From Flavobacterium columnare NBRC 100251 = ATCC 23463 (lineage in GTDB: Bacteria; Bacteroidota; Bacteroidia; Flavobacteriales; Flavobacteriaceae): a stretch of 64,000 nucleotides of DNA. The stretch is taken from NCBI RefSeq assembly GCF_002530675.1, contig NZ_PCMX01000013.1, positions 1 through 64,000 of the forward strand, in the 5' to 3' direction. Made by a program: the position numbers and the translations under genes. Below the pieces are notes generated by a model, which was not told the origin of the DNA, searched no databases, and saw only the letters and a list, made by a program, of their open reading frames with translations. The stretch's first letter is position 1. Each line of letters starts with the position of its first letter. Shown one piece after another: positions 1 to 64,000 of the stretch.

Positions 1-151
1 CATATTTTTTATGTGAGCCGTTTTATGTATGCTATTTTAATAGATTAAAAGGAAAAGACTTCTATTTTTTTAAAATAATACTTTGCAATGCTATAAGAAA
101 AGTAGTATCTTTTATTTTTTTGATGAGTTGATGGTGTAAAAGGGGTAACAT

Positions 152-269
152 AAAGTTGGACTAGGTTCCTTTTTATTAGTATGCCCGCCCTTAATACTAC
201 TTATTTTGAGGCATACTTTTGTATAGTAACACGAAATAAAAATGAAATGCGGAACCTAGTTCACAACTT
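152..269. repeat. Long inverted repeat downstream of the TolC gene, likely terminator
   Basis: The outer arms are AAGTTG..CTAGGTTCC near 152-171 and GGAACCTAG...CAACTT near 252-269. A nested pair AGTATGCC / GGCATACT lies inside. The right arm ends in a T run (plus strand), and the leftward TolC gene ends three bases further on. It probably folds into a large transcript-end hairpin. I see no gene in bases 1-151. Confidence 0.55.
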
Positions 270-271
270 TT

Positions 272-1648
272 TTATAAATTATAATTACCTAATAATTTAT
301 AAACACTAATCAATAAATTATAAAACCTGTTTTCTAAAGTAATATCAGAAAGTTTAGAACTTACTAAGGAGTTTTCTCTTGAATTAATTAAAAACAAAGA
401 GCTTTCACCCATTGTAAATAAACGCTCTTCTGCTGATAGCATTTTTTCAAAATCAGACACTAGTTTTTTATTTATTTGAAGTTGTTTTTCTAGAGAAATT
501 TGTTCTTGATTTAATGCTTCTATTTTATTTTTTAATTGTTGTTTTTCAAATTGCAGACTATATTGTATGTCTTGTAGTTTTAATTTGGCTAATTTTAAAC
601 TTCCTCTTTCTTTTCTTAAAAAAAGAGGCATTGTAAGATTTAATCCTAATTTAGAATCTTGAAGGCGATATTTGGTAAAATAATCAGGTTCAGAAAGATA
701 GTTGTAGTTGACATCTAGCTTAGGTAAAAGGGCATTGGCTTTTAGGCGTTGTTCAATAAGTAACATATTTATTTTAGTATCTAATGCTTTAATCTTTGGA
801 TGATTTTCAATAGTAAATTCATTCCATTTAGTTTTTAATAAAGTATTTCGAACTGTTTTTTCTAGTGCAATTTCGGGATAAAGAGTATCATCTATTTCTA
901 AAGGAATAGCATTTTCAGTCCATATATAATTAGAAACTTCTAATTTTGCTTTTGTTAGTTTTAATTTAGCTTCTTCTAGATTTAGTTGACGATTTTTTAC
1001 TATTATAGAAGCTTCTGTGCTATCTATAGCGGGTTTATCGCCTTGTTCTATGAGTTTTTTAACACCTTCAAAGCGGATAAAAGCATTTTTTAAATAGGAT
1101 TCGTATAATTGGACTTCATGATAAACTCGTTTCCAATTAAAATAACTTATTGATGCTTCATATACTACTTCTAGAGCTTGTAAATCACGTTCAGCAGTGT
1201 TGAGTGTAAGGGCTAATTTAGCTTTTCGAATGTCAGCCATTCGTTGATTTATAAATAATCCTTGTCCAATAGGTATGTTAATTCCAAGGGATGTTAATCC
1301 TTGATTAGGTGTGGTCATTTCGGGATTAATAAAAATACCTTCGCTATTATTAAAAGCAGCTTTTAACTCAATTCCGTACCAAGTAGGGATTTTAAAGCTA
1401 CTATTAAAAAGGGTGTAATAATTTTTATCTTTAAAATTTTTTCTATTAAAATCAACTTCTATTTTAGGATCAAAAGCACCTCTTGCTTGCATTAATTGGG
1501 CTTGTGATTCAGATATATTTAGATTAGCTTGTTTTACTAGTGGATGGTATTTTTTTACATAACCTAAAAACTCATTATAGGTAAGTTCTTTAGTTTGTGC
1601 AATCATTGCTATTGGAATGAAAAAAAGTATTGAAAGTAGTTGTTTCAT
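272..1648 (-). CDS. TolC-family outer membrane channel protein
   Basis: 458 aa. Residues 1-18 form a signal peptide (MKQLLSILFFIPIAMIAQ). The rest is the alternating helical coiled-coil pattern of the outer membrane efflux protein family, with two repeats of long Lys/Glu/Leu-rich helices (about 140-250 and 340-440). It would form the outer-membrane exit duct of a tripartite exporter. Its start codon overlaps the stop of the HlyD gene by one base (TAATG), so the two are translationally coupled. It is the last gene of the TetR-ABC-HlyD-TolC operon. The exported substrate cannot be told from the sequence. Confidence 0.88.
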   Translation of the reverse strand: MKQLLSILFFIPIAMIAQTKELTYNEFLGYVKKYHPLVKQANLNISESQAQLMQARGAFDPKIEVDFNRKNFKDKNYYTLFNSSFKIPTWYGIELKAAFNNSEGIFINPEMTTPNQGLTSLGINIPIGQGLFINQRMADIRKAKLALTLNTAERDLQALEVVYEASISYFNWKRVYHEVQLYESYLKNAFIRFEGVKKLIEQGDKPAIDSTEASIIVKNRQLNLEEAKLKLTKAKLEVSNYIWTENAIPLEIDDTLYPEIALEKTVRNTLLKTKWNEFTIENHPKIKALDTKINMLLIEQRLKANALLPKLDVNYNYLSEPDYFTKYRLQDSKLGLNLTMPLFLRKERGSLKLAKLKLQDIQYSLQFEKQQLKNKIEALNQEQISLEKQLQINKKLVSDFEKMLSAEERLFTMGESSLFLINSRENSLVSSKLSDITLENRFYNLLISVYKLLGNYNL

Positions 1649-3000
1649 TATTTTTTCTTTTCTTCTTTAGATTTAGTATTGTTTTTATAAAAATTAGGAG
1701 GAAAGCCATTTAGGGTTCTCCAGATTTCAAACCAAATGGGTACATCATTGAGTAAAGCTAAGGTCTTTGCACCTGCACCAATACTTAATAAATTAGGCCA
1801 TTTTTTATCTTTTGAATCGGGTGCTATCAGGACTCTGTATTTGCCATTATCACTAATAAAATTTTCTTTTGCTACGATAATTCCTCCGAAAGTTCCGTAA
1901 GAAATACCAGCCCATCCACTGAATACAATAGTAGGCCATCCGTCAAACCATACACGAACTTTTTCTCCTTTGTTAACTAAAGGAAAGTCAATAGGATCTA
2001 TATAGGTTTCTACGGCAATTTCAAAATTAGCAGGCATTATACTTACAATAGGAGTTCCTTCCTTTATGGTTTCTCCTACGCCTGATTGTAAAGCTCTATT
2101 TACGTAGCCATCTTGTGGTGCTGTAATATAGTATAGTTTGTTACGAATTTTATAATTAGCGTATTGATTTTTTAATTTATTTACTTGTGCTTCTGTGTCA
2201 TATTGTGAACTTAAAGCTGTTTGTTGATCACTACTTGCTTTAGCTGTTTTTTCAGCGTATTCAGCTTGAATACGATTGAGTTCCATTTGTGCATTCAGCA
2301 CATCATTTTTAGCTGAAATGCATTTGTTTTCTTGAGTTATTAGTTTGGCTTCTACGTCCTGAAGTTTTACTCTTTTTTCTTCTACATCAGTTAAGGGTTT
2401 TAATCCTTCTTTGTTTAGGCTTACAGAACGATTGAATTGCGTATGAACAATTTTTAGTTGGGTTTTTATAGCTTCTAAATCAATACTGTCGCTTTTTACT
2501 TTTAGAAACGATTGTTTTAGTTTGTTTTGAGCCTGTTTGTATTTTAAGTTTTTTTCAGTTTCTATAGCGTCTTTTTGTCCTTCTAATGCTTTTACTTTTT
2601 GATTATAGGATGTTACAGCATTTTCTTTAGCTTTAACTTGACTGCCTGTGTTTTCAATCAAGTTGGGGTCAAAATAGTCTTCTTTAATTTCAGAAATGTA
2701 AACAATTGTATCTCCTTTTTTTACAAAATCGCCTTCTTGTACAAACCATTTTTCTATACGTCCTGCTATGGCTGTTTGAATTTCTTGTGGTCTTTGATTG
2801 GGTTTAAGAGTTGTTACATAACCATTTCCTTTTATATTTTGTGTCCAAGGAAGGAAAAGAAATAGGACTAAAAGAATTCCTGTGCTGATAAAAATTCGTT
2901 TTATAAGTTTGTATTGCCCATTTTCAGCAAATACTTTTGTTGATTTATATTTATGTAAATCAACTGATTTTTCTATTCTATTGTGAGTTATATTAAGCAT
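1648..3000 (-). CDS. HlyD-family periplasmic adaptor (membrane fusion protein)
   Basis: 450 aa. One N-terminal transmembrane helix (about 34-52, ending LVLFLFLPW). A split biotinyl/lipoyl-like domain follows (about 70-110, IEKWFVQEGDFVKKGDTI), then a long coiled coil (about 120-285) and the second lipoyl half with a beta-barrel (APQDGYVNRALQSGVGETIKEG). This is the HlyD/EmrA layout linking an inner-membrane transporter to a TolC duct. It starts three bases after the ABC transporter gene and overlaps the TolC gene by one base. The Lys/Glu-rich tail is cytosol-like in composition and unusual, but short. Confidence 0.88.
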   Translation of the reverse strand: MLNITHNRIEKSVDLHKYKSTKVFAENGQYKLIKRIFISTGILLVLFLFLPWTQNIKGNGYVTTLKPNQRPQEIQTAIAGRIEKWFVQEGDFVKKGDTIVYISEIKEDYFDPNLIENTGSQVKAKENAVTSYNQKVKALEGQKDAIETEKNLKYKQAQNKLKQSFLKVKSDSIDLEAIKTQLKIVHTQFNRSVSLNKEGLKPLTDVEEKRVKLQDVEAKLITQENKCISAKNDVLNAQMELNRIQAEYAEKTAKASSDQQTALSSQYDTEAQVNKLKNQYANYKIRNKLYYITAPQDGYVNRALQSGVGETIKEGTPIVSIMPANFEIAVETYIDPIDFPLVNKGEKVRVWFDGWPTIVFSGWAGISYGTFGGIIVAKENFISDNGKYRVLIAPDSKDKKWPNLLSIGAGAKTLALLNDVPIWFEIWRTLNGFPPNFYKNNTKSKEEKKK

Positions 3001-3003
3001 GAC

Positions 3004-4656
3004 TTATACTAAATGACCGTTATCTATCTTAAATGTTTTATTACATTTTTGTTCCCAATAAGGGTTTTTGCTGATCACAACTAGTGTCCAATCATTTTTA
3101 TTACTGGTTAAATAATCAATTATTTCTTTAGCGGATGTATCATCTGATTTATCTACAGGATCTTCAAGAAATAGAATGTTAGGTTGTTGAATGATGCAAC
3201 GTGCCAAAACAATTTTTTGAGTTACCGATGAATTAATTTGTTTGCCTTCGGGGAAAAGTTGAGTGTCTAATCCGTTAGGAAGATTTTTAATGACCTCTGT
3301 TAATTTTACTTTTTCTAAAATATCTATTACTTGTTTCATGGTAATAGAAGGGTTGTTGCAAGTAATGTTTTCTAGAATGGTTCCTTCAAAAGGGGCTTCA
3401 TTAAGGGTAATAACGCCTATTTTGGTTCTAAACTCTTCTAATGAATATTTTTTATAATTGGTTTCGTTAAGATAAATTGTTCCTGAAGTAGGTTCAATTA
3501 AACGTGCTAATAAACGGATAAGGGTTGTTTTTCCAGCACCATTATCTCCTTTGATTACTACTTTGTCTTTTGGTTCTATTTTAATAGTTATATTAGATAA
3601 TGTAGGGGTGTCGGATCCTTTATATGTAAAAGTTAAATCTTTTGTTTCTATGCTTAGAGCTGTTATTTCTTTTAATTTATACAATCCTTTATCAGTGGTT
3701 AGTGTTTCTACTTCTTTATCTACAACTGCTCCTAGTTTTTCTAAGGAAGTAAGAACATCATAAAACAATTCTAAACCTGAAAATAATTTTTCAACCGCAG
3801 CTACAATGCTTAAAATTACAATTTCAGCAGCTACAAACTGTCCTATATTCATTTGTTGGTTGAGTACTAAAATGCCTCCTATTATTAATAAACCAGCGGT
3901 TAGTAAGATTTTGAAACCAACTAATTGAATAAACTGTTTACGAAGGATTTTAAAATGGTTTTCTCTTTGTTCTAAATATTCATTTACTAACTTATCATTT
4001 TTTTCTAAAGAGAATAGAAATAGATTTTGATTTTTAAAACTAATATGATTACGGGCAATTTCTTGTAACCAATGAGCTACTTTGTATTTGTATTTAGATT
4101 CTTTTAAGCTGGTTGCTAATCCAGCTCTAAAGTTCATTCTGTAGATTAGGTACAATAGTGTTATTAATATAATTCCGAAAAAAATAAAAAAAGAATGATA
4201 TAAAGATAGTAGTACAATTCCAAATAGAATTTGTAATAAAGCTGTTGAAATATCTAATAGTAATTTTGAAACACCTTTTTGAATATTTAAGGTGTCAAAA
4301 AAACGATTGGCTAATTCAGGGGGGTATTCGTCACGAAATTCACTTGTTTTTATTCTTGGAAATCGGTATGCAAACTCAAAAGAAGCTCGGACAAATATTT
4401 TTTGTTGCAAGTTTTCAGTAATTCGGAATTGCATAATTTTCATAATACCAACTAGGGCAACGCCTATAATTACTACAATAACTAATACGATCCAAGAGGT
4501 ACTTACTTGTCCCGCTTGTATAAAGTTAATGATAGATTGTATTCCTAATGGTAATGATAGACTTATTATGCCTGAAAAAATAGCATACAAAAAGATCTGA
4601 GAAATGTCTTTTTTATCTAAAGAAATAAGTTTTTTAAATCGTTCAAAAGGGGTCAT
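3004..4656 (-). CDS. ABC transporter permease/ATPase with a degenerate nucleotide-binding domain
   Basis: 550 aa half-transporter: about six transmembrane helices in residues 20-300 and a nucleotide-binding domain in 335-550. Walker A is intact (GDNGAGKT, 370-377). The other motifs are altered. The Q-loop Gln position holds Leu (418). The signature LSGGQ is replaced by NSSVTQ (475-480). The Walker B pair Asp-Glu is swapped to Glu-Asp (498-499). The switch His is Lys (530). There is no peptidase domain. With the HlyD and TolC genes it makes a type I-like exporter. It overlaps the TetR gene by four bases (ATGA). ATP hydrolysis may be weak or atypical. Confidence 0.85.
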   Translation of the reverse strand: MTPFERFKKLISLDKKDISQIFLYAIFSGIISLSLPLGIQSIINFIQAGQVSTSWIVLVIVVIIGVALVGIMKIMQFRITENLQQKIFVRASFEFAYRFPRIKTSEFRDEYPPELANRFFDTLNIQKGVSKLLLDISTALLQILFGIVLLSLYHSFFIFFGIILITLLYLIYRMNFRAGLATSLKESKYKYKVAHWLQEIARNHISFKNQNLFLFSLEKNDKLVNEYLEQRENHFKILRKQFIQLVGFKILLTAGLLIIGGILVLNQQMNIGQFVAAEIVILSIVAAVEKLFSGLELFYDVLTSLEKLGAVVDKEVETLTTDKGLYKLKEITALSIETKDLTFTYKGSDTPTLSNITIKIEPKDKVVIKGDNGAGKTTLIRLLARLIEPTSGTIYLNETNYKKYSLEEFRTKIGVITLNEAPFEGTILENITCNNPSITMKQVIDILEKVKLTEVIKNLPNGLDTQLFPEGKQINSSVTQKIVLARCIIQQPNILFLEDPVDKSDDTSAKEIIDYLTSNKNDWTLVVISKNPYWEQKCNKTFKIDNGHLV

Positions 4657-5324
4657 AATATAGATTTTTTAGCTAAGTCAATAAAGAAGTCAGACACATC
4701 ATCTTTTTCATTAAAGTTAGTAATAGTTTTAAAATGTTGTTTTATAAATTGTTGATGTAATGATCCTTCTACTATGGTAGAAGCTAAACTCTTAGCGTAT
4801 TTATACGATGGATTTATTTCATTAATAATATCAAAAATTCGGTTTATGACTCTTTTATATACCAAGAAAAAACCTTCTTTGTTTTCCTCGTCTACTTCTT
4901 TGGTTAAGAAGGTTTTTGTAAATTCAGAAACGATAATTTTATTTAAAAGAGCTTCATTAATATGGGGGGTATTTGTATCATCTTTTATATTTTGAGAAAC
5001 GATTTGAATAGCTCTTTCTAACTTTTCTATTGAATTGGAGATATTGGTTGTACTAAAAACAATATGATACTCCATCCATGCCCAATACCAAGTAGATAAG
5101 TACAACATCATCTTATGCTTATTTTCGAAATAGCGATAAATAGAACTCTCATTCGATTGAATACGTTCACCTAGTTTTTTGAATGTAAATAATTCAAATC
5201 CTATTTCGTTAATAAGGACGATACTGTGCTCAATGATTTTTCTTCCTAATTCCGAAGTTTCAGGGTCTTTGACATACAATTTGTCATTGATCGCTATTTT
5301 TATATTTGAGAGAAGATGTTTCAT
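4653..5324 (-). CDS. TetR-family transcriptional regulator
   Basis: 223 aa from the ATG at 5324. An upstream TTG at 5342 would give six more residues, but it overlaps a -7-type promoter box, so the ATG is preferred. The N-terminal 60 or so residues contain the TetR helix-turn-helix (..IGFELFTFKKLGERIQSNESSIYRYFENKHKMMLYL read in pieces: GERIQSNESSIYRYFENK). The C-terminal helical domain is divergent, as usual for ligand-binding regions. It is the first gene of the export operon and probably represses its own promoter through the palindrome at 5356-5370. Confidence 0.85.
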   Translation of the reverse strand: MKHLLSNIKIAINDKLYVKDPETSELGRKIIEHSIVLINEIGFELFTFKKLGERIQSNESSIYRYFENKHKMMLYLSTWYWAWMEYHIVFSTTNISNSIEKLERAIQIVSQNIKDDTNTPHINEALLNKIIVSEFTKTFLTKEVDEENKEGFFLVYKRVINRIFDIINEINPSYKYAKSLASTIVEGSLHQQFIKQHFKTITNFNEKDDVSDFFIDLAKKSIL

Positions 5325-5339
5325 CTTTATTCTTTTGAA

Positions 5340-5370
5340 CAAAGATATAAAAAATAATAGTATTACTATT
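5340..5370 (-). promoter_or_regulatory. Promoter and palindromic operator of the TetR-ABC-HlyD-TolC operon
   Basis: On the minus strand TATCTTTG (5347-5340) matches the Bacteroidota -7 box TAnnTTTG. Nine bases upstream is a perfect 15-bp palindrome AATAGTA-T-TACTATT (5356-5370), lying in the spacer where a bound TetR dimer would block polymerase. The promoter match and palindrome are seen directly. Autorepression is inferred from TetR family practice. Confidence 0.6.
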
Positions 5371-5504
5371 GATTTAAAAAGTTAAACTTTTATATAGTTC
5401 ATTAATGATTATTGTGTACAAGCTATTTTTTGGGTATCAAAATGATAAAACGTAAAAAACTAAAAATATAAAAAAGCTTTTTGTAAATTTGGGTAAAAAG
5501 CCCA

Positions 5505-7739
5505 ATGAACAAATACAATTACTTGATAATCTGTTTTTTTTTGTTTTCTATGTGTTTGCATGGACAGGAAAATGCTGAGTTTTATATAAAGAAAATTGTA
5601 TTTTGTCAACACAATAGCCAACTTGTTAATTATCAGTTGACAAGTTATAATAATCTTATTATTACAGCTAATCCTAAAAACTCTCAAGGTCATATAGACA
5701 CTCTTTATAAATTTAAGAAAGGAAATAAAATTATTAAAGAAATTGATTCGTCTGATTATATATTTAAAAAGATAATTTCAAAACAACATTTGTACCAAGC
5801 AGAGAAAATTTCAGTAATCACAAAAAACAATAAAAGGATCAAAGAAGAGATAGTTGCTACCCGTATGGCTGGTTTTAAGGAGCCTATAGCGGAATATTTT
5901 ACATTGCAATTGCATCCTTTTGAATTATACGATCCTAAATTAGAAATAGTAGAAAAAGAATACATAAATCCCATTTCAGAAAAAGGGTTGACTAAATACA
6001 TCTTTTCTGTGACTAATTATGCTTTTGAACAAAACCGTGAACTGGTTCGGATAACATTCGATCCTAAAAATGCCAAAGCTTTGAATCTAGTAAGAGGAGA
6101 ATTGCTTGTAGATACTAAAAATTTTAATATCGCTAAAGCTACTTTTTATACATTAGGAAAAATAGAATGCCATTCAGTTCATTCCTATACATATAGTGAA
6201 ACAGCAAATAATTGGCTTCCTTCACGAACACAATTAATTTTAAAAAAAGGAAATAGTAAATACCCTATAAAAATATTAGGAGAATACATTACTTTTGAAG
6301 ACTCAGAAAAAAAATACAATCCCAGAGGAAAAAAATATGCTACTGATTTTATAGAAATAATCGTTACTACTCAATATTCACAATTAACATTAGGGGATTT
6401 TCCTATAAAAAAAAGATATTTTCCTATATCATTATCTAATAAAGCTACTAAACGAAAAGAGGCTATTTGGTTTGAGTCGTTTAAGGATTCTATAGATAAA
6501 CGAAGTTTGCCTACCTATATTTCCCTAGACAGTTTAATAACTGCTAGGAAATATGAAAACAAACTAAAAATGGGACGTAAAATCATAAGGGGATATTATC
6601 CTATACCTTTTTTTGATATGGATTTGCGATACCTTTTTAAATATAATAATCACGAAGGGGTACGTTTAGGACTAGGAGGTATTACTAATGATTCTTTCTC
6701 TAAGTACTTTAGAGCAGAGGCTTATTTTGGATATGGTACTAAAGATTACGATTTCAAAAAAGGGGGATCCGCTACTTTTTTGTTGGATCGTGCTTCTGAA
6801 ACATGGTTCGGGGTAGGGTATCAAGAGGATGTAACTGAAATAGCTAATGAGAATCTTGAAATAGATAAAAAAACATTTAAAATTTATGATTCAAGACCTT
6901 TTAATTTAACTACTTTTTATAACCATCGAACTCTTAAAATTTTTATAGAAAACAAAATAATACCTAAGACAGAATCTATTCTTCAAGTAACTAGGAGTGT
7001 TATTGCACCTCTATTTAACTATCATTATGAATTAGAGGGTGATTTATATAAAGAATTTTATTTAAATACATTTACATTCTCTATGCAATGGAATCCTTTT
7101 AGTAAATATATGCAAATCCCTAGTGGTAGGATAGAATACAAAAATGAATATCCAAAGTTTACTTTTCAGTTTTCAAAAACAATTCCTAATTCATCGAATG
7201 ACTTGTTTCAGTATAAACGGTATGACTTTCGATTAGAATATTATAAGAAAGTATTTAATAACCATAAAATTGATTTTCAATTAGAGGTGGGTTCTATAGA
7301 TGGTATAGTTCCTATTACACATTTGTATAATCATTCGCCAAATAATTTACAAAAAGAAAAGATGATTGAACGGGTTAACTTTGCAGGAAAAGATAGTTTT
7401 GAAACAATGTTTTTCAACGAATTTTTTTCCAATAAACAACTCTATACGCATATTCGATATCAGTTCCCGAAATGGGAAATAAATAGGCAAATAAAACCTG
7501 TTTTTAATACGGTGCTTAGGTATGGAATAGGAAGTCTTAGTTCGAAAGAAAATCATAAAGAAATTGTTTTCAAAACATTAGAAAAAGGTTACTGGGAATC
7601 GGGTATAGAAATAGCCCAAATCTATAATGGCTTGGGAATATCAAGTTTTTATAGATTTGGGTCTAATCAGCTACCTTCTTTTAAAGATAATCTAGCTATA
7701 AAGTTAAGTCTACAGATTAATTTAGGGTTTGATAATTAA
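5505..7739 (+). CDS. DUF5686-family outer membrane protein
   Basis: 744 aa with an N-terminal signal peptide (about 1-20, ending CLHGQ). Residues 20-330 are a periplasmic domain. Residues 360-744 have the alternating aromatic beta-strand pattern of an outer-membrane barrel, with the family-typical segment YNNHEGVRLGLGG (around 385) and FGYGTKD..KGGSATFLLDR. Many family members begin with a carboxypeptidase-regulatory-like domain, and I do not see a clear one here. Function is unknown. A box TAAATTTG (5484-5491) just upstream may be its -7 element. Its last 18 bases overlap the convergent antiporter gene. Confidence 0.75.
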   Translation: MNKYNYLIICFFLFSMCLHGQENAEFYIKKIVFCQHNSQLVNYQLTSYNNLIITANPKNSQGHIDTLYKFKKGNKIIKEIDSSDYIFKKIISKQHLYQAEKISVITKNNKRIKEEIVATRMAGFKEPIAEYFTLQLHPFELYDPKLEIVEKEYINPISEKGLTKYIFSVTNYAFEQNRELVRITFDPKNAKALNLVRGELLVDTKNFNIAKATFYTLGKIECHSVHSYTYSETANNWLPSRTQLILKKGNSKYPIKILGEYITFEDSEKKYNPRGKKYATDFIEIIVTTQYSQLTLGDFPIKKRYFPISLSNKATKRKEAIWFESFKDSIDKRSLPTYISLDSLITARKYENKLKMGRKIIRGYYPIPFFDMDLRYLFKYNNHEGVRLGLGGITNDSFSKYFRAEAYFGYGTKDYDFKKGGSATFLLDRASETWFGVGYQEDVTEIANENLEIDKKTFKIYDSRPFNLTTFYNHRTLKIFIENKIIPKTESILQVTRSVIAPLFNYHYELEGDLYKEFYLNTFTFSMQWNPFSKYMQIPSGRIEYKNEYPKFTFQFSKTIPNSSNDLFQYKRYDFRLEYYKKVFNNHKIDFQLEVGSIDGIVPITHLYNHSPNNLQKEKMIERVNFAGKDSFETMFFNEFFSNKQLYTHIRYQFPKWEINRQIKPVFNTVLRYGIGSLSSKENHKEIVFKTLEKGYWESGIEIAQIYNGLGISSFYRFGSNQLPSFKDNLAIKLSLQINLGFDN

Positions 7740-9992
7740 TACAGAGGGTAAATTGCTTAACCATAAATTATTAGAAGCGACTAGTTTTTTCCAGCTTTCA
7801 AGACTTATTAGCATTAAATCTTGTTTAACTAAAAATGCTTTTTGAACTTGATTTTCTTTAACTACAGAAATATTATCTGGAAATTCTTTATTTAATGATT
7901 CAATAGCATTTTTTATTAAATAATTATTTTCTAGTTGATGTTTTACAACTACTAAATTTACTTTAGAATTATTATTGTAGACAAATTTTTGAATATAGTC
8001 TACCAGAAAAGCATCTTCCGAACAAAATAAGGGGACAAAAATTTTATCTAAAGATTGCAATTCGTTGTCAGCCAATATTCCCAGAGGCGTTTTATTTTTA
8101 GATATTATTTGCTGGGTTCTCTCGTCAAATATAGAATTGGTAAACAAACCTTCTTTTCCTGTTAATTTGTCTAATAAGCGATCAGGATTGATTAATCGAG
8201 TTGTAAAGCCAATTACTTTTCCTAAAAGCGAACCTTCGAAAATTGATTTTCCTAAACCAACTAATAATAAATCATAATCTCCTTTTCCAGCTACTTCAGC
8301 AATATCAGTTTCTATATCTACAGTTGCTTTGAAAATAGTAGATATTTCTTGATTTAAGCTTTTAGATTCTTCTAAAATAGGAATAAAGGATTCTTTTTCA
8401 TATTCTTCCGTATTGTAACCGTGCATTTCGTCACTTACAGAGAGGTGCATAGCGGTAATAACAGAGCTTTCTTTTTCTTTTTTGATTAAAGCATTGGCTA
8501 CTTTTAGTAAGGATTTGCCTTTTTCGTGATTTCCAAAAGAAATTAATATTTTAAATCTATGGAAACCCTCTGTGATTTCAGGAACAATTTGATCTTTAGT
8601 TTTAAAAATAAAATTAATTAAATCTAAAGCAGGACCTGTCATAAAGGTTGTAACTAGAGCCATTATAACCATCATGGTAAAGATTTCAGAGGTAAGTACT
8701 CCTAGATCATACCCGATATTTAGTACGACCAATTCCATTAGACCACGGGTATTCATCAGAGCTCCAATTATAAAACTATCTTTCCAGGTTTGCCCAACGA
8801 ACTTAGAGGTTAATGCTCCTCCAATAAATTTGCCTGTTACAGCAACTAAGATAATAAATCCTGTTATTTTCCATAAATACGGCTCATTAATTAATCCAAT
8901 TTGTGTTCTTAATCCTGTAAAAACAAAAAATAATGGAAGCAATAAGATTAATGAAACATCCTCAACCTTATCAATGAATATGTGTCTAAACTTGGCAATA
9001 TCAGGCATAATAGCTCCTGTCATAAAAGCACCAAATAAGGCGTGGATTCCTATGATTTCAGTACAGTATGATGAAATAATTAAGGTTAAAAAGAAAATAG
9101 CTACTACAGGTTTACTCAAACTTTCACTTTTTGAATATAAATCACCTACTCTTTTTAAGAAGGGTTTTACCAAGAACAGCATTACTAAAACATAAATGGC
9201 GGCCAGTGCAATTATATATAATGAACTAGCAAAAGTACCTGCTTTTACAATGGCAATAACTGCTGCTAGTAAACACCAAGCGGTTATATCATCAGCTGCC
9301 GCACAAGTAATAACGATTGTTCCTAACTTTGTTTTATGCAATCCTCTTTCTTGTACAATACGTGCTAAAACAGGAAAGGCGGTAATACTCATGGCAATAC
9401 CTAGAAATAAAGCAAAAGATAAGAATTCTACCCCTTGAGGAGCAAATTTATGATATACAAAATAGGCTAATACCATACCTAAAGCAAAAGGAATGATGAT
9501 ACTGGCGTGGCTTATTACCACGGCATCATTGGCTTTGTTTTTTAATACTTTTAAGTCTAACTCCATTCCTATTACAAACATAAAGAGGATTAAACCAATC
9601 TGGCTTAAGAACTGCAGATTGCCTAATGACTCTATTGGAAAGATAAGAGTAGTAAACTCAGGAAAATACATCCCCACAACGGAGGGCCCTAAAAATATAC
9701 CCGCAATAATCTCTCCTATTACGGATGGCTGTCCAATTTTTCTAAAAATCCAACCAAAAAATCGAGCGACTATGACTATCGTAATAATTTGTGCTAATAA
9801 AATAGCTAAAGGATGTTTTACATTATGAATAAGTGATTCTAAAAATTGTCCCCATAATGTATTATGTGAATTAGGAGCTGTAACTTTTCTTCCTATTTCT
9901 AGGTTTTTGCCTTGTTGTACAATCCAGTACATCAAAGCTGTAAAAACTCCAGTAACAGTAAAATAGAAAATAGCGTTTTTAAGTTTTTTCAT
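7722..9992 (-). CDS. CPA2-type cation/proton antiporter with C-terminal USP-like domain
   Basis: 756 aa. One extra N-terminal helix (10-28), then about twelve transmembrane helices (60-450) with the family start GQPSVIGEIIAGIFLGPSVVG in the first conserved helix pair, a CAAADDITAW segment (two Asp in a membrane helix, typical of ion-binding) and HALFGAFMTGAIMP. Residues 480-756 resemble two universal-stress-protein-like cytosolic modules. This is the Kef/Nha layout used for K+ or Na+ against H+. The ion cannot be decided from sequence. It is a single gene, transcribed toward the DUF5686 gene, with an 18-bp antisense overlap at the 3' ends. Confidence 0.85.
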   Translation of the reverse strand: MKKLKNAIFYFTVTGVFTALMYWIVQQGKNLEIGRKVTAPNSHNTLWGQFLESLIHNVKHPLAILLAQIITIVIVARFFGWIFRKIGQPSVIGEIIAGIFLGPSVVGMYFPEFTTLIFPIESLGNLQFLSQIGLILFMFVIGMELDLKVLKNKANDAVVISHASIIIPFALGMVLAYFVYHKFAPQGVEFLSFALFLGIAMSITAFPVLARIVQERGLHKTKLGTIVITCAAADDITAWCLLAAVIAIVKAGTFASSLYIIALAAIYVLVMLFLVKPFLKRVGDLYSKSESLSKPVVAIFFLTLIISSYCTEIIGIHALFGAFMTGAIMPDIAKFRHIFIDKVEDVSLILLLPLFFVFTGLRTQIGLINEPYLWKITGFIILVAVTGKFIGGALTSKFVGQTWKDSFIIGALMNTRGLMELVVLNIGYDLGVLTSEIFTMMVIMALVTTFMTGPALDLINFIFKTKDQIVPEITEGFHRFKILISFGNHEKGKSLLKVANALIKKEKESSVITAMHLSVSDEMHGYNTEEYEKESFIPILEESKSLNQEISTIFKATVDIETDIAEVAGKGDYDLLLVGLGKSIFEGSLLGKVIGFTTRLINPDRLLDKLTGKEGLFTNSIFDERTQQIISKNKTPLGILADNELQSLDKIFVPLFCSEDAFLVDYIQKFVYNNNSKVNLVVVKHQLENNYLIKNAIESLNKEFPDNISVVKENQVQKAFLVKQDLMLISLESWKKLVASNNLWLSNLPSVLIIKP

Positions 9993-10165
9993 TTTTTCAT
10001 AAATACATAATGTTTACAAATATGCTAAAATATGTATTCAAATAAAATAATAATCCTAAGATTTAATCAAAAAATAATTCTACAAAGTTTTAATAATAAA
10101 AGTTAGACCAATTGACCTAAAAAATAGAATTGGTTTTTCTAAATTTGTAATCGCTGTTATAGAAT

Positions 10166-12586
10166 ATGAAAAAATTATTAAGCCTTGGTTTTTGGGAATT
10201 AATTGCCCGACTCATTTTACGAAATAAAATCACAGTACTATCAATTGTTATTGTATTAACAATAGGATTAGCTTCTCAATGGAAATACATCCGTTTTACT
10301 CAAACAGAAGCGAACCTAATACCAGAAGATGACAAAATCAATGTTGATTATACACATTTTCTAAACACTTTTGGAGAAGAGGGAAACTTAATAGTTATTG
10401 CTACCAAAGATGCTAAATTATTTACGCCTAAAGTTTTTAAAACTTGGGGAGGTATGATCCGTAAGATTCAAAAGCATCAAGAAGTAGATTTAGTTATTTC
10501 ACCAGATAATTTAAAAACACTTGTAAAAGAGGATGCACAACACACCTTTACGTTAAAAAATCTTGTGGATTCTACCCAAATCAGTAAGCCCAATTACTTA
10601 ACAAACCTTAAAAAAGCGTTATTAGATAGTTTGCCCTTTTATGAGGGACTCCTATATAATAAACAGTCAGGTGCTATTCGTGCCGCCATTTATCTAGATA
10701 AAAAAATAATTAATACTAAAAAAAGGAAAGATTACGTATTAAACAAACTTATTCCTGAATTAGAAAAATTTGAAAAAAATACAGGTGTTAGACTTCATAA
10801 GTCAGGTATGCCTTATATTCGCACACTGAATGCTAAAACTATTATTGATGAAATAGGCCTTTTTATAGGCGCAGCCTTGTTAGTTACAGGACTTATTTTC
10901 TTTTTCTTTTTCCGTTCTTTTCGAGCTACAGCTATTTCGCTTGTAATAGTCATAATAGGTGTTATGTGGTCCTTTGGTTTACTAGGGTTGCTGAATTATG
11001 AAATAACGGTATTAACTGCTTTGGTTCCTACATTAGTTATTGTTATAGGAATACCCAATTGTATTTTTTTAATAAACAAGTATCATCAAGAATATTACAA
11101 ACACAAAAACAAAGCTAAATCCTTACAAAGGGTCATAACTAAAACAGGTACTGCTACCTTAATGACCAATTTAACAACAGCTTTAGGTTTTGCTACTTTT
11201 ATTGCTACAAATAATACATTATTAGTTGAATTTGGAGTTATTACCTCAGTTAATATCTTGGCTATTTATATACTGTGTGTACTTATTATACCTGTGTTTT
11301 TTAGTTATATACCAGCTCCTATTTCAAGGCATTTAGGGCACTTAAAAAGAGAATATTTAACTTCTTTTTTTAAATGGATTGTTGATACAGTAAAACACAA
11401 CAAGGTAGGTGTATATGCCGTTTCTATTTGTTTACTAATCATTGGAATGATTGGTATTCACAAAATCAAAATATCAGGGTCAATAATAGAGGATATGCCT
11501 AAAAAAACAGCTTTTTTTGATGATATTCGTTTTTTTGAAAAAGAGTTTGATGGTGTGATGCCTTTAGAAATTATGATTGACACTAAACGTAAAAAAGGGG
11601 TAATGAAACTTTCAATGCTTAAACGTATGGAAGAGTTACAGGAAACAATTCATGACATTCCTGAACTTTCAAAACCTCTCTCTGTTGTTAATTTAGTAAA
11701 ATACGCTAAACAAGCATATTACAACGGCAATCCTGATTTTTATGAGTTGCCGACTGCTCAAGAGCAAGCCTTTATCCTTTCGTATGCTAAAAATACAACT
11801 AAAAATTCGAAAGAAAATTTAATGAAAAGTTATGTCGATAATACAGGACGCTATGCACGAATAACTACTTTTATTAAAGATGAAAACGGTGAAAAAATGG
11901 AGGCAATTGAAGCCCAATTGCGTACCAAAATTGATAAACTATTTCCATCGCCACGCTATGACGTTATTATAACGGGTAAACCGTCTGTATTCCAAAAAGG
12001 GACACAGTATTTATTAGATAATTTACTTTCCTCTTTATTAATGGCTTTTGGTTTAACAGCCGCTTTAGTAGCTATTATGTTTCGTTCATTCAAAATGGTA
12101 CTAGTATCTATCATTCCTAATTTATTACCATTATTGATGACCGCTGGATTAATGGGCTTTTTAGGAATACCTTTAAAACCCTCCACAATTTTAGTTTTTG
12201 GGATTGCTTTTGGGATGTCAGTAGATGATACATTACGTTTTTTAGCACAGTATCGTTTAGAACTTTCTCGTAACGATTGGAAGATTAAAAAATCAGTATT
12301 TGCTACATTTGATGATGCAGGAATTAGCATGTTTTACACTTCAATAGTACTTTTCTTTGGTTTTTCTGTGTTTATGTTATCAAGCTTCGGAGGAACTGTA
12401 GCTCTTGGAGGGTTAGTAGCCTTGACTTTAAGTTTTGGAATGTTGTCTAATCTAGTTTTGTTGCCGTCATTAGTCCTTTCATTGAATAAAAAATTAGCCA
12501 ACAAACAAGAATTGCCAGAGCCTATCTTTGATATTTTAGAACCTACTGACGAGGAAGTAGAAGCCTTTGAAAAGAAAAAAAGTTAG
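10166..12586 (+). CDS. MMPL/RND-superfamily transporter
   Basis: 806 aa with the two-fold RND layout: a transmembrane helix at about 24-42, a periplasmic loop (45-225), five helices (228-385), a second single helix (410-430), a second loop and five helices (620-785). The segments FGIAFGMSVDDTLRF (second half) and LVPTLVIVIGIPNCIF (first half) sit where RND pumps carry charged residues in helix 4. Such MMPL-like proteins export lipids or hydrophobic molecules. No adaptor or outer-membrane partner is next to it. A TAAATTTG box at 10140-10147 is a plausible -7 element. Confidence 0.8.
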   Translation: MKKLLSLGFWELIARLILRNKITVLSIVIVLTIGLASQWKYIRFTQTEANLIPEDDKINVDYTHFLNTFGEEGNLIVIATKDAKLFTPKVFKTWGGMIRKIQKHQEVDLVISPDNLKTLVKEDAQHTFTLKNLVDSTQISKPNYLTNLKKALLDSLPFYEGLLYNKQSGAIRAAIYLDKKIINTKKRKDYVLNKLIPELEKFEKNTGVRLHKSGMPYIRTLNAKTIIDEIGLFIGAALLVTGLIFFFFFRSFRATAISLVIVIIGVMWSFGLLGLLNYEITVLTALVPTLVIVIGIPNCIFLINKYHQEYYKHKNKAKSLQRVITKTGTATLMTNLTTALGFATFIATNNTLLVEFGVITSVNILAIYILCVLIIPVFFSYIPAPISRHLGHLKREYLTSFFKWIVDTVKHNKVGVYAVSICLLIIGMIGIHKIKISGSIIEDMPKKTAFFDDIRFFEKEFDGVMPLEIMIDTKRKKGVMKLSMLKRMEELQETIHDIPELSKPLSVVNLVKYAKQAYYNGNPDFYELPTAQEQAFILSYAKNTTKNSKENLMKSYVDNTGRYARITTFIKDENGEKMEAIEAQLRTKIDKLFPSPRYDVIITGKPSVFQKGTQYLLDNLLSSLLMAFGLTAALVAIMFRSFKMVLVSIIPNLLPLLMTAGLMGFLGIPLKPSTILVFGIAFGMSVDDTLRFLAQYRLELSRNDWKIKKSVFATFDDAGISMFYTSIVLFFGFSVFMLSSFGGTVALGGLVALTLSFGMLSNLVLLPSLVLSLNKKLANKQELPEPIFDILEPTDEEVEAFEKKKS

Positions 12587-12682
12587 CCTATTTGATTTTT
12601 TTATAATATAGTTAAGTCTAACTATTATTATAAAAAATCCTAGTATTAGCCTCTAATTAGTTTTAAAATTTAGTGATTGAAA

Positions 12683-14452
12683 ATGAAATACAACCAACTT
12701 ATAGATCAAAACACTCTAATTGTTAATAAACTAAATACAAAATTTACAGTAATAAGTTTAATGCGATTTCTTTTTATTGGCTCTTTTCTATTTTTTAGTT
12801 ACAACTACTTTAAAAATAAAGATTCTTTTTTTCTTGTGCTTGGTCTTTTTTCTATTCTCCTTTTTTTTGTTTTGGTTAATCAACATCAAAAGATAAAATG
12901 GAATAAAAAATTATACCAAAAACTGATTTTAATTAACAACCACGAAATTCAGTACTTAGAAGGAAAAGACATTCCTTTTGAGGAGGGAACAGAATACATA
13001 GATTCGAACCATTTTTGCTCTTTTGACTTGGATTTATTTGGAAGAAAATCATTATTTCAAAATCTGAATAGAACCGCTACCTTCGTAGGAAAAGAAAAAT
13101 TAGCGAACTTACTTCAAGGAAAATTGAGTAATAAAGAGATAAAAGACAATCAAGAGGCAATAAAAGAATTATCTCAAAAAATTGAATGGAGGCAACAGTT
13201 ACTGGCTTTAGCAAGTTTTGGTGAAGACAATCAAGAAAAATATGAAAAGCTAATTCATTGGGCAGATACGAAAGAAAAACCATTTAGACCATCTATTATT
13301 TTTGTTTCTTATTTGTTACCAATAACTGTTCTATTAGTGGCTTTAGCAACTTTTCTTTCCCAAAACATATTTTTTTATAATTTAGTATCTACTTTTTTTA
13401 TAATCAATTTGTTAATAACAGTAAGTCAGTTAAAAAAAATAAAAAAAGAAATAGCTAATTCGAATGAAATTTTACAATCTATAAAATCATATACTTCCAT
13501 CCTTAAAGTAATTGAATTTGAAAAATTTGAAAAATTAAAACTCATTGCACTTCAATCCAAATTGCAAAAAGAAAACCAATCAGCCTCTCAAAACAGCCAA
13601 AAACTATTTACCATAGTTACTAATATTAATACTGTACAAAACGTTTTAGGAGCTGTTTTTGTAAACGGCTTTTTTCTTTATCATATTCATACACTGAGAA
13701 AATTATATTTATGGAAAGATCAATTTTCAAAGGAAATAAAAATTTGGTTGCAAATCATAGGCGAGTTTGAAGCACTTAATAGCTTGGCTAACTTTTCATA
13801 TAATAATCCAAACTTTGTATTCCCAGAAATTAATACGCATGGAGAAATTAATTTTGAAAAGATTGGACATCCATTGCTACAATCAAATAAGAGAGTGTGT
13901 AACACGTTTGTATTAAAAGCTAATGAGTTTGTTATTCTTACCGGTTCAAATATGGCTGGTAAAAGTACCTTTTTAAGAACCTTAGGGATCAACATGGTTT
14001 TGGTAGGTATTGGAGCACCTATTTGTTCTACTAAGGCAAATGTACACCCTTACGATGTTATAGTCTCTATGAGACAATCAGATTCATTGTCAGATGGGGA
14101 ATCGTACTTTTTTGCTGAGGTGAAAAGATTAAAGCAAATTGTTCAAAAATTAGAAAACGAAGTTTGTTTTGTTTTACTTGATGAAATCTTAAAAGGAACC
14201 AATTCTGATGATAAACAAAATGGAACTATTGAGGTAATTAAAAAAATAATTTCAAAAAAAGCAATTGGTTGTATTGCTACACATGATTTAGAAGTGTGTA
14301 AAATGAGTGAATCTTATGAAAATCAACTTTTTAACAAATGTTTTGAAGTAGAAATAATTGATAATGAATTATCGTTTGATTATAAACTACGAGAAGGGAT
14401 TTGTAAAAATAAGAGCGCTACTTTCCTAATGAAAAAAATGGGAATAATATAA
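12683..14452 (+). CDS. Membrane-associated MutS-like ATPase
   Basis: 589 aa from the ATG at 12683; a TTG two codons earlier is less likely. It lacks the mismatch-recognition and connector domains of MutS. The N-terminal half has two pairs of hydrophobic helices (about 28-75 and 210-260). Residues 370-589 are the MutS ATPase domain: Walker A TGSNMAGKST, SDGESYFFAEVKRL, Walker B CFVLLDEILKGTNS and the ATHD switch. It resembles small MutS-like proteins common in Bacteroidota annotated as mismatch repair proteins. A role in mismatch repair is doubtful, because both the DNA-reading domains and the usual cytosolic setting are missing. Confidence 0.8.
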   Translation: MKYNQLIDQNTLIVNKLNTKFTVISLMRFLFIGSFLFFSYNYFKNKDSFFLVLGLFSILLFFVLVNQHQKIKWNKKLYQKLILINNHEIQYLEGKDIPFEEGTEYIDSNHFCSFDLDLFGRKSLFQNLNRTATFVGKEKLANLLQGKLSNKEIKDNQEAIKELSQKIEWRQQLLALASFGEDNQEKYEKLIHWADTKEKPFRPSIIFVSYLLPITVLLVALATFLSQNIFFYNLVSTFFIINLLITVSQLKKIKKEIANSNEILQSIKSYTSILKVIEFEKFEKLKLIALQSKLQKENQSASQNSQKLFTIVTNINTVQNVLGAVFVNGFFLYHIHTLRKLYLWKDQFSKEIKIWLQIIGEFEALNSLANFSYNNPNFVFPEINTHGEINFEKIGHPLLQSNKRVCNTFVLKANEFVILTGSNMAGKSTFLRTLGINMVLVGIGAPICSTKANVHPYDVIVSMRQSDSLSDGESYFFAEVKRLKQIVQKLENEVCFVLLDEILKGTNSDDKQNGTIEVIKKIISKKAIGCIATHDLEVCKMSESYENQLFNKCFEVEIIDNELSFDYKLREGICKNKSATFLMKKMGII

Positions 14453-14470
14453 TACCTCTTTAAAACTACT

Positions 14471-14700
14471 TTGATTTCATTTGCTTGCTTTAGGTTTTGG
14501 AAAAGAAAGACTCTCCTGACAAGCCATTTAACCCAGAGTATGTGCTCAGTCTTTGTCATGAAGATAAAAAGGGCAAAGAAGATAAAAGATACAGAAATTG
14601 TTATCCCAATTGTAGTTTGTTGCATTGAAGGACAAAAAATGAGTGCTTTTTTAGATTCAAAATCATTTTTATTTGTAATAAATTTCTAATGCGTAATCTA
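14471..14700 (+). repeat. Interspersed repeat element, copy 1
   Basis: The segment shares a core with 19370-19520 (inverted) and 43215-43350. Shared landmarks are ATGAAGATAAAAAGG.CAAAGAA, GGACAAAAAATG, GATTCAAA.TCATTTTTAT and TGTAATAAATTTCTAAT. Short open frames in it are fragmentary and differ between copies, so I treat it as a non-coding repeat or mobile remnant. It lies directly after the MutS-like gene. Confidence 0.6.
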
Positions 14701-15290
14701 GATTTAATATAATTTGAAAAATAATAGTCTTCATTTTTATAATACCAAACAATATCTTCCTCTTGAATAATTGAAAAAATAACCTATATATCTCGATCTT
14801 TTTAAAATCAAAATATTCCTTCAATACCTGTTTTTAAATGACAATAAAATTCAGAATTTGAAGTATCTTTCATAAAAACTATTTTTACTATTTTATGTAT
14901 TCCTTTTTACACTATTTAATTTTACAAAATCATTAATTGATTTTATAGAAATTTCTACAGGTATTTAAATTTTTAAATTCTGGAAAAAAGGAATTGTATC
15001 CTCTTTCTTATCAGTACAAATTTCTGGTAAAGTAGGTCTGAACTGATAGTAATATAAATTAGAAGGAGCATCAATTATAAAGTTTGGATTTCCATATTCC
15101 TATTTGTATTTTGGAGGAGGAGGTAAAGTATTTCCTTCTTGGGTCTTTTGGATGAGTGTTTAAGTAGTTTGTGTATTCCTTCCGTTTTTGAGAAATAATA
15201 AAAGGAGTGTTTTCTTCTTTTTCTTGTAAGAGTATAAATCCAATAGGAGTACTAAAGCCCAAACAATTCTCATTGTCTTTATTTTTTACT
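14700..15290 (-). pseudogene. Decayed unidentified gene
   Basis: Read on the minus strand, several short protein-like stretches follow each other in shifted frames. Examples are EYGNPNFIIDAPSNLYYYQF, RPTLPEICTDKKEDTIPFFQ and IPVEISIKSINDFVKLNS, interrupted by stops. A possible start near 15272 gives a hydrophobic N-terminus (MRIVWALVLLL). The family is not recognised. The rest of the gap between 14453 and 15406 holds the repeat above and the asnS promoter. Confidence 0.35.
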
Positions 15291-15325
15291 AAAGATAATA
15301 ACTTTCACTTTTTGAGCAAATCCAC

Positions 15326-15333
15326 TATATTTG
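15326..15333 (+). promoter_or_regulatory. Probable -7 box of the asnS promoter
   Basis: TATATTTG matches TAnnTTTG and lies 73 bases before the asnS start. The upstream -33 element is poor (TTTC near 15303), so this is a tentative call. Confidence 0.35.
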
Positions 15334-15406
15334 CAGATTATAAGATTAAAAAGTTTTTTAGATTCAGTCATTCTGAATTCTAATTTTTAAAACCTATAGA
15401 TATAAA

Positions 15407-16852
15407 ATGAAACATACAAAAATTAAGGACTTACTAAACAGCACTAAAACGCTACATGAAGTAACCGCTAAAGGATGGGTAAGAACTTTTAGAAATAATC
15501 AATTTATCGCTTTGAACGACGGTTCAACGATTCATAATATCCAATGTGTAGTAGATTTTGAAAACACAGCTGAAAGTACTTTAAAAAGAATTACAACAGG
15601 AGCCGCTATAGCAGTAACTGGTGAATTAGTAGAAAGTCGTGGTTCGGGTCAAAAATACGAAATACAAGTTACTAAATTGGAAATTTTAGGAGACAGTGAT
15701 CCTGAAAAATTTCCAATGCAACCTAAGAAACACTCCTTAGAGTTTTTACGTGAAAATGCACATTTACGTATTCGTACGAATACCTTTGGGGCTGTTATGC
15801 GTGTGCGTTCAGCCTTGTCTTTTGCTGTGCATCAATATTTTCAACAAAAAGGATTTTACTATGTAAACACCCCTATTATTACAGGTTCTGATGCTGAAGG
15901 TGCAGGCGAAATGTTTCGTGTAACCGCTCTACCTTTTGAAAATACTCCTAAAAATGAAGAAGGGAACATCAATTTTAAGGAAGATTTCTTTGGAAGAGAA
16001 ACCAATCTAACCGTATCAGGCCAGTTAGAAGGAGAGACATACGCAATGGCATTAGGTCAAATCTATACTTTTGGACCTACATTCCGTGCAGAAAACTCAA
16101 ATACGTCACGCCACTTAGCTGAATTCTGGATGATTGAACCAGAGGTAGCATTTAATGATCTAGCGGACAATATGGATTTAGCAGAGGATTTTATTAAATA
16201 TGTAATCAAATATGCTGTTGATAATTGTACAGAGGACTTGAAATTCTTAGAAACCCGTTTGTTAGATGAAGAAAAACAAAAACCGCAGGCAGAGCGTAGC
16301 GAAATGGCCCTTTTAGAAAAGTTAAGTTTTGTCTTAGACAACAATTTCAAACGTGTGTCTTATACAGAAGCTATTGATATTTTAAAAGATTCAACACCTA
16401 ATAAAAAGAAAAAATTCCAATATTTAATTGAAGAATGGGGAGCCGACTTACAGAGCGAGCACGAACGTTTCTTAGTAGAAAAACATTTTAAATGTCCTGT
16501 AATTCTTTTTGATTATCCTGCAAAAATCAAAGCCTTTTATATGCGTTTGAATGAAAATACAGAGCCAGGAAAAGAAACAGTACGTGCTATGGATATTTTA
16601 TTCCCAGGTATAGGAGAAATTGTGGGAGGTTCACAAAGAGAAGAACGTTTAGAGGTTTTAATTGAAAAAATGAAAGCATTAGGAATTCATGAAGAAGAGT
16701 TGTGGTGGTATTTAGATACCCGTCGTTTTGGCTCTGCTGTTCACTCAGGATTTGGTTTAGGTTTTGAGCGTTTAGTGTTATTCGTAACTGGTATGACGAA
16801 TATTCGTGACGTAATTCCTTTCCCAAGAACTCCACAAAATGCTGAATTCTAA
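15407..16852 (+). CDS. asnS: Asparagine--tRNA ligase
   Basis: 481 aa, usual length for bacterial AsnRS. An N-terminal OB-fold anticodon-binding domain (about 15-115) precedes a class II catalytic core. Motif 2 is seen in [19 protein letters not shown] and motif 3 in [15 protein letters not shown]. It charges tRNA-Asn with asparagine in the cytoplasm. Its codon use is visibly richer in G/C than the accessory genes nearby, as expected for a highly expressed gene. It is followed 79 bases later by rpoN in the same direction, a frequent pairing in this group. Confidence 0.97.
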
Positions 16853-16931
16853 TAAAAAATAGATTCGTTGATTTGGTTATTTATTAATGCTTCTTAAATA
16901 ATCAAATCAACCAATAATCGAATAATTAAAA

Positions 16932-18401
16932 ATGTTAAAACAAAATTTAAACTTAAGATTATCTCAAAAACTTTCTCCTCAACAAATCCAGTTGATGAAA
17001 TTAATTCAATTGCCTACTCAGGCTTTTGAACAACGTTTGATGGAGGAAATGAACGAAAATCCTGCTTTAGAAGGGGGAATCGTAGAGGATGAAGAAAAGT
17101 TTGAAAAAGATGAATTTGACACCGATGAATATGATGACTTTGATGATTCAGAAAGCATTGATGCCAATGATATAAATATAGATGAATATCTGAGCAACGA
17201 CGAAACACCTGATTATAAAACACAGAACAATAATTATAGCGATGATGATGAGGATTATGAAGCTCCTTTTGTTGCCTCTGTTAGTTTTCATCAGGATCTG
17301 ATCAATCAGCTCAATACATTTGTTTTAACAGAAGAGCAAAATGGTATAGCCGAGTTTTTAATTGGAAGTATAGATGACGACGGCTATTTACGAAGAAGTA
17401 TTGCGGATATTGTAGATGATATGGCGTTTACGCAAGCTATTTATACTGATGAAGCTCGTGTAAACAAAATTCTTTGTTCTATCATTCATGAGTTAGAGCC
17501 GTCTGGAGTAGGGGCTCGTGATTTGAAAGAATGCTTACTCCTACAGTTAAAACACAAAACACCAACAGAATCAGTTGAGTTGGCAATAAAGATAATAGAA
17601 GAACAGTTTGATGCCTTTACTAAAAAGCATTACGAAAAATTGCTCCAAAAATATGGTATTTCTAAAGAACAATTAAAAAAAGCAATTGACGAGATTGAAA
17701 AACTAAATCCTAAACCAGGAGGGGCTTTTGCTGGCAATACTAGAATTACGGAGCACATAGTTCCTGATTTTATGATTCGTATTAATGACGATGAATTAGA
17801 ATTGACTTTAAATGGAAGAAATGCTCCAGAACTTCATGTTTCTAAAGACTATCAAGAAATGATGAAGACATACAAGGATTCTAAAGATAAATCCAATGCA
17901 CAACGCGATGCGGTTCAGTTTATTAAACAAAAATTAGATTCTGCCAAATGGTTTATTGATGCTATCAAACAACGTCAAGAAACTTTGTATGTTACCATGA
18001 ATGCTATTATGCTTTTTCAAAAAGAATATTTTTTAGAGGGAGATGAAACGAAGTTAAAACCAATGATTCTAAAAGATATTGCAGATATGATTGGTTTAGA
18101 TATATCTACAGTTTCTCGTGTTGCCAATAGTAAATTTGTTGACACGCCTTATGGTACCAAATTGCTTAAAGATTTTTTTAGTGAGGCAATGATGAATGAT
18201 CAAGGAGAAGAAGTTTCAACGATAGAAATTAAGAAAATCCTTCAGCAAGTTATTAAGGAAGAAGATAAAAATAAGCCTCTTCCGGATGATCAACTAGCGG
18301 TTATATTAAAGGAGCGTGGTTATCCTATTGCAAGGAGGACAGTGGCTAAGTATCGTGAACAATTAGATATACCTGTTGCTAGAATGCGTAAAAAAATTTA
18401 A
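16932..18401 (+). CDS. rpoN: RNA polymerase sigma-54 factor
   Basis: 489 aa. The N-terminal activator-interacting region is Gln/Leu-rich (LSQKLSPQQIQLMKLIQLP, about 10-28). It is followed by a very acidic linker (about 45-115, runs of Asp/Glu). The core-binding domain and helix-turn-helix (DISTVSRVANSKFV) come next. The RpoN box, ARRTVAKYRE, is near the C-terminus and recognises the -24 element. No sigma-54 activator gene is seen in this window. It ends next to a long inverted repeat that can serve as terminator. Confidence 0.97.
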   Translation: MLKQNLNLRLSQKLSPQQIQLMKLIQLPTQAFEQRLMEEMNENPALEGGIVEDEEKFEKDEFDTDEYDDFDDSESIDANDINIDEYLSNDETPDYKTQNNNYSDDDEDYEAPFVASVSFHQDLINQLNTFVLTEEQNGIAEFLIGSIDDDGYLRRSIADIVDDMAFTQAIYTDEARVNKILCSIIHELEPSGVGARDLKECLLLQLKHKTPTESVELAIKIIEEQFDAFTKKHYEKLLQKYGISKEQLKKAIDEIEKLNPKPGGAFAGNTRITEHIVPDFMIRINDDELELTLNGRNAPELHVSKDYQEMMKTYKDSKDKSNAQRDAVQFIKQKLDSAKWFIDAIKQRQETLYVTMNAIMLFQKEYFLEGDETKLKPMILKDIADMIGLDISTVSRVANSKFVDTPYGTKLLKDFFSEAMMNDQGEEVSTIEIKKILQQVIKEEDKNKPLPDDQLAVILKERGYPIARRTVAKYREQLDIPVARMRKKI

Positions 18402-18413
18402 TTTTATAAAAAA

Positions 18414-18546
18414 AAGAAACTGTCTGAAAAGTAATAACTTACTATTTAGCTTGTTGCTTTGGTGAGGGGAGGTGTTGTTATTTGTATTATGCAATTCTCC
18501 CTTTGAAGTAAATAATAAGAGTGTACTTTGGGACAGTTTTTTTATA
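18414..18546. repeat. Long inverted repeat (GTCC family) after rpoN, likely terminator
   Basis: The left arm AAACTGTCTGAAAAGTA (18417-18433) pairs imperfectly with TACTTTGGGACAGTTTT (18524-18540), followed by a T run. The same type of element occurs at 27942-28114, 38506-38645 and 54028-54180, always at the 3' end of genes. Confidence 0.55.
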
Positions 18547-18579
18547 TAATTTATTTCTTAGTTTCAACGATAATTGAAT

Positions 18580-18993
18580 TTAATCTATTTTATGATCCAT
18601 AAATGTGTAATAGGTGTTTTTATAGCCTGAAACTTTGGTGCCTGTAAATCGTATACTCTCTCCTACAAATTCAAACTCATACTCATCTGCCTCTTTATAT
18701 TCATTAATGATTTCATAAAATCTACCATTTTCAATCCACCATATTCCTTTATAAGTTGCTTCATTTACATTATCTTTTTCGTCTATAGAAACAAAAGAAA
18801 ACACACAGCTACCATTAGAAAAACGACAAGTTTTCCAGTGTTTACTAATCCCTTTTTCTAATTGTTCAACTTCCGAACCTTCCCAACACCCCACAAATCT
18901 AGGGTCTATTGTTTTGGACTCAGATTGAGCAGAACTAATATTTATGTTCAGCAACGGCATGAATAAAAACAATATCTTTTTCATCACATACAT
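18580..18993 (-). CDS. Small secreted protein of unknown function
   Basis: 137 aa from the ATG at 18993, or 134 aa from the ATG at 18984, which gives a more typical signal peptide (MKKILFLFMPLL..ISSAQ). The mature part is about 115 residues and rich in aromatic and acidic residues. It starts RFVGCWEGSE and continues with strand-like segments, reminiscent of lipocalin-like 'cost of goods' folds that begin with a G.W motif. I cannot assign a family. It stands alone, after the rpoN terminator. Confidence 0.6.
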   Translation of the reverse strand: MYVMKKILFLFMPLLNINISSAQSESKTIDPRFVGCWEGSEVEQLEKGISKHWKTCRFSNGSCVFSFVSIDEKDNVNEATYKGIWWIENGRFYEIINEYKEADEYEFEFVGESIRFTGTKVSGYKNTYYTFMDHKID

Positions 18994-19009
18994 TTTTTAG
19001 TAAGACCCT

Positions 19010-19245
19010 TTTTAATTCGGATTTTAATGTTTATTATAGATTAAGTAAAAAATAATGTTTTTTAGTTTATGTTTATTTTTTTACAATATATGTATTTTTT
19101 TTATTAAAAATATTTTTTTTTATTTTTTTTATAGATTGATATATTTGGTTTTTCTATAATTCATTGAAACACTTAGAATAAGCTTAATTTGACAATTTGT
19201 AGTTTTTTTTATTTTTTATTATAAAAAACGTATCTATGAGTTTGT
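19010..19245. other. Very AT-rich intergenic stretch
   Basis: Long runs of T and A with almost no G or C (for example 19075-19135). I see no open frame, no convincing hairpin and no repeat copy here. It separates the small secreted protein from repeat copy 2. Confidence 0.5.
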
Positions 19246-19339
19246 TAGATGATTTTTAAACAACAAAAATACTGTTTTAAACTTGTATTTGTTTTGTTTA
19301 TTAAGAAGATAAATATTTTTGAATAAAAGGGACTAATGT

Positions 19340-19525
19340 TATAAACCAGATTACGTATTAGAAATTTATTACAGATAAAAAGGACTTTGAATCTAAACAA
19401 TATACTCCATTTTTTGTCCTGAATGTAAAAAGAAGACCGTTGCGGTAAAAAATTTCCGAGCATTTTACCTTCTTTGTCCTTTTTATCTTCATGACAAAGG
19501 CGAACGCATAATCTGGGATAAAACG
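19340..19525 (-). repeat. Interspersed repeat element, copy 2
   Basis: Inverted copy of the element at 14471-14700. On the minus strand it reads TTATGCGTTCGCCTTTGTCATGAAG, then AAGATAAAAAGGACAAAGAA, GGACAAAAAATGGAG, TTAGATTCAAAGTCC and TGTAATAAATTTCTAAT (quoted in pieces). Predicted short proteins from it such as those containing FVMKIKRTKK are likely spurious. Confidence 0.6.
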
Positions 19526-19546
19526 AAAAACCCCGTTATAATGAAC

Positions 19547-19586
19547 ATGCCCCAAAAAAGGAGACACTATTTTGGGGCATTTTTAT
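19547..19586 (+). terminator. Hairpin ATGCCCCAAAA / TTTTGGGGCAT with T tail
   Basis: A perfect 11-bp stem (19547-19557 with 19570-19580) and a 12-base loop, followed by TTTTTA. It is a strong rho-independent terminator shape on the plus strand. The nearest gene to its right, the P-type ATPase, is on the minus strand, so it may end the repeat-borne transcript or work in both directions. Confidence 0.6.
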
Positions 19587-19727
19587 AAATGGTTTTTTTA
19601 ATATTATTCTATAAAAGTATTCTTAAATATTATGATCTCTTAGATGTGTTCCTTGGAAGGATATACGAGTAAATATGATGTAAAAAATACAATGTAGGCA
19701 CTTTTTGGGTTGGTATTTTCAGACTTA

Positions 19728-21749
19728 TTAGTATGCTGTAAATTTCATTTGTTGAATTCTAATAGCATTTAAAATAGCTAATAAGGCAACACCCACATCG
19801 GCAAAAACAGCCTCCCACATAGTAGCTAAGCCACCAGCACCAAGGATTAAAACCAGACCTTTTACCAGAAATGCTAAACTAATATTTTGCCAAACAATTT
19901 TTTTTGTCTGTTTTCCTATTTCTATTGCCATTGGAATTTTACTTGGCATATCATCTTGAATAACTATATCTGCGGTTTCTATGGCAGCATCGCTTCCTAA
20001 ACCTCCCATGGCTATCCCAATGTTGCTTAGCGCAATTACAGGGGCATCATTTACACCATCACCCACAAAAGCAACGGTTTCATTTTGGGCTATAATTTCT
20101 TTTACCTTATTTACTTTATCTTCGGGTAATAAATCACCAAATGATTTAGTAATTCCTAATTTAGAGGCTACAAATTTTACCACTGTACTTTTATCGCCAC
20201 TAAGCATTGTAGTTCTGACACCTAAGGTTTTGAGTTTATTAATGGTGAGTTGTGCATCTTTTTTGATATTATCGGCTATTGTTAGATAACCTATAAAATT
20301 ATTGTCATAAGCCACTGCAATTAGAGTATAGATAATATATTCGGGATTTATATTATATGTAATGTTAAATTTGTCCATTAATTTAAAATTTCCTACTAAC
20401 AATTCTTTTCCATCAACAATGGCTCTTAATCCATGTCCCGCTATTTCTTCAACATCTTTCAATGCAATGTTAGAGTCAATTGGACCAACAAATTCATGAA
20501 TAGCAGTAGCTACAGGATGTGTACTTTGACTTTCGAGAGCATTCACCATTTGTAGGATTTTATCTTTATTAGAATTAGAATTAAAAGAAACTTCTTGTAC
20601 TTTAAAAACCCCTTCGGTCATAGTTCCTGTTTTATCCATTACTACATTTTGGATGTCCGCTATACTATCTAAAAAATTACTTCCTTTGAATAAAATTCCG
20701 TTTTTAGAAGCAGCTCCAATTCCTCCAAAATAGCCTAGAGGAATGCTTATAACCAAAGCACATGGGCATGAAATAACCAAGAAGACTAATGCTCTGTATA
20801 ACCAATCGCTAAATACATAATTAGAAACAAAACAGATGGGGATACTACAAATTAGAATCGCTAAAAGAACCACAATTGGAGTGTAAATTTTAGCAAATTT
20901 TCTAATGAATAATTCGGTTGGAGCCTTTTGGGTAGTAGCGTTTTGTACTAATTCAAGGATTTTTGATAGTTTGCTATCCTTGTAATCCGTTGTAACTCTA
21001 ATTTGTGCAACGCTATTTAGATTTATCATTCCTGCTAAAACAGTTTCTCCTTTTGTTTTGGTATTGGGTTTGCTTTCACCAGTAAGAGCGGCTGTGTCAA
21101 AAGATGTTTTTTCAGAAAGGAGTTCGCCATCTAAACCTAATTTTTCACCTGGTTTTAATAGTATAATGTCTCCAATTTTTGCTTGGGAAGCTTTTATTGT
21201 TTTTGAGCTATTATTTTCAATAATAGTTACTTCATCAGGTCTTTGGTCTAATAATGACTTAATATTGGCTTTAGCTCTGGTTACAGCCAAGGTTTGAAAC
21301 ACTTCACCTACTGAATAGAATAGCATGACGGCTACGCCTTCTGGAAATTCATTTATAGCAAATGCGCCTACTGTAGCAATAGACATTAGTAAAAATTCTG
21401 AGAAAAAGTTGCCTTTAGCAATGTTTTCAAAAGCTTCTTTTAAAACAGGAAAACCTACAGGCAAATAAGCTAACAGGTACCAACTTATCCTTAACCACTC
21501 CGTAAACCATAATTGAGGAATATAATTATCTAAGCCAATAGCAATTAGTAATAAAACGAATGAAACGATAATAGGGAAAAACAAATTAAAAGGCACAATG
21601 TTGGTATCATGGTTATGACCATCATTATCCGAATGATTTTTTTCAGGAGTACAACATTCCGATTTGTTATCGGAATGTTGATGTACATCGTCCTTTAGGG
21701 TACAGCAAGTTTGTTTTTTGTTGGGATTGTGTTTATTATGATTTTTCAT
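19728..21749 (-). CDS. Heavy-metal P1B-type ATPase (Zn/Cd/Co type)
   Basis: 673 aa. The first 50 residues are rich in His and Cys (TCC, ECC, HNH, GHNHD) instead of a full HMA domain. P-type landmarks are TGES, the CPC metal-binding motif (SCPCALV), DKTGT with the phosphorylated Asp, the HP motif in STHPVATA, and GDGVNDAP. The last helix has FADVGVALLAILNA; its Asp fits the Zn/Cd/Pb (P1B-2) subgroup. It pumps divalent metal out of the cytosol. It ends the DUF6660 - CusA - CusB - ATPase cluster, 11 bases after the adaptor gene. Confidence 0.92.
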   Translation of the reverse strand: MKNHNKHNPNKKQTCCTLKDDVHQHSDNKSECCTPEKNHSDNDGHNHDTNIVPFNLFFPIIVSFVLLLIAIGLDNYIPQLWFTEWLRISWYLLAYLPVGFPVLKEAFENIAKGNFFSEFLLMSIATVGAFAINEFPEGVAVMLFYSVGEVFQTLAVTRAKANIKSLLDQRPDEVTIIENNSSKTIKASQAKIGDIILLKPGEKLGLDGELLSEKTSFDTAALTGESKPNTKTKGETVLAGMINLNSVAQIRVTTDYKDSKLSKILELVQNATTQKAPTELFIRKFAKIYTPIVVLLAILICSIPICFVSNYVFSDWLYRALVFLVISCPCALVISIPLGYFGGIGAASKNGILFKGSNFLDSIADIQNVVMDKTGTMTEGVFKVQEVSFNSNSNKDKILQMVNALESQSTHPVATAIHEFVGPIDSNIALKDVEEIAGHGLRAIVDGKELLVGNFKLMDKFNITYNINPEYIIYTLIAVAYDNNFIGYLTIADNIKKDAQLTINKLKTLGVRTTMLSGDKSTVVKFVASKLGITKSFGDLLPEDKVNKVKEIIAQNETVAFVGDGVNDAPVIALSNIGIAMGGLGSDAAIETADIVIQDDMPSKIPMAIEIGKQTKKIVWQNISLAFLVKGLVLILGAGGLATMWEAVFADVGVALLAILNAIRIQQMKFTAY

Positions 21750-21760
21750 TTGTATAAATT

Positions 21761-22966
21761 TTAATGTTCGTGTTCTCCTCCACCTTTAGATTGTGATAAT
21801 AAATAAAAAGCTCCTTTTGTAACAACTTTAGCAGTACTAGGAACGGGGTCAATCAGTTTTATTTCAGTATAGCCTAAATCGGTAGGACCTGGAACGACCT
21901 CTATTGCTTTAAAGTGAATTTCATTTTCTTCCTCTTCTTTATTTTGATGTGTTTCTTTTGGATTTTCTTGATGAGAATCTTCTTGGAGATAGATGTAATA
22001 TTTTTCACCGTTTCTAACTACTGCATCTTTAGGTAAAGCTTGAACGGTTTGATTGGTAACGTTTATATTGGCGTTAACATACATTCCCGTAATTAGTTCT
22101 TTACTGTCACTAGAGTTGATTTTAGCATGTACAGCAACGGTTTTACTTTCATTGGAAAATGATTTGTTGATGCCAAATATTTTTCCTTTGATGATTCGGT
22201 TGGATTGATTGGTCAAGATGAAATCAACTTCTTGACCTATTGCAATTTTATCTAAATCTTTTTCGTATACATTAAGATCTAGATGCATTTCACTGTTGTT
22301 AACAACTTCAAATAAGGCTAATCCTGTGTCAGCAAAAGACCCCTTAGTGATATTTATTTTTCCAACATAACCACTAATGGGAGCCAGAATAGGAATTAGA
22401 GAAGTGCTTCCTTTTAAACTTATGTTTAAAGCTTGTAATTTGTTTTTTGCAGCTTGTGCTTTGGCTCTTTCGACAGCTAATTTTGATTTTACTTCTTGAA
22501 AAGTTTTTTTAGGATTTACATCTTCATCACTTAAGGTTTTCTGACGATTGTATTCTAATTGTAAGTATTCAATATTAGCTATAGCAGTTTGGTAATCTTC
22601 TTGAATTTTAGTTACTTCTAAGTTTTGAATAGTAGCTAGAACTTTTCCTTTTGTTACATAAGTACCTTCTAGAACAAAAATGTCTTTTATGACACCATTG
22701 ATTAAAGTAGAAACATCTGCTTTGTTTTGTGGAGGAACAGTTGTATAACCACTTGCTTTTATAGCACTATTTAGATTTTTATGTTCTATCTTACCTATTT
22801 CAATGCCAATGGTTTTGTATTGAACTAGAGTTAAAGCTACTTCATTTTCTGATTTTTTTTCTTCATTAGATCCATCTGTTTTGTTTTCTTTACAAGAAGT
22901 AAGGAGAATTAAAATAAAAGTATTGATAAGTAAGAAAAATTTTAATCGTGATTTTATATTGTTCAT
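21761..22966 (-). CDS. Metal-efflux RND periplasmic adaptor (CusB/CzcB family lipoprotein)
   Basis: 401 aa. The signal peptide ends in a lipobox (LLTSCKEN, Cys about 25), so it is probably an inner-membrane-facing lipoprotein. It has a split lipoyl domain (VLEGTYVTKGKVLATI and APISGYVGKINITKG), a helical hairpin (120-190) and beta-barrel regions. An acidic and His-containing insert (about 335-350, HQENPKETHQNKEEEE) and a C-terminal GGGEHEH may bind metal. It sits 11 bases downstream of the RND pump gene and 11 bases upstream of the P-type ATPase gene. Confidence 0.9.
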   Translation of the reverse strand: MNNIKSRLKFFLLINTFILILLTSCKENKTDGSNEEKKSENEVALTLVQYKTIGIEIGKIEHKNLNSAIKASGYTTVPPQNKADVSTLINGVIKDIFVLEGTYVTKGKVLATIQNLEVTKIQEDYQTAIANIEYLQLEYNRQKTLSDEDVNPKKTFQEVKSKLAVERAKAQAAKNKLQALNISLKGSTSLIPILAPISGYVGKINITKGSFADTGLALFEVVNNSEMHLDLNVYEKDLDKIAIGQEVDFILTNQSNRIIKGKIFGINKSFSNESKTVAVHAKINSSDSKELITGMYVNANINVTNQTVQALPKDAVVRNGEKYYIYLQEDSHQENPKETHQNKEEEENEIHFKAIEVVPGPTDLGYTEIKLIDPVPSTAKVVTKGAFYLLSQSKGGGEHEH

Positions 22967-22977
22967 TTTAATATCTA

Positions 22978-25900
22978 TTAGTTGTTAGGAATTGATGGGT
23001 ATTGTAGAGAAATAGCACTTTGGTTGTAAGCGTTTGTTACTTCTATAGCTTGTCTTTTAATATCAATTGCTTGGTTTAAAAAATTAATATAAGACCAGTA
23101 ACTTAAATCTCCATTTGCATAACTTTTTTGTGCAGCTATAATGATTTGTTCTGCATATTGTAAACCTTCTTTTTGATAATATTGCAAGCTTTTTTTATGC
23201 TTTTCATAGGTTTCTATTAGTTCTTGGTTTTGCAACTGAATGATTAATTTGCTCTTATTTAACGATAATTCTGATTGTGCGGCATTTATTTCAGAAGCTT
23301 TTGCCTTTGAAATATTAACATTTCCAAATAATGGAATTTGTAGGCCTGCTGTAAAACCTTGAAAAGGAGATTGTAACTGAATAGTTTGAAAAAAATAACC
23401 AATTCCTATTTTAGGAATTGTTAGTGCTTTGTATACAGCCGTTTCTTTTTGGTTTACTAGAATTTGTTGCTTATAATAGTCTGTAACTAGATTTTCTATC
23501 TTGTTACTTTCGTTTGATACTAATTTGTATTCTAAAGGAGTTAGAACATCAGGGGTGATTGTTTCTTCTGTTTGTAAAAAAAATTGTAACTGTTTTAAGT
23601 AAATAGATAAATCATGAATGATCTGTTTTTTTTGAGTTTCAATTTCTTTCATTTTGGCTTGAGCGCTAATAACTTCTATGCTGCCTGTTTCGCCTGTTTT
23701 GTGTCTGAGCTCTGCATTTTTTAAAAAATTAGTATAAATATTATTTAGATCGGTATTTAATTTTTGAGTAGCAATGCCATAGAGATATTGATAAAAAGCA
23801 AGTGTTACAGCTTTTTCTAATTCATATTCCGTAATTGCTTTTCGTTTTTCAGCTAATTTAGCCAACTCATCTTGTAATTGTTTGTTTGCTTTAGTAATGC
23901 CTCCAATAGGGAAATATTGTTGAATAGTAACATTATGGTCAAATTCTTTAGCATTAAATTGCCCTCCTTGATACTGAACTTGTAGAGGATCGGGTTGAAA
24001 AGCGGCTTTTTTCAATATTTTTTGTTTTTCAATTTCCTTATCGGCAATTTTTAATTCAGTATTATTTTTTTTAGCTAATTCAATAGCTCCTGATAGCGTG
24101 ATGTTTTGTGTGTTTTGTCCAAAACTTAGTGTGCTAAAAAGAAATAAGATACTAGGGATAAAAGTGGTAGTTATGTTTTTATTGTGTTTGATTCCCTTTT
24201 CAAATACTAAATAAAGAATAGGTAAAACAATTAAGGTTAATAAAGTGGCTGAAATTAAGCCTCCAATAACTACAGTTGCTAGAGGTTTTTGTACCTCCGC
24301 TCCACCACTACTAGAAAGAGCCATTGGCATAAAACCTAATGAAGCTACTGCGGCAGTCATAAGTACAGGACGTAATCTTGTTTTAGTACCTAAAAACACA
24401 CGTTTAACAGGATCGCTAATTCCTTCTGTTTTAAGCTGATTAAAGTACGAAATAAGTACAATTCCGTTTAAAACGGCTATACCAAATAACGCTATAAAGC
24501 CAATGCCCGCAGAAATACTAAAAGGCATTCCTCGTAACCAAAGAGCAAAAACGCCTCCAATAGCAGAAAGAGGAATGGCTGTAAAGATTAGCAAAGATTG
24601 CTTAATACTGTTAAATGTAAAATATAATAAAACCATAATTAATGCGAGAGCTATAGGTAATGCTACTGACAAACGTTTGTTTGCTTCTACTAGATTTTCA
24701 AATTGTCCGCCATAGGTTATAAAGTAACCAGGAGGAAGTTTAAAGTTTTTATTTACTTTTAGTTGGATTTCCTCTACGACACTCTTAATGTCACGACCTC
24801 TTACGTTCAGGCCAACGGTAATTCTTCTTTTTCCGTTTTCTCGAGAAACTTGTACTGGACCTTGTTCGTAGGTTATTGATGCAACTTGAGAGAGAGGTAC
24901 TTGTTGTCCACTGTTTAATGGAATAAATAAGTTATTAACATCCGTTATATCTGTTCTGAAGTTTTTGTCTAGTCTGACAACAACATCAAAACGCTTACTG
25001 TTTTCGTAAATTTTGCCAGAACTTTCACCAGCAAAAGAGGCGCGGATGATTTTGTTAATATCTGTTATATTCAAACCGTATAAAGCTATTTTATTGTAGT
25101 CATATTTTATAGTTATTTGTGGTAAACCACTTACTTTTTCGGCTTTCAGGTCGCCAATTCCTTCAATAGTATTAATTTTAGAAATCAGCTCTTTTGCTTT
25201 TACATCTAATACTTCTAGGTCATCGCCAAAAATTTTAATAGCAATATCGCTACGACTTCCGGTCATTAACTCATTAAAACGCATTTGAATTGGTTGAGAT
25301 ATTTCGATGTTTGCGCCTGGAATAGCTTCCATTTCCTCCTTCATCATGTTCGCTAAATCTTCCCAATTATCAGCGGTTACCCATTCGCTTTTATCTTTTA
25401 GAACAATAATCAAATCCCCACTTTCTATAGGCATTGGGTCGGTTGGAATTTCGCCACTTCCTATTTTCGTTACAATGGTTTTAATTTCAGGGAATTTGGC
25501 TTTTAATAGTTGTTCATATTTTGTGGTTGTTTCCACCATTTGAGATAAAGAACTTCCGGTCATAATAGTAGCATTTATAGCTAAATCCCCTTCTTCAATG
25601 GTAGGTATAAATTCGCCTCCCATGTTTTGAAAGGTTAATAAGGTAAAGGCAAAGAGTCCGATAGCTATCCCTAAAATTATTTTTTTAAAAGTTAACGCTT
25701 TTTCAAGGATGGGAATGTACTTGCTTTCTAGCCATGCCATCATTCGATCGCTAAAATTTTCTTTATGTTCTGTGTTTTTTGATAAAAATAAAGCAGACAT
25801 CATAGGTACGTAAGTAAGGGATAAAGTAAATGCTCCAATAACAGCAAATCCAACGGTCATAGCCATGGGTCTAAACATTTTTCCCTCAGTACCTATTAAG

Positions 25901-27291
25901 GCAAGAATGGGTAAATACACAATTAAGATAATCATTTCGCCAAAAGCAGCACTACTTCTAATTTTTGAAGCAGATTGATAAACTTCTTCATCCATTTCGG
26001 ATTGAGTAAGAGGTTTTTTTCGTTTAGTAAGAAGTAAATGATGCATTGTGGCTTCTACAATAATTACCGCTCCATCTACAATAATTCCAAAATCTATAGC
26101 TCCTAAACTCATTAAGTTACCACTTATTCCAAAATAATTCATTAGAATTACTGCAAAAAGCATTGATAGAGGGATTACAGAAGCTACAATGAGTCCTGCA
26201 CGCAGATTACCCAAGAACAGAATTAATACAAAAATAACTATAAGAGCACCTTCTATCAGATTTTTGGTAATTGTTCCAACGGCATTGTCTACGAGTTTTC
26301 CTCGGTCAATAAAAGCTTCAGCTACGACACCTTCTGGAAGTGTTTTGTTAATTTGTTCCATTTTTTCTTTCACACGATTAACCACGGCACTTGAATTTTC
26401 GCCCTTAAGCATTAGGGCTAATCCGCTAACAATTTCGCCTTTCCCATCTTTAGTTGAAGCTCCGTATCGTAATGCAATACCTTCGCGTACTGTAGCTACA
26501 TCACGAATTAATACAGGAGCGCCATTACGATTTTTTACTACAACGTTTTGTAGATCTTGAATGCCTGTAGCCATTCCTACACCACGAATGAAGTAGGCGT
26601 ATTGATCTTTTTCAATATAAGCGCCTCCTGTATTTTGATTGTTTTTTTCAAGAGCTTGAAAAATTTCTGAAATAGTAACGCCTAAGCTATTAAGGGTGTT
26701 AGGATTAACAGCTATTTCATACTGTTTTAATTTGCCTCCCCAAGTGCTAACTTCTGCAACGCCTTCTATACCTTGTAGTTGAGGTACAATGATCCAATCT
26801 TGAATCGTTCGTAATTGTATGGCGTCGTATTTGTTTTCATACCCTTTTTTAGCATATACATCATATTGATAAATTTCGCCAAGTCCTGTAGAAATAGGAG
26901 CTAAACTAGGAGAACCCGCATAATCAGGGATGTTTTCTTGTGCTTCTTTTAAGCGTTGAAAAATCTGTTCACGAGCCCAATAAATATCAACGTCATCTTT
27001 AAAAACAACCGTTACAACAGATAGTCCAAATCGTGAAATACTGCGTAATTCTACAATTTTAGGGATCGTTTTTACAGATCGTTCTAAAGGATATGTGATT
27101 AATTGTTCTACTTCTTGACTAGCAAGAGTCGGGGCGGTAGTAATAATTTGTACCTGATTATTTGTTACATCTGGTAGGGCATCAAGAGGTAATTGTTTTA
27201 CCGAATAGCTTCCCCAAGCTAATAATATAATGGTAAAAAGCAGTATAAGAAACTTGTTCTTTATACTGAATTGTATAATTTTATCTAACAT
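22978..27291 (-). CDS. Heavy-metal efflux RND pump fused to a TolC-type outer membrane domain
   Basis: 1437 aa. Residues 1-1035 are a complete CusA/CzcA-type pump (typically about 1030-1050 aa): FSIKNKFLILLFT first helix, proton-relay helix FGIIVDGAVIIVE, and the second TM bundle ending LPILYLVFEKG. Residues 1040-1437 start with a signal-like hydrophobic stretch (ILFLFSTLSFGQ), then a TolC/CusC-type helical coiled-coil domain (NITLSGAIELAKKNN). Such fusions recur in Bacteroidota. How the TolC part reaches the outer membrane, by cleavage or as a tether, is unknown. It is cotranscribed with the adaptor and P-type ATPase. Confidence 0.9.
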   Translation of the reverse strand: MLDKIIQFSIKNKFLILLFTIILLAWGSYSVKQLPLDALPDVTNNQVQIITTAPTLASQEVEQLITYPLERSVKTIPKIVELRSISRFGLSVVTVVFKDDVDIYWAREQIFQRLKEAQENIPDYAGSPSLAPISTGLGEIYQYDVYAKKGYENKYDAIQLRTIQDWIIVPQLQGIEGVAEVSTWGGKLKQYEIAVNPNTLNSLGVTISEIFQALEKNNQNTGGAYIEKDQYAYFIRGVGMATGIQDLQNVVVKNRNGAPVLIRDVATVREGIALRYGASTKDGKGEIVSGLALMLKGENSSAVVNRVKEKMEQINKTLPEGVVAEAFIDRGKLVDNAVGTITKNLIEGALIVIFVLILFLGNLRAGLIVASVIPLSMLFAVILMNYFGISGNLMSLGAIDFGIIVDGAVIIVEATMHHLLLTKRKKPLTQSEMDEEVYQSASKIRSSAAFGEMIILIVYLPILALIGTEGKMFRPMAMTVGFAVIGAFTLSLTYVPMMSALFLSKNTEHKENFSDRMMAWLESKYIPILEKALTFKKIILGIAIGLFAFTLLTFQNMGGEFIPTIEEGDLAINATIMTGSSLSQMVETTTKYEQLLKAKFPEIKTIVTKIGSGEIPTDPMPIESGDLIIVLKDKSEWVTADNWEDLANMMKEEMEAIPGANIEISQPIQMRFNELMTGSRSDIAIKIFGDDLEVLDVKAKELISKINTIEGIGDLKAEKVSGLPQITIKYDYNKIALYGLNITDINKIIRASFAGESSGKIYENSKRFDVVVRLDKNFRTDITDVNNLFIPLNSGQQVPLSQVASITYEQGPVQVSRENGKRRITVGLNVRGRDIKSVVEEIQLKVNKNFKLPPGYFITYGGQFENLVEANKRLSVALPIALALIMVLLYFTFNSIKQSLLIFTAIPLSAIGGVFALWLRGMPFSISAGIGFIALFGIAVLNGIVLISYFNQLKTEGISDPVKRVFLGTKTRLRPVLMTAAVASLGFMPMALSSSGGAEVQKPLATVVIGGLISATLLTLIVLPILYLVFEKGIKHNKNITTTFIPSILFLFSTLSFGQNTQNITLSGAIELAKKNNTELKIADKEIEKQKILKKAAFQPDPLQVQYQGGQFNAKEFDHNVTIQQYFPIGGITKANKQLQDELAKLAEKRKAITEYELEKAVTLAFYQYLYGIATQKLNTDLNNIYTNFLKNAELRHKTGETGSIEVISAQAKMKEIETQKKQIIHDLSIYLKQLQFFLQTEETITPDVLTPLEYKLVSNESNKIENLVTDYYKQQILVNQKETAVYKALTIPKIGIGYFFQTIQLQSPFQGFTAGLQIPLFGNVNISKAKASEINAAQSELSLNKSKLIIQLQNQELIETYEKHKKSLQYYQKEGLQYAEQIIIAAQKSYANGDLSYWSYINFLNQAIDIKRQAIEVTNAYNQSAISLQYPSIPNN

Positions 27292-27351
27292 CGAAAATAT
27301 ATAATAAGTTAATAATGAGCAAACAAAAGAGTTGCTATTAGAAAAGTATTT

Positions 27352-27370
27352 GCGTAGTTCTTAACTACGC
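27352..27370. promoter_or_regulatory. Palindrome GCGTAGTT-CTT-AACTACGC upstream of the CusA-type gene
   Basis: A perfect 8+8 bp inverted repeat in the 95-base gap between the DUF6660 gene and the RND pump gene. It contains TTTGCGTAGT, also found in the rtcB and tRNA-like array operators. It has no T run, so it is more likely a protein site than a terminator. The link to those operators is speculative. Confidence 0.35.
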
Positions 27371-27386
27371 TACACTATAAAACTTA

Positions 27387-27716
27387 TTATACTATTTTGG
27401 GTGGTTGCCAAATACTGTTGTAGAAATTAGTATAAAAAACCGACTTGTAAAGTGATTCTTTATTTTTAGTATTTATAATAGAAAAGGTTTCAAAATCGTA
27501 GGAAATAATTGATTGGTAGACTAATATTTGAGTACCGCAACAATTGCATACACAAAAAGGGGAACACAAATCATCATCAGTATGCGAATGATTTTTATCC
27601 TGTAGATTAGTTGTGATAGATTGAGCCATAGATCGTTCATCTTCTATCATATCGAGACAAGGCAACCCTGACAATATGAGGAAATAAACGGATAATATGA
27701 TATATAGCAATCTCAT
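27387..27716 (-). CDS. DUF6660-family small Cys-rich envelope protein
   Basis: 109 aa. It has an N-terminal signal or membrane helix (residues 1-20). The central Cys cluster reads DDLCSPFCVCNCCGT, preceded by HSHTDDD, a metal-ligand-like pattern. It matches my recollection of the small DUF6660 proteins found beside CusA-type efflux genes in Bacteroidota. A role in metal sensing or handling is inferred from the cluster and the context. It is the first leftward gene of the metal cluster. Confidence 0.65.
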   Translation of the reverse strand: MRLLYIILSVYFLILSGLPCLDMIEDERSMAQSITTNLQDKNHSHTDDDLCSPFCVCNCCGTQILVYQSIISYDFETFSIINTKNKESLYKSVFYTNFYNSIWQPPKIV

Positions 27717-27941
27717 CAGTACAAATTAATAAAAAAAAAAGCTAGAAACAAAGAATAAATCTTAGTTTAGAAAGAGTAAAGATAAAAGAGACTTATAGTA
27801 TTTGAAATTATGAACCCAGAGAATAGTGGTATTTTGAAAAAAGTTTCTAAGCAAATAAAGCTTCCTTTTACCTGAAATTTTTGGGGAGTAGTTGGTGTAA
27901 AATGTTTATTTTTAATAATTATAAGCAAAGTGAAGAATAAA

Positions 27942-28114
27942 GAGGGTGTCCTAAAAAGTAAAGAATCAAGATTTAGTTTGTTACTCTGAGGGAAAGAGGC
28001 ATTTCATTATCAAAAGTATGTAATTTTGTTTTGCCTAGGTTTCCTTTGGGTTGGTTAGAGTAAGACGACTGAACAACGTTAGATAACAGATTATCTATTT
28101 TTTGGACACCTTCT
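27942..28114. repeat. Long inverted repeat (GTCC family), likely terminator
   Basis: The arms AGAGGGTGTCCTAAAAAG (27942-27959) and TTTTTTGGACACCTTCT (28098-28114) pair with few mismatches. An inner region has a second imperfect pair. It lies at the 3' end of the CoA transferase gene (stop at 28126). The rest of the gap 27717-27941 shows no gene. Confidence 0.6.
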
Positions 28115-28125
28115 TTCTTTAATTA

Positions 28126-29400
28126 TTATATAGTTTTTAAATAGTTTGTGTATTCTTTTTCAATGCGTTCTTGATGGGTAGGATGTGCAATTTTTACCAT
28201 TTCATTTACGCGCTGTTTGAGCGTTTTTCCGTATAGGTCCGCTATGCCATTTTCTGTAATAATATATTGCACATGTGAACGAGTAGTTACTACACCAGCT
28301 CCTTGTTTTAAGAACGGAACAATTCTACTCTCCCCTTTCTTAGTAATAGAAGGTAAGGCAATAATTGCTTTTCCTTCTTCACTAAGTGAAGCTCCACGAA
28401 TAAAGTCCATTTGTCCACCCACTCCTGAATACATTTTCATTCCTATAGAATCAGCACAAACTTGCCCCGTTAAATCCACCTCAATAGCTGAATTAATAGC
28501 TACCATTCTTTTGTTTTTTCGTATTCTAGCCGTGTCATTTACAAATGAAGATTCTTTCATTTCAATAAAAGGATTGTCATTTACAAAATCATACAATCGT
28601 TGAGAACCTATTAAAAAAGTAGCTAATACCCTTCTTTGTAATATCCCTTTGTAATTACAATTAATAATATCTTTTTCAATTAAGTCAATTACCCCGTCAC
28701 TAAACATTTCAGTATGTAATCCTAAATCTTTATGATTTGTAAGTTTAGATAATACAGCATTAGGGATAGAACCAATGCCCATTTGTAAGGTGCTTTTGTT
28801 TTCTATCAGACTAGCTACATAACTTCCTATTTTTTCTTCTTCAGCCGAAATAGGAGCTATCTTATGACCAAATATAGGATGATTGACCTCTACAATATAA
28901 TCTATTTCGGTTTCGTGTAGGATTCCATCTCCAAAAGTTCTTGGCATTTGAGGATTTACTTGAGCAACAACAATTTCGGCATTTTCTATAGCTGCTAAAG
29001 TAGCTTCCACAGAAGTACCTAATGAACAATAGCCATGTTTGTCTGGTGGCGATACGTGAATAAAAACAACATCTAATAGAACTACCTTTTTTCGGAATAA
29101 ATTAGGTAATTCACTCAAAAAAACAGGCGTATAAGAGCCATTGCCTTCCTTTAACGTATGACGTACATTAGCGCCTATAAAGAAAGAATTAACATGAAAA
29201 CTAGCCGATAGAGAAGGATCCGCATACGGTGCCTCTCCTTCTGTATGCAAATGACATATTTCTACATTTTTTAGTTCTGATGCTCTTTCTGATAAAGCCT
29301 TTGTTAACACACTGGGTGTAGCCGCCGCCGCTTGTACATAAACTCGATGACCAGACTTAACTACTTTTACAGCTTCCGCTGCGGATACATATTTACTCAT
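28126..29400 (-). CDS. Acetyl-CoA hydrolase/transferase family protein
   Basis: 424 aa, the usual size for the Cat1/4-hydroxybutyrate CoA-transferase family. The segment LGLHTEMFSDGVIDL holds the conserved Glu that forms the CoA-thioester intermediate in this family. The Gly-rich SIGMKMYSGVGGQMDFIRGA is also typical. It moves CoA between short-chain acids (for example acetate, butyrate or propionate) or hydrolyses acetyl-CoA. The exact acid cannot be read from sequence. It is a single gene, transcribed divergently from map. Confidence 0.88.
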   Translation of the reverse strand: MSKYVSAAEAVKVVKSGHRVYVQAAAATPSVLTKALSERASELKNVEICHLHTEGEAPYADPSLSASFHVNSFFIGANVRHTLKEGNGSYTPVFLSELPNLFRKKVVLLDVVFIHVSPPDKHGYCSLGTSVEATLAAIENAEIVVAQVNPQMPRTFGDGILHETEIDYIVEVNHPIFGHKIAPISAEEEKIGSYVASLIENKSTLQMGIGSIPNAVLSKLTNHKDLGLHTEMFSDGVIDLIEKDIINCNYKGILQRRVLATFLIGSQRLYDFVNDNPFIEMKESSFVNDTARIRKNKRMVAINSAIEVDLTGQVCADSIGMKMYSGVGGQMDFIRGASLSEEGKAIIALPSITKKGESRIVPFLKQGAGVVTTRSHVQYIITENGIADLYGKTLKQRVNEMVKIAHPTHQERIEKEYTNYLKTI

Positions 29401-29496
29401 AACCTAAAATTTTACCCCCAAATCTAAGTATTTAGTAAGGATCGTAATATGATAAATCTCATGCCTAAAATTAGATCGTTTATTAAACTATTATTG

Positions 29497-29504
29497 TATT
29501 TTTG
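29497..29504 (+). promoter_or_regulatory. Probable -7 box of the map promoter
   Basis: TATTTTTG matches TAnnTTTG. It lies 19 bases before the ATG at 29523 and overlaps a TTG that would otherwise extend the gene, which favours the ATG as start. No good -33 element is visible. Confidence 0.4.
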
Positions 29505-29522
29505 CACACTTACTTTGAAGAA

Positions 29523-30347
29523 ATGAGTAAAATAATAGTAAAAACACGAGAGCAGATAGAATTAATGCGAGAAAGTGCTTTAATTGTGTCAAAAACGTTA
29601 GGGATGTTAGCTTCAGAAATCAAGCCTGGGGTAAGTACCTTATATTTAGATAAATTAGCAGAAACCTTTATTCGTGATCACGGTGCTACACCTGCATTCT
29701 TAGGAATGTATGGTTTTCCAAATTCACTTTGTATGAGTCCGAATTCACAGGTAGTTCACGGAATTCCAACGGATAAGCCTTTAGAAGAGGGCGATATTAT
29801 TTCAGTAGATTGTGGAGCCTTAAAAAATGGGTTTTATGGAGATCATGCCTATACTTTTGAAGTAGGAGAGGTGGATCTAGCCACTAAAATGCTTTTAAAA
29901 ACCACAAAAGAATCACTGTATATTGGTATTCGTGAATTAAAAGCAGGAAACAGAACAGAAGATGTTGGTCATGCAATCCAAAAATATTGTGAAAGTCATG
30001 GTTACGGTGTGGTTCGTGAACTGGTAGGGCATGGTATAGGGGAAACAATGCACGAAGCACCCGAAATGCCTAATTATGGTAAAAAAGGACGAGGTAAACT
30101 ATTGCAAGAAGGAATGGTAGTGGCTATAGAACCTATGGTTAATATGGGAACTAAAAATATCAAACAACATAAAGATGGCTGGACTATTACGACTGCTGAT
30201 GGTAAACCTTCTGCCCATTTTGAACACGATGTAGCCATAATTGATGGAAAACCTGAACTCCTTTCAACCTTTGCATACATTTATCAAGCATTAGGGATAC
30301 AAACTAATGAAGAGGATGAGTTTAGAGCCAATAAATTAGTGATTTGA
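29523..30347 (+). CDS. map: Type I methionine aminopeptidase
   Basis: 274 aa from the ATG at 29523 (MSKIIVKTREQIELMR). The two-metal site is visible as the Asp in DCGALKNGFYGDHAY (two Asp), the His in GHGIGETMHEAP, the Glu in AIEPMV and the Glu in HFEHDVAI. His in VVHGIP is the substrate-facing His. It removes the initiator methionine from new proteins. In many bacteria it sits in a ribosomal operon, but here it is alone, followed by decayed sequence. Confidence 0.95.
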   Translation: MSKIIVKTREQIELMRESALIVSKTLGMLASEIKPGVSTLYLDKLAETFIRDHGATPAFLGMYGFPNSLCMSPNSQVVHGIPTDKPLEEGDIISVDCGALKNGFYGDHAYTFEVGEVDLATKMLLKTTKESLYIGIRELKAGNRTEDVGHAIQKYCESHGYGVVRELVGHGIGETMHEAPEMPNYGKKGRGKLLQEGMVVAIEPMVNMGTKNIKQHKDGWTITTADGKPSAHFEHDVAIIDGKPELLSTFAYIYQALGIQTNEEDEFRANKLVI

Positions 30348-30409
30348 TGATTCCTTCAAATCTTTCTATATCAAATTTAAAAAATAAATATTGTTTTTAA
30401 GTAAAATGC

Positions 30410-31080
30410 AATGAAGTTAAAATACTAAAATATTGCTATAATAGAAAGGCGGATATAACTATAGACAGAATTACCTTAATAGCTGGACAAAATGATTCTA
30501 GTAAAAGTACTGTAAGTAAAGTTGTGTACTCAATAATCAAAGGATTTAATCAAGGTAAAAATTCTTTTGATGAAGGGAATTTATTATTGATAACATATTA
30601 TTATCATTGATTTTTTCAAGAAATTAACAAATTCGATAGTTCTTCATTGATGTATTCCAAACAAAATCAATAGACAAAAGTTGGATAGAATCTGTTAAAT
30701 TTTTTTGCTAATTTAGAACTTGATAGTGATGGTATAAAAAAATATTTTTGTTGAAATATCTGTTCTAAAAAACGAGCTTCAATAAAGAAATAAAATAGGT
30801 ATTAGATGAGACTATTCTTAGTAAAACGATTTTAGAGTTAAGTTTGAACAAACAACATCAAGACCATACTCGTTCTGTAAAAAATCTCGTGGAATAAAAA
30901 AATGTTATAAATGGGATAATTAGATCTCTTAATAACAGTACAGTTGACGCTTTAGATGGTTAAGAAGGTAATGTTTTTTTAATTGAATTTAAAGATGAAA
31001 GAGTTTGCAATCTGACTCATAATTGGAAAAAAATTACGGAAGTTGTTTCTAAAATTTTTCAAACAATCAAAAAATACTAA
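30410..31080 (+). pseudogene. Decayed AAA/ABC-type ATPase gene
   Basis: Starting near ATG 30410, one frame reads ADITIDRITLIAGQNDSSKS followed by TVSKVVYSIIKGFNQG. This is the N-terminus of a P-loop ATPase whose Walker A (GxNxxGKST) has lost its second Gly (GQNDSSKS). Stops and frame changes follow. Late fragments include IIRSLNNSTVDALDG, GNVFLIEFKDE and NWKKITEVVSKIFQTIKKY, ending near 31080. The type resembles stand-alone ATPases of defence or abortive-infection loci. Too broken to name. Confidence 0.55.
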
Positions 31081-31199
31081 AAATATATTTAGAAAACAGT
31101 ATCCAAACTAATAATTTTTATGAAAACAAAATAACATTCATACATGTTTTTAGTTCAAACAAAACGGTACTACGATTTTAAATTAGCATAAAACAAAAA

Positions 31200-31970
31200 A
31201 TGAAAAAAATATTTAAATTCTTTTTAAATGTAATCCCAAGACCAATTCTGATAAGAATTAGTTTTATAGTACGCCCTATATTAGCATTTGTATTAAAAGG
31301 AAACCAATTTACAGATCCTATAGACGGAAAAAGTTTCAGAATGTTTCTTCCCTATGGTTATGGTAATCAAAGGAATAATGTTCTTTCACCTAGTACACTT
31401 TCATTAGAAAGACACCGTTTGTTGTGGTTATACCTTCAAAATGAAACTGATTTTTTTATAGCTAAGAATAAAAAAAAAGTATTGCATTTTGCTCCAGAAC
31501 AAGAGTTCTACAAACGGTTTAAAAAACAAACGAATATAGAATATGTTACTACCGATTTGTTTTCGCCATTAGCTGATGTAAAAGCAGATATATGCAATCT
31601 TCCGTTTAAAGATAATTCGTATGACATTATTTTTTGTAATCATGTTTTAGAACATATTCCAGATGACACAAAAGCCATGCAAGAATTATATCGTGTACTT
31701 AAACCAGGAGGAATGGGGATTTTTCAGATTCCACAGGATTATTCACGACAAACTACCTTTGCTGATGATACAATAACAGATCCAAAAGAACGTGCAAAAA
31801 TATTCGGACAATATGATCATGTGCGTGTATATGGGCTAGACTATTTTGATAAATTAAGAAGCATAGGTTTTACTGTTAAAGAAATAGATTATACCAAAAC
31901 ATTAGAAGACTCATTGGTTCAAAAATATTGTTTAGCAAAAGGAGAAATTATTCCTGTTTGTTTTAAATAA
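31200..31970 (+). CDS. Class I SAM-dependent methyltransferase
   Basis: 256 aa. After a hydrophobic N-terminus (8-35), residues 95-200 show a Rossmann methyltransferase: VLHFAPE as motif I (degenerate, without the usual Gly-rich loop), VTTDL at the acidic residue that binds the ribose, ADICNLPFKDNSYDIIFCNH and HVLEHIPDDTKAMQELYRVLKPGG. The Methyltransf_11 type is clear, but the substrate is unknown. A hairpin terminator follows at 31990-32033. Confidence 0.82.
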   Translation: MKKIFKFFLNVIPRPILIRISFIVRPILAFVLKGNQFTDPIDGKSFRMFLPYGYGNQRNNVLSPSTLSLERHRLLWLYLQNETDFFIAKNKKKVLHFAPEQEFYKRFKKQTNIEYVTTDLFSPLADVKADICNLPFKDNSYDIIFCNHVLEHIPDDTKAMQELYRVLKPGGMGIFQIPQDYSRQTTFADDTITDPKERAKIFGQYDHVRVYGLDYFDKLRSIGFTVKEIDYTKTLEDSLVQKYCLAKGEIIPVCFK

Positions 31971-31989
31971 AAAGAAAAATAAATTATCT

Positions 31990-32033
31990 AAAAGGAGGAG
32001 TCTTGTTGAAAATGATGAGATTCCTCCTTTTTA
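31990..32033 (+). terminator. Hairpin AAAAGGAGGA / TCCTCCTTTTT
   Basis: A GC-containing stem with a 20-base loop and a T run, 20 bases after the methyltransferase stop. Confidence 0.6.
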
Positions 32034-32069
32034 AATTATAGAATAATAACAATTATAAATTTAAAAAGA

Positions 32070-34952
32070 ATGTCTTTTTCGTTAGCACTCGATTTATCAT
32101 GGAATGAAGCAGAAGAACGTTGGGTTCCCTTTTTGTATTTAATCAATACAAACCAACTTCCTTTGTATGTTTTTAAAACAGCCAATGAAGAAACTTTAAA
32201 AAGCATTTCAAAAGAATTAAGTTCAGAAGAAAAGAAATTATGGCTTCTAGTAATTGATTTGAAAACAGAAAATATTCTTAAAAAATTTACAAAGAATAAA
32301 AAAATAACTTCATTAAGTTTACTAAAAGAAGATAAGACTATCAAAAAACTTTTACAAGAGTACTTAAATAGAAAAACAGAAGCTATTTTAAAGGCTATTC
32401 AAGATTTAGAACTCCCCTTTAGTGTAAACTTAAATTCAAAAAAAGAGTTTTATATTAATCAGGTGCATTTTACTAATAAAACAATGCCTGCTCAATTACA
32501 TTTTACTAAAAATGAAGAAGGAATCGTGTATACACTTACTCTAACTGATAAAGGAAAAACAGTACATCCCTATCAAAACGATATAAGTATCTTAACTCAA
32601 TTTCCTTGCTGGATTGTTTTTAACAAACAGCTAATTTTAATTCCAGAAATAGATGGATTAAAGTTAAAACCATTCCTGAAAAATCAATCGGTACACATTC
32701 CTAAACGAATGGAAACGGAGTATTTTAAAAAATTTATTAGTGATATCATAAAAAAAGTAACAATAGAAACCGAAGGTTTTATAATTGACACTTTTGATGA
32801 AATAGTCTCTTATGATTTAAAAGGAAATCATGATTTTTTAAATAAACAGTTTTTTATTCAGATTCTCTTTGATTACAAAGGATATGTTTTTTCATCGAAT
32901 ATGGATAAAAAACAAGATTCTTCTATAGCATTTGAAGCAGATGATGCCGTAAAAGTAATTCAATATAAAAGAGATTTCTCAAAAGAGTTAGTAATAGAAA
33001 AAAAATTAATTGACTTTGGATTTGAAAAAAACAGAGAAGGAAACTTTTATTTATCTAATTCCTCTGCCGAATTAGATAGTATAGAATTTATCTTGAAACA
33101 AAAAGAAAATTTACAAGCACTAGGCTTCCTTTTAGATCCATTTTTAATTGATCATAAAAAAATTCAAACCAATAAAATAACACTTTCTTTACAAAGTACT
33201 GAACAAGCCGATTGGTTTGATCTGAAGATGACTATTTCCTGTGGAACTCATAATTTCCCTTTTTCAGATATTGTATCTAATATTAAAAATGGAAATCAAT
33301 GGTTTTTACTCCCAGATGGAACGTACTTTATTATTCCTAGTGAATGGATGAAACGCTATGGCACACTAGCTCAATTTGGAACAAAGCAAACGGATGGAGG
33401 GATTAGTTTGCCTAAAAGTCATTTCCAGAATTTAAATTTAGAAGATGTTATTTTAGAAACAGAAAACACCTCAAAACAAACCTTAATTTATGAGCCTTCG
33501 AATTTGTTAAAAGCCACTTTAAGACCGTATCAAATTCAAGGGGTACAATGGCTTTTGAATCATTATACAAACGGAGTAGGAGCTTGTCTAGCAGATGATA
33601 TGGGGTTGGGTAAAACCTTACAAACATTAGCCTTACTTATTGCAGTACAAGAAAACGAACGATCAGAAGCATCAGTTGCAACCTCTGAAATGGATCTATT
33701 TGCGGATTCAAAAACACAAGAAGCAGAACCATTAAAAGCATTAGTTGTAGTGCCCTCCTCATTAGTATTCAACTGGTACAATGAAGCTAAAAAATTTGCA
33801 CCCCATTTCAAATGTATAAAATACGTAGGAACAGATAGAAAGATATTGGGGAAAAAGTTAAATCGTTACGATCTTATATTTACCAGCTTCTCTATACTAA
33901 GTAGAGACAGCGTATCACTACAAAAAATCCCTTTTCATTATTTAATCGTAGATGAAAGCCAACAAATAAAAAACCGAAATTCTAAAATATTCAAAGCCTT
34001 AACCACCTTACAAGCAGAACATAGAATTTCGTTAAGTGGTACACCTATTGAAAATTCATTAGCAGATCTGTGGTCACAAATGCAATTTATAAATCCATCT
34101 ATATTAGGTGAATTTCCTTTTTTTGATCAATATTTTAAAAAACCAATTGAAAAATATAAAGATGAAAGTAAAATAGGTGAGCTAAAAAATATTATCAATC
34201 CTTATATCCTAAGAAGAACCAAGACAGAAGTATTAAAAGATCTTCCCGACTTAATAGAACAAGTAGTATACTGCCAAATGGATGAAGAACAAGAAAAACA
34301 ATACGAAGAAGAAAAATCCAAAGCTCGTAACTACCTCCTTAAATTAGAAGATTCATCTTCTATGATACATATATTAAATGTGCTAATGAAACTACGCCAA
34401 TGGAGCAATCATCCTAAGTTAGTTGATCCCACTCTAACAATGGCATCGGGTAAGTTTTATGATGTAACTGGATATTTAGATACTTTGGCAAAAGCAAAGA
34501 ATAAAACCTTAATATTTAGCTCGTTTGTAAGTCATTTAGCTATTTATGAAGATTGGTGTGTTCAAAATAATATTCGTTTTTGTTCATTAACAGGCACTAC
34601 ATCCGTAGAACAAAGAGAAAATAGTGTAAGACAGTTTCAAACAGATGAAGAGATCGTATTCTTCTTTATTTCCCTAAAAGCAGGAGGAGTAGGACTTAAT
34701 TTAACAAAAGCTTCTTATATCATTTTATTAGATCCTTGGTGGAATCCTTTTGCAGAAAAACAAGCCATAGCAAGAGCTCATAGAATCGGACAAGAAAACA
34801 AAGTAAATGTCGTTCGTTTTATCACACAAAATACAATTGAAGAAAAAATATTACAATTGCAACAAAATAAAAAAGAATTATCTGACAGTATTATTGATGA
34901 AAGTGTTATCCCCGAATCAATAACCGAAAATTTAGCATATTTCTTGCAATAA
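32070..34952 (+). CDS. SNF2/SWI2-family DEAD-box-like helicase/translocase
   Basis: 960 aa. The N-terminal 470 residues are family-specific and do not resemble a known catalytic domain. The SNF2 motor fills about 480-950: motif I DDMGLGKT, motif II as DESQ instead of the usual DExH/DEAQ, motif III SLSGTPIENSLADLWS, motif V GGVGLNLT and motif VI ARAHRIGQ. This family includes RapA/HepA-like remodelers; a role in moving proteins on DNA or recycling RNA polymerase is possible but not shown. There is no zinc-finger (SWIM) Cys cluster in the N-terminal part. Confidence 0.88.
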   Translation: MSFSLALDLSWNEAEERWVPFLYLINTNQLPLYVFKTANEETLKSISKELSSEEKKLWLLVIDLKTENILKKFTKNKKITSLSLLKEDKTIKKLLQEYLNRKTEAILKAIQDLELPFSVNLNSKKEFYINQVHFTNKTMPAQLHFTKNEEGIVYTLTLTDKGKTVHPYQNDISILTQFPCWIVFNKQLILIPEIDGLKLKPFLKNQSVHIPKRMETEYFKKFISDIIKKVTIETEGFIIDTFDEIVSYDLKGNHDFLNKQFFIQILFDYKGYVFSSNMDKKQDSSIAFEADDAVKVIQYKRDFSKELVIEKKLIDFGFEKNREGNFYLSNSSAELDSIEFILKQKENLQALGFLLDPFLIDHKKIQTNKITLSLQSTEQADWFDLKMTISCGTHNFPFSDIVSNIKNGNQWFLLPDGTYFIIPSEWMKRYGTLAQFGTKQTDGGISLPKSHFQNLNLEDVILETENTSKQTLIYEPSNLLKATLRPYQIQGVQWLLNHYTNGVGACLADDMGLGKTLQTLALLIAVQENERSEASVATSEMDLFADSKTQEAEPLKALVVVPSSLVFNWYNEAKKFAPHFKCIKYVGTDRKILGKKLNRYDLIFTSFSILSRDSVSLQKIPFHYLIVDESQQIKNRNSKIFKALTTLQAEHRISLSGTPIENSLADLWSQMQFINPSILGEFPFFDQYFKKPIEKYKDESKIGELKNIINPYILRRTKTEVLKDLPDLIEQVVYCQMDEEQEKQYEEEKSKARNYLLKLEDSSSMIHILNVLMKLRQWSNHPKLVDPTLTMASGKFYDVTGYLDTLAKAKNKTLIFSSFVSHLAIYEDWCVQNNIRFCSLTGTTSVEQRENSVRQFQTDEEIVFFFISLKAGGVGLNLTKASYIILLDPWWNPFAEKQAIARAHRIGQENKVNVVRFITQNTIEEKILQLQQNKKELSDSIIDESVIPESITENLAYFLQ

Positions 34953-35031
34953 ATTAAACAATAATAGGTTTAAAATAGTAATTTAGTTTCCAATTATGCA
35001 AATTAATGTAGTTTTAATTAAACCATAAACC

Positions 35032-36279
35032 ATGAAATCAATTTCCCTCTTCATAGTATTGCTTTTTAATCATTGTGCTTGGTGTCAACCAGTTGAAAAT
35101 GTTGCGCCATTTAATATTAAAACCATTGCATTTAAACAAGGGGATCATGTAGTGTTTCCTTTTTTTGAATTAGGAGAAGATTTTGAATTTAGTTTTGATG
35201 ATTTACACGGGAATGAAGAAGACTATTATTTTACCTTAACTCACTGCAATTACGATTGGGAAATATCCGATCTAACTAGAAATGAATATTTAAATGGGAA
35301 TGATAATCAACGAATTCAAGACTATCAAAATTCATTCAATACCCTACAAGGTTATTCCCATTATCGTTTGAATTTTCCGAATAATTTTTGTCAAATTATA
35401 AAAAGCGGGAATTACATACTTTCTATTTTAAATAAAAATAAAGAAATAATCTTTTCAAGAAAGTTTATAATTTATGAAAAAAGAGTAGAAGTCCCCATTC
35501 AAATCAAACGCTCCAGGACTCTAAATGATATAGCAGAAAAACACAATGTTGAATTTGCCATAAAATCTAAAAATATCCTTTTTCAAAATCCATTACAAAA
35601 TATAAAAATTGCACTCATTCAAAATGGGCGATGGAATACGGCTAAATACAATATAAAACCACAATATACCATTGGTAATGAATTGATCTATCGTTACAAC
35701 GCTGAAACACAATTTTGGGCAGGAAATGAATATTATTATTACGATAATAAAGACATAAAAACACCTACCAACAATATAGCAAGGGTAGATTCAAATTCAG
35801 GTTTGTACAAAACCTTGTTATATTCTAATGAAGTAAGAAAAGATAAAGGATATACCTTTTTTCCTGATATCAACGGAATTTTTCAGAATAGAAACATTTT
35901 TGCACGAGACAATAATGATGTAGAAACAGATTATACTTGGGTTTACTTTTCCTTATTTGCACCTAATTATCCAAAAGATGCCACTATTTATGTAACAGGC
36001 TTATTTAACAATTATCAAATGACAGATGAAAACAAAATGGACTATAATGCAAGTAAAGAAATGTATGAAAAAGCCATTATGATTAAACAAGGATTTGTAA
36101 ACTATAATTATACCTTAATAAACCCAAAAAATCAAATAGATTATAAGAACGCCATTGACGGAAATTATTATCAAACAGAAAATAAATACCAGGTTTTTGT
36201 ATATTATCGAGCTAACGGAGAACGTTTTGATCGAATAATAGGTGTAGGAGAAGCAAGTTCACAAAATATTACTAATTAA
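35032..36279 (+). CDS. Type IX secretion system plug protein (DUF5103 family)
   Basis: 415 aa with a signal peptide (about 1-18, ending CAWCQ). The early segment VVFPFFELGEDFEFSFDDL and the TLTHCNYDW signature match the DUF5103 family. The family founder was seen as the 'plug' that closes the SprA translocon of the flavobacterial type IX secretion system on the periplasmic side. The C-terminal half is beta-rich (VTGLFNNYQMTDENKM). It is probably a single gene; apaG follows 70 bases later. Confidence 0.82.
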   Translation: MKSISLFIVLLFNHCAWCQPVENVAPFNIKTIAFKQGDHVVFPFFELGEDFEFSFDDLHGNEEDYYFTLTHCNYDWEISDLTRNEYLNGNDNQRIQDYQNSFNTLQGYSHYRLNFPNNFCQIIKSGNYILSILNKNKEIIFSRKFIIYEKRVEVPIQIKRSRTLNDIAEKHNVEFAIKSKNILFQNPLQNIKIALIQNGRWNTAKYNIKPQYTIGNELIYRYNAETQFWAGNEYYYYDNKDIKTPTNNIARVDSNSGLYKTLLYSNEVRKDKGYTFFPDINGIFQNRNIFARDNNDVETDYTWVYFSLFAPNYPKDATIYVTGLFNNYQMTDENKMDYNASKEMYEKAIMIKQGFVNYNYTLINPKNQIDYKNAIDGNYYQTENKYQVFVYYRANGERFDRIIGVGEASSQNITN

Positions 36280-36348
36280 ATTTAACAAATATTAAAAACA
36301 AAGATGTTTTTATTTTTTGCTAAATTTGCGCTTACAACAAAAGGTAAA

Positions 36349-36735
36349 ATGGTTACTCAAGTTACAAAAGGGATCAAAATTTCGGTAGAGACAATTTTTG
36401 AAGGAACTTATTTCAAAAACCAGTCTGTGCATTTTGCATTTTCATATCATATTACCATAGAAAATCATAGTAAAGACCAAGTACAACTTCTATCTCGTCA
36501 TTGGGATATATACGATGCACTCAATTATCACGAAACCGTAGAAGGAGAAGGAGTAGTAGGAGAAAAACCCATACTCAAGTCAGGAGAAAAGTATACCTAT
36601 AGTTCAGGATGTCTACTTTCTTCCCCACATGGTAGTATGACAGGATATTTTACGATGATTAATTTTGCTACTACAAAAAAATTTAATGTTGTAATACCTG
36701 TTTTTTACTTAAATGCACCTTTTGCGCTAAGTTAG
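36349..36735 (+). CDS. apaG: ApaG protein
   Basis: 128 aa from the ATG at 36349. A longer frame from 36304 would add 15 hydrophobic residues that are not part of the family. The single fibronectin-III-like domain is visible with SRHWDIYDA, EGEGVVGEKPILKSGE, YSSGCLLSSPHGSMTGYF, the family signature around residues 55-115. It was named for a link to Co2+ resistance and Mg2+ efflux in enteric bacteria. Its biochemical role is still unclear. Confidence 0.93.
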   Translation: MVTQVTKGIKISVETIFEGTYFKNQSVHFAFSYHITIENHSKDQVQLLSRHWDIYDALNYHETVEGEGVVGEKPILKSGEKYTYSSGCLLSSPHGSMTGYFTMINFATTKKFNVVIPVFYLNAPFALS

Positions 36736-36791
36736 TTTGGTGTACATAAAATACAGTTTAATTTTATAAAATTTAAAAAAAAAGAGATACG

Positions 36792-36823
36792 ATGCCTTTT
36801 TTAAAAGGCATTTTGTATTTTTG
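36792..36823 (+). terminator. Hairpin ATGCCTTTTTTAAAAGGCAT and adjoining -7 box
   Basis: The stem-loop (36792-36811) after apaG is followed by TTTGTATTTTTG. The last eight bases, TATTTTTG (36816-36823), also match the -7 box and could start pruA at 36870. One short stretch seems to serve as end of one unit and start of the next. Confidence 0.5.
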
Positions 36824-36869
36824 TTAGTATTACATAAAATGAACGTATAATTTAAACAATAAAAATACA

Positions 36870-38495
36870 ATGCTTAAAGGATTTTTTAACGTACCAAAAG
36901 CGGTTAATGAACCCGTAAAATCGTACGCTCCAAATTCTCCAGAGAGAGCTGCTGTATTAGCAGCTTATCAAGAAATGTGGAATTCAAAAGTAGATGTTCC
37001 TCTATATATCGGTAGCGAAGAAATTCGTACAGGTAATACACGCAATATGACTCCACCACATGATCACCAACATGTAGTAGGAACCTATCATCTAGCAGAG
37101 AAAGAACACGTACAAAAAGCTATTACCAATGCTTTAGAAAGCCGTACAAAATGGGCTAACATGGCATGGGAGCAAAGAGCGGCTATCTTTTTAAAAGCGG
37201 CTGAATTAATTGCAGGGCCTTACCGTGCAAAAATTAATGCAGCTACTATGATTGCACAATCCAAAACAATTCATCAAGCCGAAATTGATGCGGCTTGCGA
37301 ATTAATAGATTTCTTGCGTTATAATGTAGAATTTATGGTGCAAATCTATAAAGATCAACCCGCTTCTGATTCGTCCGTATGGAATCGTGTAGAGTACCGT
37401 CCGTTAGAGGGGTTCGTATATGCTATTACCCCTTTTAACTTTACAGCTATTGCGGCTAATTTGCCTGCAAGTGCAGCTTTAATGGGGAATGTAGTAGTTT
37501 GGAAACCATCCGATAGCCAAGTTTTTTCAGCAAAAATAATCATTGATGTTTTTAAAGAAGCAGGCGTGCCAGACGGTGTAATCAATGTCGTTTTTGGTGA
37601 TCCTGTAATGGTAACAGACACAATATTAGCCTCTCCTGATTTTGCGGGTATTCACTATACAGGTTCTACGTTTATCTTTAAAGAATTATGGAAGAAAATC
37701 GGAGAAAACATCCATACCTATAAAACATATCCGAGAATTGTAGGAGAAACCGGAGGGAAAGATTTCGTTTTAGTACATCCTACAGCTAATGTAAAACAAG
37801 TAGTAGCTAATACATTACGTGGTGCCTTTGAATTTCAAGGACAAAAGTGTTCAGCCGCTTCAAGAGCCTATTTTCCAGCTTCTTTATGGTCTGCTATCAA
37901 AGAAGAAATGGGCAAAGAATTAGCAACATTCAAGCAAGGTTCGCCAGAAGATTTCTCCAACTTTGTAACGGCAGTTATTCATGAAGGATCATTTGATAAA
38001 TTAGCCAAATATATTGACCAAGCTAAGGCTGATGCCGATGCAGAAGTTATTTTTGGTGGAGGGTATGATAAATCAAAAGGATATTTCGTAGAACCAACGG
38101 TTATCTTAACAACAAACCCAAAATACGCAACTATGGAAACCGAATTATTCGGTCCAGTATTGACTATTTATGTATATGAAGATGCCGCTTGGACAGATAC
38201 TTTAAAATTAGTAGATGCTACCTCAGAATATGCGTTAACAGGTGCCATTTTCAGTGGTTGTCGTTATGCCATTGAAGAAGCCACAATAGCGTTGCAAAAC
38301 TGTGCGGGTAACTTCTATATTAATGATAAACCAACAGGAGCAGTAGTAGGAATGCAACCATTTGGAGGAGCTAGAGCTTCTGGAACCAATGATAAAGCAG
38401 GTTCTGCGCAAAACTTATTACGTTGGGTTTCTCCTAGAACAATCAAAGAAACTTTTGTAACACCAGTAGATTATAGATATCCTTTCTTAGGATAA
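36870..38495 (+). CDS. pruA: L-glutamate gamma-semialdehyde dehydrogenase
   Basis: 541 aa, the size of group I P5C dehydrogenases of the aldehyde dehydrogenase family. Visible are the cofactor region TPFNFTAIAANLPASAALMGN, the Glu in GETGGKDFVLVHP, the nucleophilic Cys in FQGQKCSAASRAYF and FGPVLTIYVY. It oxidises glutamate semialdehyde (from proline) to glutamate with NAD+. No proline dehydrogenase gene is nearby. The strong, G/C-richer codon use indicates high expression. Confidence 0.95.
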   Translation: MLKGFFNVPKAVNEPVKSYAPNSPERAAVLAAYQEMWNSKVDVPLYIGSEEIRTGNTRNMTPPHDHQHVVGTYHLAEKEHVQKAITNALESRTKWANMAWEQRAAIFLKAAELIAGPYRAKINAATMIAQSKTIHQAEIDAACELIDFLRYNVEFMVQIYKDQPASDSSVWNRVEYRPLEGFVYAITPFNFTAIAANLPASAALMGNVVVWKPSDSQVFSAKIIIDVFKEAGVPDGVINVVFGDPVMVTDTILASPDFAGIHYTGSTFIFKELWKKIGENIHTYKTYPRIVGETGGKDFVLVHPTANVKQVVANTLRGAFEFQGQKCSAASRAYFPASLWSAIKEEMGKELATFKQGSPEDFSNFVTAVIHEGSFDKLAKYIDQAKADADAEVIFGGGYDKSKGYFVEPTVILTTNPKYATMETELFGPVLTIYVYEDAAWTDTLKLVDATSEYALTGAIFSGCRYAIEEATIALQNCAGNFYINDKPTGAVVGMQPFGGARASGTNDKAGSAQNLLRWVSPRTIKETFVTPVDYRYPFLG

Positions 38496-38505
38496 TCAAA
38501 CATAA

Positions 38506-38645
38506 AAGAGGGTGTCCTAAAAAAAGAGGGCAATCTTGTTATTTCGACACTAAAAGGAGAAATTACATAGTACTAATAATGTGTTTCTCCTGTCGCCGAA
38601 GTAACAAGCTAGACGTTAAACGATTACTTTTAGGCACCCACTTTT
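38506..38645. repeat. Composite inverted repeat after pruA (GTCC outer arms, GTTA..TTCGAC inner arms)
   Basis: The outer arms are AAGAGGGTGTCCTAAAA (38506-38522) and TTTTAGGCACCCACTTTTT (38628-38645). The inner arms are TTGTTATTTCGAC (about 38536-38548) and GCCGAAGTAACAA (about 38595-38607). It probably acts as terminator for pruA. A 65-codon open frame inside it (38579-38776) is an artefact of the repeat. Confidence 0.55.
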
Positions 38646-38803
38646 TAAGATTTCATTTTAAAATTCTACGAGAGCGAGTGAAAAAGACCCAAACGGTAGT
38701 TTTTGACCCTGTTTCTAATTCCGAAAAGACAGGATATTATGATGAAATTTTAAAAAATGAGATAGTGTTATTTTAACCTCTTAGGTTTTATTTTCAGCCC
38801 CAT

Positions 38804-38945
38804 TTGTTACTCCGACGGTAGGAGGAGTCGCATAATCCCAATCAAAAACACTTCATGAAAGGGGAGTATCATAACCAGAATTTTAAAAAAAAACGTTGCG
38901 TTGCTCACTTTATCGGATCCCTCCTTATGTCGGGATGACAAGAAT
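38804..38945. repeat. Flavobacterial palindromic repeat (TCCGAC..GGAGGA type)
   Basis: The left arm TTGTTACTCCGACGG..AGGAGGAGTCGCATAATCC (quoted in parts, 38804-38839) pairs with GGATCCCTCCTTATG and TCGGGATGACAAG (38915-38942). It is the same inner-arm type as at 38532-38610. The remaining gap to 39171 shows no gene. Confidence 0.45.
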
Positions 38946-39171
38946 CCGAATGAAAAATACTTCATGGGAGAATAGTGTTTATTAGTCTTTTAAACTACAG
39001 ACCGTTTTAAAAGAGTCTATTAATTCTGAAACTTCATTCCTCATTTTTCCCTAGACAAGCCAAAGGAGAACCGCCAAAATTAATCAGATGATAACTCGGA
39101 TCGCTTAAGTTCTCCTTAAGATTGAAATCAAAAATTAAACGTTGTAATATTACTCTGTTTGGAGTTATTCT

Positions 39172-40803
39172 TTATTTTTCTAACGAAAAATTTTTAAAAC
39201 TAGAGACATCTATGACTTCTTCATTGTCTGCATCATAAGTAATTTCTACTTGATCTCCTACGCGTGTAATGGGTAATTGATTAGACAACTGTGAAGAACC
39301 AATAAATATTTTATTTTCTCCTTGTATGGTAAAGTAGTAAAAACTATTGCCATTTTTCACATCGTTTTGTATACGAGTTACTGCGGATTTAACCGTTTTT
39401 TTATCTGTTGCGGTTTCTAATTTTATCCCATCACCTGACATATTATAAGCATTTTTATAAGCCATTAGAGTTTCACGCATCGTATTTCCTACGCCAACAA
39501 TAGTATAATCATGAATAGAAACCATAGCAAACATTTTTACTAAACCGCCTCTATCTTTTAACGTCATAACGTAAGTAGGGATATTGTTAATATTATACGG
39601 AATAGGTAATGACGCGTTATATCCTTTCTCCTGTACTTTTCCTTGGGCTGAATTTTGTGCGGCAAATTCCGTTGCTCCACTTTGTTTATAAAATGTAGCT
39701 TGTTTAGTACGAGTATCTACTAATACAAACCCTACAGATGATTCATCTTTTCCTACAGAAGTTAAACCCGTGTACCAATAGGACTTATTATCTTTACCAT
39801 ACACTAAGCTCATCCCTTCGGTAATTTTTAGTTTATCTGCATTAGAAAAATTCCAATAGCCATGTACTAACTCGCCCCAGTCATTTAATTGGTCTTCAAT
39901 AAAGCCAATGGGTTGTATACGATCTACCCATTGAGGGGTATTGGCTATAGTATATTCTTTTATAATGCCTGTCTGTGCATCTACTACCAAGACACCAGTA
40001 GCATCATTTCCCGTAAATCCTATTTTTTTATCATATTTAGTTACCACCCAAAATGGTTTTCCTGTATCATCTACTTCAAAAGTAAAATCTGTTAATCCAG
40101 TAGACGTATAGCCATTAAAATAAATATGTCTGCGTATTTCATTGCCCAAATAAGCACTTGGTTGATATTTAATTTTAATAGGTTTTCCACTATTATTTTG
40201 TACCAATTGTACATCGCGTTCATTTGTTGCTGAAACCATTACATAACCAGCGGTTCCTTCTGTATTATTTAACCATTTAAAAAAACCAGAATGAAGTAAA
40301 GGAGCAACCCAGTACAATTTATTGTTTATTTTTTGAATATAAAATTCGCCTAAATGTACTTGACTTCCTAAAGCAGGTTGCGAGCCTAGTATTTTTTCGC
40401 CTAATAAATAGGCAAGATCTTCATCTACTACACGAATTTCATTTAATGAAATAGGGGCTATATGTTTTGAAATTTTATCGCCATTAGCTACTTTACCTAT
40501 TAATTCTTGATGTTTTTTAGTTTGTATCAAACGGGAACTAAAAATAGGGAATATAAATATATATACTAACAGTATTCCTATAACATACAACCATATACTT
40601 GAAGGTAGATTTATCATTTTAACTTGCTTTCCATCGCGAGAAATCTGAAGTTTTGTAGAAAGAATCATCCATACAAAAACTAAAATTAAAAGTAAAAAAG
40701 GAAGTTCAACAAAACCGTAATTTAATACTGGTAAATTAAAATAAACAAGTAGGCAACCCAATACAATTAGGATAAATCCTTTTATAAAATGATTCATACA
40801 CAT
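39172..40803 (-). CDS. Membrane-anchored conserved protein of unknown function
   Basis: 543 aa from ATG 40803, or two codons shorter from ATG 40797. Three hydrophobic helices lie in residues 8-95, with a short cytosolic loop (..LQISRDGKQVKM..) before the third. A 440-residue soluble part follows, rich in beta strands and aromatic residues. Notable segments are RRHIYFNGYTSTGLTDFTFE, GLTSVGKDESSVGFVLVDTR and GYNASLPIPYNINNIPTYVM. I recall related proteins in distant bacteria but no function for them. The C-terminal 70 residues resemble a small nucleic-acid-binding-like barrel (TIQGENKIFIGSS). It faces fabD divergently. Confidence 0.6.
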   Translation of the reverse strand: MCMNHFIKGFILIVLGCLLVYFNLPVLNYGFVELPFLLLILVFVWMILSTKLQISRDGKQVKMINLPSSIWLYVIGILLVYIFIFPIFSSRLIQTKKHQELIGKVANGDKISKHIAPISLNEIRVVDEDLAYLLGEKILGSQPALGSQVHLGEFYIQKINNKLYWVAPLLHSGFFKWLNNTEGTAGYVMVSATNERDVQLVQNNSGKPIKIKYQPSAYLGNEIRRHIYFNGYTSTGLTDFTFEVDDTGKPFWVVTKYDKKIGFTGNDATGVLVVDAQTGIIKEYTIANTPQWVDRIQPIGFIEDQLNDWGELVHGYWNFSNADKLKITEGMSLVYGKDNKSYWYTGLTSVGKDESSVGFVLVDTRTKQATFYKQSGATEFAAQNSAQGKVQEKGYNASLPIPYNINNIPTYVMTLKDRGGLVKMFAMVSIHDYTIVGVGNTMRETLMAYKNAYNMSGDGIKLETATDKKTVKSAVTRIQNDVKNGNSFYYFTIQGENKIFIGSSQLSNQLPITRVGDQVEITYDADNEEVIDVSSFKNFSLEK

Positions 40804-40850
40804 TTTTTTGATTAGCTGTTAGACGCAATTCATAGAGAATAGTTACAAAA

Positions 40851-40879
40851 ATTGGTTTCAATAATTTTATGTATTTTTG
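40851..40879 (+). promoter_or_regulatory. Promoter of fabD
   Basis: TTG (40852-40854), a 17-base spacer and TATTTTTG (40872-40879) fit the Bacteroidota consensus TTTG-N17..23-TAnnTTTG well. The fabD ATG is 51 bases downstream. This is the cleanest promoter in the window. Confidence 0.7.
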
Positions 40880-40929
40880 TTTCGAATTATTTTCAATAAT
40901 TCTACATTTAAACATAAAAAAATATTTTA

Positions 40930-41799
40930 ATGAAAGCATACGTTTTTCCAGGTCAAGGAGCACAATTTACCGGAATGGGTAAAGATTTATACGAATCTTC
41001 CGAATTAGCGAAAGAATTATTTGAAAAAGCGAATGAAATTTTAGGCTTCCGTATTACAGACATTATGTTTGAAGGGACTACAGAAGAATTAAAAGAAACG
41101 AAAGTAACGCAACCTGCTGTTTTTTTACATTCAGTCATTTTAGCCAAAGTTTTAGATGTAAAACCTGATATGGTAGCAGGGCATTCATTAGGCGAATTTT
41201 CTGCTTTAGTAGCTAATGGAACATTGTCATTTGAAGATGGATTAAAATTAGTTTCGCAACGTGCCTTAGCTATGCAAGAAGCGTGTGAAATTACTCCTTC
41301 TACAATGGCAGCGGTTTTAAACCTAGAAGATCCCGTTGTTGAGGATATTTGTGCTTCTATAGACGGTGTGGTAGTTGCTGCTAATTACAACTGTCCTGGG
41401 CAGTTGGTTATTTCAGGCGAATTAAAAGCTGTAGAAATAGCTTGTGAGAAAATGAAAGAAGCAGGTGCAAAACGAGCCTTAATTTTACCTGTAGGAGGAG
41501 CTTTTCACTCTCCTATGATGGAACCTGCAAGAGAAAAATTAGCCGCGGCTATTGAGGCAACTCCTTTTAATACTCCTTCCTGTCCTGTATATCAAAATGT
41601 AACGGCTAACGCGGTAAGCGATCCAACTGAAATTAAGAAGAACTTAATTGCTCAGTTAACAGGTGCTGTCAAATGGACTCAGTCTGTAAACCAGATGATT
41701 GCAGATGGGGCAACTAGTTTTACGGAAGTAGGGCCAGGCAAAGTATTAGTAGGATTAGTAAACAAAATCAATAAAGAAATAGCCACTTTTTCTGCTTAA
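40930..41799 (+). CDS. fabD: Malonyl-CoA--acyl carrier protein transacylase
   Basis: 289 aa, normal length for FabD. The start PGQGAQFTGMGKDLY is the family N-terminus. The nucleophile Ser lies in VAGHSLGEFSALV (about residue 88), and the partner His is in LPVGGAFHSPMM (about 196). It moves malonyl from CoA to ACP for fatty acid synthesis in the cytosol. It stands alone here, not in a fab operon. A hairpin terminator follows. Confidence 0.96.
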   Translation: MKAYVFPGQGAQFTGMGKDLYESSELAKELFEKANEILGFRITDIMFEGTTEELKETKVTQPAVFLHSVILAKVLDVKPDMVAGHSLGEFSALVANGTLSFEDGLKLVSQRALAMQEACEITPSTMAAVLNLEDPVVEDICASIDGVVVAANYNCPGQLVISGELKAVEIACEKMKEAGAKRALILPVGGAFHSPMMEPAREKLAAAIEATPFNTPSCPVYQNVTANAVSDPTEIKKNLIAQLTGAVKWTQSVNQMIADGATSFTEVGPGKVLVGLVNKINKEIATFSA

Positions 41800-41821
41800 T
41801 CGTATCCTCTTATGGCTGAAA

Positions 41822-41855
41822 ACTATCACGCTAATTTTTATATTTGCGTGATAGT
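41822..41855. terminator. Bidirectional hairpin ACTATCACGC / GCGTGATAGT
   Basis: A perfect 10-bp stem with a 14-base loop between the convergent fabD and slipin genes. Confidence 0.6.
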
Positions 41856-41865
41856 AAAGAATATA

Positions 41866-43167
41866 TTATTTTACAAAAATTTCTTTCAGTTGTCCTATAA
41901 TATTTCCGCTTCCTGAAATCGTAATTTCACCTATTTTATCTGCTATTTTTTCGACGTATTCCATTTCTTTTAATTTCCATAACATTTCGTTTTCTTCCAT
42001 TAATTTAGCTGTGTTTAACATACTTCTCATAGAAGCCGTTTCTTCACGTCTCATAATCATGTTTGCTTGGGCTTTTTTTTCGGCAACTAAAACTTGGTTC
42101 ATGATTTCTTTCATATCTCCTGGTAAAATTACATCTCGAATACCTGCATCCAAAATTTCAACGCCTAATGGTTCTACTTTTGTTTTGGTTTCTACTAAAA
42201 GAGTTTGTGTGATTTCCTCTTTTTTAGTCAACAATTCATCTAAGGTAAATCCGCCTACGTACGCTCTTAAGGCTAATTGCATTACAATATACAATTGCTT
42301 TTCGTAATCTTTATTAGCTATTAAGGCTTTTTCAATAGTTGTAACTTGGTATTTCACAAAAAAGTTAATTCTTAAATTTGCTTTGTCTTTAGTCAGTATT
42401 TCTTGCCCTGAAATTTCCATTTGTTGTTGACGGAGGTCTGCTACTTTTACTTCTAATAGATTTCCGTTGTTCCAAAAATTATAAATTCCAGATTCTAAAA
42501 CTTCAGTCCATTTTCCATTAATAAATAATAAGCCTTTTTCATAATTTAAAACTTCTATTTTTTGAACAAAGGATCTTATTTTAGGATGCTCTAATAATTT
42601 TTTATCTATTTTTTCAATCGTTTCAGTTGCATTCAAATCAAACCATTTAAAATCATATTGGGTACAACTTTTCCAAAAGGCGTATTTACCAGCGGTTAAA
42701 ACTTCTTTGAAATTATCATTTACGTATTGCAAAACGATTTCGTTATCCTTAACTGTTATTATATTTAGTAAAGTTGCTAAATCTGGATGTTCTAATAACA
42801 AATCTAAATTCGTTGGCGGTATAAACTCATTCATCATGTTATAAGTCATAAACTGATAATGGTAAATTCCTTTCCAAAAAGCGTATTTTCCTTTTTTTAA
42901 AACACTTTGAAAATTCTTATTAACAAATTGCAATACTACATCATAATCCGCTACCTCAACCACTTCTAACATTTGAGCTAAGGAATCGTTTGTTAATAAA
43001 AGATCTAGATCCCACGTGGTTTCAAACGGAGTGCGCATATCAAAATAGAGTACTTGTAATTGTGTTCCAAACAAAAAGTGTTTTCCTTCTGTCAAGACTT
43101 TTGTTAGTTTATCATTTTTAAAAACCAAACCTACTTGAAAGGTTTTGATGTTAATTTTTTGTATCAT
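41866..43167 (-). CDS. Slipin-like SPFH/band-7 protein with four N-terminal repeats
   Basis: 433 aa. There is no N-terminal transmembrane helix, unlike classical slipins. Four copies of a 22-residue unit of the pattern xGLxFxNxxxxxVLxxGKxxFW lie at about 12-33, 77-98, 144-165 and 211-232. An SPFH/band-7 domain (about 245-400) follows, with EILTKDKANLRINFFVKYQV and a helical tail. Comparative genomics has linked SPFH proteins of this kind to RtcB RNA-repair operons and a tRNA-like RNA, as a proposed scaffold. Here it is downstream, on the same strand, of the tRNA-like array at 43641-43880. Confidence 0.82.
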   Translation of the reverse strand: MIQKINIKTFQVGLVFKNDKLTKVLTEGKHFLFGTQLQVLYFDMRTPFETTWDLDLLLTNDSLAQMLEVVEVADYDVVLQFVNKNFQSVLKKGKYAFWKGIYHYQFMTYNMMNEFIPPTNLDLLLEHPDLATLLNIITVKDNEIVLQYVNDNFKEVLTAGKYAFWKSCTQYDFKWFDLNATETIEKIDKKLLEHPKIRSFVQKIEVLNYEKGLLFINGKWTEVLESGIYNFWNNGNLLEVKVADLRQQQMEISGQEILTKDKANLRINFFVKYQVTTIEKALIANKDYEKQLYIVMQLALRAYVGGFTLDELLTKKEEITQTLLVETKTKVEPLGVEILDAGIRDVILPGDMKEIMNQVLVAEKKAQANMIMRREETASMRSMLNTAKLMEENEMLWKLKEMEYVEKIADKIGEITISGSGNIIGQLKEIFVK

Positions 43168-43214
43168 ATTTTATTTTTTTATCTGTGTTTGACTTAGATG
43201 ATGTATTGGATTTT

Positions 43215-43350
43215 ATAATGAAGACAAAAGGGCAAAGAATAAAAAGGCACAGATTTTTTTCCGCAACTGTAGTGTTACTACATTGAAGATAAAAAATGAA
43301 GTATTTTTTTAATCCAAAGTCATTTTATCTATAATAAATTTTTAATATGG
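43215..43350 (+). repeat. Interspersed repeat element, copy 3
   Basis: The segment shares ATAATGAAGACAAAAGGGCAAAGAA, CCGCAACTGTAGTGTTACTACATTG, AATCCAAAGTCATTTTATCT and TAATAAATTTTTAATATG (in pieces) with the copies at 14471 and 19340. It lies between the slipin gene and the tRNA-like array. Confidence 0.55.
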
Positions 43351-43534
43351 GTTTAAAAATGTTTGAACGGAAGGGCTTTTATCAAAGCGGAAATAAGTAG
43401 TTTTACTGTCCTCATTTAAAAGGTTTCAAATTATTTTAGTACTCTTTTTTTGTATTAAAAAAAGCATACATTTTAATCTAAAAGCTAATCAATCGTTCCG
43501 TAAAAACGTGCCTAATTCAAGCTTTTTCTAAAGT

Positions 43535-43595
43535 GTTTATACCTATTTATTGGATAAATTGTATAAAGAGGTATAAACTTGTTCCGTTCAGAACA
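43535..43595 (-). other. Hairpins downstream of the tRNA-like array
   Basis: GTTTATACCT (43535-43544) pairs perfectly with AGGTATAAAC (43569-43578), and TGTTC / GAACA forms a small stem at 43580-43595. Read on the minus strand these follow the tRNA-like modules. They could be part of the RNA or its 3' end. Otherwise I see nothing in 43351-43640. Confidence 0.4.
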
Positions 43596-43640
43596 TTTTT
43601 TTGAATTGAGAATCTTTTTAAAGAGAGATTCCTACTCTTT

Positions 43641-43880
43641 CAATAATGCTACATAAAAAATGTAGTGCTCTAACCAACTGAGCTAACGCAATGAATTGCG
43701 TATCGGATTCGAACCGATGCTTTTGATTACAGAATCCGCCATTCTTCAGCTAAAGGAAGAAATAGGATTCGAACCTACAAAATCAGTATTTTTTGGCAAA
43801 TACTTAAACCATCAAATCAAGTTGCATAGTAAGTTGTAATACGCAGCAAGCGTAACTCTTACCACATTAGTGCTATACAG
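43641..43880 (-). ncRNA. Tandem tRNA-like RNA array with circularly permuted modules
   Basis: Minus strand, 5' to 3'. First a D-like hairpin (43871-43855) and an anticodon-like arm (43855-43840). Then D-like ACTT..AAGT (43822-43802), the arm GTATTTGCCAAAAAATAC (43803-43786), and a T-arm GTAGG-TTCGAAT-CCTAT (43778-43762). A 6-bp helix TTCTTC/GAAGAA (43761-43742) follows with no gap, then hairpin GATT..AATC (43736-43725). Next come a second T-arm ATCGG-TTCGAAT-CCGAT (43718-43702), helix ACGCAA/TTGCGT with a 4-base loop (43701-43686), a canonical D-arm GCTC-AGTTGGTTA-GAGC (43683-43667) and the arm CTACA-TTTTTTA-TGTAG (43665-43649). The acceptor strands pair forward, after the T-arm, so this is not ordinary tandem tRNAs. 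Confidence 0.7.
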
Positions 43881-43951
43881 AAACACCCAACTGGACTTGT
43901 TTGATATTTTGATACATATTTTTTATATTTCTAAGAACTTTTTTCGTTGAA

Positions 43952-43990
43952 CAAAGATTCAAAACAAACTACGTAATTATTTTGCGTAGT
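43952..43990 (-). promoter_or_regulatory. Operator and -7-like element of the tRNA-like array
   Basis: On the minus strand AATCTTTG (43959-43952) lies 7 bases after a 24-bp block (43990-43967). The plus strand of that block contains ACTACGTAA, then TTATTTTGCGTAGT. The two halves form an imperfect inverted repeat around TTAT. The same block, at the same spacing, precedes rtcB (51987-52025). Transcription would begin about 43945, just upstream of the array. Confidence 0.6.
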
Positions 43991-44156
43991 TTTTAAATAA
44001 TGTTCTATAGGTTCTTTTTTAGATTAAAAGCAAGGGCTAGAATAATAATATATATATTCTTAAGACAGGAGTAAACTAGGTATTAAAAGAAACTTATTCG
44101 TGTTTTGTATGTATCTTTTATAAGTATAGATGAGGTAGACTTTCAGTATAAAAAAA

Positions 44157-44179
44157 GCGTCCTTTTGGTGAGGACGCTG
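44157..44179 (-). terminator. Hairpin AGCGTCCT / AGGACGCT with T tail
   Basis: An 8-bp GC-rich stem with a 7-base loop. On the minus strand it is followed by seven T. It sits about 180 bases after the exbD-like gene and before the array promoter, so it isolates the array transcript. I see no gene in 44180-44360. Confidence 0.65.
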
Positions 44180-44360
44180 GGAATATTTTTATTTTAAAAA
44201 GGATTGTTTATAATGCCGTAGATTCAAAACATTTGAATATCTGTTTGATGGTATATGAAATAGATCCTTAATATGGTTTTAGGACCAATTTGTTTAAACA
44301 GATGGATTGTTTTGAGGTTTTTATAGAGCAGATGTATAATGATTTTTAAAAAAGCGAAGT

Positions 44361-44894
44361 TTATTTGTCTTTTAAAAATAGTTCTTCTGCCGGTGTAATA
44401 TCCATAACATTATAAATAGCTGTTTTAGCTATCGTTAATTGATCTAATACGTGCACTAAATTTCCATAATTGGATTGTTTAGATGATTTTACTAAAAGAA
44501 TAAGTCCTTTTTTAGAATTACCCGATTGTTTTTGTATGAGAGTGTTTTTACGCATTACTTCTTTTGCTAAACCGTTATTTTTATATGAAAACCTTTTTGG
44601 TTTTTCAAGAGGTGATTCTAAAAGACCTTGATATAAAATAATAGCATCCTCTTTTAATAATATGGTACATTCTCTATTATAGGCAGTGGTTGGACATCTA
44701 TCATAAATACATTTTCTTTTGCTAGGCATTCCTAAACTTAATCCGTTCGGACGTGATAAAAAAGAGGTCAACATAAAGAACACAATTAATAAAAAAGAAA
44801 TACTTACCATAGCAGTAAGGTCTACTCTTGGGTTACGATTTTGGCATTTACGAGTTATAGGATTTCTTCCAAAGGAATTTCTTGTTTCGCTCAT
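44361..44894 (-). CDS. ExbD/TolR-family protein, orphan
   Basis: 177 aa. A short cytosolic N-terminus is followed by one transmembrane helix (about 28-47). It carries the family motif NPRVDLTAMVSISFLL, whose membrane Asp takes part in proton movement in ExbB/ExbD motors. The periplasmic part is about 125 residues. There is no ExbB or TonB gene in the window, so it may work with a motor encoded elsewhere or be a passenger between the defence genes and the tRNA-like array. Confidence 0.75.
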   Translation of the reverse strand: MSETRNSFGRNPITRKCQNRNPRVDLTAMVSISFLLIVFFMLTSFLSRPNGLSLGMPSKRKCIYDRCPTTAYNRECTILLKEDAIILYQGLLESPLEKPKRFSYKNNGLAKEVMRKNTLIQKQSGNSKKGLILLVKSSKQSNYGNLVHVLDQLTIAKTAIYNVMDITPAEELFLKDK

Positions 44895-44964
44895 AATCTA
44901 TTGTTTTTAGTTAGTATGTCTACAACAAGAACTGTACCTAATTGTTAAAAAAATCTAAAAAAAA

Positions 44965-45228
44965 TTAGGTATATAGTGTATTTCGCATTTTAATAAGTAG
45001 GTCTTCTGCTTGGTTATAATTAGGTTTTTCTTTCAAATTTACGTTATCATAAACCTCCTCTATGGCTTGTAAAAGAGTTTCTGCGGATTGCATTAATTGA
45101 TCATAATTAATTGATCCTGTTTTTATGGCTAATAATTCTTCCCTATTACTAACTCGAATCGTAAGACGAGCGGTTTTACCCATTTGTAATGCGGATTGTA
45201 ATAACCTAATGGAGGCAAGGAGATATTT
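44965..45228 (-). pseudogene. C-terminal remnant of a second repair-type nucleotidyltransferase
   Basis: Directly after the helicase stop codon, in the same frame, the sequence stays open for about 87 codons: KYLLASIRLLQSALQMGKTA, then RVSNREELLAIKTGSINYDQL, then AETLLQAIEEVY. This resembles the C-terminus of RlaP/COG3541-type nucleotidyltransferases (helical, with a REELLAIKxG segment). The NTase core with its GS and DxD motifs is absent. A 72-codon open frame from ATG 45183 exists but is unlikely to be functional alone. The family call rests on recall, not on a search. Confidence 0.55.
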
Positions 45229-46089
45229 TTAACATTTCAAAAAATCTTCTATTGGCAAAACATTTTCTTCTCCAAACCATTTTTTGACATTCTCAATTGC
45301 TTTGTCATTCATATCTGACAATGCTAAAACAACTAAATTTTCTTTTGCTCTTGTACAACAAACATAAAATAGCTTTTGTGTTCTTTCAATAATTTTCTCT
45401 TTATCTTTTGTGTTTTCAAATAAATGTTTAAAACTGTATTTTGTCCAATCCGCATTATCTAATACAACTAAAACATTATCATATTCCGAACCTTTGGTTT
45501 TATGTTGTGTGGAATAAGGTGTAAATCCTTCTAAGTAATTATACAAATTGATAAATTCTTGGTAGGGAACTTGTGCAACCCTATCGTATATATATCCTTT
45601 GGATTCTCTAAAATCGTTTAATGGCTTGTCATTTTTGATAACGATTCCTAATTCATCTGCCTTGTCAATAACTTCCCCAATTGTGATTTTATTGTTTTTT
45701 AAAAGCTTTTCAATATTTTCTTTAAGTTGCTCTTTCTCTTTAATGCTATTTATCTTATATCCAACATTATTCTTTTTCATAATTCTAAAAAATTCAGGGA
45801 AATTTTTATTTTCATAATACGATAAAGTATGCTGAATTTTGAAAAGATGTTTAATCAAATTATCTCGTTTTGAACCTTTCTTGCTTTCTTCATCTTCTAC
45901 TTCTTTTTTATCATCAATAAGATGATCCTTGTCAATATATATTTTTTTTACTTCAATAAAAGGCTTATCCCTAAGTTTTTCATACAATAATTTATTTTCT
46001 TCATTAGAGAGTAATTTGTCTTTTTTACTTACCTTAATTTTAAAATTTATGCTATTAACTATATCTTCTATTGTTTCTAAATCATTTAA
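45229..46089 (-). CDS. UvrD-like helicase (GajB-like), C-terminal part after a frame break
   Basis: About 286 codons in the -1 frame relative to the upstream part. The frame starts LNDLETIEDIVNSINFK at 46089. It carries helicase motif V-like KGSEYDNVLVVLD and motif VI-like FYVCCTRAKENLVVLAL, both needed for UvrD-type activity. There is no ATG near the start; the first candidate is a TTG at 45987. It therefore makes sense only as the continuation of the protein encoded at 46086-47393, joined by a -1 shift in the A8 run (46090-46097). Confidence 0.75.
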   Translation of the reverse strand, partial: LNDLETIEDIVNSINFKIKVSKKDKLLSNEENKLLYEKLRDKPFIEVKKIYIDKDHLIDDKKEVEDEESKKGSKRDNLIKHLFKIQHTLSYYENKNFPEFFRIMKKNNVGYKINSIKEKEQLKENIEKLLKNNKITIGEVIDKADELGIVIKNDKPLNDFRESKGYIYDRVAQVPYQEFINLYNYLEGFTPYSTQHKTKGSEYDNVLVVLDNADWTKYSFKHLFENTKDKEKIIERTQKLFYVCCTRAKENLVVLALSDMNDKAIENVKKWFGEENVLPIEDFLKC

Positions 46090-47393
46090 TTTTTTTTAGT
46101 AACATTAGACACTTTTTCCTTTAATTTGCCTAATAAGTCATTCTCGAATTCTAAAAGCTGAAAATCTTCTTTTTTTAATTTTTTAATTTTGTTAAATTCT
46201 TCGAGAGCTATTTTATTAGAAAGTATTTCTTCCATTAAATATGGTTGAGCTTTTAAATCTGATTTATTTACAACTTCGTCAAATGTCATATTTTCTTCAA
46301 AAACTAAATTATTTTCTTTGATTCCTTTTACAATGTCGGCTTTAAGCGAGAGTATCGGTTCTTTATCATAAATATTCATCAATGTTGAAAAATTTGCCTG
46401 TGATGCAATAAGATTATGGGTTAAGTTTAATTCTTTAGTGTTTTTAGAATCGTCAAAATTCCATTTTACATCAATATCAAGAGTAGAAAGATACTTTTTG
46501 AGTTTTGGTAAATCAGATTTTGTTGAATGTAAGAATAAAACATTACCTTCTTTTACATTTCCATTCGTAAGCATGTTGGGAGCTTTTAGATCTTTTGAAG
46601 CCTGCTGTGTTACCGTATCTGTGCGCAATTTATTCGCTAAATCAATCACTTTTTGAGGATTTCTTCTGTTTTCAGCTTTAATAACTTTTTTTAGTTTAGT
46701 ATCTTCTTTTTTTAAATACTCATCTAAATTACCAATTCTGTCCTCATAAATGGATTGCATTGCATCACCAAAAAAACCAATTATTGTTTTGTTCATTTTT
46801 TTAGAACGAGATAAATGATTTAATAGAATTTCAACAACAAGCTTGTCGGTATCTTGATATTCATCAACAAAAATAAAATTAAACTTGTCATTGATGTTAT
46901 CACAAAGTTTAGGGTAGTTAGCAAACATAGCTTCTGCCAAAATCAACAATTCATCGTGTGAAATAATGCCTTCTGTTAACCTAACAAATTCTTTATATTC
47001 AATCTTCTTCCCTTCAAAAATGGATATGTCGGGATTATCCAATTGAAAACTGGTTATACTATCATTTTTAGCTAAATCTATAACACATTTTTTAAGCTCT
47101 CTTTGAAAATTTTTAATACAATCCCAAAGAAAATCGTGTATAGTTGAAACTTTTAATTTTTTATGATTAACCCTTTCTTCGATTTCTTTTACTGCTGCAT
47201 TAGTATAGGTAATACAAGCGATTTGCGCTGTAGGTTGTTCTTCCAGAATTTGTCTGATAATAGAAACCAAAGAATACGTTTTTCCACTTCCTGCACCACC
47301 ACTTAATAAAAAATGGTTTCGGTTATCTATATGTTGTAAAATTTGAAAAACTTCAGGCTGTTTGTCTTTTAGTTCTAGTCTTTTCGTAACCAT
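46086..47393 (-). CDS. UvrD-like helicase (GajB-like), N-terminal part
   Basis: 435 aa. Walker A SGGAGSGKT (31-39), motif Ia ITYTNAAVKEIEERV, motif II FVDEYQDTD, motif III GDAMQSIYEDR and motif IV ENRRNPQKVIDLA fit superfamily 1 helicases of the UvrD/PcrA/Rep type. It overlaps the OLD nuclease gene by 19 bases, the arrangement of class 2 OLD (Gabija) systems. The frame stops right after the A8 run, and the remaining motifs are encoded in the -1 frame downstream. Joined, the protein would have about 720 residues, longer than the roughly 500 of the best-known GajB. Confidence 0.8.
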   Translation of the reverse strand: MVTKRLELKDKQPEVFQILQHIDNRNHFLLSGGAGSGKTYSLVSIIRQILEEQPTAQIACITYTNAAVKEIEERVNHKKLKVSTIHDFLWDCIKNFQRELKKCVIDLAKNDSITSFQLDNPDISIFEGKKIEYKEFVRLTEGIISHDELLILAEAMFANYPKLCDNINDKFNFIFVDEYQDTDKLVVEILLNHLSRSKKMNKTIIGFFGDAMQSIYEDRIGNLDEYLKKEDTKLKKVIKAENRRNPQKVIDLANKLRTDTVTQQASKDLKAPNMLTNGNVKEGNVLFLHSTKSDLPKLKKYLSTLDIDVKWNFDDSKNTKELNLTHNLIASQANFSTLMNIYDKEPILSLKADIVKGIKENNLVFEENMTFDEVVNKSDLKAQPYLMEEILSNKIALEEFNKIKKLKKEDFQLLEFENDLLGKLKEKVSNVTKKN

Positions 47394-49573
47394 AATAATC
47401 CTTCTCTAATATAATTTGGTATTTGCCAATTTGAAAATTTTTCATCACTATTTAATAAGATATCTATTGCAAGTCCGGGCTTTTTTTTAACTCCTTTTTC
47501 AGCTAATTTAAATGCATCTTTATATTTTATGAATTTATTATGCCCAACATCAGTTAATTCTTGAAAAGTGTTGTTACAAATAAAATCTTGATTGATATGA
47601 AAAAAGACATCTTCAAAACTATATGCGTGATAACTTTCTTCTTCTGTTTGATAAGTAATTAATAAATTACCTAAAGCGTTTTGTTTCCATTTTTTATCAA
47701 TCTCTTTTTTTAATATTTTATCTTCAAAATTTAATTTTTTGAAAAAATCTAGGTCATTTGGTGTTTTTCCAAAGTAATAACGAAGTGAAGAGTTTGATGT
47801 TTTATCTGCTCTAATATGATTAGCAGGGCATTTTTTTTGTTCCATCACAGGTGTATTATTACCATCTTTGTCTTTTTCAAACTTTAATTTACCATCTTTA
47901 TCTTTTGCTTGTTCTTTATAAAAACTATCAATATCAGTTATTATTAAAGATTTTACACCAATAAAATCAATAAACTTTTCAAAAATCTGAGAATGCGCGC
48001 CAACTTCAACAATTGAAATATTTTGAGATAATAATTTAAGTTCATTTTCTGCTATTGGTTCTTCATTATCTATTTTTTGCATCATTGCTGGTAATAAAAT
48101 TCTTTCGGTATCACCTTCTATAAAAATTGCTTTATCAGCAAAAAATAGTTCGGTTCTATTTAGTGTTAAATACTGTTTTAAAAAACGGTAGTTTTTCCTT
48201 CCTTCTTCTCCTTCTCTATTATATTCCTTTTCTAAGTCTTTTAAATTTTTTGCTTTAATGTCATTAATAGCTTCTTTCTTCAAATATTTTATTGTATTAA
48301 AATCTTGGCAATTCGCAACAATGTGTGAAGAGTGTGTACTAATAATATATTGAAAAGGTTGACTTTTTATAACTTTCCCATTTACATCTTTTTCTATTGG
48401 AATTCCTTTATTTAAAAGATTCGCAATGTTTTGAATAAAGACATACTGCATTTGTGGATGTGTATGGGCTTCGGGTTCTTCAATTAATAATAAATTTATA
48501 CTCGCTGGATTTTCGTCTCTTTTTCGCGCAAATTCTGAGACTAAAATTTTGATTTGGAAAATCATACTGATAAGGTTCATATAACCTAAACCATTATACT
48601 GTTCAGGAAAATCGGTCTCATTATGATTATAAACTACCGTAGTATTTCCTTTCAATAACTCCTTTTGTTTTAAGTTTGAAATAATTTTGATTATGGATTC
48701 TTCTTTTTTTATGCCTCCAAACTCTCTTACAGTATCAATTGTTTCACTAAATAAATCCTTATAAACTTCACTTAATTTTTCATCTGTTTCTTCTATTGCC
48801 TCATTGAATTCTTGGATTTTTTCTTCATCAGCATCATTTTTCTCACTTCTTTCATATATTTCTGATGTTTGTGTAGATAAGGTTTTATCGTTATCCTTAT
48901 TTGTTACTCCTCTTTTAGCATCTATATATTTGAAATTAATGATGTCTTTCAAATTATTTTTGAGCTTGCTTTTTTCTAAATCATTAAAATTTGATTCAAG
49001 GATTATATTGTTATCATAATCGTAGTCAATACTTTTCCATCTTCTTTTAAAAAATTTGTCTTGATTGGTTTTGAAAAAGTATTCAAAAGTTTTGGCTAAA
49101 TAATTTTTCTTTTTAGCTACCTTTTCTTTTTCATTATTAAGAAAAGATTTATACTCTTTTCGCATTTCTTCATAATCATTGAAATGCAAAGAATATTCAT
49201 AACCCAAAACAATCTTGTTGTGATCAGGTTCTAAATCCATCATTAAATCAAAGATTGTACTGGTATTATCATCTCCATCATAGAATAAAACTAATCTTAA
49301 CTTGATGCCGTAGAGGGTTTTGTCATATTCCTCTTTATCTTCAATTTGTTCAGGACTTGTAATGAGACTTTCAATTTCTTTTTTATAGTCTAAATTAAAA
49401 TCTTCCGCTTTAATTTTATCGCTTTCGCTATTGATAAATTTTTCTAAGCACGTTAAAATAGAAGTCTTTCCTGTATTATTTTTTCCTAATACTAATGATA
49501 AAGTTTTTTCTAAATCTAACTTAAAGTCTTTTAGCAACCTGAAATTACTAATGTGTATTGATTCTATTTTCAT
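47375..49573 (-). CDS. OLD-family ATP-dependent endonuclease (Gabija GajA-like)
   Basis: 732 aa. The N-terminal ABC-type ATPase has Walker A GKNNTGKTS (30-38), a coiled-coil insertion (about 130-290), Walker B LLLIEEPEAHTHPQ and a switch STHSSH. The C-terminal TOPRIM nuclease domain shows FIEGDTERILLPA (catalytic Glu) and IITDIDSF (DxD). This plus a UvrD-like neighbour defines class 2 OLD / Gabija anti-phage systems. It is longer than the commonly described GajA of about 580 residues. It starts 9 bases after the rlaP stop, so it may now be read from the RNA-repair operon. Confidence 0.85.
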   Translation of the reverse strand: MKIESIHISNFRLLKDFKLDLEKTLSLVLGKNNTGKTSILTCLEKFINSESDKIKAEDFNLDYKKEIESLITSPEQIEDKEEYDKTLYGIKLRLVLFYDGDDNTSTIFDLMMDLEPDHNKIVLGYEYSLHFNDYEEMRKEYKSFLNNEKEKVAKKKNYLAKTFEYFFKTNQDKFFKRRWKSIDYDYDNNIILESNFNDLEKSKLKNNLKDIINFKYIDAKRGVTNKDNDKTLSTQTSEIYERSEKNDADEEKIQEFNEAIEETDEKLSEVYKDLFSETIDTVREFGGIKKEESIIKIISNLKQKELLKGNTTVVYNHNETDFPEQYNGLGYMNLISMIFQIKILVSEFARKRDENPASINLLLIEEPEAHTHPQMQYVFIQNIANLLNKGIPIEKDVNGKVIKSQPFQYIISTHSSHIVANCQDFNTIKYLKKEAINDIKAKNLKDLEKEYNREGEEGRKNYRFLKQYLTLNRTELFFADKAIFIEGDTERILLPAMMQKIDNEEPIAENELKLLSQNISIVEVGAHSQIFEKFIDFIGVKSLIITDIDSFYKEQAKDKDGKLKFEKDKDGNNTPVMEQKKCPANHIRADKTSNSSLRYYFGKTPNDLDFFKKLNFEDKILKKEIDKKWKQNALGNLLITYQTEEESYHAYSFEDVFFHINQDFICNNTFQELTDVGHNKFIKYKDAFKLAEKGVKKKPGLAIDILLNSDEKFSNWQIPNYIREGLLWLRKD

Positions 49574-49582
49574 TTTGTTTTA

Positions 49583-50320
49583 TCAAACTTTTAAAAACCC
49601 ATCCAATTCCTCCGCCATCTTCTCATCACTTCCCAAACTATTCGCATGTTCTTGGTTAAAAACCACCGTTTCCTGCAAAAAATCAGTAATCAAAACCTCT
49701 TTTGGGTGCAAATACTTTTCGTCTTGGTTGGCTTTTATTTGCATTAATTCTTTTATTTTTTCTTGTAGGTTATGTGGTGCTATAGGCAATAATTCCATAA
49801 AATCTACTGGCGGAAAACGGTTCTTTTCTATAATCCATTTTCCTGCTAGAGCCGTACGCAAAGCGTAGAAATAACTTTTGAGTTTTACTTCTTCGGCTTG
49901 GCATACTTCCATGAAATTTTTGGTGGTTCCCAAATAATGATGCAAACACGCCACTGGCGAAAAACAATCTTTTGCCAAGGCTCGCATTTGGTTTATAAAT
50001 GTTTCATTTTCATAATACACCACAGGCGAAGACAACCATTCCAACAAAGGTGCATTGGATTTTGCTAATAACCTTACGGTTTTCCGTAAGTCCCAACCGC
50101 TACCGTCTAAATTGTCGGTGGTCATAAACTCGATGGTATCAGGTTGTTCCCAAAGGGATAGGTAATAGTCTAAATCGTGTTTGTAGATAAAACGAATGTC
50201 ATAATCACTATCGGGTGAGGCAAAGCCCCAAGCACGACTGCCTGATTCGACCGCATAGAGGATTTCTACACCTTTTTCTCGTTCGATTTCTTTTAGTTTG
50301 TTTAGTGTATTTGTTTGCAT
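49583..50320 (-). CDS. RNA-repair nucleotidyltransferase of the RlaP family
   Basis: 245 aa from the ATG at 50320; a longer frame to 50407 would add a hydrophobic stretch overlapping the tRNA-like RNA. The pol-beta-type core is at the N-terminus: ESGSRAWGFASPDSDYDIRF gives the GS and DxD motifs. WDLRKTVRLLAKSNAPLLEW and the C-terminal helices are typical of PF10127 (RlaP), often found with RtcB. It probably adds or edits nucleotides at broken RNA ends before ligation. It lies downstream of rtcB, separated by the tRNA-like RNA. Confidence 0.8.
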   Translation of the reverse strand: MQTNTLNKLKEIEREKGVEILYAVESGSRAWGFASPDSDYDIRFIYKHDLDYYLSLWEQPDTIEFMTTDNLDGSGWDLRKTVRLLAKSNAPLLEWLSSPVVYYENETFINQMRALAKDCFSPVACLHHYLGTTKNFMEVCQAEEVKLKSYFYALRTALAGKWIIEKNRFPPVDFMELLPIAPHNLQEKIKELMQIKANQDEKYLHPKEVLITDFLQETVVFNQEHANSLGSDEKMAEELDGFLKV

Positions 50321-50410
50321 GTTTCTCAAATTTAATAAAATTAATACTATAAAACCGTATAGAAATATGCGGTTTGTTTCTAAATATTTATCTAAATGTT
50401 TTCCCAATTT

Positions 50411-50500
50411 AAACTACGAAGTCTTACTGTCGCTAAGGGAGGATTTGAACCTCCGTATTTGGTTACACCTGACAGGTTTTGTAAACCATCAGTGTAAAAA
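50411..50500 (-). ncRNA. tRNA-like RNA between rtcB and rlaP
   Basis: Minus strand, immediately after the rtcB stop. A long hairpin TTACACTGA / TCAGGTGTAA with one bulge (50497-50463) has an inner stem GGTTT/AAACC. A perfect T-arm GGAGG-TTCAAAT-CCTCC (50454-50438) follows. With no gap comes a 4-bp helix CTTA/TAAG with a 7-base loop (50437-50423), then a small hairpin ACT-TCGT-AGT (50422-50413). It is again T-arm, closed acceptor-like helix, D-like arm. It is not a complete canonical tRNA: there is no 7-bp acceptor enclosing the arms. Confidence 0.6.
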
Positions 50501-51922
50501 TTAATCCTCACGACTCCCGTCATCGGCCATACGAACCATTTTAGGCGTGAATTTTGCAACCACATCAACTAAATCTTGTTGTGATGCCATCACTTGGTTG
50601 ATATCTTTATAAGCCATAGGGGCTTCGTCTAAACCTGCACCAATAAGGGTTACGCCGTGATCTTTCAAAATGGTTTGCATATCACTTTGGGTAATACTTT
50701 TAATAGCTTGGGTTCTGCTCATTTGTCGGCCTGCACCATGCGATGCCGAATTAATGGCTTTTTCATCTCCTTTTCCTCTAACCAAAAAACCTGGTGCTGT
50801 CATGCTTCCAGGAATAATTCCCATGACTCCTTTTCCTGCAGGGGTTGCTCCTTTTCGGTGTACAATTACTTCTTCTCCGTTATAGATTTCTTTCCAAGCA
50901 AAATTATGATGGTTTTCTACTTTGGCTAAAACCGTTGCTCCTAAAGCTTTTCCTATTTTATCATGAATAATTTCGTGACATGCTGAGGCATAATTACCTG
51001 CCAAATTCATGGCTATCCAATATTCTTGACCTAACTCAGAATTCAAATCTAAATAGGCTAAATTTTTCGCTTCGTGGGGCAGTTTACAAACTTGCTTTGC
51101 CATTTTTGTATAATGTCCCGCAATGGTTGCTCCAAATCCTCTTGATCCTGAATGTGTTAAAAGCGCCACATATTTTCCTTTTGGAATATTTAAAACAGCA
51201 TCGTCTTTTTCAAATTCCATGATTCCAAATTCAACAAAATGATTTCCACCACCAGAAGTTCCTAATTGCGACCAAGCTTTATCCTTTAAATTATTTAAAA
51301 AGGCATTTTCATTAAATGCTTTATTTTCTAATACGTGATGATCACTTTTGTATTGTCCGTGATAACCATGACCGGCACCAAATTTAGAATGGGCAACTAA
51401 TTCTCTTTTAAATTTAGCTTCGTTTTCATAATAAAACAATTCTGGAATATCATAGACTGATAATGCCATTCGACAACCAATATCCACACCAACACCGTAG
51501 GGAATTATCGCATTATTTGTGGCTAAAACTCCTCCAATAGGCAAACCGTACCCTTGATGTGCATCAGGCATTAAGGCACCAGCCACAGTAACAGGAAGTT
51601 TCATGGCAATTTCCATTTGCTTTTTTGCGCCTTCCTCAATGTGTTTTTCTCCGTAAAGTGCAAAAGATTCTGGAGTTGGATTTAACGAAATGAAATCTTC
51701 AGGCTTTTCATTGGCTTGTTCTATCAGTGCCGAAGCCAACGTGCTGAAATTTTTATCTTCTAGGTAGTTTTCTGGTGATTCCAAAACTTTTTTATAATTT
51801 TCGATCATTTCTTCGCGAGTAAACCCTAATCGCTTTTTATTTATTTTTAATGCAACTCCTAATGCTGAACCAGATTGAAAACCTAATGCTAGTAAGTCGT
51901 TTCCGTTTATTGGTGTATTCAT
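50501..51922 (-). CDS. rtcB: RtcB-family RNA ligase
   Basis: 473 aa, near the usual 400-480. Manganese and nucleotide-site segments are visible: PDAHQGYGLPIGGV, YGVGVDIGCRM, GTSGGGNHFVEFG, LTHSGSRGFG, the HRKGATPAGKG loop, and SHGAGRQMSR with the His that carries GMP. It joins RNA 2',3'-cyclic phosphate or 3'-phosphate ends to 5'-OH ends. No archease is seen nearby. It starts a leftward unit (rtcB, tRNA-like RNA, rlaP, then the defence genes) and is divergent from the HD and WYL genes. Confidence 0.93.
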   Translation of the reverse strand: MNTPINGNDLLALGFQSGSALGVALKINKKRLGFTREEMIENYKKVLESPENYLEDKNFSTLASALIEQANEKPEDFISLNPTPESFALYGEKHIEEGAKKQMEIAMKLPVTVAGALMPDAHQGYGLPIGGVLATNNAIIPYGVGVDIGCRMALSVYDIPELFYYENEAKFKRELVAHSKFGAGHGYHGQYKSDHHVLENKAFNENAFLNNLKDKAWSQLGTSGGGNHFVEFGIMEFEKDDAVLNIPKGKYVALLTHSGSRGFGATIAGHYTKMAKQVCKLPHEAKNLAYLDLNSELGQEYWIAMNLAGNYASACHEIIHDKIGKALGATVLAKVENHHNFAWKEIYNGEEVIVHRKGATPAGKGVMGIIPGSMTAPGFLVRGKGDEKAINSASHGAGRQMSRTQAIKSITQSDMQTILKDHGVTLIGAGLDEAPMAYKDINQVMASQQDLVDVVAKFTPKMVRMADDGSRED

Positions 51923-51986
51923 AATTTTTTCTTTTGTGAACCTGATGATTTTTCGATGAAGCTATCAGGCTAATTATTTTCTTTTA

Positions 51987-52046
51987 CAAAGATTTTAAAT
52001 TAAGTGCGTAGTTATTTTGCGTAGTGAAATTTAGTTTTTATTTTTG
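51987..52046. promoter_or_regulatory. Divergent rtcB / HD-WYL promoter region with shared operator
   Basis: For rtcB (minus): AATCTTTG (51994-51987), then the 24-bp operator (52025-52002) with two TGCGTAGT boxes 13 bp apart (52005-52012, 52018-52025). For the HD-WYL genes (plus): TTTG (52016-52019), a 19-base spacer and TATTTTTG (52039-52046), a good promoter whose -33 overlaps the operator. The block matches the tRNA-like array operator in 32 of 39 positions. Confidence 0.65.
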
Positions 52047-52059
52047 GTAAAACAACAAT

Positions 52060-52671
52060 ATGTATTTAGAACATATCTTTTCCGAATTATTACTTAAAAT
52101 AGGCTTTAATCAGATAGAAACAACCTCACATTGGGATAATTTACAAAAGGGTTACACACAAAAATCAAGACATTATCATAACTTAAATCACCTACAAGAA
52201 ATGATAGTATGTTTTGAAAAATATAAGGATTGCCTACAATTTCCTCATGAAATTTTATATTCTATTTTTTATCACGATTATATATATAAAGCTACAAGTA
52301 AAGAAAATGAATTAAAAAGTGCGGAATTTGCTGTTTCAATTTTACCTACAAACACAAAAATTAATAAGGACTTGGTTTTTGAAATGATATTGGCGACAAA
52401 ATTGCATGAACATAGTTTAGTGGAAGACATAAATTGGCTAATTGATTTTGATTTGAAAATCTTGTCAAAAGAGTGGAAAGATTACGAAGTTTACTTTAAA
52501 CAAATCAGAAAAGAATATCGAATCTACCCCAATTTTATGTACAATCCTGGTCGAAAAAAAGCATTAGAGCATTTCTTGGAAAAAGAAACCATCTATTTAA
52601 CAAAAACTTTCCGAATGCAATATGAAAAACAAGCAAGAGAAAATATTAAAAGAGAAATTGCATTGCTTTGA
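52060..52671 (+). CDS. HD-domain-like phosphohydrolase
   Basis: 203 aa. It carries the pattern HYHNLNHLQEM, SIFYHDYIY (HD pair), ATKLHEH and IDFDLKIL (final Asp), which fits the predicted metal-dependent HD phosphohydrolase family found with RtcB systems. It could remove phosphates from RNA ends (healing before ligation), but this is inference. It starts 14 bases after a good -7 box and is followed 27 bases later by the WYL gene. Confidence 0.75.
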   Translation: MYLEHIFSELLLKIGFNQIETTSHWDNLQKGYTQKSRHYHNLNHLQEMIVCFEKYKDCLQFPHEILYSIFYHDYIYKATSKENELKSAEFAVSILPTNTKINKDLVFEMILATKLHEHSLVEDINWLIDFDLKILSKEWKDYEVYFKQIRKEYRIYPNFMYNPGRKKALEHFLEKETIYLTKTFRMQYEKQARENIKREIALL

Positions 52672-52698
52672 TAACGGAACACTGAATACTGAAAAAAA

Positions 52699-53721
52699 AT
52701 GGCTCAAAACAAAAACGCCCTAATTCGATATAAAACCATCGATAAATGTTTACAAAACAAATATCGTATGTGGACACTTGATGATTTAATAGAAGCCTGT
52801 TCTGATGCGTTGTATGAATATGAAGGAAAGGAAAACTCCGTAAGCAAACGCACAATTCAATTGGATATCCAATTGATGCGTAGTGAAAAACTAGGCTACA
52901 ATGCGCCTATCGAAGTCTATGATAAGAAATACTATCGTTATGCGGATGAAGATTTTAGTATTACTGATATTCCGTTAACAGAAACTGATATTAATGTTTT
53001 AACAGAAACGGTTTCGATGTTGAAGCAATTTAAAGATTTTTCATTATTTAATGATGTTTCGGATATACTGCAACGTCTTGAAGACAAAATTTACGCTGAA
53101 AAAACGCATACGCAACCCATCATTCATTTGGATAAAAATGAGAATTTGAAAGGGTTGCATTTTTTGGATGCAATTTATCAAGCCATTGTTAAAAAAGTGG
53201 TTTTAATTATTACTTATAAATCATTCAAATCTAGAGAGGCGCAAACTTTTAATTTTCATCCATTTATTTTAAAAGAATTTAATAATAGATGGTTTGTTGT
53301 GGGGAAGAAAAAAGGAAGCCAACCCATTTCAAACTTGGCTTTAGATAGAATCATCACAATTGATTACGATTTTAGCATTCCTTATTTAGATTATTCTTTT
53401 GATGCTGATGCTTATTATAAAAACGTCGTAGGTGTTACGGTAAATAAGGGCATGCAAGCTTGCGTCATTCAGCTTTGGGTGGATGCTTATAATGCACCCT
53501 ATGTTATTACTAAACCGATTCATACCACACAACGCATTATTCAGCAAAATGAAGATGGTAGTATCATTGTTAATTTATTTTTAAAAGAAAATTTTGAATT
53601 AGAACGTATCATTCTTGGGTTTGGTGCCAGTATGAAAGTATTAAAACCAGAGCGTTTGCGTAAAAGAATGAAATTTATTCTAGAAAAAGCACTTGAAAAT
53701 TATCCGTCTATTTTGGCATGA
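52699..53721 (+). CDS. WYL-domain transcriptional regulator
   Basis: 340 aa. The N-terminal winged helix (about 1-80, with RTIQLDIQLMRSEKLGY) is followed by a WYL domain (about 150-240) with the fold segments ITYKSFKSREAQTFNFHPF, FNNRWFVVGKKKGS and LALDRI. A WCX-like extension reaches the C-terminus (LERIILGFGASMKVLKPE). WYL proteins sense nucleic acids or nucleotides and control RNA/DNA repair and defence loci. It is the best candidate to bind the TGCGTAGT operator at 52002-52025 and 43967-43990. Confidence 0.85.
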   Translation: MAQNKNALIRYKTIDKCLQNKYRMWTLDDLIEACSDALYEYEGKENSVSKRTIQLDIQLMRSEKLGYNAPIEVYDKKYYRYADEDFSITDIPLTETDINVLTETVSMLKQFKDFSLFNDVSDILQRLEDKIYAEKTHTQPIIHLDKNENLKGLHFLDAIYQAIVKKVVLIITYKSFKSREAQTFNFHPFILKEFNNRWFVVGKKKGSQPISNLALDRIITIDYDFSIPYLDYSFDADAYYKNVVGVTVNKGMQACVIQLWVDAYNAPYVITKPIHTTQRIIQQNEDGSIIVNLFLKENFELERIILGFGASMKVLKPERLRKRMKFILEKALENYPSILA

Positions 53722-54027
53722 TTTTCTTTTATTAGTGCCATATAGTTTGTTTTACATATTGTTCTATTTTTTCATCAAACGACATAGAGATAGCCTTTTT
53801 GCACCCAAATAACTACGTTATCTCACTTCGTCTTGTAACCTTATTGCTACCAATTAGAAGAGTGATGAAAGAATGAGTAGAAAAAGAGAATTACTTTATA
53901 TTGAGGCATTATGCCTCTATCATAGAAGTAAAAAAATAGACGTTAAAGAAGGATTTACATTATAATTCTTCTTGTTTATCTTGTATTCTAGGTGAGCTGA
54001 ATAAACTAAAAACGGATAGATACTATA
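53722..54027. other. Intergenic region without a visible gene
   Basis: A small hairpin TTGAGGCAT/ATGCCTCTAT lies near 53911-53930. Otherwise there are only short interrupted frames. Confidence 0.4.
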
Positions 54028-54180
54028 GAGGCTGTCTTAAAATATTCCAATTGTTTTATCTTATTGATTTACTTCTACCTGACCAGTGTAGGATCAAACA
54101 AGTGTAGGATCAAAACCAATCGCATCATATTGATGATGTGACTAATTAATTATTGGATATTTTCAGGACAGCCTCTTTTT
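54028..54180. repeat. Long inverted repeat (GTCC family), likely terminator
   Basis: The left arm GAGGCTGTCTTAAAATATTCC is at 54028-54048 and the right arm GGATATTTTCAGGACAGCCTC at 54155-54175, followed by TTTTT. It contains a direct repeat AGTGTAGGATCAAA (twice near 54085-54115) and an inner hairpin around ATCATATTGATGAT. It lies at the 3' end of the aminotransferase gene. Confidence 0.6.
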
Positions 54181-54187
54181 ATTTTAT

Positions 54188-55375
54188 TTAAACTAGAGCT
54201 TCTTTTATTCGTTTAATTGCTTCTCTTAAGAGTTCTTCGCTAGTAGCGTAAGATAAACGAATACAGTTTGGGTTCCCAAAAGCATCTCCTGTTACGGTGG
54301 CTACGTTAGCTTCTGCTAATAAGTACATAGCAAAATCATTAGCGTCTTTTATTTCTTTTCCTCTTAGGATTTTTCCAAAGTATTCGGAAACATCTGGAAA
54401 GAAATAAAAAGCACCTTCTGGCATTGTAAGTTTAAATCCTGGAATTTCTGATAATAGTTGATATACAATTCCTCTTCTTTTTTCGAAAGAGTCTACCATA
54501 TATTTGATAGCTTCTGGATTAGCTTCTACGGCGGCTTTTGTTGCGCGCTGAGCAATGGTGTTAGCCCCACTAGTAACTTGCCCTTGCATTTTTGTACATG
54601 CTTTAGCAATAAATTCGGGTGCTCCAATGTACCCCATTCTCCATCCTGTCATGGCAAATGCTTTAGCCACTCCATTTACCGTAATAACATTGTTTTCCAT
54701 TCCTGGAATAGAACCTATGCTGTAATAATTGCCTGTATAGTTAATATGTTCGTAGATTTCATCTGAAACTACGTAAATATTAGGATGTTTTTTTAATATT
54801 TCTGCTAATGCTTCTAATTCTTCTTTACTGTAAATAGAACCTGAAGGATTACAAGGCGAGCTAAACCACATCATTTTCGTTTTAGGAGTGATGGCGGCTT
54901 CTAATTGAGCGGGAGTTATTTTAAAATTAGAGGCTACTGAAGTAGGTACTTCTATAGGTGTACCTCCAGAAAGTTTGATTATTTCAAAATAGGATACCCA
55001 GTAAGGAGCTGGCAAAACGACCTCATCTCCATGGTTTAACATTACTTGAGCAATATTGTATAATGATTGCTTAGCTCCTGTAGAAACTACAATTTGAGCA
55101 GGTGTATAGTGTAGATTATTGTCTCTTTTAAATTTAGCACATATAGCTTCTTTTAGATCTAAATAACCTTCTACTGGTGGATATGCAGAAAAATTATCAT
55201 CAATAGCTTGTTTTGCAGCTTCTTTTATAAAATCAGGTGTGTTAAAGTCGGGTTCGCCTAAACTTAAACTGATGATGTCTTTTCCTTGTGCTTTTAATTC
55301 TCTTGCTAAAGCAGCCATTGCTAAAGTTTGTGAAACAGCTAGGCTATTAATTCTTTCTGATAAAATGTTGTTCAT
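54188..55375 (-). CDS. PLP-dependent class I aminotransferase (aspartate aminotransferase type)
   Basis: 395 aa, usual length. SLGEPDFNTPDFI at the N-terminus, the SNP-like CNPSGSIYS, VSDEIYEH with the PLP-binding Asp and Tyr, and the PLP Lys in GVAKAFAMTGWRMGYIG identify the AspC/AspB I-gamma group. Arg in CIRLSYATS near the C-terminus binds the substrate carboxylate. It likely interconverts aspartate and oxaloacetate, with some freedom for other amino acids. A single gene. Confidence 0.92.
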   Translation of the reverse strand: MNNILSERINSLAVSQTLAMAALARELKAQGKDIISLSLGEPDFNTPDFIKEAAKQAIDDNFSAYPPVEGYLDLKEAICAKFKRDNNLHYTPAQIVVSTGAKQSLYNIAQVMLNHGDEVVLPAPYWVSYFEIIKLSGGTPIEVPTSVASNFKITPAQLEAAITPKTKMMWFSSPCNPSGSIYSKEELEALAEILKKHPNIYVVSDEIYEHINYTGNYYSIGSIPGMENNVITVNGVAKAFAMTGWRMGYIGAPEFIAKACTKMQGQVTSGANTIAQRATKAAVEANPEAIKYMVDSFEKRRGIVYQLLSEIPGFKLTMPEGAFYFFPDVSEYFGKILRGKEIKDANDFAMYLLAEANVATVTGDAFGNPNCIRLSYATSEELLREAIKRIKEALV

Positions 55376-55498
55376 TGTGTTGAAATATTATTTAGTTATC
55401 AATCCTTATTTTTTGACAGGTGAGAAGTTAATTAAATAGTTTATTATTCTTAATTATTTACCAATCACTTTGGACGGATAACTAAAGACTAAGATTTT

Positions 55499-56593
55499 TT
55501 ATGCTAATTGAGGTTTTTGTCCTAATTCTTTTAAATGTCTAAAATGAGAAATAATGGCCGCTCTAGTTGTTTTATACTCATAATATGGTAAATTACATTC
55601 TTTAGCTGTTTGTTTTACTATTTCTGCAATTTTATTATAGTGAATATGACTAATATGTGGGAATATATGGTGTTCAATCTGATGATTTAAACCGCCTGTA
55701 TACCAATTTATTAACCAGTTTTTAGGTGCAAAATTAACGGTTGTAAACAACTGATGAATAGCCCAAGTATTTTCCATTTCGCCTTCTACATTGGGTACAG
55801 GTGTTTCTGTATCTTCTATTACGTGAGCTAATTGAAAGATAACACTTAAGATTAATCCAGCGGTATAGTGCATAACCACAAAACCTAAAACTACTTTCCA
55901 CCAAGTAATCCCTAAAACTATAGGAATGACCAACCAAATAGAAAAATAAATAATTTTAGTAATGATTAGGGTTGTCCAACGAATAGCTGGGTTTATAAAT
56001 TCACCATAAGATAGTTTGCGTTTTAAATAACGTTTCATCTGAAGAAAATCGGTTGTTATAGCCCAATTAAAAGTTAACAAACCATAAAGAAAAATAGAGT
56101 AATAATGTTGAAATTTATGAAAACGATGCCATTTTGCCTGCTTGCTAAAACGCAAAATACGTCCTGCTTCTAAATCCTCATCATGGCCTGGAATATTAGT
56201 ATAGGTATGATGTAATACATTGTGCTGAACTTGCCAATTGTATACATTTCCTGCCAAGATATAAATACTTCCTCCCATTATTTTGTTTAACCATTGTTTA
56301 GAGGAATAGGAGCCGTGATTGCCATCGTGCATTACATTCATTCCTACCCCAGCCATTCCTATTCCGATAACTACATTTAGCAATAGGTAGACCCAAAAAG
56401 GCATTTCCATACCAATTAAAAAAAAGTAGGGAGTTAAGAAAATAGAAAACATAACAATTGTTTTTAAATAAAGTTTCCAGTTTCCTGTTTTTTGTATATT
56501 ATTTTCCTTAAAGTAGTTATTAACTCTTGTGTTTAAGGTTCTAAAGAACTTCATCGAATCGGTTCTAGAGAAAATAGGTTCTTTTGTCTGCAT
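55499..56593 (-). CDS. Fatty acid desaturase (acyl-CoA / acyl-lipid)
   Basis: 364 aa. Three His boxes for the di-iron centre are visible: MHDGNHGSYSS, QHNVLHHTY and NHQIEHHIFPHISH. Four or more transmembrane helices (about 45-95, 180-240) hold the enzyme in the inner membrane. The type resembles linoleoyl-CoA/Delta-desaturase-like proteins, but there is no N-terminal cytochrome b5 domain. It introduces a double bond into membrane fatty acids. A single gene, divergent from rsmG. Confidence 0.9.
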   Translation of the reverse strand: MQTKEPIFSRTDSMKFFRTLNTRVNNYFKENNIQKTGNWKLYLKTIVMFSIFLTPYFFLIGMEMPFWVYLLLNVVIGIGMAGVGMNVMHDGNHGSYSSKQWLNKIMGGSIYILAGNVYNWQVQHNVLHHTYTNIPGHDEDLEAGRILRFSKQAKWHRFHKFQHYYSIFLYGLLTFNWAITTDFLQMKRYLKRKLSYGEFINPAIRWTTLIITKIIYFSIWLVIPIVLGITWWKVVLGFVVMHYTAGLILSVIFQLAHVIEDTETPVPNVEGEMENTWAIHQLFTTVNFAPKNWLINWYTGGLNHQIEHHIFPHISHIHYNKIAEIVKQTAKECNLPYYEYKTTRAAIISHFRHLKELGQKPQLA

Positions 56594-56698
56594 AATTATA
56601 AAAATGTGTTCAAATTTAATTATTAATAAATTGAATTGATAACGAAAAGAGAGAATTTTTAAACCGTAAATTGTTTAATTTTGTCAAAAAAAATAAAA

Positions 56699-57319
56699 AT
56701 GGAGCAAATCCTCACATATTTCCCTGACTTATCTGAAACACAAATTAGTCAATTCCGAGCATTAGAGGCATTATACAAAGATTGGAATTCTAAAATCAAT
56801 GTGATTTCTAGAAAAGATATTGATGAACTGTATGAAAAACATATTTTGCATTCTATGGCAATTGCTAAAATTCAAGAATTTAAAGCAGGGAGTAAGATTC
56901 TGGATGTTGGAACAGGTGGTGGATTTCCAGGAATCCCTTTGGCTATTTTGTTCCCTGAAACTCAATTTTATTTAATTGATGTAATTGCTAAAAAAATAAA
57001 AGTGGTGAATGCGGTTGCAGAAGGTATTGGACTAAAAAATGTAAAGGCCGAACAAAAAAGAGCACATACAGTTAACGATAAATTTGATTTTATTGTAAGT
57101 CGTGCGGTAACTAATATGCCTGATTTTGTAGAATGGGTGAAAGGGAAAACTAAGAAAAACAACAATCATCCCGAAAGGGCTAATGGAATTTTATACTTAA
57201 AAGGAGGTGATTTGAGTGAAGAGTTACAAGATTTTCCAGAGTCAATCCAATATAACATAGTAGATTTCTTTTCGGAAGATTTTTTTGAAACCAAAAAGGT
57301 GGTGTATTTGCCGATATAA
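56699..57319 (+). CDS. rsmG: 16S rRNA (guanine-527-N7)-methyltransferase
   Basis: 206 aa from the ATG at 56699; the TTG at 56681 is unlikely. SAM-binding ILDVGTGGGFPGIPLAILFP, ISRKDIDELYEKHILHSMAI before it, and IVSRAVTNMPDF (motif IV-like) are typical of RsmG (GidB). It methylates G527 of 16S rRNA in the decoding site. In other bacteria it is paired with mnmG; here it is alone and is followed by a long decayed region. Confidence 0.94.
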   Translation: MEQILTYFPDLSETQISQFRALEALYKDWNSKINVISRKDIDELYEKHILHSMAIAKIQEFKAGSKILDVGTGGGFPGIPLAILFPETQFYLIDVIAKKIKVVNAVAEGIGLKNVKAEQKRAHTVNDKFDFIVSRAVTNMPDFVEWVKGKTKKNNNHPERANGILYLKGGDLSEELQDFPESIQYNIVDFFSEDFFETKKVVYLPI

Positions 57320-57340
57320 AATTTTAATATAGATAGGAAA

Positions 57341-58500
57341 TGATTAGAAGCCTCTTTTTTGTAATTTATTTAGGTCTGTTCGGGTTGTTTCTTTCTTGTT
57401 CTGAACAAGAAATTGAAAGGAAAAAACTGAAATAGAGCAACATGAATCAATTATCTTATTCTTCTAGAAAAATTGGAACTACATCTTTTAGAGAGGTTAA
57501 ATCGTCTAGTAAAACGAAAATAAAATTATTTCCTGTCTCAGAATAATGACTTAGATCCTTTAGTGACGTATGATGTATAAGCATACAGAGTAAGTTATGC
57601 TGCTAAAAATTGTGATGAAGGGAGAATTACTGCTTCAGGAACGTTGTTGATTCCTCAAAGAACAAGTTCTTCAGATGTTTTTTCTGTTTTAAGTTACCAA
57701 CATAAAACTATGTTTGGTGAAAATGATGTGTATAACAGCTCTCTAGGACATAACCCTTTTTAATTGCTTCTATGCTATGGGCTATAGAACTATTTTTCCT
57801 GATTATATCGGATATAATGATTCTGGAGATATACAACATCCCTTTTTTATGATATAATTTCAGATATAAAAGTAGAGATATGATGACTTCCTGTCTTGAA
57901 ATTGTTAATAAGGGTAAATCATGACAAGAACTTGTCTTTATATGCTTTTTTTGAAAGAGCTAATGTGACCATTTCTTTTTTTTTAAGTATAGAAGGAAAT
58001 CCTATTAGTGGGATGAATATTAGAAATACAGCAGCATGTTCAGGGGCTTATGATTTATTCAATCAAATGATGTATTCATTAGCCAATTCAAATTAAACGA
58101 TTCATTCGACGATTACTTCTTATTATGTTTATGGGTTTGATAAAAACATTTCTAAAATAGGGGCATTCAATACAGATGTGGTTACAGCATGGTTTAATTA
58201 CGGAAAGGTATACTGAGCGTAGTGTTTTACAGCTTTTTTCTTAAAAACTATTGCTTCAAGAGCCAATAAAGATTTTATAAACTTTATTAAAGTTAATACT
58301 TTGACTAATTTAAAAGGCTGCCTAAAATCTAAAATAAAATTAATTCATGGTATAGATGATATAATAAGCATACAACATTCATGTCTATTAAAAAAATTGT
58401 TTAATACTTTTAATTTTACAACAGCTAATAATGTAGAGACAGATTGAATAGAAGGGGGTAATGATGAAGAAAATGCAATGATTAAAAAAAAATATTATGG
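57341..58500 (+). pseudogene. Decayed secreted alpha/beta-hydrolase lipoprotein gene
   Basis: It begins with a clean lipoprotein signal (MIRSLFFVIYLGLFGLFLSC) and then stops. Further fragments in varying frames are SYAAKNCDEGRITASGTLLI, VFSVLSYQHKTMFGENDVY, GYRTIFPDYIGYNDSGD, AACSGAYDLFNQMMYSL and KIKLIHGIDD. The order (ASGTLLIP, SYQHGT-like, PDYxGYGxS) is that of secreted alpha/beta hydrolases. The catalytic Ser region is lost or mutated. Many frame breaks point to old decay. Confidence 0.55.
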
Positions 58501-58639
58501 TTAAACAAGAATAAGTGGTTACTCCTTGATAATTTAGTAAAAAGCTATTATTTAACTTCCCGATTGACTATAAATATTATAGTCAAAAGCGCAGATAAGA
58601 TATATTTAAGAATTAAAAACAAGCGATTAATTCTATTCA

Positions 58640-59330
58640 AAAATTGCTTGTTTTCTAAAAGGATTTATTCAACACATCATTAGCTGATAGTTTATTTCGA
58701 GGCTAAAGCGGTGTTTTTTTATAAAATCATCGTTCTAGGGAGAAAGAGATTGTTCAAAATATGGCTTCTAATTGTGCTAATTGTGCTAATTGTGTTGAAG
58801 ATAAAACCAGTTTATGTATTCAAGAGGGAATGCAAATGAGATAAATCTATACAACATGAAAATCTAATAAAAAAATGAATTTATGAGGTATACCAATGCA
58901 AGTGATAAAAATCTTGGTTTCTTGATTCATCCTAGTTTTATTCTCGATGCTGATAGTTTGATACCTTACGGTTTTTTAGATATTAAAGTTGGGGACAGAA
59001 CACAGGAATTACCTATTAAAAAGAAAATGGAGGCTCACAACATTTTATCCATAGAAGAAAAAGAAGACTACAATGAATAGGTTCTTTTGTAGGGACAAAG
59101 AAAACACCAGAAAAAAGCAAATAAAACCAGATTATACTCTATGAAATTAGTATAAATAAGAATGACTTCAAATCTAAAATAGTACTCGATTTTTTAAGGA
59201 TTAATAAAAGTCTTTTAGTTTTAAATCGTTGCATTTGTATTTTAGATGGAAAAATTTCTAGTTCTTATGGGGTTAAGCTAACATATTTGAGAATATTATC
59301 AAGAATAGATTGCATTGTGTTAAAAACAAG
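58640..59330 (+). pseudogene. Remnant of an IS4-type transposase
   Basis: The clearest part is 58883-59080: KNLGFLIHPSFILDADSLIPYGFLDIKV, quoted here as NLGFLIHPSFILDADSL and IPYGFLDIKV, then SIEEKEDYNE. It aligns by eye with the middle of IS4-family DDE transposases (..LGFLIHPS..D..PxGxxDxxxW, IEEKESYKW). Before it come MASNCANCANCVEDKTSLCI and after it ILYE-like fragments, all out of frame. No inverted ends were found. Confidence 0.5.
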
Positions 59331-59344
59331 TTTATTCTTTCAAT

Positions 59345-59379
59345 AAAAAAACCGATGCTTGTTATAACATCGGTTTTTT
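59345..59379 (-). terminator. Bidirectional hairpin ACCGATG / CATCGGT with A and T tails
   Basis: A 7-bp stem with a 10-base loop, flanked by six A on one side and six T on the other. It ends the U32 gene, whose stop is at 59383. Confidence 0.75.
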
Positions 59380-59382
59380 ATA

Positions 59383-61254
59383 TCAATGAAAATGATCTTC
59401 TTCAATTTCAAATTCGGCATCTTTTTCCCAAATTTCCATTTCGCAAGGCTTACAGTTGAATTTTAACTTGTATTCTAATTCGCCTTGTTTTAAGACTAAA
59501 GGTTCTTTAAGTTTTTGATCCATGTTTTCACGATGGTATTTAGGACAACGTTCTAATTCGTATTTAATGCAATATTTCGTTGTCATTACGCGTGATTTTC
59601 CTGGATCCCATTGCAATTCAAAAGCTTTTTCTATTTCAGTAACGCCATGACGTTCGTAAAATTTACGAGCGGTTTTGTTTGCTACATTATACGTAAAATC
59701 TAATTTGGTTTCAGGATAAGGGTGTGATGTTTTTTCTAATTGAAACTCCTTGCGATCGTAATTTTCTAAACGAATTGTAGATAATTGTTCATACACATTT
59801 CTACGCATCTCATTGATTTTAGAAATTGGTAGAAACCAGTTTTCTGAAAAATCAATCGTTATTTCATTTGCTGTATAAGGAGTAAATCCTGTTTTGGCTA
59901 AATTTATTTTAAAGCTTTCTTCTATTGATTCCCCATTTTTAGTTTTTTCTTTAGGGTGTACTAATTGAACAGTACTTATATTACCGTCTTCATCGGTAGC
60001 AACCAACTCGAAACCATTTTCATTTTCTTTTAGTAATAATGAAGTACTTATTTTTCTGATCGCGCTGTCTTCTCTTTCTACCAATTTAATAAAAGCAGCA
60101 TCATTGTTACGATAAATTTCGGTTCCAGCTGTTATCTCTTTAAGTACATTAGGATAAATGATGCCATTTTCGGCTTTGTTTACATAAATACCTTCCGCTA
60201 TTTTGTCTTCATTAATATAGCAAAGACCATCTCCGTTATTTAATAATTCTCCATTTTCAATAACATACGAATTGCCAACCGTTTTGATGAGTTTGCCAAT
60301 GTACTGTCCTTTGGATTTTGGACTATCCCAAGAACCAATGGACTGGTGTCTTTCGTTTACAAAATAATCTGTATAACCACGATTAAAGGTACGCGTTAAT
60401 TCTGAGTCAAAGGTGTAGGTACAACTTCCAGAAGAGGCTTTGGTGTATTTGTTGTTGTTGTCTGCTAAGAAAGCGTCTAATTTTTTACGTAAAAAAGAGA
60501 CGTTGTTTTTTACATATACAACATCTTTTAGACGACCTTCAATTTTAAAGGAGCAAATTCCCGCTTCTATTAGATTAGGTATTTGATTTGTTACATCAAA
60601 ATCTTTAATAGATAATAGATGGCTATTACGAATTAAGGTTTCACCGTTTCCATCAATTAAGTTATAAGGTAAGCGGCAGTTTTGTGCGCAGGATCCTCTG
60701 TTGGCAGAGCGTTCTCCGTTAGCGACACTCATGTAGCAATTTCCACTGAATGAAACACATAAAGCACCTGTTACAAAAAATTCTAATTCAACATCAGTAG
60801 CTTCACTAATTTCTTTAATTTGATGTAAATTTAATTCGCGTGCTAAAACCACACGCTGAATACCTGCATCAGCTAAAAATTTAATTTTTTTAGGATCCCT
60901 GTTGTTGGCTTGTGTACTTGCATGAAGTGGGATAGGAGGGAGATCGAGTTCTAATAGTCCCATATCTTGAATGATAAGCGCATCAACACCTATTTCATAC
61001 AATTTCCAAATTAATTGACGACAAGTTTCTAATTCACCATCATAAATAATGGTATTGATTACTACAAAAACTTGAACATTATAAAGGTGTGCGTACTGAA
61101 CTAAAGCAGCTACATCTTCAATAGAGTTGTTTGCGTTAGAACGTGCTCCAAACTGAGGAGCACCTACATACACAGCATCTGCGCCAGCATTTATGGCGGC
61201 AATACCTGTAGTTAAATCTTTTGCAGGAGCTAAAATTTCAATCTTCTTTTTCAT
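59383..61254 (-). CDS. U32-family protein, RlhA/YdcP-like
   Basis: 623 aa from the ATG at 61254 (MKKKIEILAPAKDLTT); an ATG at 61266 would add four residues. The N-terminal TIM-barrel-like domain shows LAPAKDLTTGIAAINAGADAVY and FVTGALCVSFSGNCYMS. A Cys cluster (RGSCAQNCRLPY and FKIEGRLKD nearby) fits the U32 signature. C-terminal Cys motifs CIKYELERC and CKPCEMEIW are added. Long U32 proteins such as RlhA hydroxylate C2501 of 23S rRNA. The older name 'peptidase' may be misleading. Leftward, single gene. Confidence 0.85.
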   Translation of the reverse strand: MKKKIEILAPAKDLTTGIAAINAGADAVYVGAPQFGARSNANNSIEDVAALVQYAHLYNVQVFVVINTIIYDGELETCRQLIWKLYEIGVDALIIQDMGLLELDLPPIPLHASTQANNRDPKKIKFLADAGIQRVVLARELNLHQIKEISEATDVELEFFVTGALCVSFSGNCYMSVANGERSANRGSCAQNCRLPYNLIDGNGETLIRNSHLLSIKDFDVTNQIPNLIEAGICSFKIEGRLKDVVYVKNNVSFLRKKLDAFLADNNNKYTKASSGSCTYTFDSELTRTFNRGYTDYFVNERHQSIGSWDSPKSKGQYIGKLIKTVGNSYVIENGELLNNGDGLCYINEDKIAEGIYVNKAENGIIYPNVLKEITAGTEIYRNNDAAFIKLVEREDSAIRKISTSLLLKENENGFELVATDEDGNISTVQLVHPKEKTKNGESIEESFKINLAKTGFTPYTANEITIDFSENWFLPISKINEMRRNVYEQLSTIRLENYDRKEFQLEKTSHPYPETKLDFTYNVANKTARKFYERHGVTEIEKAFELQWDPGKSRVMTTKYCIKYELERCPKYHRENMDQKLKEPLVLKQGELEYKLKFNCKPCEMEIWEKDAEFEIEEDHFH

Positions 61255-61360
61255 TGTTAAAAACATATCTTTCGGAAATTACCGAAAAAGGTGTGCAAAG
61301 TTCTGAAAAAAAAGTAACATTTAAATATAGATTCTGTTTTTTAGACTTTAAAAAGTAGAA

Positions 61361-61678
61361 TTATTGATTTGTAGTAATTAAAATAAATTTTTTTGCTAGG
61401 AATTTTCCTTTGTGTAATGTTCCTGAAACTCTGGCTTTTCTTATTGTATTACAAAATCCATTGTATGAATGTGCGTCTCCATGATCATCTATGTTGGTAC
61501 CAATAACGGGATATACTTTGTTTTGATAACGAATAGATAAAGTACAATCGTTGTCTTTAGTTCCTAATTGACATAGTCCGCAAGAAGCTTCTACTTTTTG
61601 GTCTTTTAATTCTTTTTTCTTCTCTTGTGCAGATAAGTTAAACGTAAAGAATATAGCAAGTAATAATGTTTTTTTCAT
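61361..61678 (-). CDS. Small secreted Cys-containing protein (DUF6370 family)
   Basis: 105 aa from the ATG at 61678, giving a clear signal peptide (MKKTLLLAIFFTFNLSAQ). The longer frame to 61759 has no such signal and overlaps the small lipoprotein. The mature part has ASCGLCQLGTKDNDCTLSIR and GTNIDDHGDAHSYNGFCNTI; the Cys/His content suggests metal or disulfide chemistry, possibly of the DUF6370 family (recall). It overlaps the lipoprotein gene by 41 bases in another frame. Confidence 0.65.
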   Translation of the reverse strand: MKKTLLLAIFFTFNLSAQEKKKELKDQKVEASCGLCQLGTKDNDCTLSIRYQNKVYPVIGTNIDDHGDAHSYNGFCNTIRKARVSGTLHKGKFLAKKFILITTNQ

Positions 61679-61793
61679 TCCATTTGTTTTTGATGGTATT
61701 AATTTCACAGCGTTTGGGACCGCATTTGAGTCTTTTAGGACCACAAGAAGAGGTAGCAATTGCTAGGAACAAAAAAAAGATAAAGGGTTTCAT
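61638..61793 (-). CDS. 51-residue lipoprotein overlapping the DUF6370-like gene
   Basis: ATG at 61793, stop TAA at 61640-61638. The translation starts MKPFIFFLFLAIATSSCGPK, a hydrophobic signal with a lipobox (ATSSC), followed by RLKCGPKRCEINTIKNKW. The repeated CGPKR element and the intact lipobox argue for a real gene despite its size. It overlaps the next gene by 41 bases, which suggests translational coupling. Confidence 0.6.
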   Translation of the reverse strand: MKPFIFFLFLAIATSSCGPKRLKCGPKRCEINTIKNKWNEKNIITCYILYV

Positions 61794-61848
61794 TAGAGAT
61801 ATGATTAGGTCTGCTGTGAATCAAATATACAAAAATATTTTTATAAAA

Positions 61849-61872
61849 AAGTCACCTTAAAGAAGGTGACTT
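61849..61872 (-). terminator. Hairpin AAGTCACCTT / AAGGTGACTT
   Basis: A perfect 10-bp stem with a 4-base loop. On the minus strand it runs into TTTTTTATAAAAA. It ends the GNAT gene, or both GNAT and MFS. Confidence 0.7.
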
Positions 61873-61915
61873 AAAAAGTTTTAGGGTCTAATGTTACTTT
61901 TTTTAAATATAAATT

Positions 61916-62389
61916 TTATCTATAGCTATTTAAAAATAGTTTAAAAGTAAGGTAGTTAGCTAAGAAGTTACTTTCTAAAAACCCTTTTTTCTTGTATAAT
62001 TTTATGGCAGAAAAATTATCTTTAGTTGTATATAATGATAATTCATTTGCTTTGGTTGATGATGCAAATTGTATCGTGTGATCTAATAATGCTTCACCTA
62101 TTTTTTTTCTTCTCATGCTTTCGTCAACATATAGATAAGCAATGTGCCAATCGTATGCTAATTTTGAAATAATGCTTCTTTTAGTTAGTAATAAAATAAA
62201 ACCAACAATTTGTGTATCAATTTTGTATATATAAATTTTACATTGATTTCGTTCTAATTTATATTGAAGTAAAGGGAGAGGTCCATTACCTCCTCCTAAA
62301 AACTCATCTAAGACAAGACCTGATTTTAAAATAATACTTTCAACTTTGTCAAATTCTTGAATTCCTACTTCATGGATTGCCCCAAGCAT
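61916..62389 (-). CDS. GNAT-family N-acetyltransferase
   Basis: 157 aa. The acetyl-CoA-binding motif A is visible as LYVDESMRRKKIGEALLDHTI (R-x-x-G-x-A type, quoted length at the limit), followed by LSLYTTKDNFSAIKLYKKKGF. The N-terminal segment (VESIILKSGLVLDEFLGG) is less conserved. The substrate is unknown. It starts 26 bases after the MFS stop and is probably cotranscribed. Confidence 0.8.
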   Translation of the reverse strand: MLGAIHEVGIQEFDKVESIILKSGLVLDEFLGGGNGPLPLLQYKLERNQCKIYIYKIDTQIVGFILLLTKRSIISKLAYDWHIAYLYVDESMRRKKIGEALLDHTIQFASSTKANELSLYTTKDNFSAIKLYKKKGFLESNFLANYLTFKLFLNSYR

Positions 62390-62415
62390 AAATAGTTTAT
62401 TTAAAACTTTGAATA

Positions 62416-63651
62416 TTACTTAAAGAATGAATTTACAATAGCAGCTTTTTTGTCTTTTCTTTCTTTTACCACTAAGTTAATCAAAATATACGAAAGTAAA
62501 GCTCCAATTATTCCTAATGAAATATTGAAAATAAAATTAGTGTTATATCCTAATTTATGAATTATAAACAAACTTAATTTGGCACTTAAGAATTGAGCTA
62601 TTCCATAACACATTTGAAAGTAGGATAAAAATTTAGCCTCCATTTTCTTATAAGAACGTTCAAGCACAAAATCAGCTGCAAATGGGAAAGTAAGCATAAC
62701 GCCAAAACTAATGAAAAATAATGCAAGGAAAACGCCTATAGTTTGTTGTAAAATAACTAAAACTAAATAACCAAAAACCATTAAAAGTAAACCATAGAGA
62801 ATTGCATTTAATGTTTTTATCCCCTTGTTTTTGATATAGGATACAACTGCTACTTCTAGTAAAAACAAAATCAATCCATAAAATACCAACGTATAGGTGT
62901 TAAAAGTAGTGGCTAGTTTTAATACATCAGTGTAATATAGTGGCAAAATAGAAAATATTTGAAAGAATATAATTCCTGTAATAACGGTTATTAAACAATG
63001 TAGTAGCAGTAACCTGTCTTTTAGAAATACGAATTTTTCTTCACTAAGATTGGAGAAAGTCAATTTGTGTAATAACTTCTTTTCTTTTACAAAACTCACA
63101 AAAAACAATACGGCAATAATAGAGGATACGCCATCAATATAAAATAATAAACAATAACCAACCGTGGCAATAGAGATACCCGCAATGATAGGAGATATTA
63201 TAAAACCAAAATTAGAGGCTGTTCTCATTAAAGAAAACGCTTTAATTCGATCTTCTTTTTTAACAAAATCTTTTAGAGTAGCCATCATAGAAGGCCTAAA
63301 CATATCCGCGACAACATTTAAGAGAAAGACGGTAAAACATAAAGAATAAAAATTCTTAACGAATTGTAAACTAAATAAAATTACACCATTTAAAAACATG
63401 CTGTAAATCATTAGTTTATAACTACTGATGTTTTTAGAAATTTTTCCTACAAGAAAAGTGCCAACAATAGAACCAGCACCAAAACACATCATAATGGTTC
63501 CTATTTCTGTGTAGCTAAATTTTAAATCTTCATATAGATATTTGGACATAAATGGAACAACCATTGCGCCCATTCTGTTAATTAATATCATGAAGAAAAA
63601 AAACCAAACTTCTCTTGGTAAAGTTTTGAAGTCCTTTAAAATTGAATTCAT
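62416..63651 (-). CDS. Major facilitator superfamily transporter
   Basis: 411 aa from the ATG at 63651; the frame extends to a TTG at 63657, which is less likely. About twelve transmembrane helices. The loop after helix 2 reads GKISKNISSYKLMIYS (a weak form of the MFS GxLaDrxGrr motif). DMFRPSMMATLKDFVKKEDR in the middle of the N-terminal half is typical of DHA1-like drug or sugar exporters. The substrate is unknown. Paired with the GNAT gene. Confidence 0.85.
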   Translation of the reverse strand: MNSILKDFKTLPREVWFFFFMILINRMGAMVVPFMSKYLYEDLKFSYTEIGTIMMCFGAGSIVGTFLVGKISKNISSYKLMIYSMFLNGVILFSLQFVKNFYSLCFTVFLLNVVADMFRPSMMATLKDFVKKEDRIKAFSLMRTASNFGFIISPIIAGISIATVGYCLLFYIDGVSSIIAVLFFVSFVKEKKLLHKLTFSNLSEEKFVFLKDRLLLLHCLITVITGIIFFQIFSILPLYYTDVLKLATTFNTYTLVFYGLILFLLEVAVVSYIKNKGIKTLNAILYGLLLMVFGYLVLVILQQTIGVFLALFFISFGVMLTFPFAADFVLERSYKKMEAKFLSYFQMCYGIAQFLSAKLSLFIIHKLGYNTNFIFNISLGIIGALLSYILINLVVKERKDKKAAIVNSFFK

Positions 63652-63789
63652 ATACAAGTTAAGTTTAAATGTTATGCAAATTTAAAAAGGAAATGATGTA
63701 AAATCCTATAAAAAGCATAGAAATATTTCTACTATTATTTTTGCTTTTGTATCTAATTTTTCTTAAAATTGAGGTTGAAATTAAAGAGT

Positions 63790-64000
63790 ATGAAAATTAA
63801 AAAGTTAATTACCCATTTTTTTTTGTTTGCAAGTGTTACTTTGTCTGTAGCACAGAGTAAAAATCTTTATGGTGGAATAGAAATTGGAGGCAAAGGGGTT
63901 AAAGTATCTGTTATAGATGTTGATAATATCAAAAAAGGGGATTATGAAATAAAATCTTTTTGGACGGACAATATTGGTATAGCAAAAGGGATATCAATAG
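63790..64000 (+). CDS. Secreted protein, cut by the window end
   Basis: 70 codons are visible from the ATG at 63790. The signal peptide is residues 1-22 (..FLFASVTLSVAQ). After it, KNLYGGIEIGGKGVKVSVID resembles the phosphate-1 strand-turn of actin/hexokinase/Hsp70-like or Ppx/GppA-like folds, which would be unusual for a secreted protein. The fold call is a guess from one motif. The rest lies outside the window. Confidence 0.55.
   Translation, partial: MKIKKLITHFFLFASVTLSVAQSKNLYGGIEIGGKGVKVSVIDVDNIKKGDYEIKSFWTDNIGIAKGISI

What the first reader, a model, noticed from the sequence alone, without database searches (positions are those of the whole stretch)
43641..43880. Tandem, circularly permuted tRNA-like RNAs
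Two T-arms (43778-43762 and 43718-43702, minus strand) are each followed with zero gap by a perfect 6-bp helix closed by an 8- or 4-base loop (TTCTTC/GAAGAA and ACGCAA/TTGCGT). The second is followed by a textbook D-arm and a 5-bp, 7-base-loop anticodon-like arm (TTT at the anticodon position). In an ordinary tRNA the acceptor strands enclose the other arms; here the 3' strand comes first. That is a circular permutation that keeps the T-acceptor coaxial stack. At least two, perhaps three, such units are chained in one transcript. A 'novel tRNA-like molecule' next to SPFH repair genes was reported by Burroughs and Aravind (2016), and bacterial Y RNAs mimic tRNA. Chained permuted modules may be a new variant.
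Basis: partly seen in the sequence, partly recalled or inferred. Interest (0 to 1): 0.9.

Follow-up and report, generated by a model that had tools for sequence, protein, structure and literature searches.

The report
Chained tRNA-mimic RNA beside repair genes
Bacteroidota bacteria carry, next to genes that repair broken RNA, a long non-coding RNA holding two or three head-to-tail tRNA look-alikes whose parts come in rotated order; the copy in this genome is real, though one of its look-alikes has lost a piece.

Summary
Exactly two T-arm/closed-helix modules occur in the 64-kb window, at the stated places (60 shuffles: mean 0.22). They lie in a leader RNA in front of an SPFH gene, near rtcB and rlaP. 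Of the 80 best SPFH loci from named genomes, 73 have two or more T-arms of this kind upstream, six have three. Covariation is strong: 89.7% of cells paired, against 65.6% shuffled and 37-45% slid. The tRNA Levitt pair 15-48 covaries inside each permuted module (57 of 59, 54 of 59) but not in the conventional reading, so the circular permutation is real. The terminal anticodon stem is conserved while its triplet varies; 29 of 43 loops equal loops of genuine tRNAs. Ordinary tRNA genes often precede the RNA, nearly all co-directional. Operator-like elements precede the RNA and rtcB. In this window module 1 has lost its D-arm (25-nt deletion); the third unit (50411-50500) is separate, imperfect and unsettled. 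Permutation is known from bacterial Y RNAs, and an SPFH-linked tRNA-like RNA was announced in 2016 (recalled, not readable here). New here: chaining, tertiary covariation, exchanged anticodon loops. Likely role: tRNA-mimic scaffold or bait of an SPFH-RtcB repair system (inferred).

The parts
43969..43989 (-). operator-like inverted repeat CTACGCA-N7-TACGTAG, followed by a Bacteroidota-type -7 box (ATCTTTG, 43958-43952)
   Evidence: 1 match, 0 in 100 shuffles; the same kind of element within 500 nt upstream of T1 in 46 of 73 loci vs 28 of 565 control windows with a loose pattern. The -7 box is named from recalled knowledge.
43813..43903 (-). conserved 5' structured domain of the leader RNA (CAAACAAGTCCAGTTG ... 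CAACTTGATTTG)
   Evidence: alignment and alifold of 19 Flavobacterium leaders
43785..43804 (-). hairpin AGTATTTGCCAAAAAATACT just 5' of module 1
   Evidence: sequence; hairpin at this place in the leader alignment
43762..43778 (-). module 1 T-arm
43742..43761 (-). module 1 closed acceptor-like helix (TTCTTC-CTTTAGCT-GAAGAA)
   Evidence: covarying helix 3
43719..43741 (-). remnant of module 1 D/anticodon arms plus linker; 25 nt missing relative to L103
   Evidence: pairwise alignment
43702..43718 (-). module 2 T-arm
43686..43701 (-). module 2 closed acceptor-like helix (ACGCAA-TTCA-TTGCGT)
   Evidence: covarying helix 6
43667..43683 (-). module 2 D-arm (U8 A9 at 43685-43684, GG in the loop)
   Evidence: conservation in relatives
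43649..43665 (-). module 2 anticodon-like arm, loop TTTTTTA (UUU at 34-36)
43610..43631 (-). 3' hairpin GAATCT...AGATTC
   Evidence: sequence; comparable hairpins seen by eye in relatives
41866..43167 (-). SPFH/Band_7 gene, N-terminal beta-repeats plus SPFH domain
   Evidence: Pfam 6.6e-30; model of relative L079 and fold search
50501..51922 (-). rtcB RNA ligase
   Evidence: Pfam 8.7e-83
49583..50407 (-). rlaP nucleotidyltransferase
   Evidence: Pfam 7e-79
52005..52023 (-). operator-like element TACGCA-N7-TACGCA in front of rtcB, -7 box ATCTTTG 51993-51987
52699..53721 (+). WYL-domain regulator, putative controller
   Evidence: Pfam WCX/WYL; homologue near the locus in several relatives
50411..50500 (-). 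rtcB-rlaP gap with a T-arm followed by a D-arm-like stretch; separate, imperfect unit, status open
   Evidence: 33.3 bits; shared with L070, absent from four of six gaps
45229..49573 (-). Gabija-like genes (gajA; gajB in two ORFs) between rlaP and the RNA; not part of the RNA system
   Evidence: PADLOC

Best explanation
Identity (shown by comparison): this is one copy, with a damaged first module, of a conserved non-coding leader RNA that lies in front of an SPFH gene in Bacteroidota. It contains two, sometimes three, tandem tRNA-like modules. Each is a circularly permuted tRNA (T-arm, acceptor helix closed by a short loop, U8-A9, D-arm, anticodon stem) with a conserved tRNA elbow. Module 1 is usually open at the anticodon stem (Y-RNA-like); the last module carries a closed anticodon arm whose loop often copies real tRNA loops. 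Mechanism (inferred): under RNA-damage or translation stress the WYL-type regulator releases rtcB-rlaP and the RNA-SPFH unit. The RNA, having no free acceptor ends, acts with the SPFH oligomer as a tRNA-shaped docking and bait surface that attracts tRNA-acting factors (anticodon nucleases, RtcB/RlaP, modification enzymes), much as Y RNA does with Ro60.
For: Chain upstream of SPFH in 73 of 80 named loci. Covariation. Levitt pair 15-48 inside permuted modules only; U8, A14, GG, T54-T55-C56, A58 conserved. Closed helix after T1 in 56 of 74 and T2 in 60 of 74, swap control 9.4 and 8.1, ordinary tRNA T-arms 23 of 320. RtcB in 14 of 15 SPFH genomes vs 20 of 85 others, p 3.7e-7; RlaP 5 of 15 vs 7 of 85, p 0.016. 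Operator-like elements at RNA and rtcB. Of 341 tRNA calls in the 80 loci, 337 co-directional and 332 upstream of SPFH. External parallel: Anabaena TrcR represses a 26-tRNA array and rtcB, and a slipin gene rises 42-fold without it (PMC10272220, passages).
Against: No transcript, protein contact or phenotype was available. RtcB lies within the fetched flank in only 29 of 80 loci and RlaP in 6, so the operon link is loose. One SPFH genome (G047) has no RtcB hit. Ro60 and SPFH were not found together, but 0 of 15 vs 6 of 85 is no evidence of exclusion (p 0.59). The window's own module 1 is broken. Bait and docking roles are inference.
Confidence: 0.55

Rival explanations
1. Anticodon-nuclease decoy or sensor: the terminal arm displays swapped-in anticodon loops so that toxins cut this RNA instead of tRNA, or cut it and so report damage by separating the leader from the SPFH message.
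For: Triplet positions 34-36 differ strongly among 15 Weeksellaceae (mean pairwise difference 0.64) while the stem hardly changes (0.04). 29 of 43 loops equal tRNA loops found in the same 80 loci; permuted triplets mean 18.4, max 25, 0 of 2000 reach 29. Hughes et al. 2020 suggest that the YrlA tRNA-like domain could competitively inhibit an anticodon nuclease (PMC7790460 passage).
Against: 14 of 43 loops equal no tRNA loop in the set. Module 1 usually has no anticodon loop. In the same passages no YrlA fragments were detected in Salmonella. Loops of related genomes are not independent.
Confidence: 0.3
2. Cis-acting leader: the chain is a 5' UTR that controls SPFH expression, sensing tRNA-binding proteins or uncharged/damaged tRNA.
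For: Same strand, directly upstream of SPFH; promoter-like element upstream of the RNA; in Flavobacterium long-range consensus pairs reach to about 40 nt before the start codon. The yjdF riboswitch is a tRNA-like leader (PMC9142559 passages).
Against: Several hundred nt of structured RNA with two or three modules and varying anticodon loops is more than a switch needs; no terminator or Shine-Dalgarno switch was sought.
Confidence: 0.2
3. Chance or decay products of ordinary tRNA genes.
For: Locus rich in tRNA genes; window module 1 is damaged; the 50411-50500 unit is imperfect.
Against: Covariation, conservation over several families and tertiary covariation; shuffles.
Confidence: 0.02
4. Precursor of functional tRNAs by permuted-gene processing: RtcB joins the anticodon ends and RNases open the closed acceptor loop.
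For: RtcB nearby; permuted tRNA genes exist (PMC3978253, search listing and start of abstract only).
Against: The acceptor helices are closed by loops of a few nt, leaving little room for usual end processing; module 1 usually lacks an anticodon loop; triplets are unconserved.
Confidence: 0.04

Closest known systems
YrlA / bacterial Y RNA (Rfam RF02553; PDB 6CU1)
   Same: T-arm, short capped acceptor helix, U8-A9, D-arm in this order (cmscan 31.1 bits, E 2e-4; 40.8 bits in L087); superposes on tRNA by circular permutation (PMC11472068 passages); known in RNA-repair operons (PMC7790460 passages).
   Different: Below Rfam's cut-off; two or three modules in a chain; the last module has a closed, variable anticodon arm; open stem of module 1 only about 5 bp; neighbour is SPFH, and no TROVE protein was found in the 15 SPFH genomes.
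SPFH/Band-7-associated 'novel tRNA-like molecule' (Burroughs and Aravind 2016, recalled; paper not held)
   Same: tRNA-like RNA linked to SPFH in RNA-repair systems; probably the same RNA class.
   Different: Whether that paper saw permutation, chaining, loop exchange or tRNA arrays could not be checked.
Anabaena TrcR regulon (PMC10272220, passages)
   Same: A tRNA array, rtcB and a slipin (SPFH) gene rise together when one repressor is lost; translation stress relieves repression.
   Different: Repressor is ribbon-helix-helix, not WYL; no tRNA-like RNA is mentioned ('tRNA-like' has 0 occurrences).
yjdF riboswitch (PMC9142559, passages)
   Same: tRNA-like fold in a leader.
   Different: A single ligand-binding unit; the permutants named in the passages are engineered.

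Membership tests
YrlA (bacterial Y RNA) | effector domain: T-arm, capped acceptor helix, D-arm, tRNA elbow | tested here: met
YrlA (bacterial Y RNA) | Rfam RF02553 gathering score (69 bits) | tested here: not met
   31.1 bits, 40.8 in L087. TROVE-linked candidate G024:C57:86816 also stays below (43 bits), and the model also matches tandem tRNAs.
YrlA (bacterial Y RNA) | Ro60/TROVE partner | tested here: not met
   0 of 15 SPFH genomes incl. the window's own; 6 of 100 relatives have TROVE
YrlA (bacterial Y RNA) | long basal stem of paired 5' and 3' ends | tested here: inconclusive
   only a covarying 5-bp open stem (helix 1, 78.1% of cells paired); the wider 5' domain pairs mainly with itself
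SPFH-associated tRNA-like RNA (Burroughs and Aravind 2016) | adjacent to an SPFH gene in genomes with RNA-repair genes | tested here: met
SPFH-associated tRNA-like RNA (Burroughs and Aravind 2016) | same sequence and structure as the published molecule | not testable with these tools
   paper not held
tRNA | acceptor strands enclose the other arms | tested here: not met
   ARAGORN finds none in the window; acc5' strand pairs 5/5 in its own hairpin (by construction) but 2.07/5 on average with the next unit's acc3' strand (55 cases); Levitt pair absent in that reading. In some relatives ARAGORN or Rfam do call a tRNA in the chain.
circularly permuted tRNA genes | yields a mature linear tRNA | not testable with these tools
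   needs RNA data

The most novel reading that the evidence does not exclude
A multi-headed tRNA-mimic RNA in which permuted tRNA modules are strung together and genuine tRNA anticodon loops are exchanged on the terminal arm, serving an SPFH cage as a stress-induced bait and repair platform for cleaved tRNAs; SPFH-type and Ro60/Y-RNA-type platforms would be alternative solutions used by different species of one genus.
Probability: 0.32. Interest if true: 0.88.

Novelty: new variant of a known kind. Interest (0 to 1): 0.7.

Why it matters
It suggests that permuted tRNA mimicry is not confined to Ro60-bound Y RNAs but is used, in chained form, next to a second scaffold (SPFH). The exchanged anticodon loops make the old question of what such mimics do directly testable: bait, sensor or dock for tRNA-damaging and tRNA-repairing enzymes. 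Automatic annotation can call parts of the chain a tRNA gene (ARAGORN called tRNA-Leu in L086 and L088).

Tried and rejected
Rfam YrlA search of 100 relatives and the two-module model R1 were poor census tools: tandem ordinary tRNAs match both (94 of 100 and 294 of 296 genomes), so they were not used for prevalence. Listed R1 matches above 100 bits and 142-158 nt long occur in 9 of 296 phylum genomes, a rough lower bound.

Rows dropped: of 23 genomes matching SPFH, eight weak or partial ones (G009, G011, G016, G019, G030, G038, G056, G083) were not counted as SPFH genomes; one of them, G011, has TROVE. The T-arm pair count (74) includes a few mis-picked ordinary tRNA pairs (L086, L087, L132), corrected to 73 of 80, where L086, L088 and L098 were set by hand. 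Of the seven loci without a detected chain, L085, L124, L142 and L147 show one module by eye, L132 and L151 look like two, L138 none. A2 uses 60 rows: 59 of the 67 two-module loci plus the window; eight loci, most with long or unusual first hairpins (L113, L119, L120, L125, L127, L131, L140, L146), were left out beforehand. A3 uses 32 well-behaved rows of A2, so its figures lean upward. The 46 palindromes include poor ones (L126, L144, L153). In one search 17 of 60 rows show no aligned terminal stem; some of them carry a shifted arm by eye (L079-L096).

Exclusion of Ro60 and SPFH: looked suggestive, but is not significant (p 0.59); withdrawn as a claim, and the probability of the novel reading lowered from 0.35 to 0.32 for it. 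Third unit: first taken as decayed; a recheck of six rtcB-rlaP gaps found a similar T-arm/D-arm stretch in L070, so it is left open.

Vault idea: the SPFH model matches stomatin and HflK first; major vault protein also matches over repeats plus SPFH (Foldseek E 6.9e-10; VIA Z 12.1, 206 residues, rmsd 5.2). The N-terminal repeats alone match nothing firmly (no E below 0.001; best Z 6.2 erlin; MVP rows Z 3.9-4.6). Inconclusive.

Literature: ten searches listed no paper that I could see to describe chained permuted tRNA modules at SPFH genes; only listings, starts of abstracts and passages were seen, and the library lacks the key papers (Burroughs and Aravind 2016; Chen 2014; Wang 2018; Sim and Wolin 2018). 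Plasmid search: no match. Viral scan: three distant SPFH loci; no T-arm with a following closed helix in L160 and L161, and in L159 the two such T-arms lie in ordinary tRNA genes.

Full report
WHAT IS THERE. On the minus strand of 43641-43880 both T-arms, both closed helices, one D-arm and one anticodon-like arm are present as described. A strict search finds these two places and no other in the 64-kb window; 60 dinucleotide shuffles give on average 0.22. ARAGORN reports no tRNA and Rfam nothing at its cut-offs. At a laxer threshold module 2 matches YrlA, a bacterial Y RNA, at 31.1 bits, E 2e-4, over T-arm, capped helix and D-arm. Module 2 alone folds as proposed, with one extra pair in the anticodon stem; the region as a whole is only moderately stable (z -2.27).

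SURROUNDINGS. The RNA lies between an ExbD-like ORF and an SPFH/Band_7 gene; further upstream on the same strand are rlaP and rtcB, and beyond them a divergently oriented WYL regulator. Between rlaP and the RNA sit gajA and a split gajB, a Gabija-like defence system. An operator-like inverted repeat with a Bacteroidota -7-like box precedes the RNA (43969-43989), and a related element precedes rtcB at 52005-52023. In four of the 16 regions fetched from relatives (L066, L075, L076, L078) WYL, SPFH and rtcB lie side by side.

HOMOLOGUES. Of 100 relatives, 15 have a strong SPFH homologue (E below 1e-80). 15 of the 16 loci read (L007-L021, L030) show T-arms of this kind upstream, L019 only one; in L011 the contig ends. 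73 of 80 have a chain of at least two T-arms, six of these have three.

STRUCTURE TEST. Closed helices of at least 5 bp follow T1 in 56 of 74 and T2 in 60 of 74 cases; when strands are swapped between loci 9.4 (sd 2.6) and 8.1 (sd 2.4) are left, and 23 of 320 ordinary tRNA T-arms show one. On 60 aligned sequences RNAalifold gives 25 pairs, 21 with double changes. The full 39-pair model has 89.7% of cells paired, against 65.6% after shuffling and 37-45% when slid; 573 cells have changes on both sides, against 171.8 shuffled, and 35 of 39 pairs have at least one, against 30.0. The reading as conventional tRNAs fails: the 5' acceptor strand pairs with the next unit's 3' strand in 2.07 of 5 positions on average (55 cases).

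TERTIARY TEST. In tRNA, base 15 of the D-loop and base 48 of the variable loop form the Levitt pair (recalled). Read as permuted modules, the pair is G-C or A-T in 57 of 59 sequences for module 1 (p 2.6e-11) and in 54 of 59 for module 2 (p 1.3e-12 on the 55 with R15 and Y48). Read conventionally (D1 with T2) there is no association (p 0.96). U8, A14, the GG of the D-loop, T54-T55-C56 and A58 are invariant or nearly so, less strictly in module 2. So the modules most likely fold as L-shaped, circularly permuted tRNAs. P values ignore relatedness.

ANTICODON ARM. In 43 of 60 sequences the terminal arm, as aligned, has at least 4 of 5 stem pairs; U33 is present in 41 and 18 different triplets occur, TTT in 13. 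Among 15 Weeksellaceae (family name recalled) positions 34-36 differ at 0.64 per pair of sequences and the stem at 0.04. 29 of 43 loops are identical to 7-nt loops of ordinary tRNAs from the same set of loci; with permuted triplets the mean is 18.4, the maximum 25. The loops thus look exchanged as units for genuine tRNA loops; the window's own loop TTTTTTA is among the 14 without an identical one.

tRNA ARRAYS. The 80 loci (1.14 Mb) hold 341 ARAGORN tRNAs, 56 of 80 loci having at least one; 337 are co-directional with SPFH and 332 upstream of it. A few are misread pieces of the chain; 312 have 6-7 acceptor pairs. Asp, Tyr, Pro, Lys, Leu, Phe, Cys and Gln are frequent; Ala, Gly, Thr and Val are rare. 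No genome-wide baseline was measured. The window itself has none.

SYSTEM. RtcB occurs in 14 of the 15 SPFH genomes and in 20 of the 85 others (p 3.7e-7), RlaP in 5 of 15 and 7 of 85 (p 0.016). TROVE/Ro60 occurs in 0 of 15 and in 6 of the other 85, a difference that chance explains (p 0.59). Two of the six (L033, L037) were read: TROVE gene, T-arm/D-arm RNA and rtcB (in L037 a partial one) side by side. SPFH plus chained RNA and Ro60 plus Y RNA may be alternative partners of RtcB within one genus; this is a suggestion. In Anabaena the repressor TrcR controls a 26-tRNA array and rtcB, and a slipin gene rises with them in its mutant (PMC10272220 passages); an SPFH gene lies in the rtc locus of Pseudomonas aeruginosa (PMC13086221 passage).

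LARGER RNA. Aligning 19 Flavobacterium leaders from promoter-like box to SPFH gives 134 consensus pairs, 83 with at least one double change, including a 5' domain and long-range helices after the modules (own script, no shuffle control). The modules thus seem to be the core of a structured RNA of several hundred nt (leaders of 520-897 nt in that set).

THIS COPY. Against F. davisii (L103) the window lacks 25 nt, namely the D-arm and the 5' half of the anticodon arm of module 1. Module 2 is intact. The unit at 50411-50500 matches the model at 33.3 bits with broken pairs; of six rtcB-rlaP gaps examined L070's alone shares its T-arm and D-arm-like stretch. It lies apart from the chain, and whether it works is open.

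VERDICT. Observation confirmed, interpretation mostly right. Permutation and the SPFH link were probably known in outline (Y RNA: PMC11472068 passages; Burroughs and Aravind 2016 recalled only). Chaining, the tertiary covariation, loop exchange and co-directional tRNA arrays are what this work adds, as far as the library could be searched. Function remains inferred.

Noticed in passing
window 45229-49573 (-): Gabija-like system (GajA; GajB in two ORFs, perhaps a frameshift) between rlaP and the RNA.
   Followed up: partly
window 44361-44894 (-) and 44965-45183 (-): ExbD-like ORF and a 72-aa ORF; relatives of both lie in the same locus of L103.
   Followed up: no
L033, L037 and genomes G008, G049, G088, G096: TROVE/Ro60 proteins in Flavobacteriales; in L033 and L037 beside a YrlA-like RNA and rtcB (partial in L037), giving scores below Rfam's YrlA cut-off.
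   Followed up: partly
L159 1902-8029: A contig of the viral collection with a 36-tRNA array upstream of an SPFH homologue, without permuted modules.
   Followed up: partly
window 41866-43167; model m721c59bcd25c (of L079): The SPFH protein carries tandem beta-repeats before the SPFH domain and is 68 residues longer in the window than in L079; reminiscent of major vault protein, but the test was inconclusive.
   Followed up: partly
window 50411-50500 (-) and L070 rtcB-rlaP gap: A T-arm followed by a D-arm-like stretch shared by two species between rtcB and rlaP; possibly a further permuted unit.
   Followed up: partly
80 loci L079-L158: Ordinary tRNA genes upstream of the RNA are biased in kind: Ala, Gly, Thr, Val are nearly absent.
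   Followed up: no
L103 7001-8298: The matched SPFH range of F. davisii does not read as one open frame (28 stops in the tested frame).
   Followed up: no
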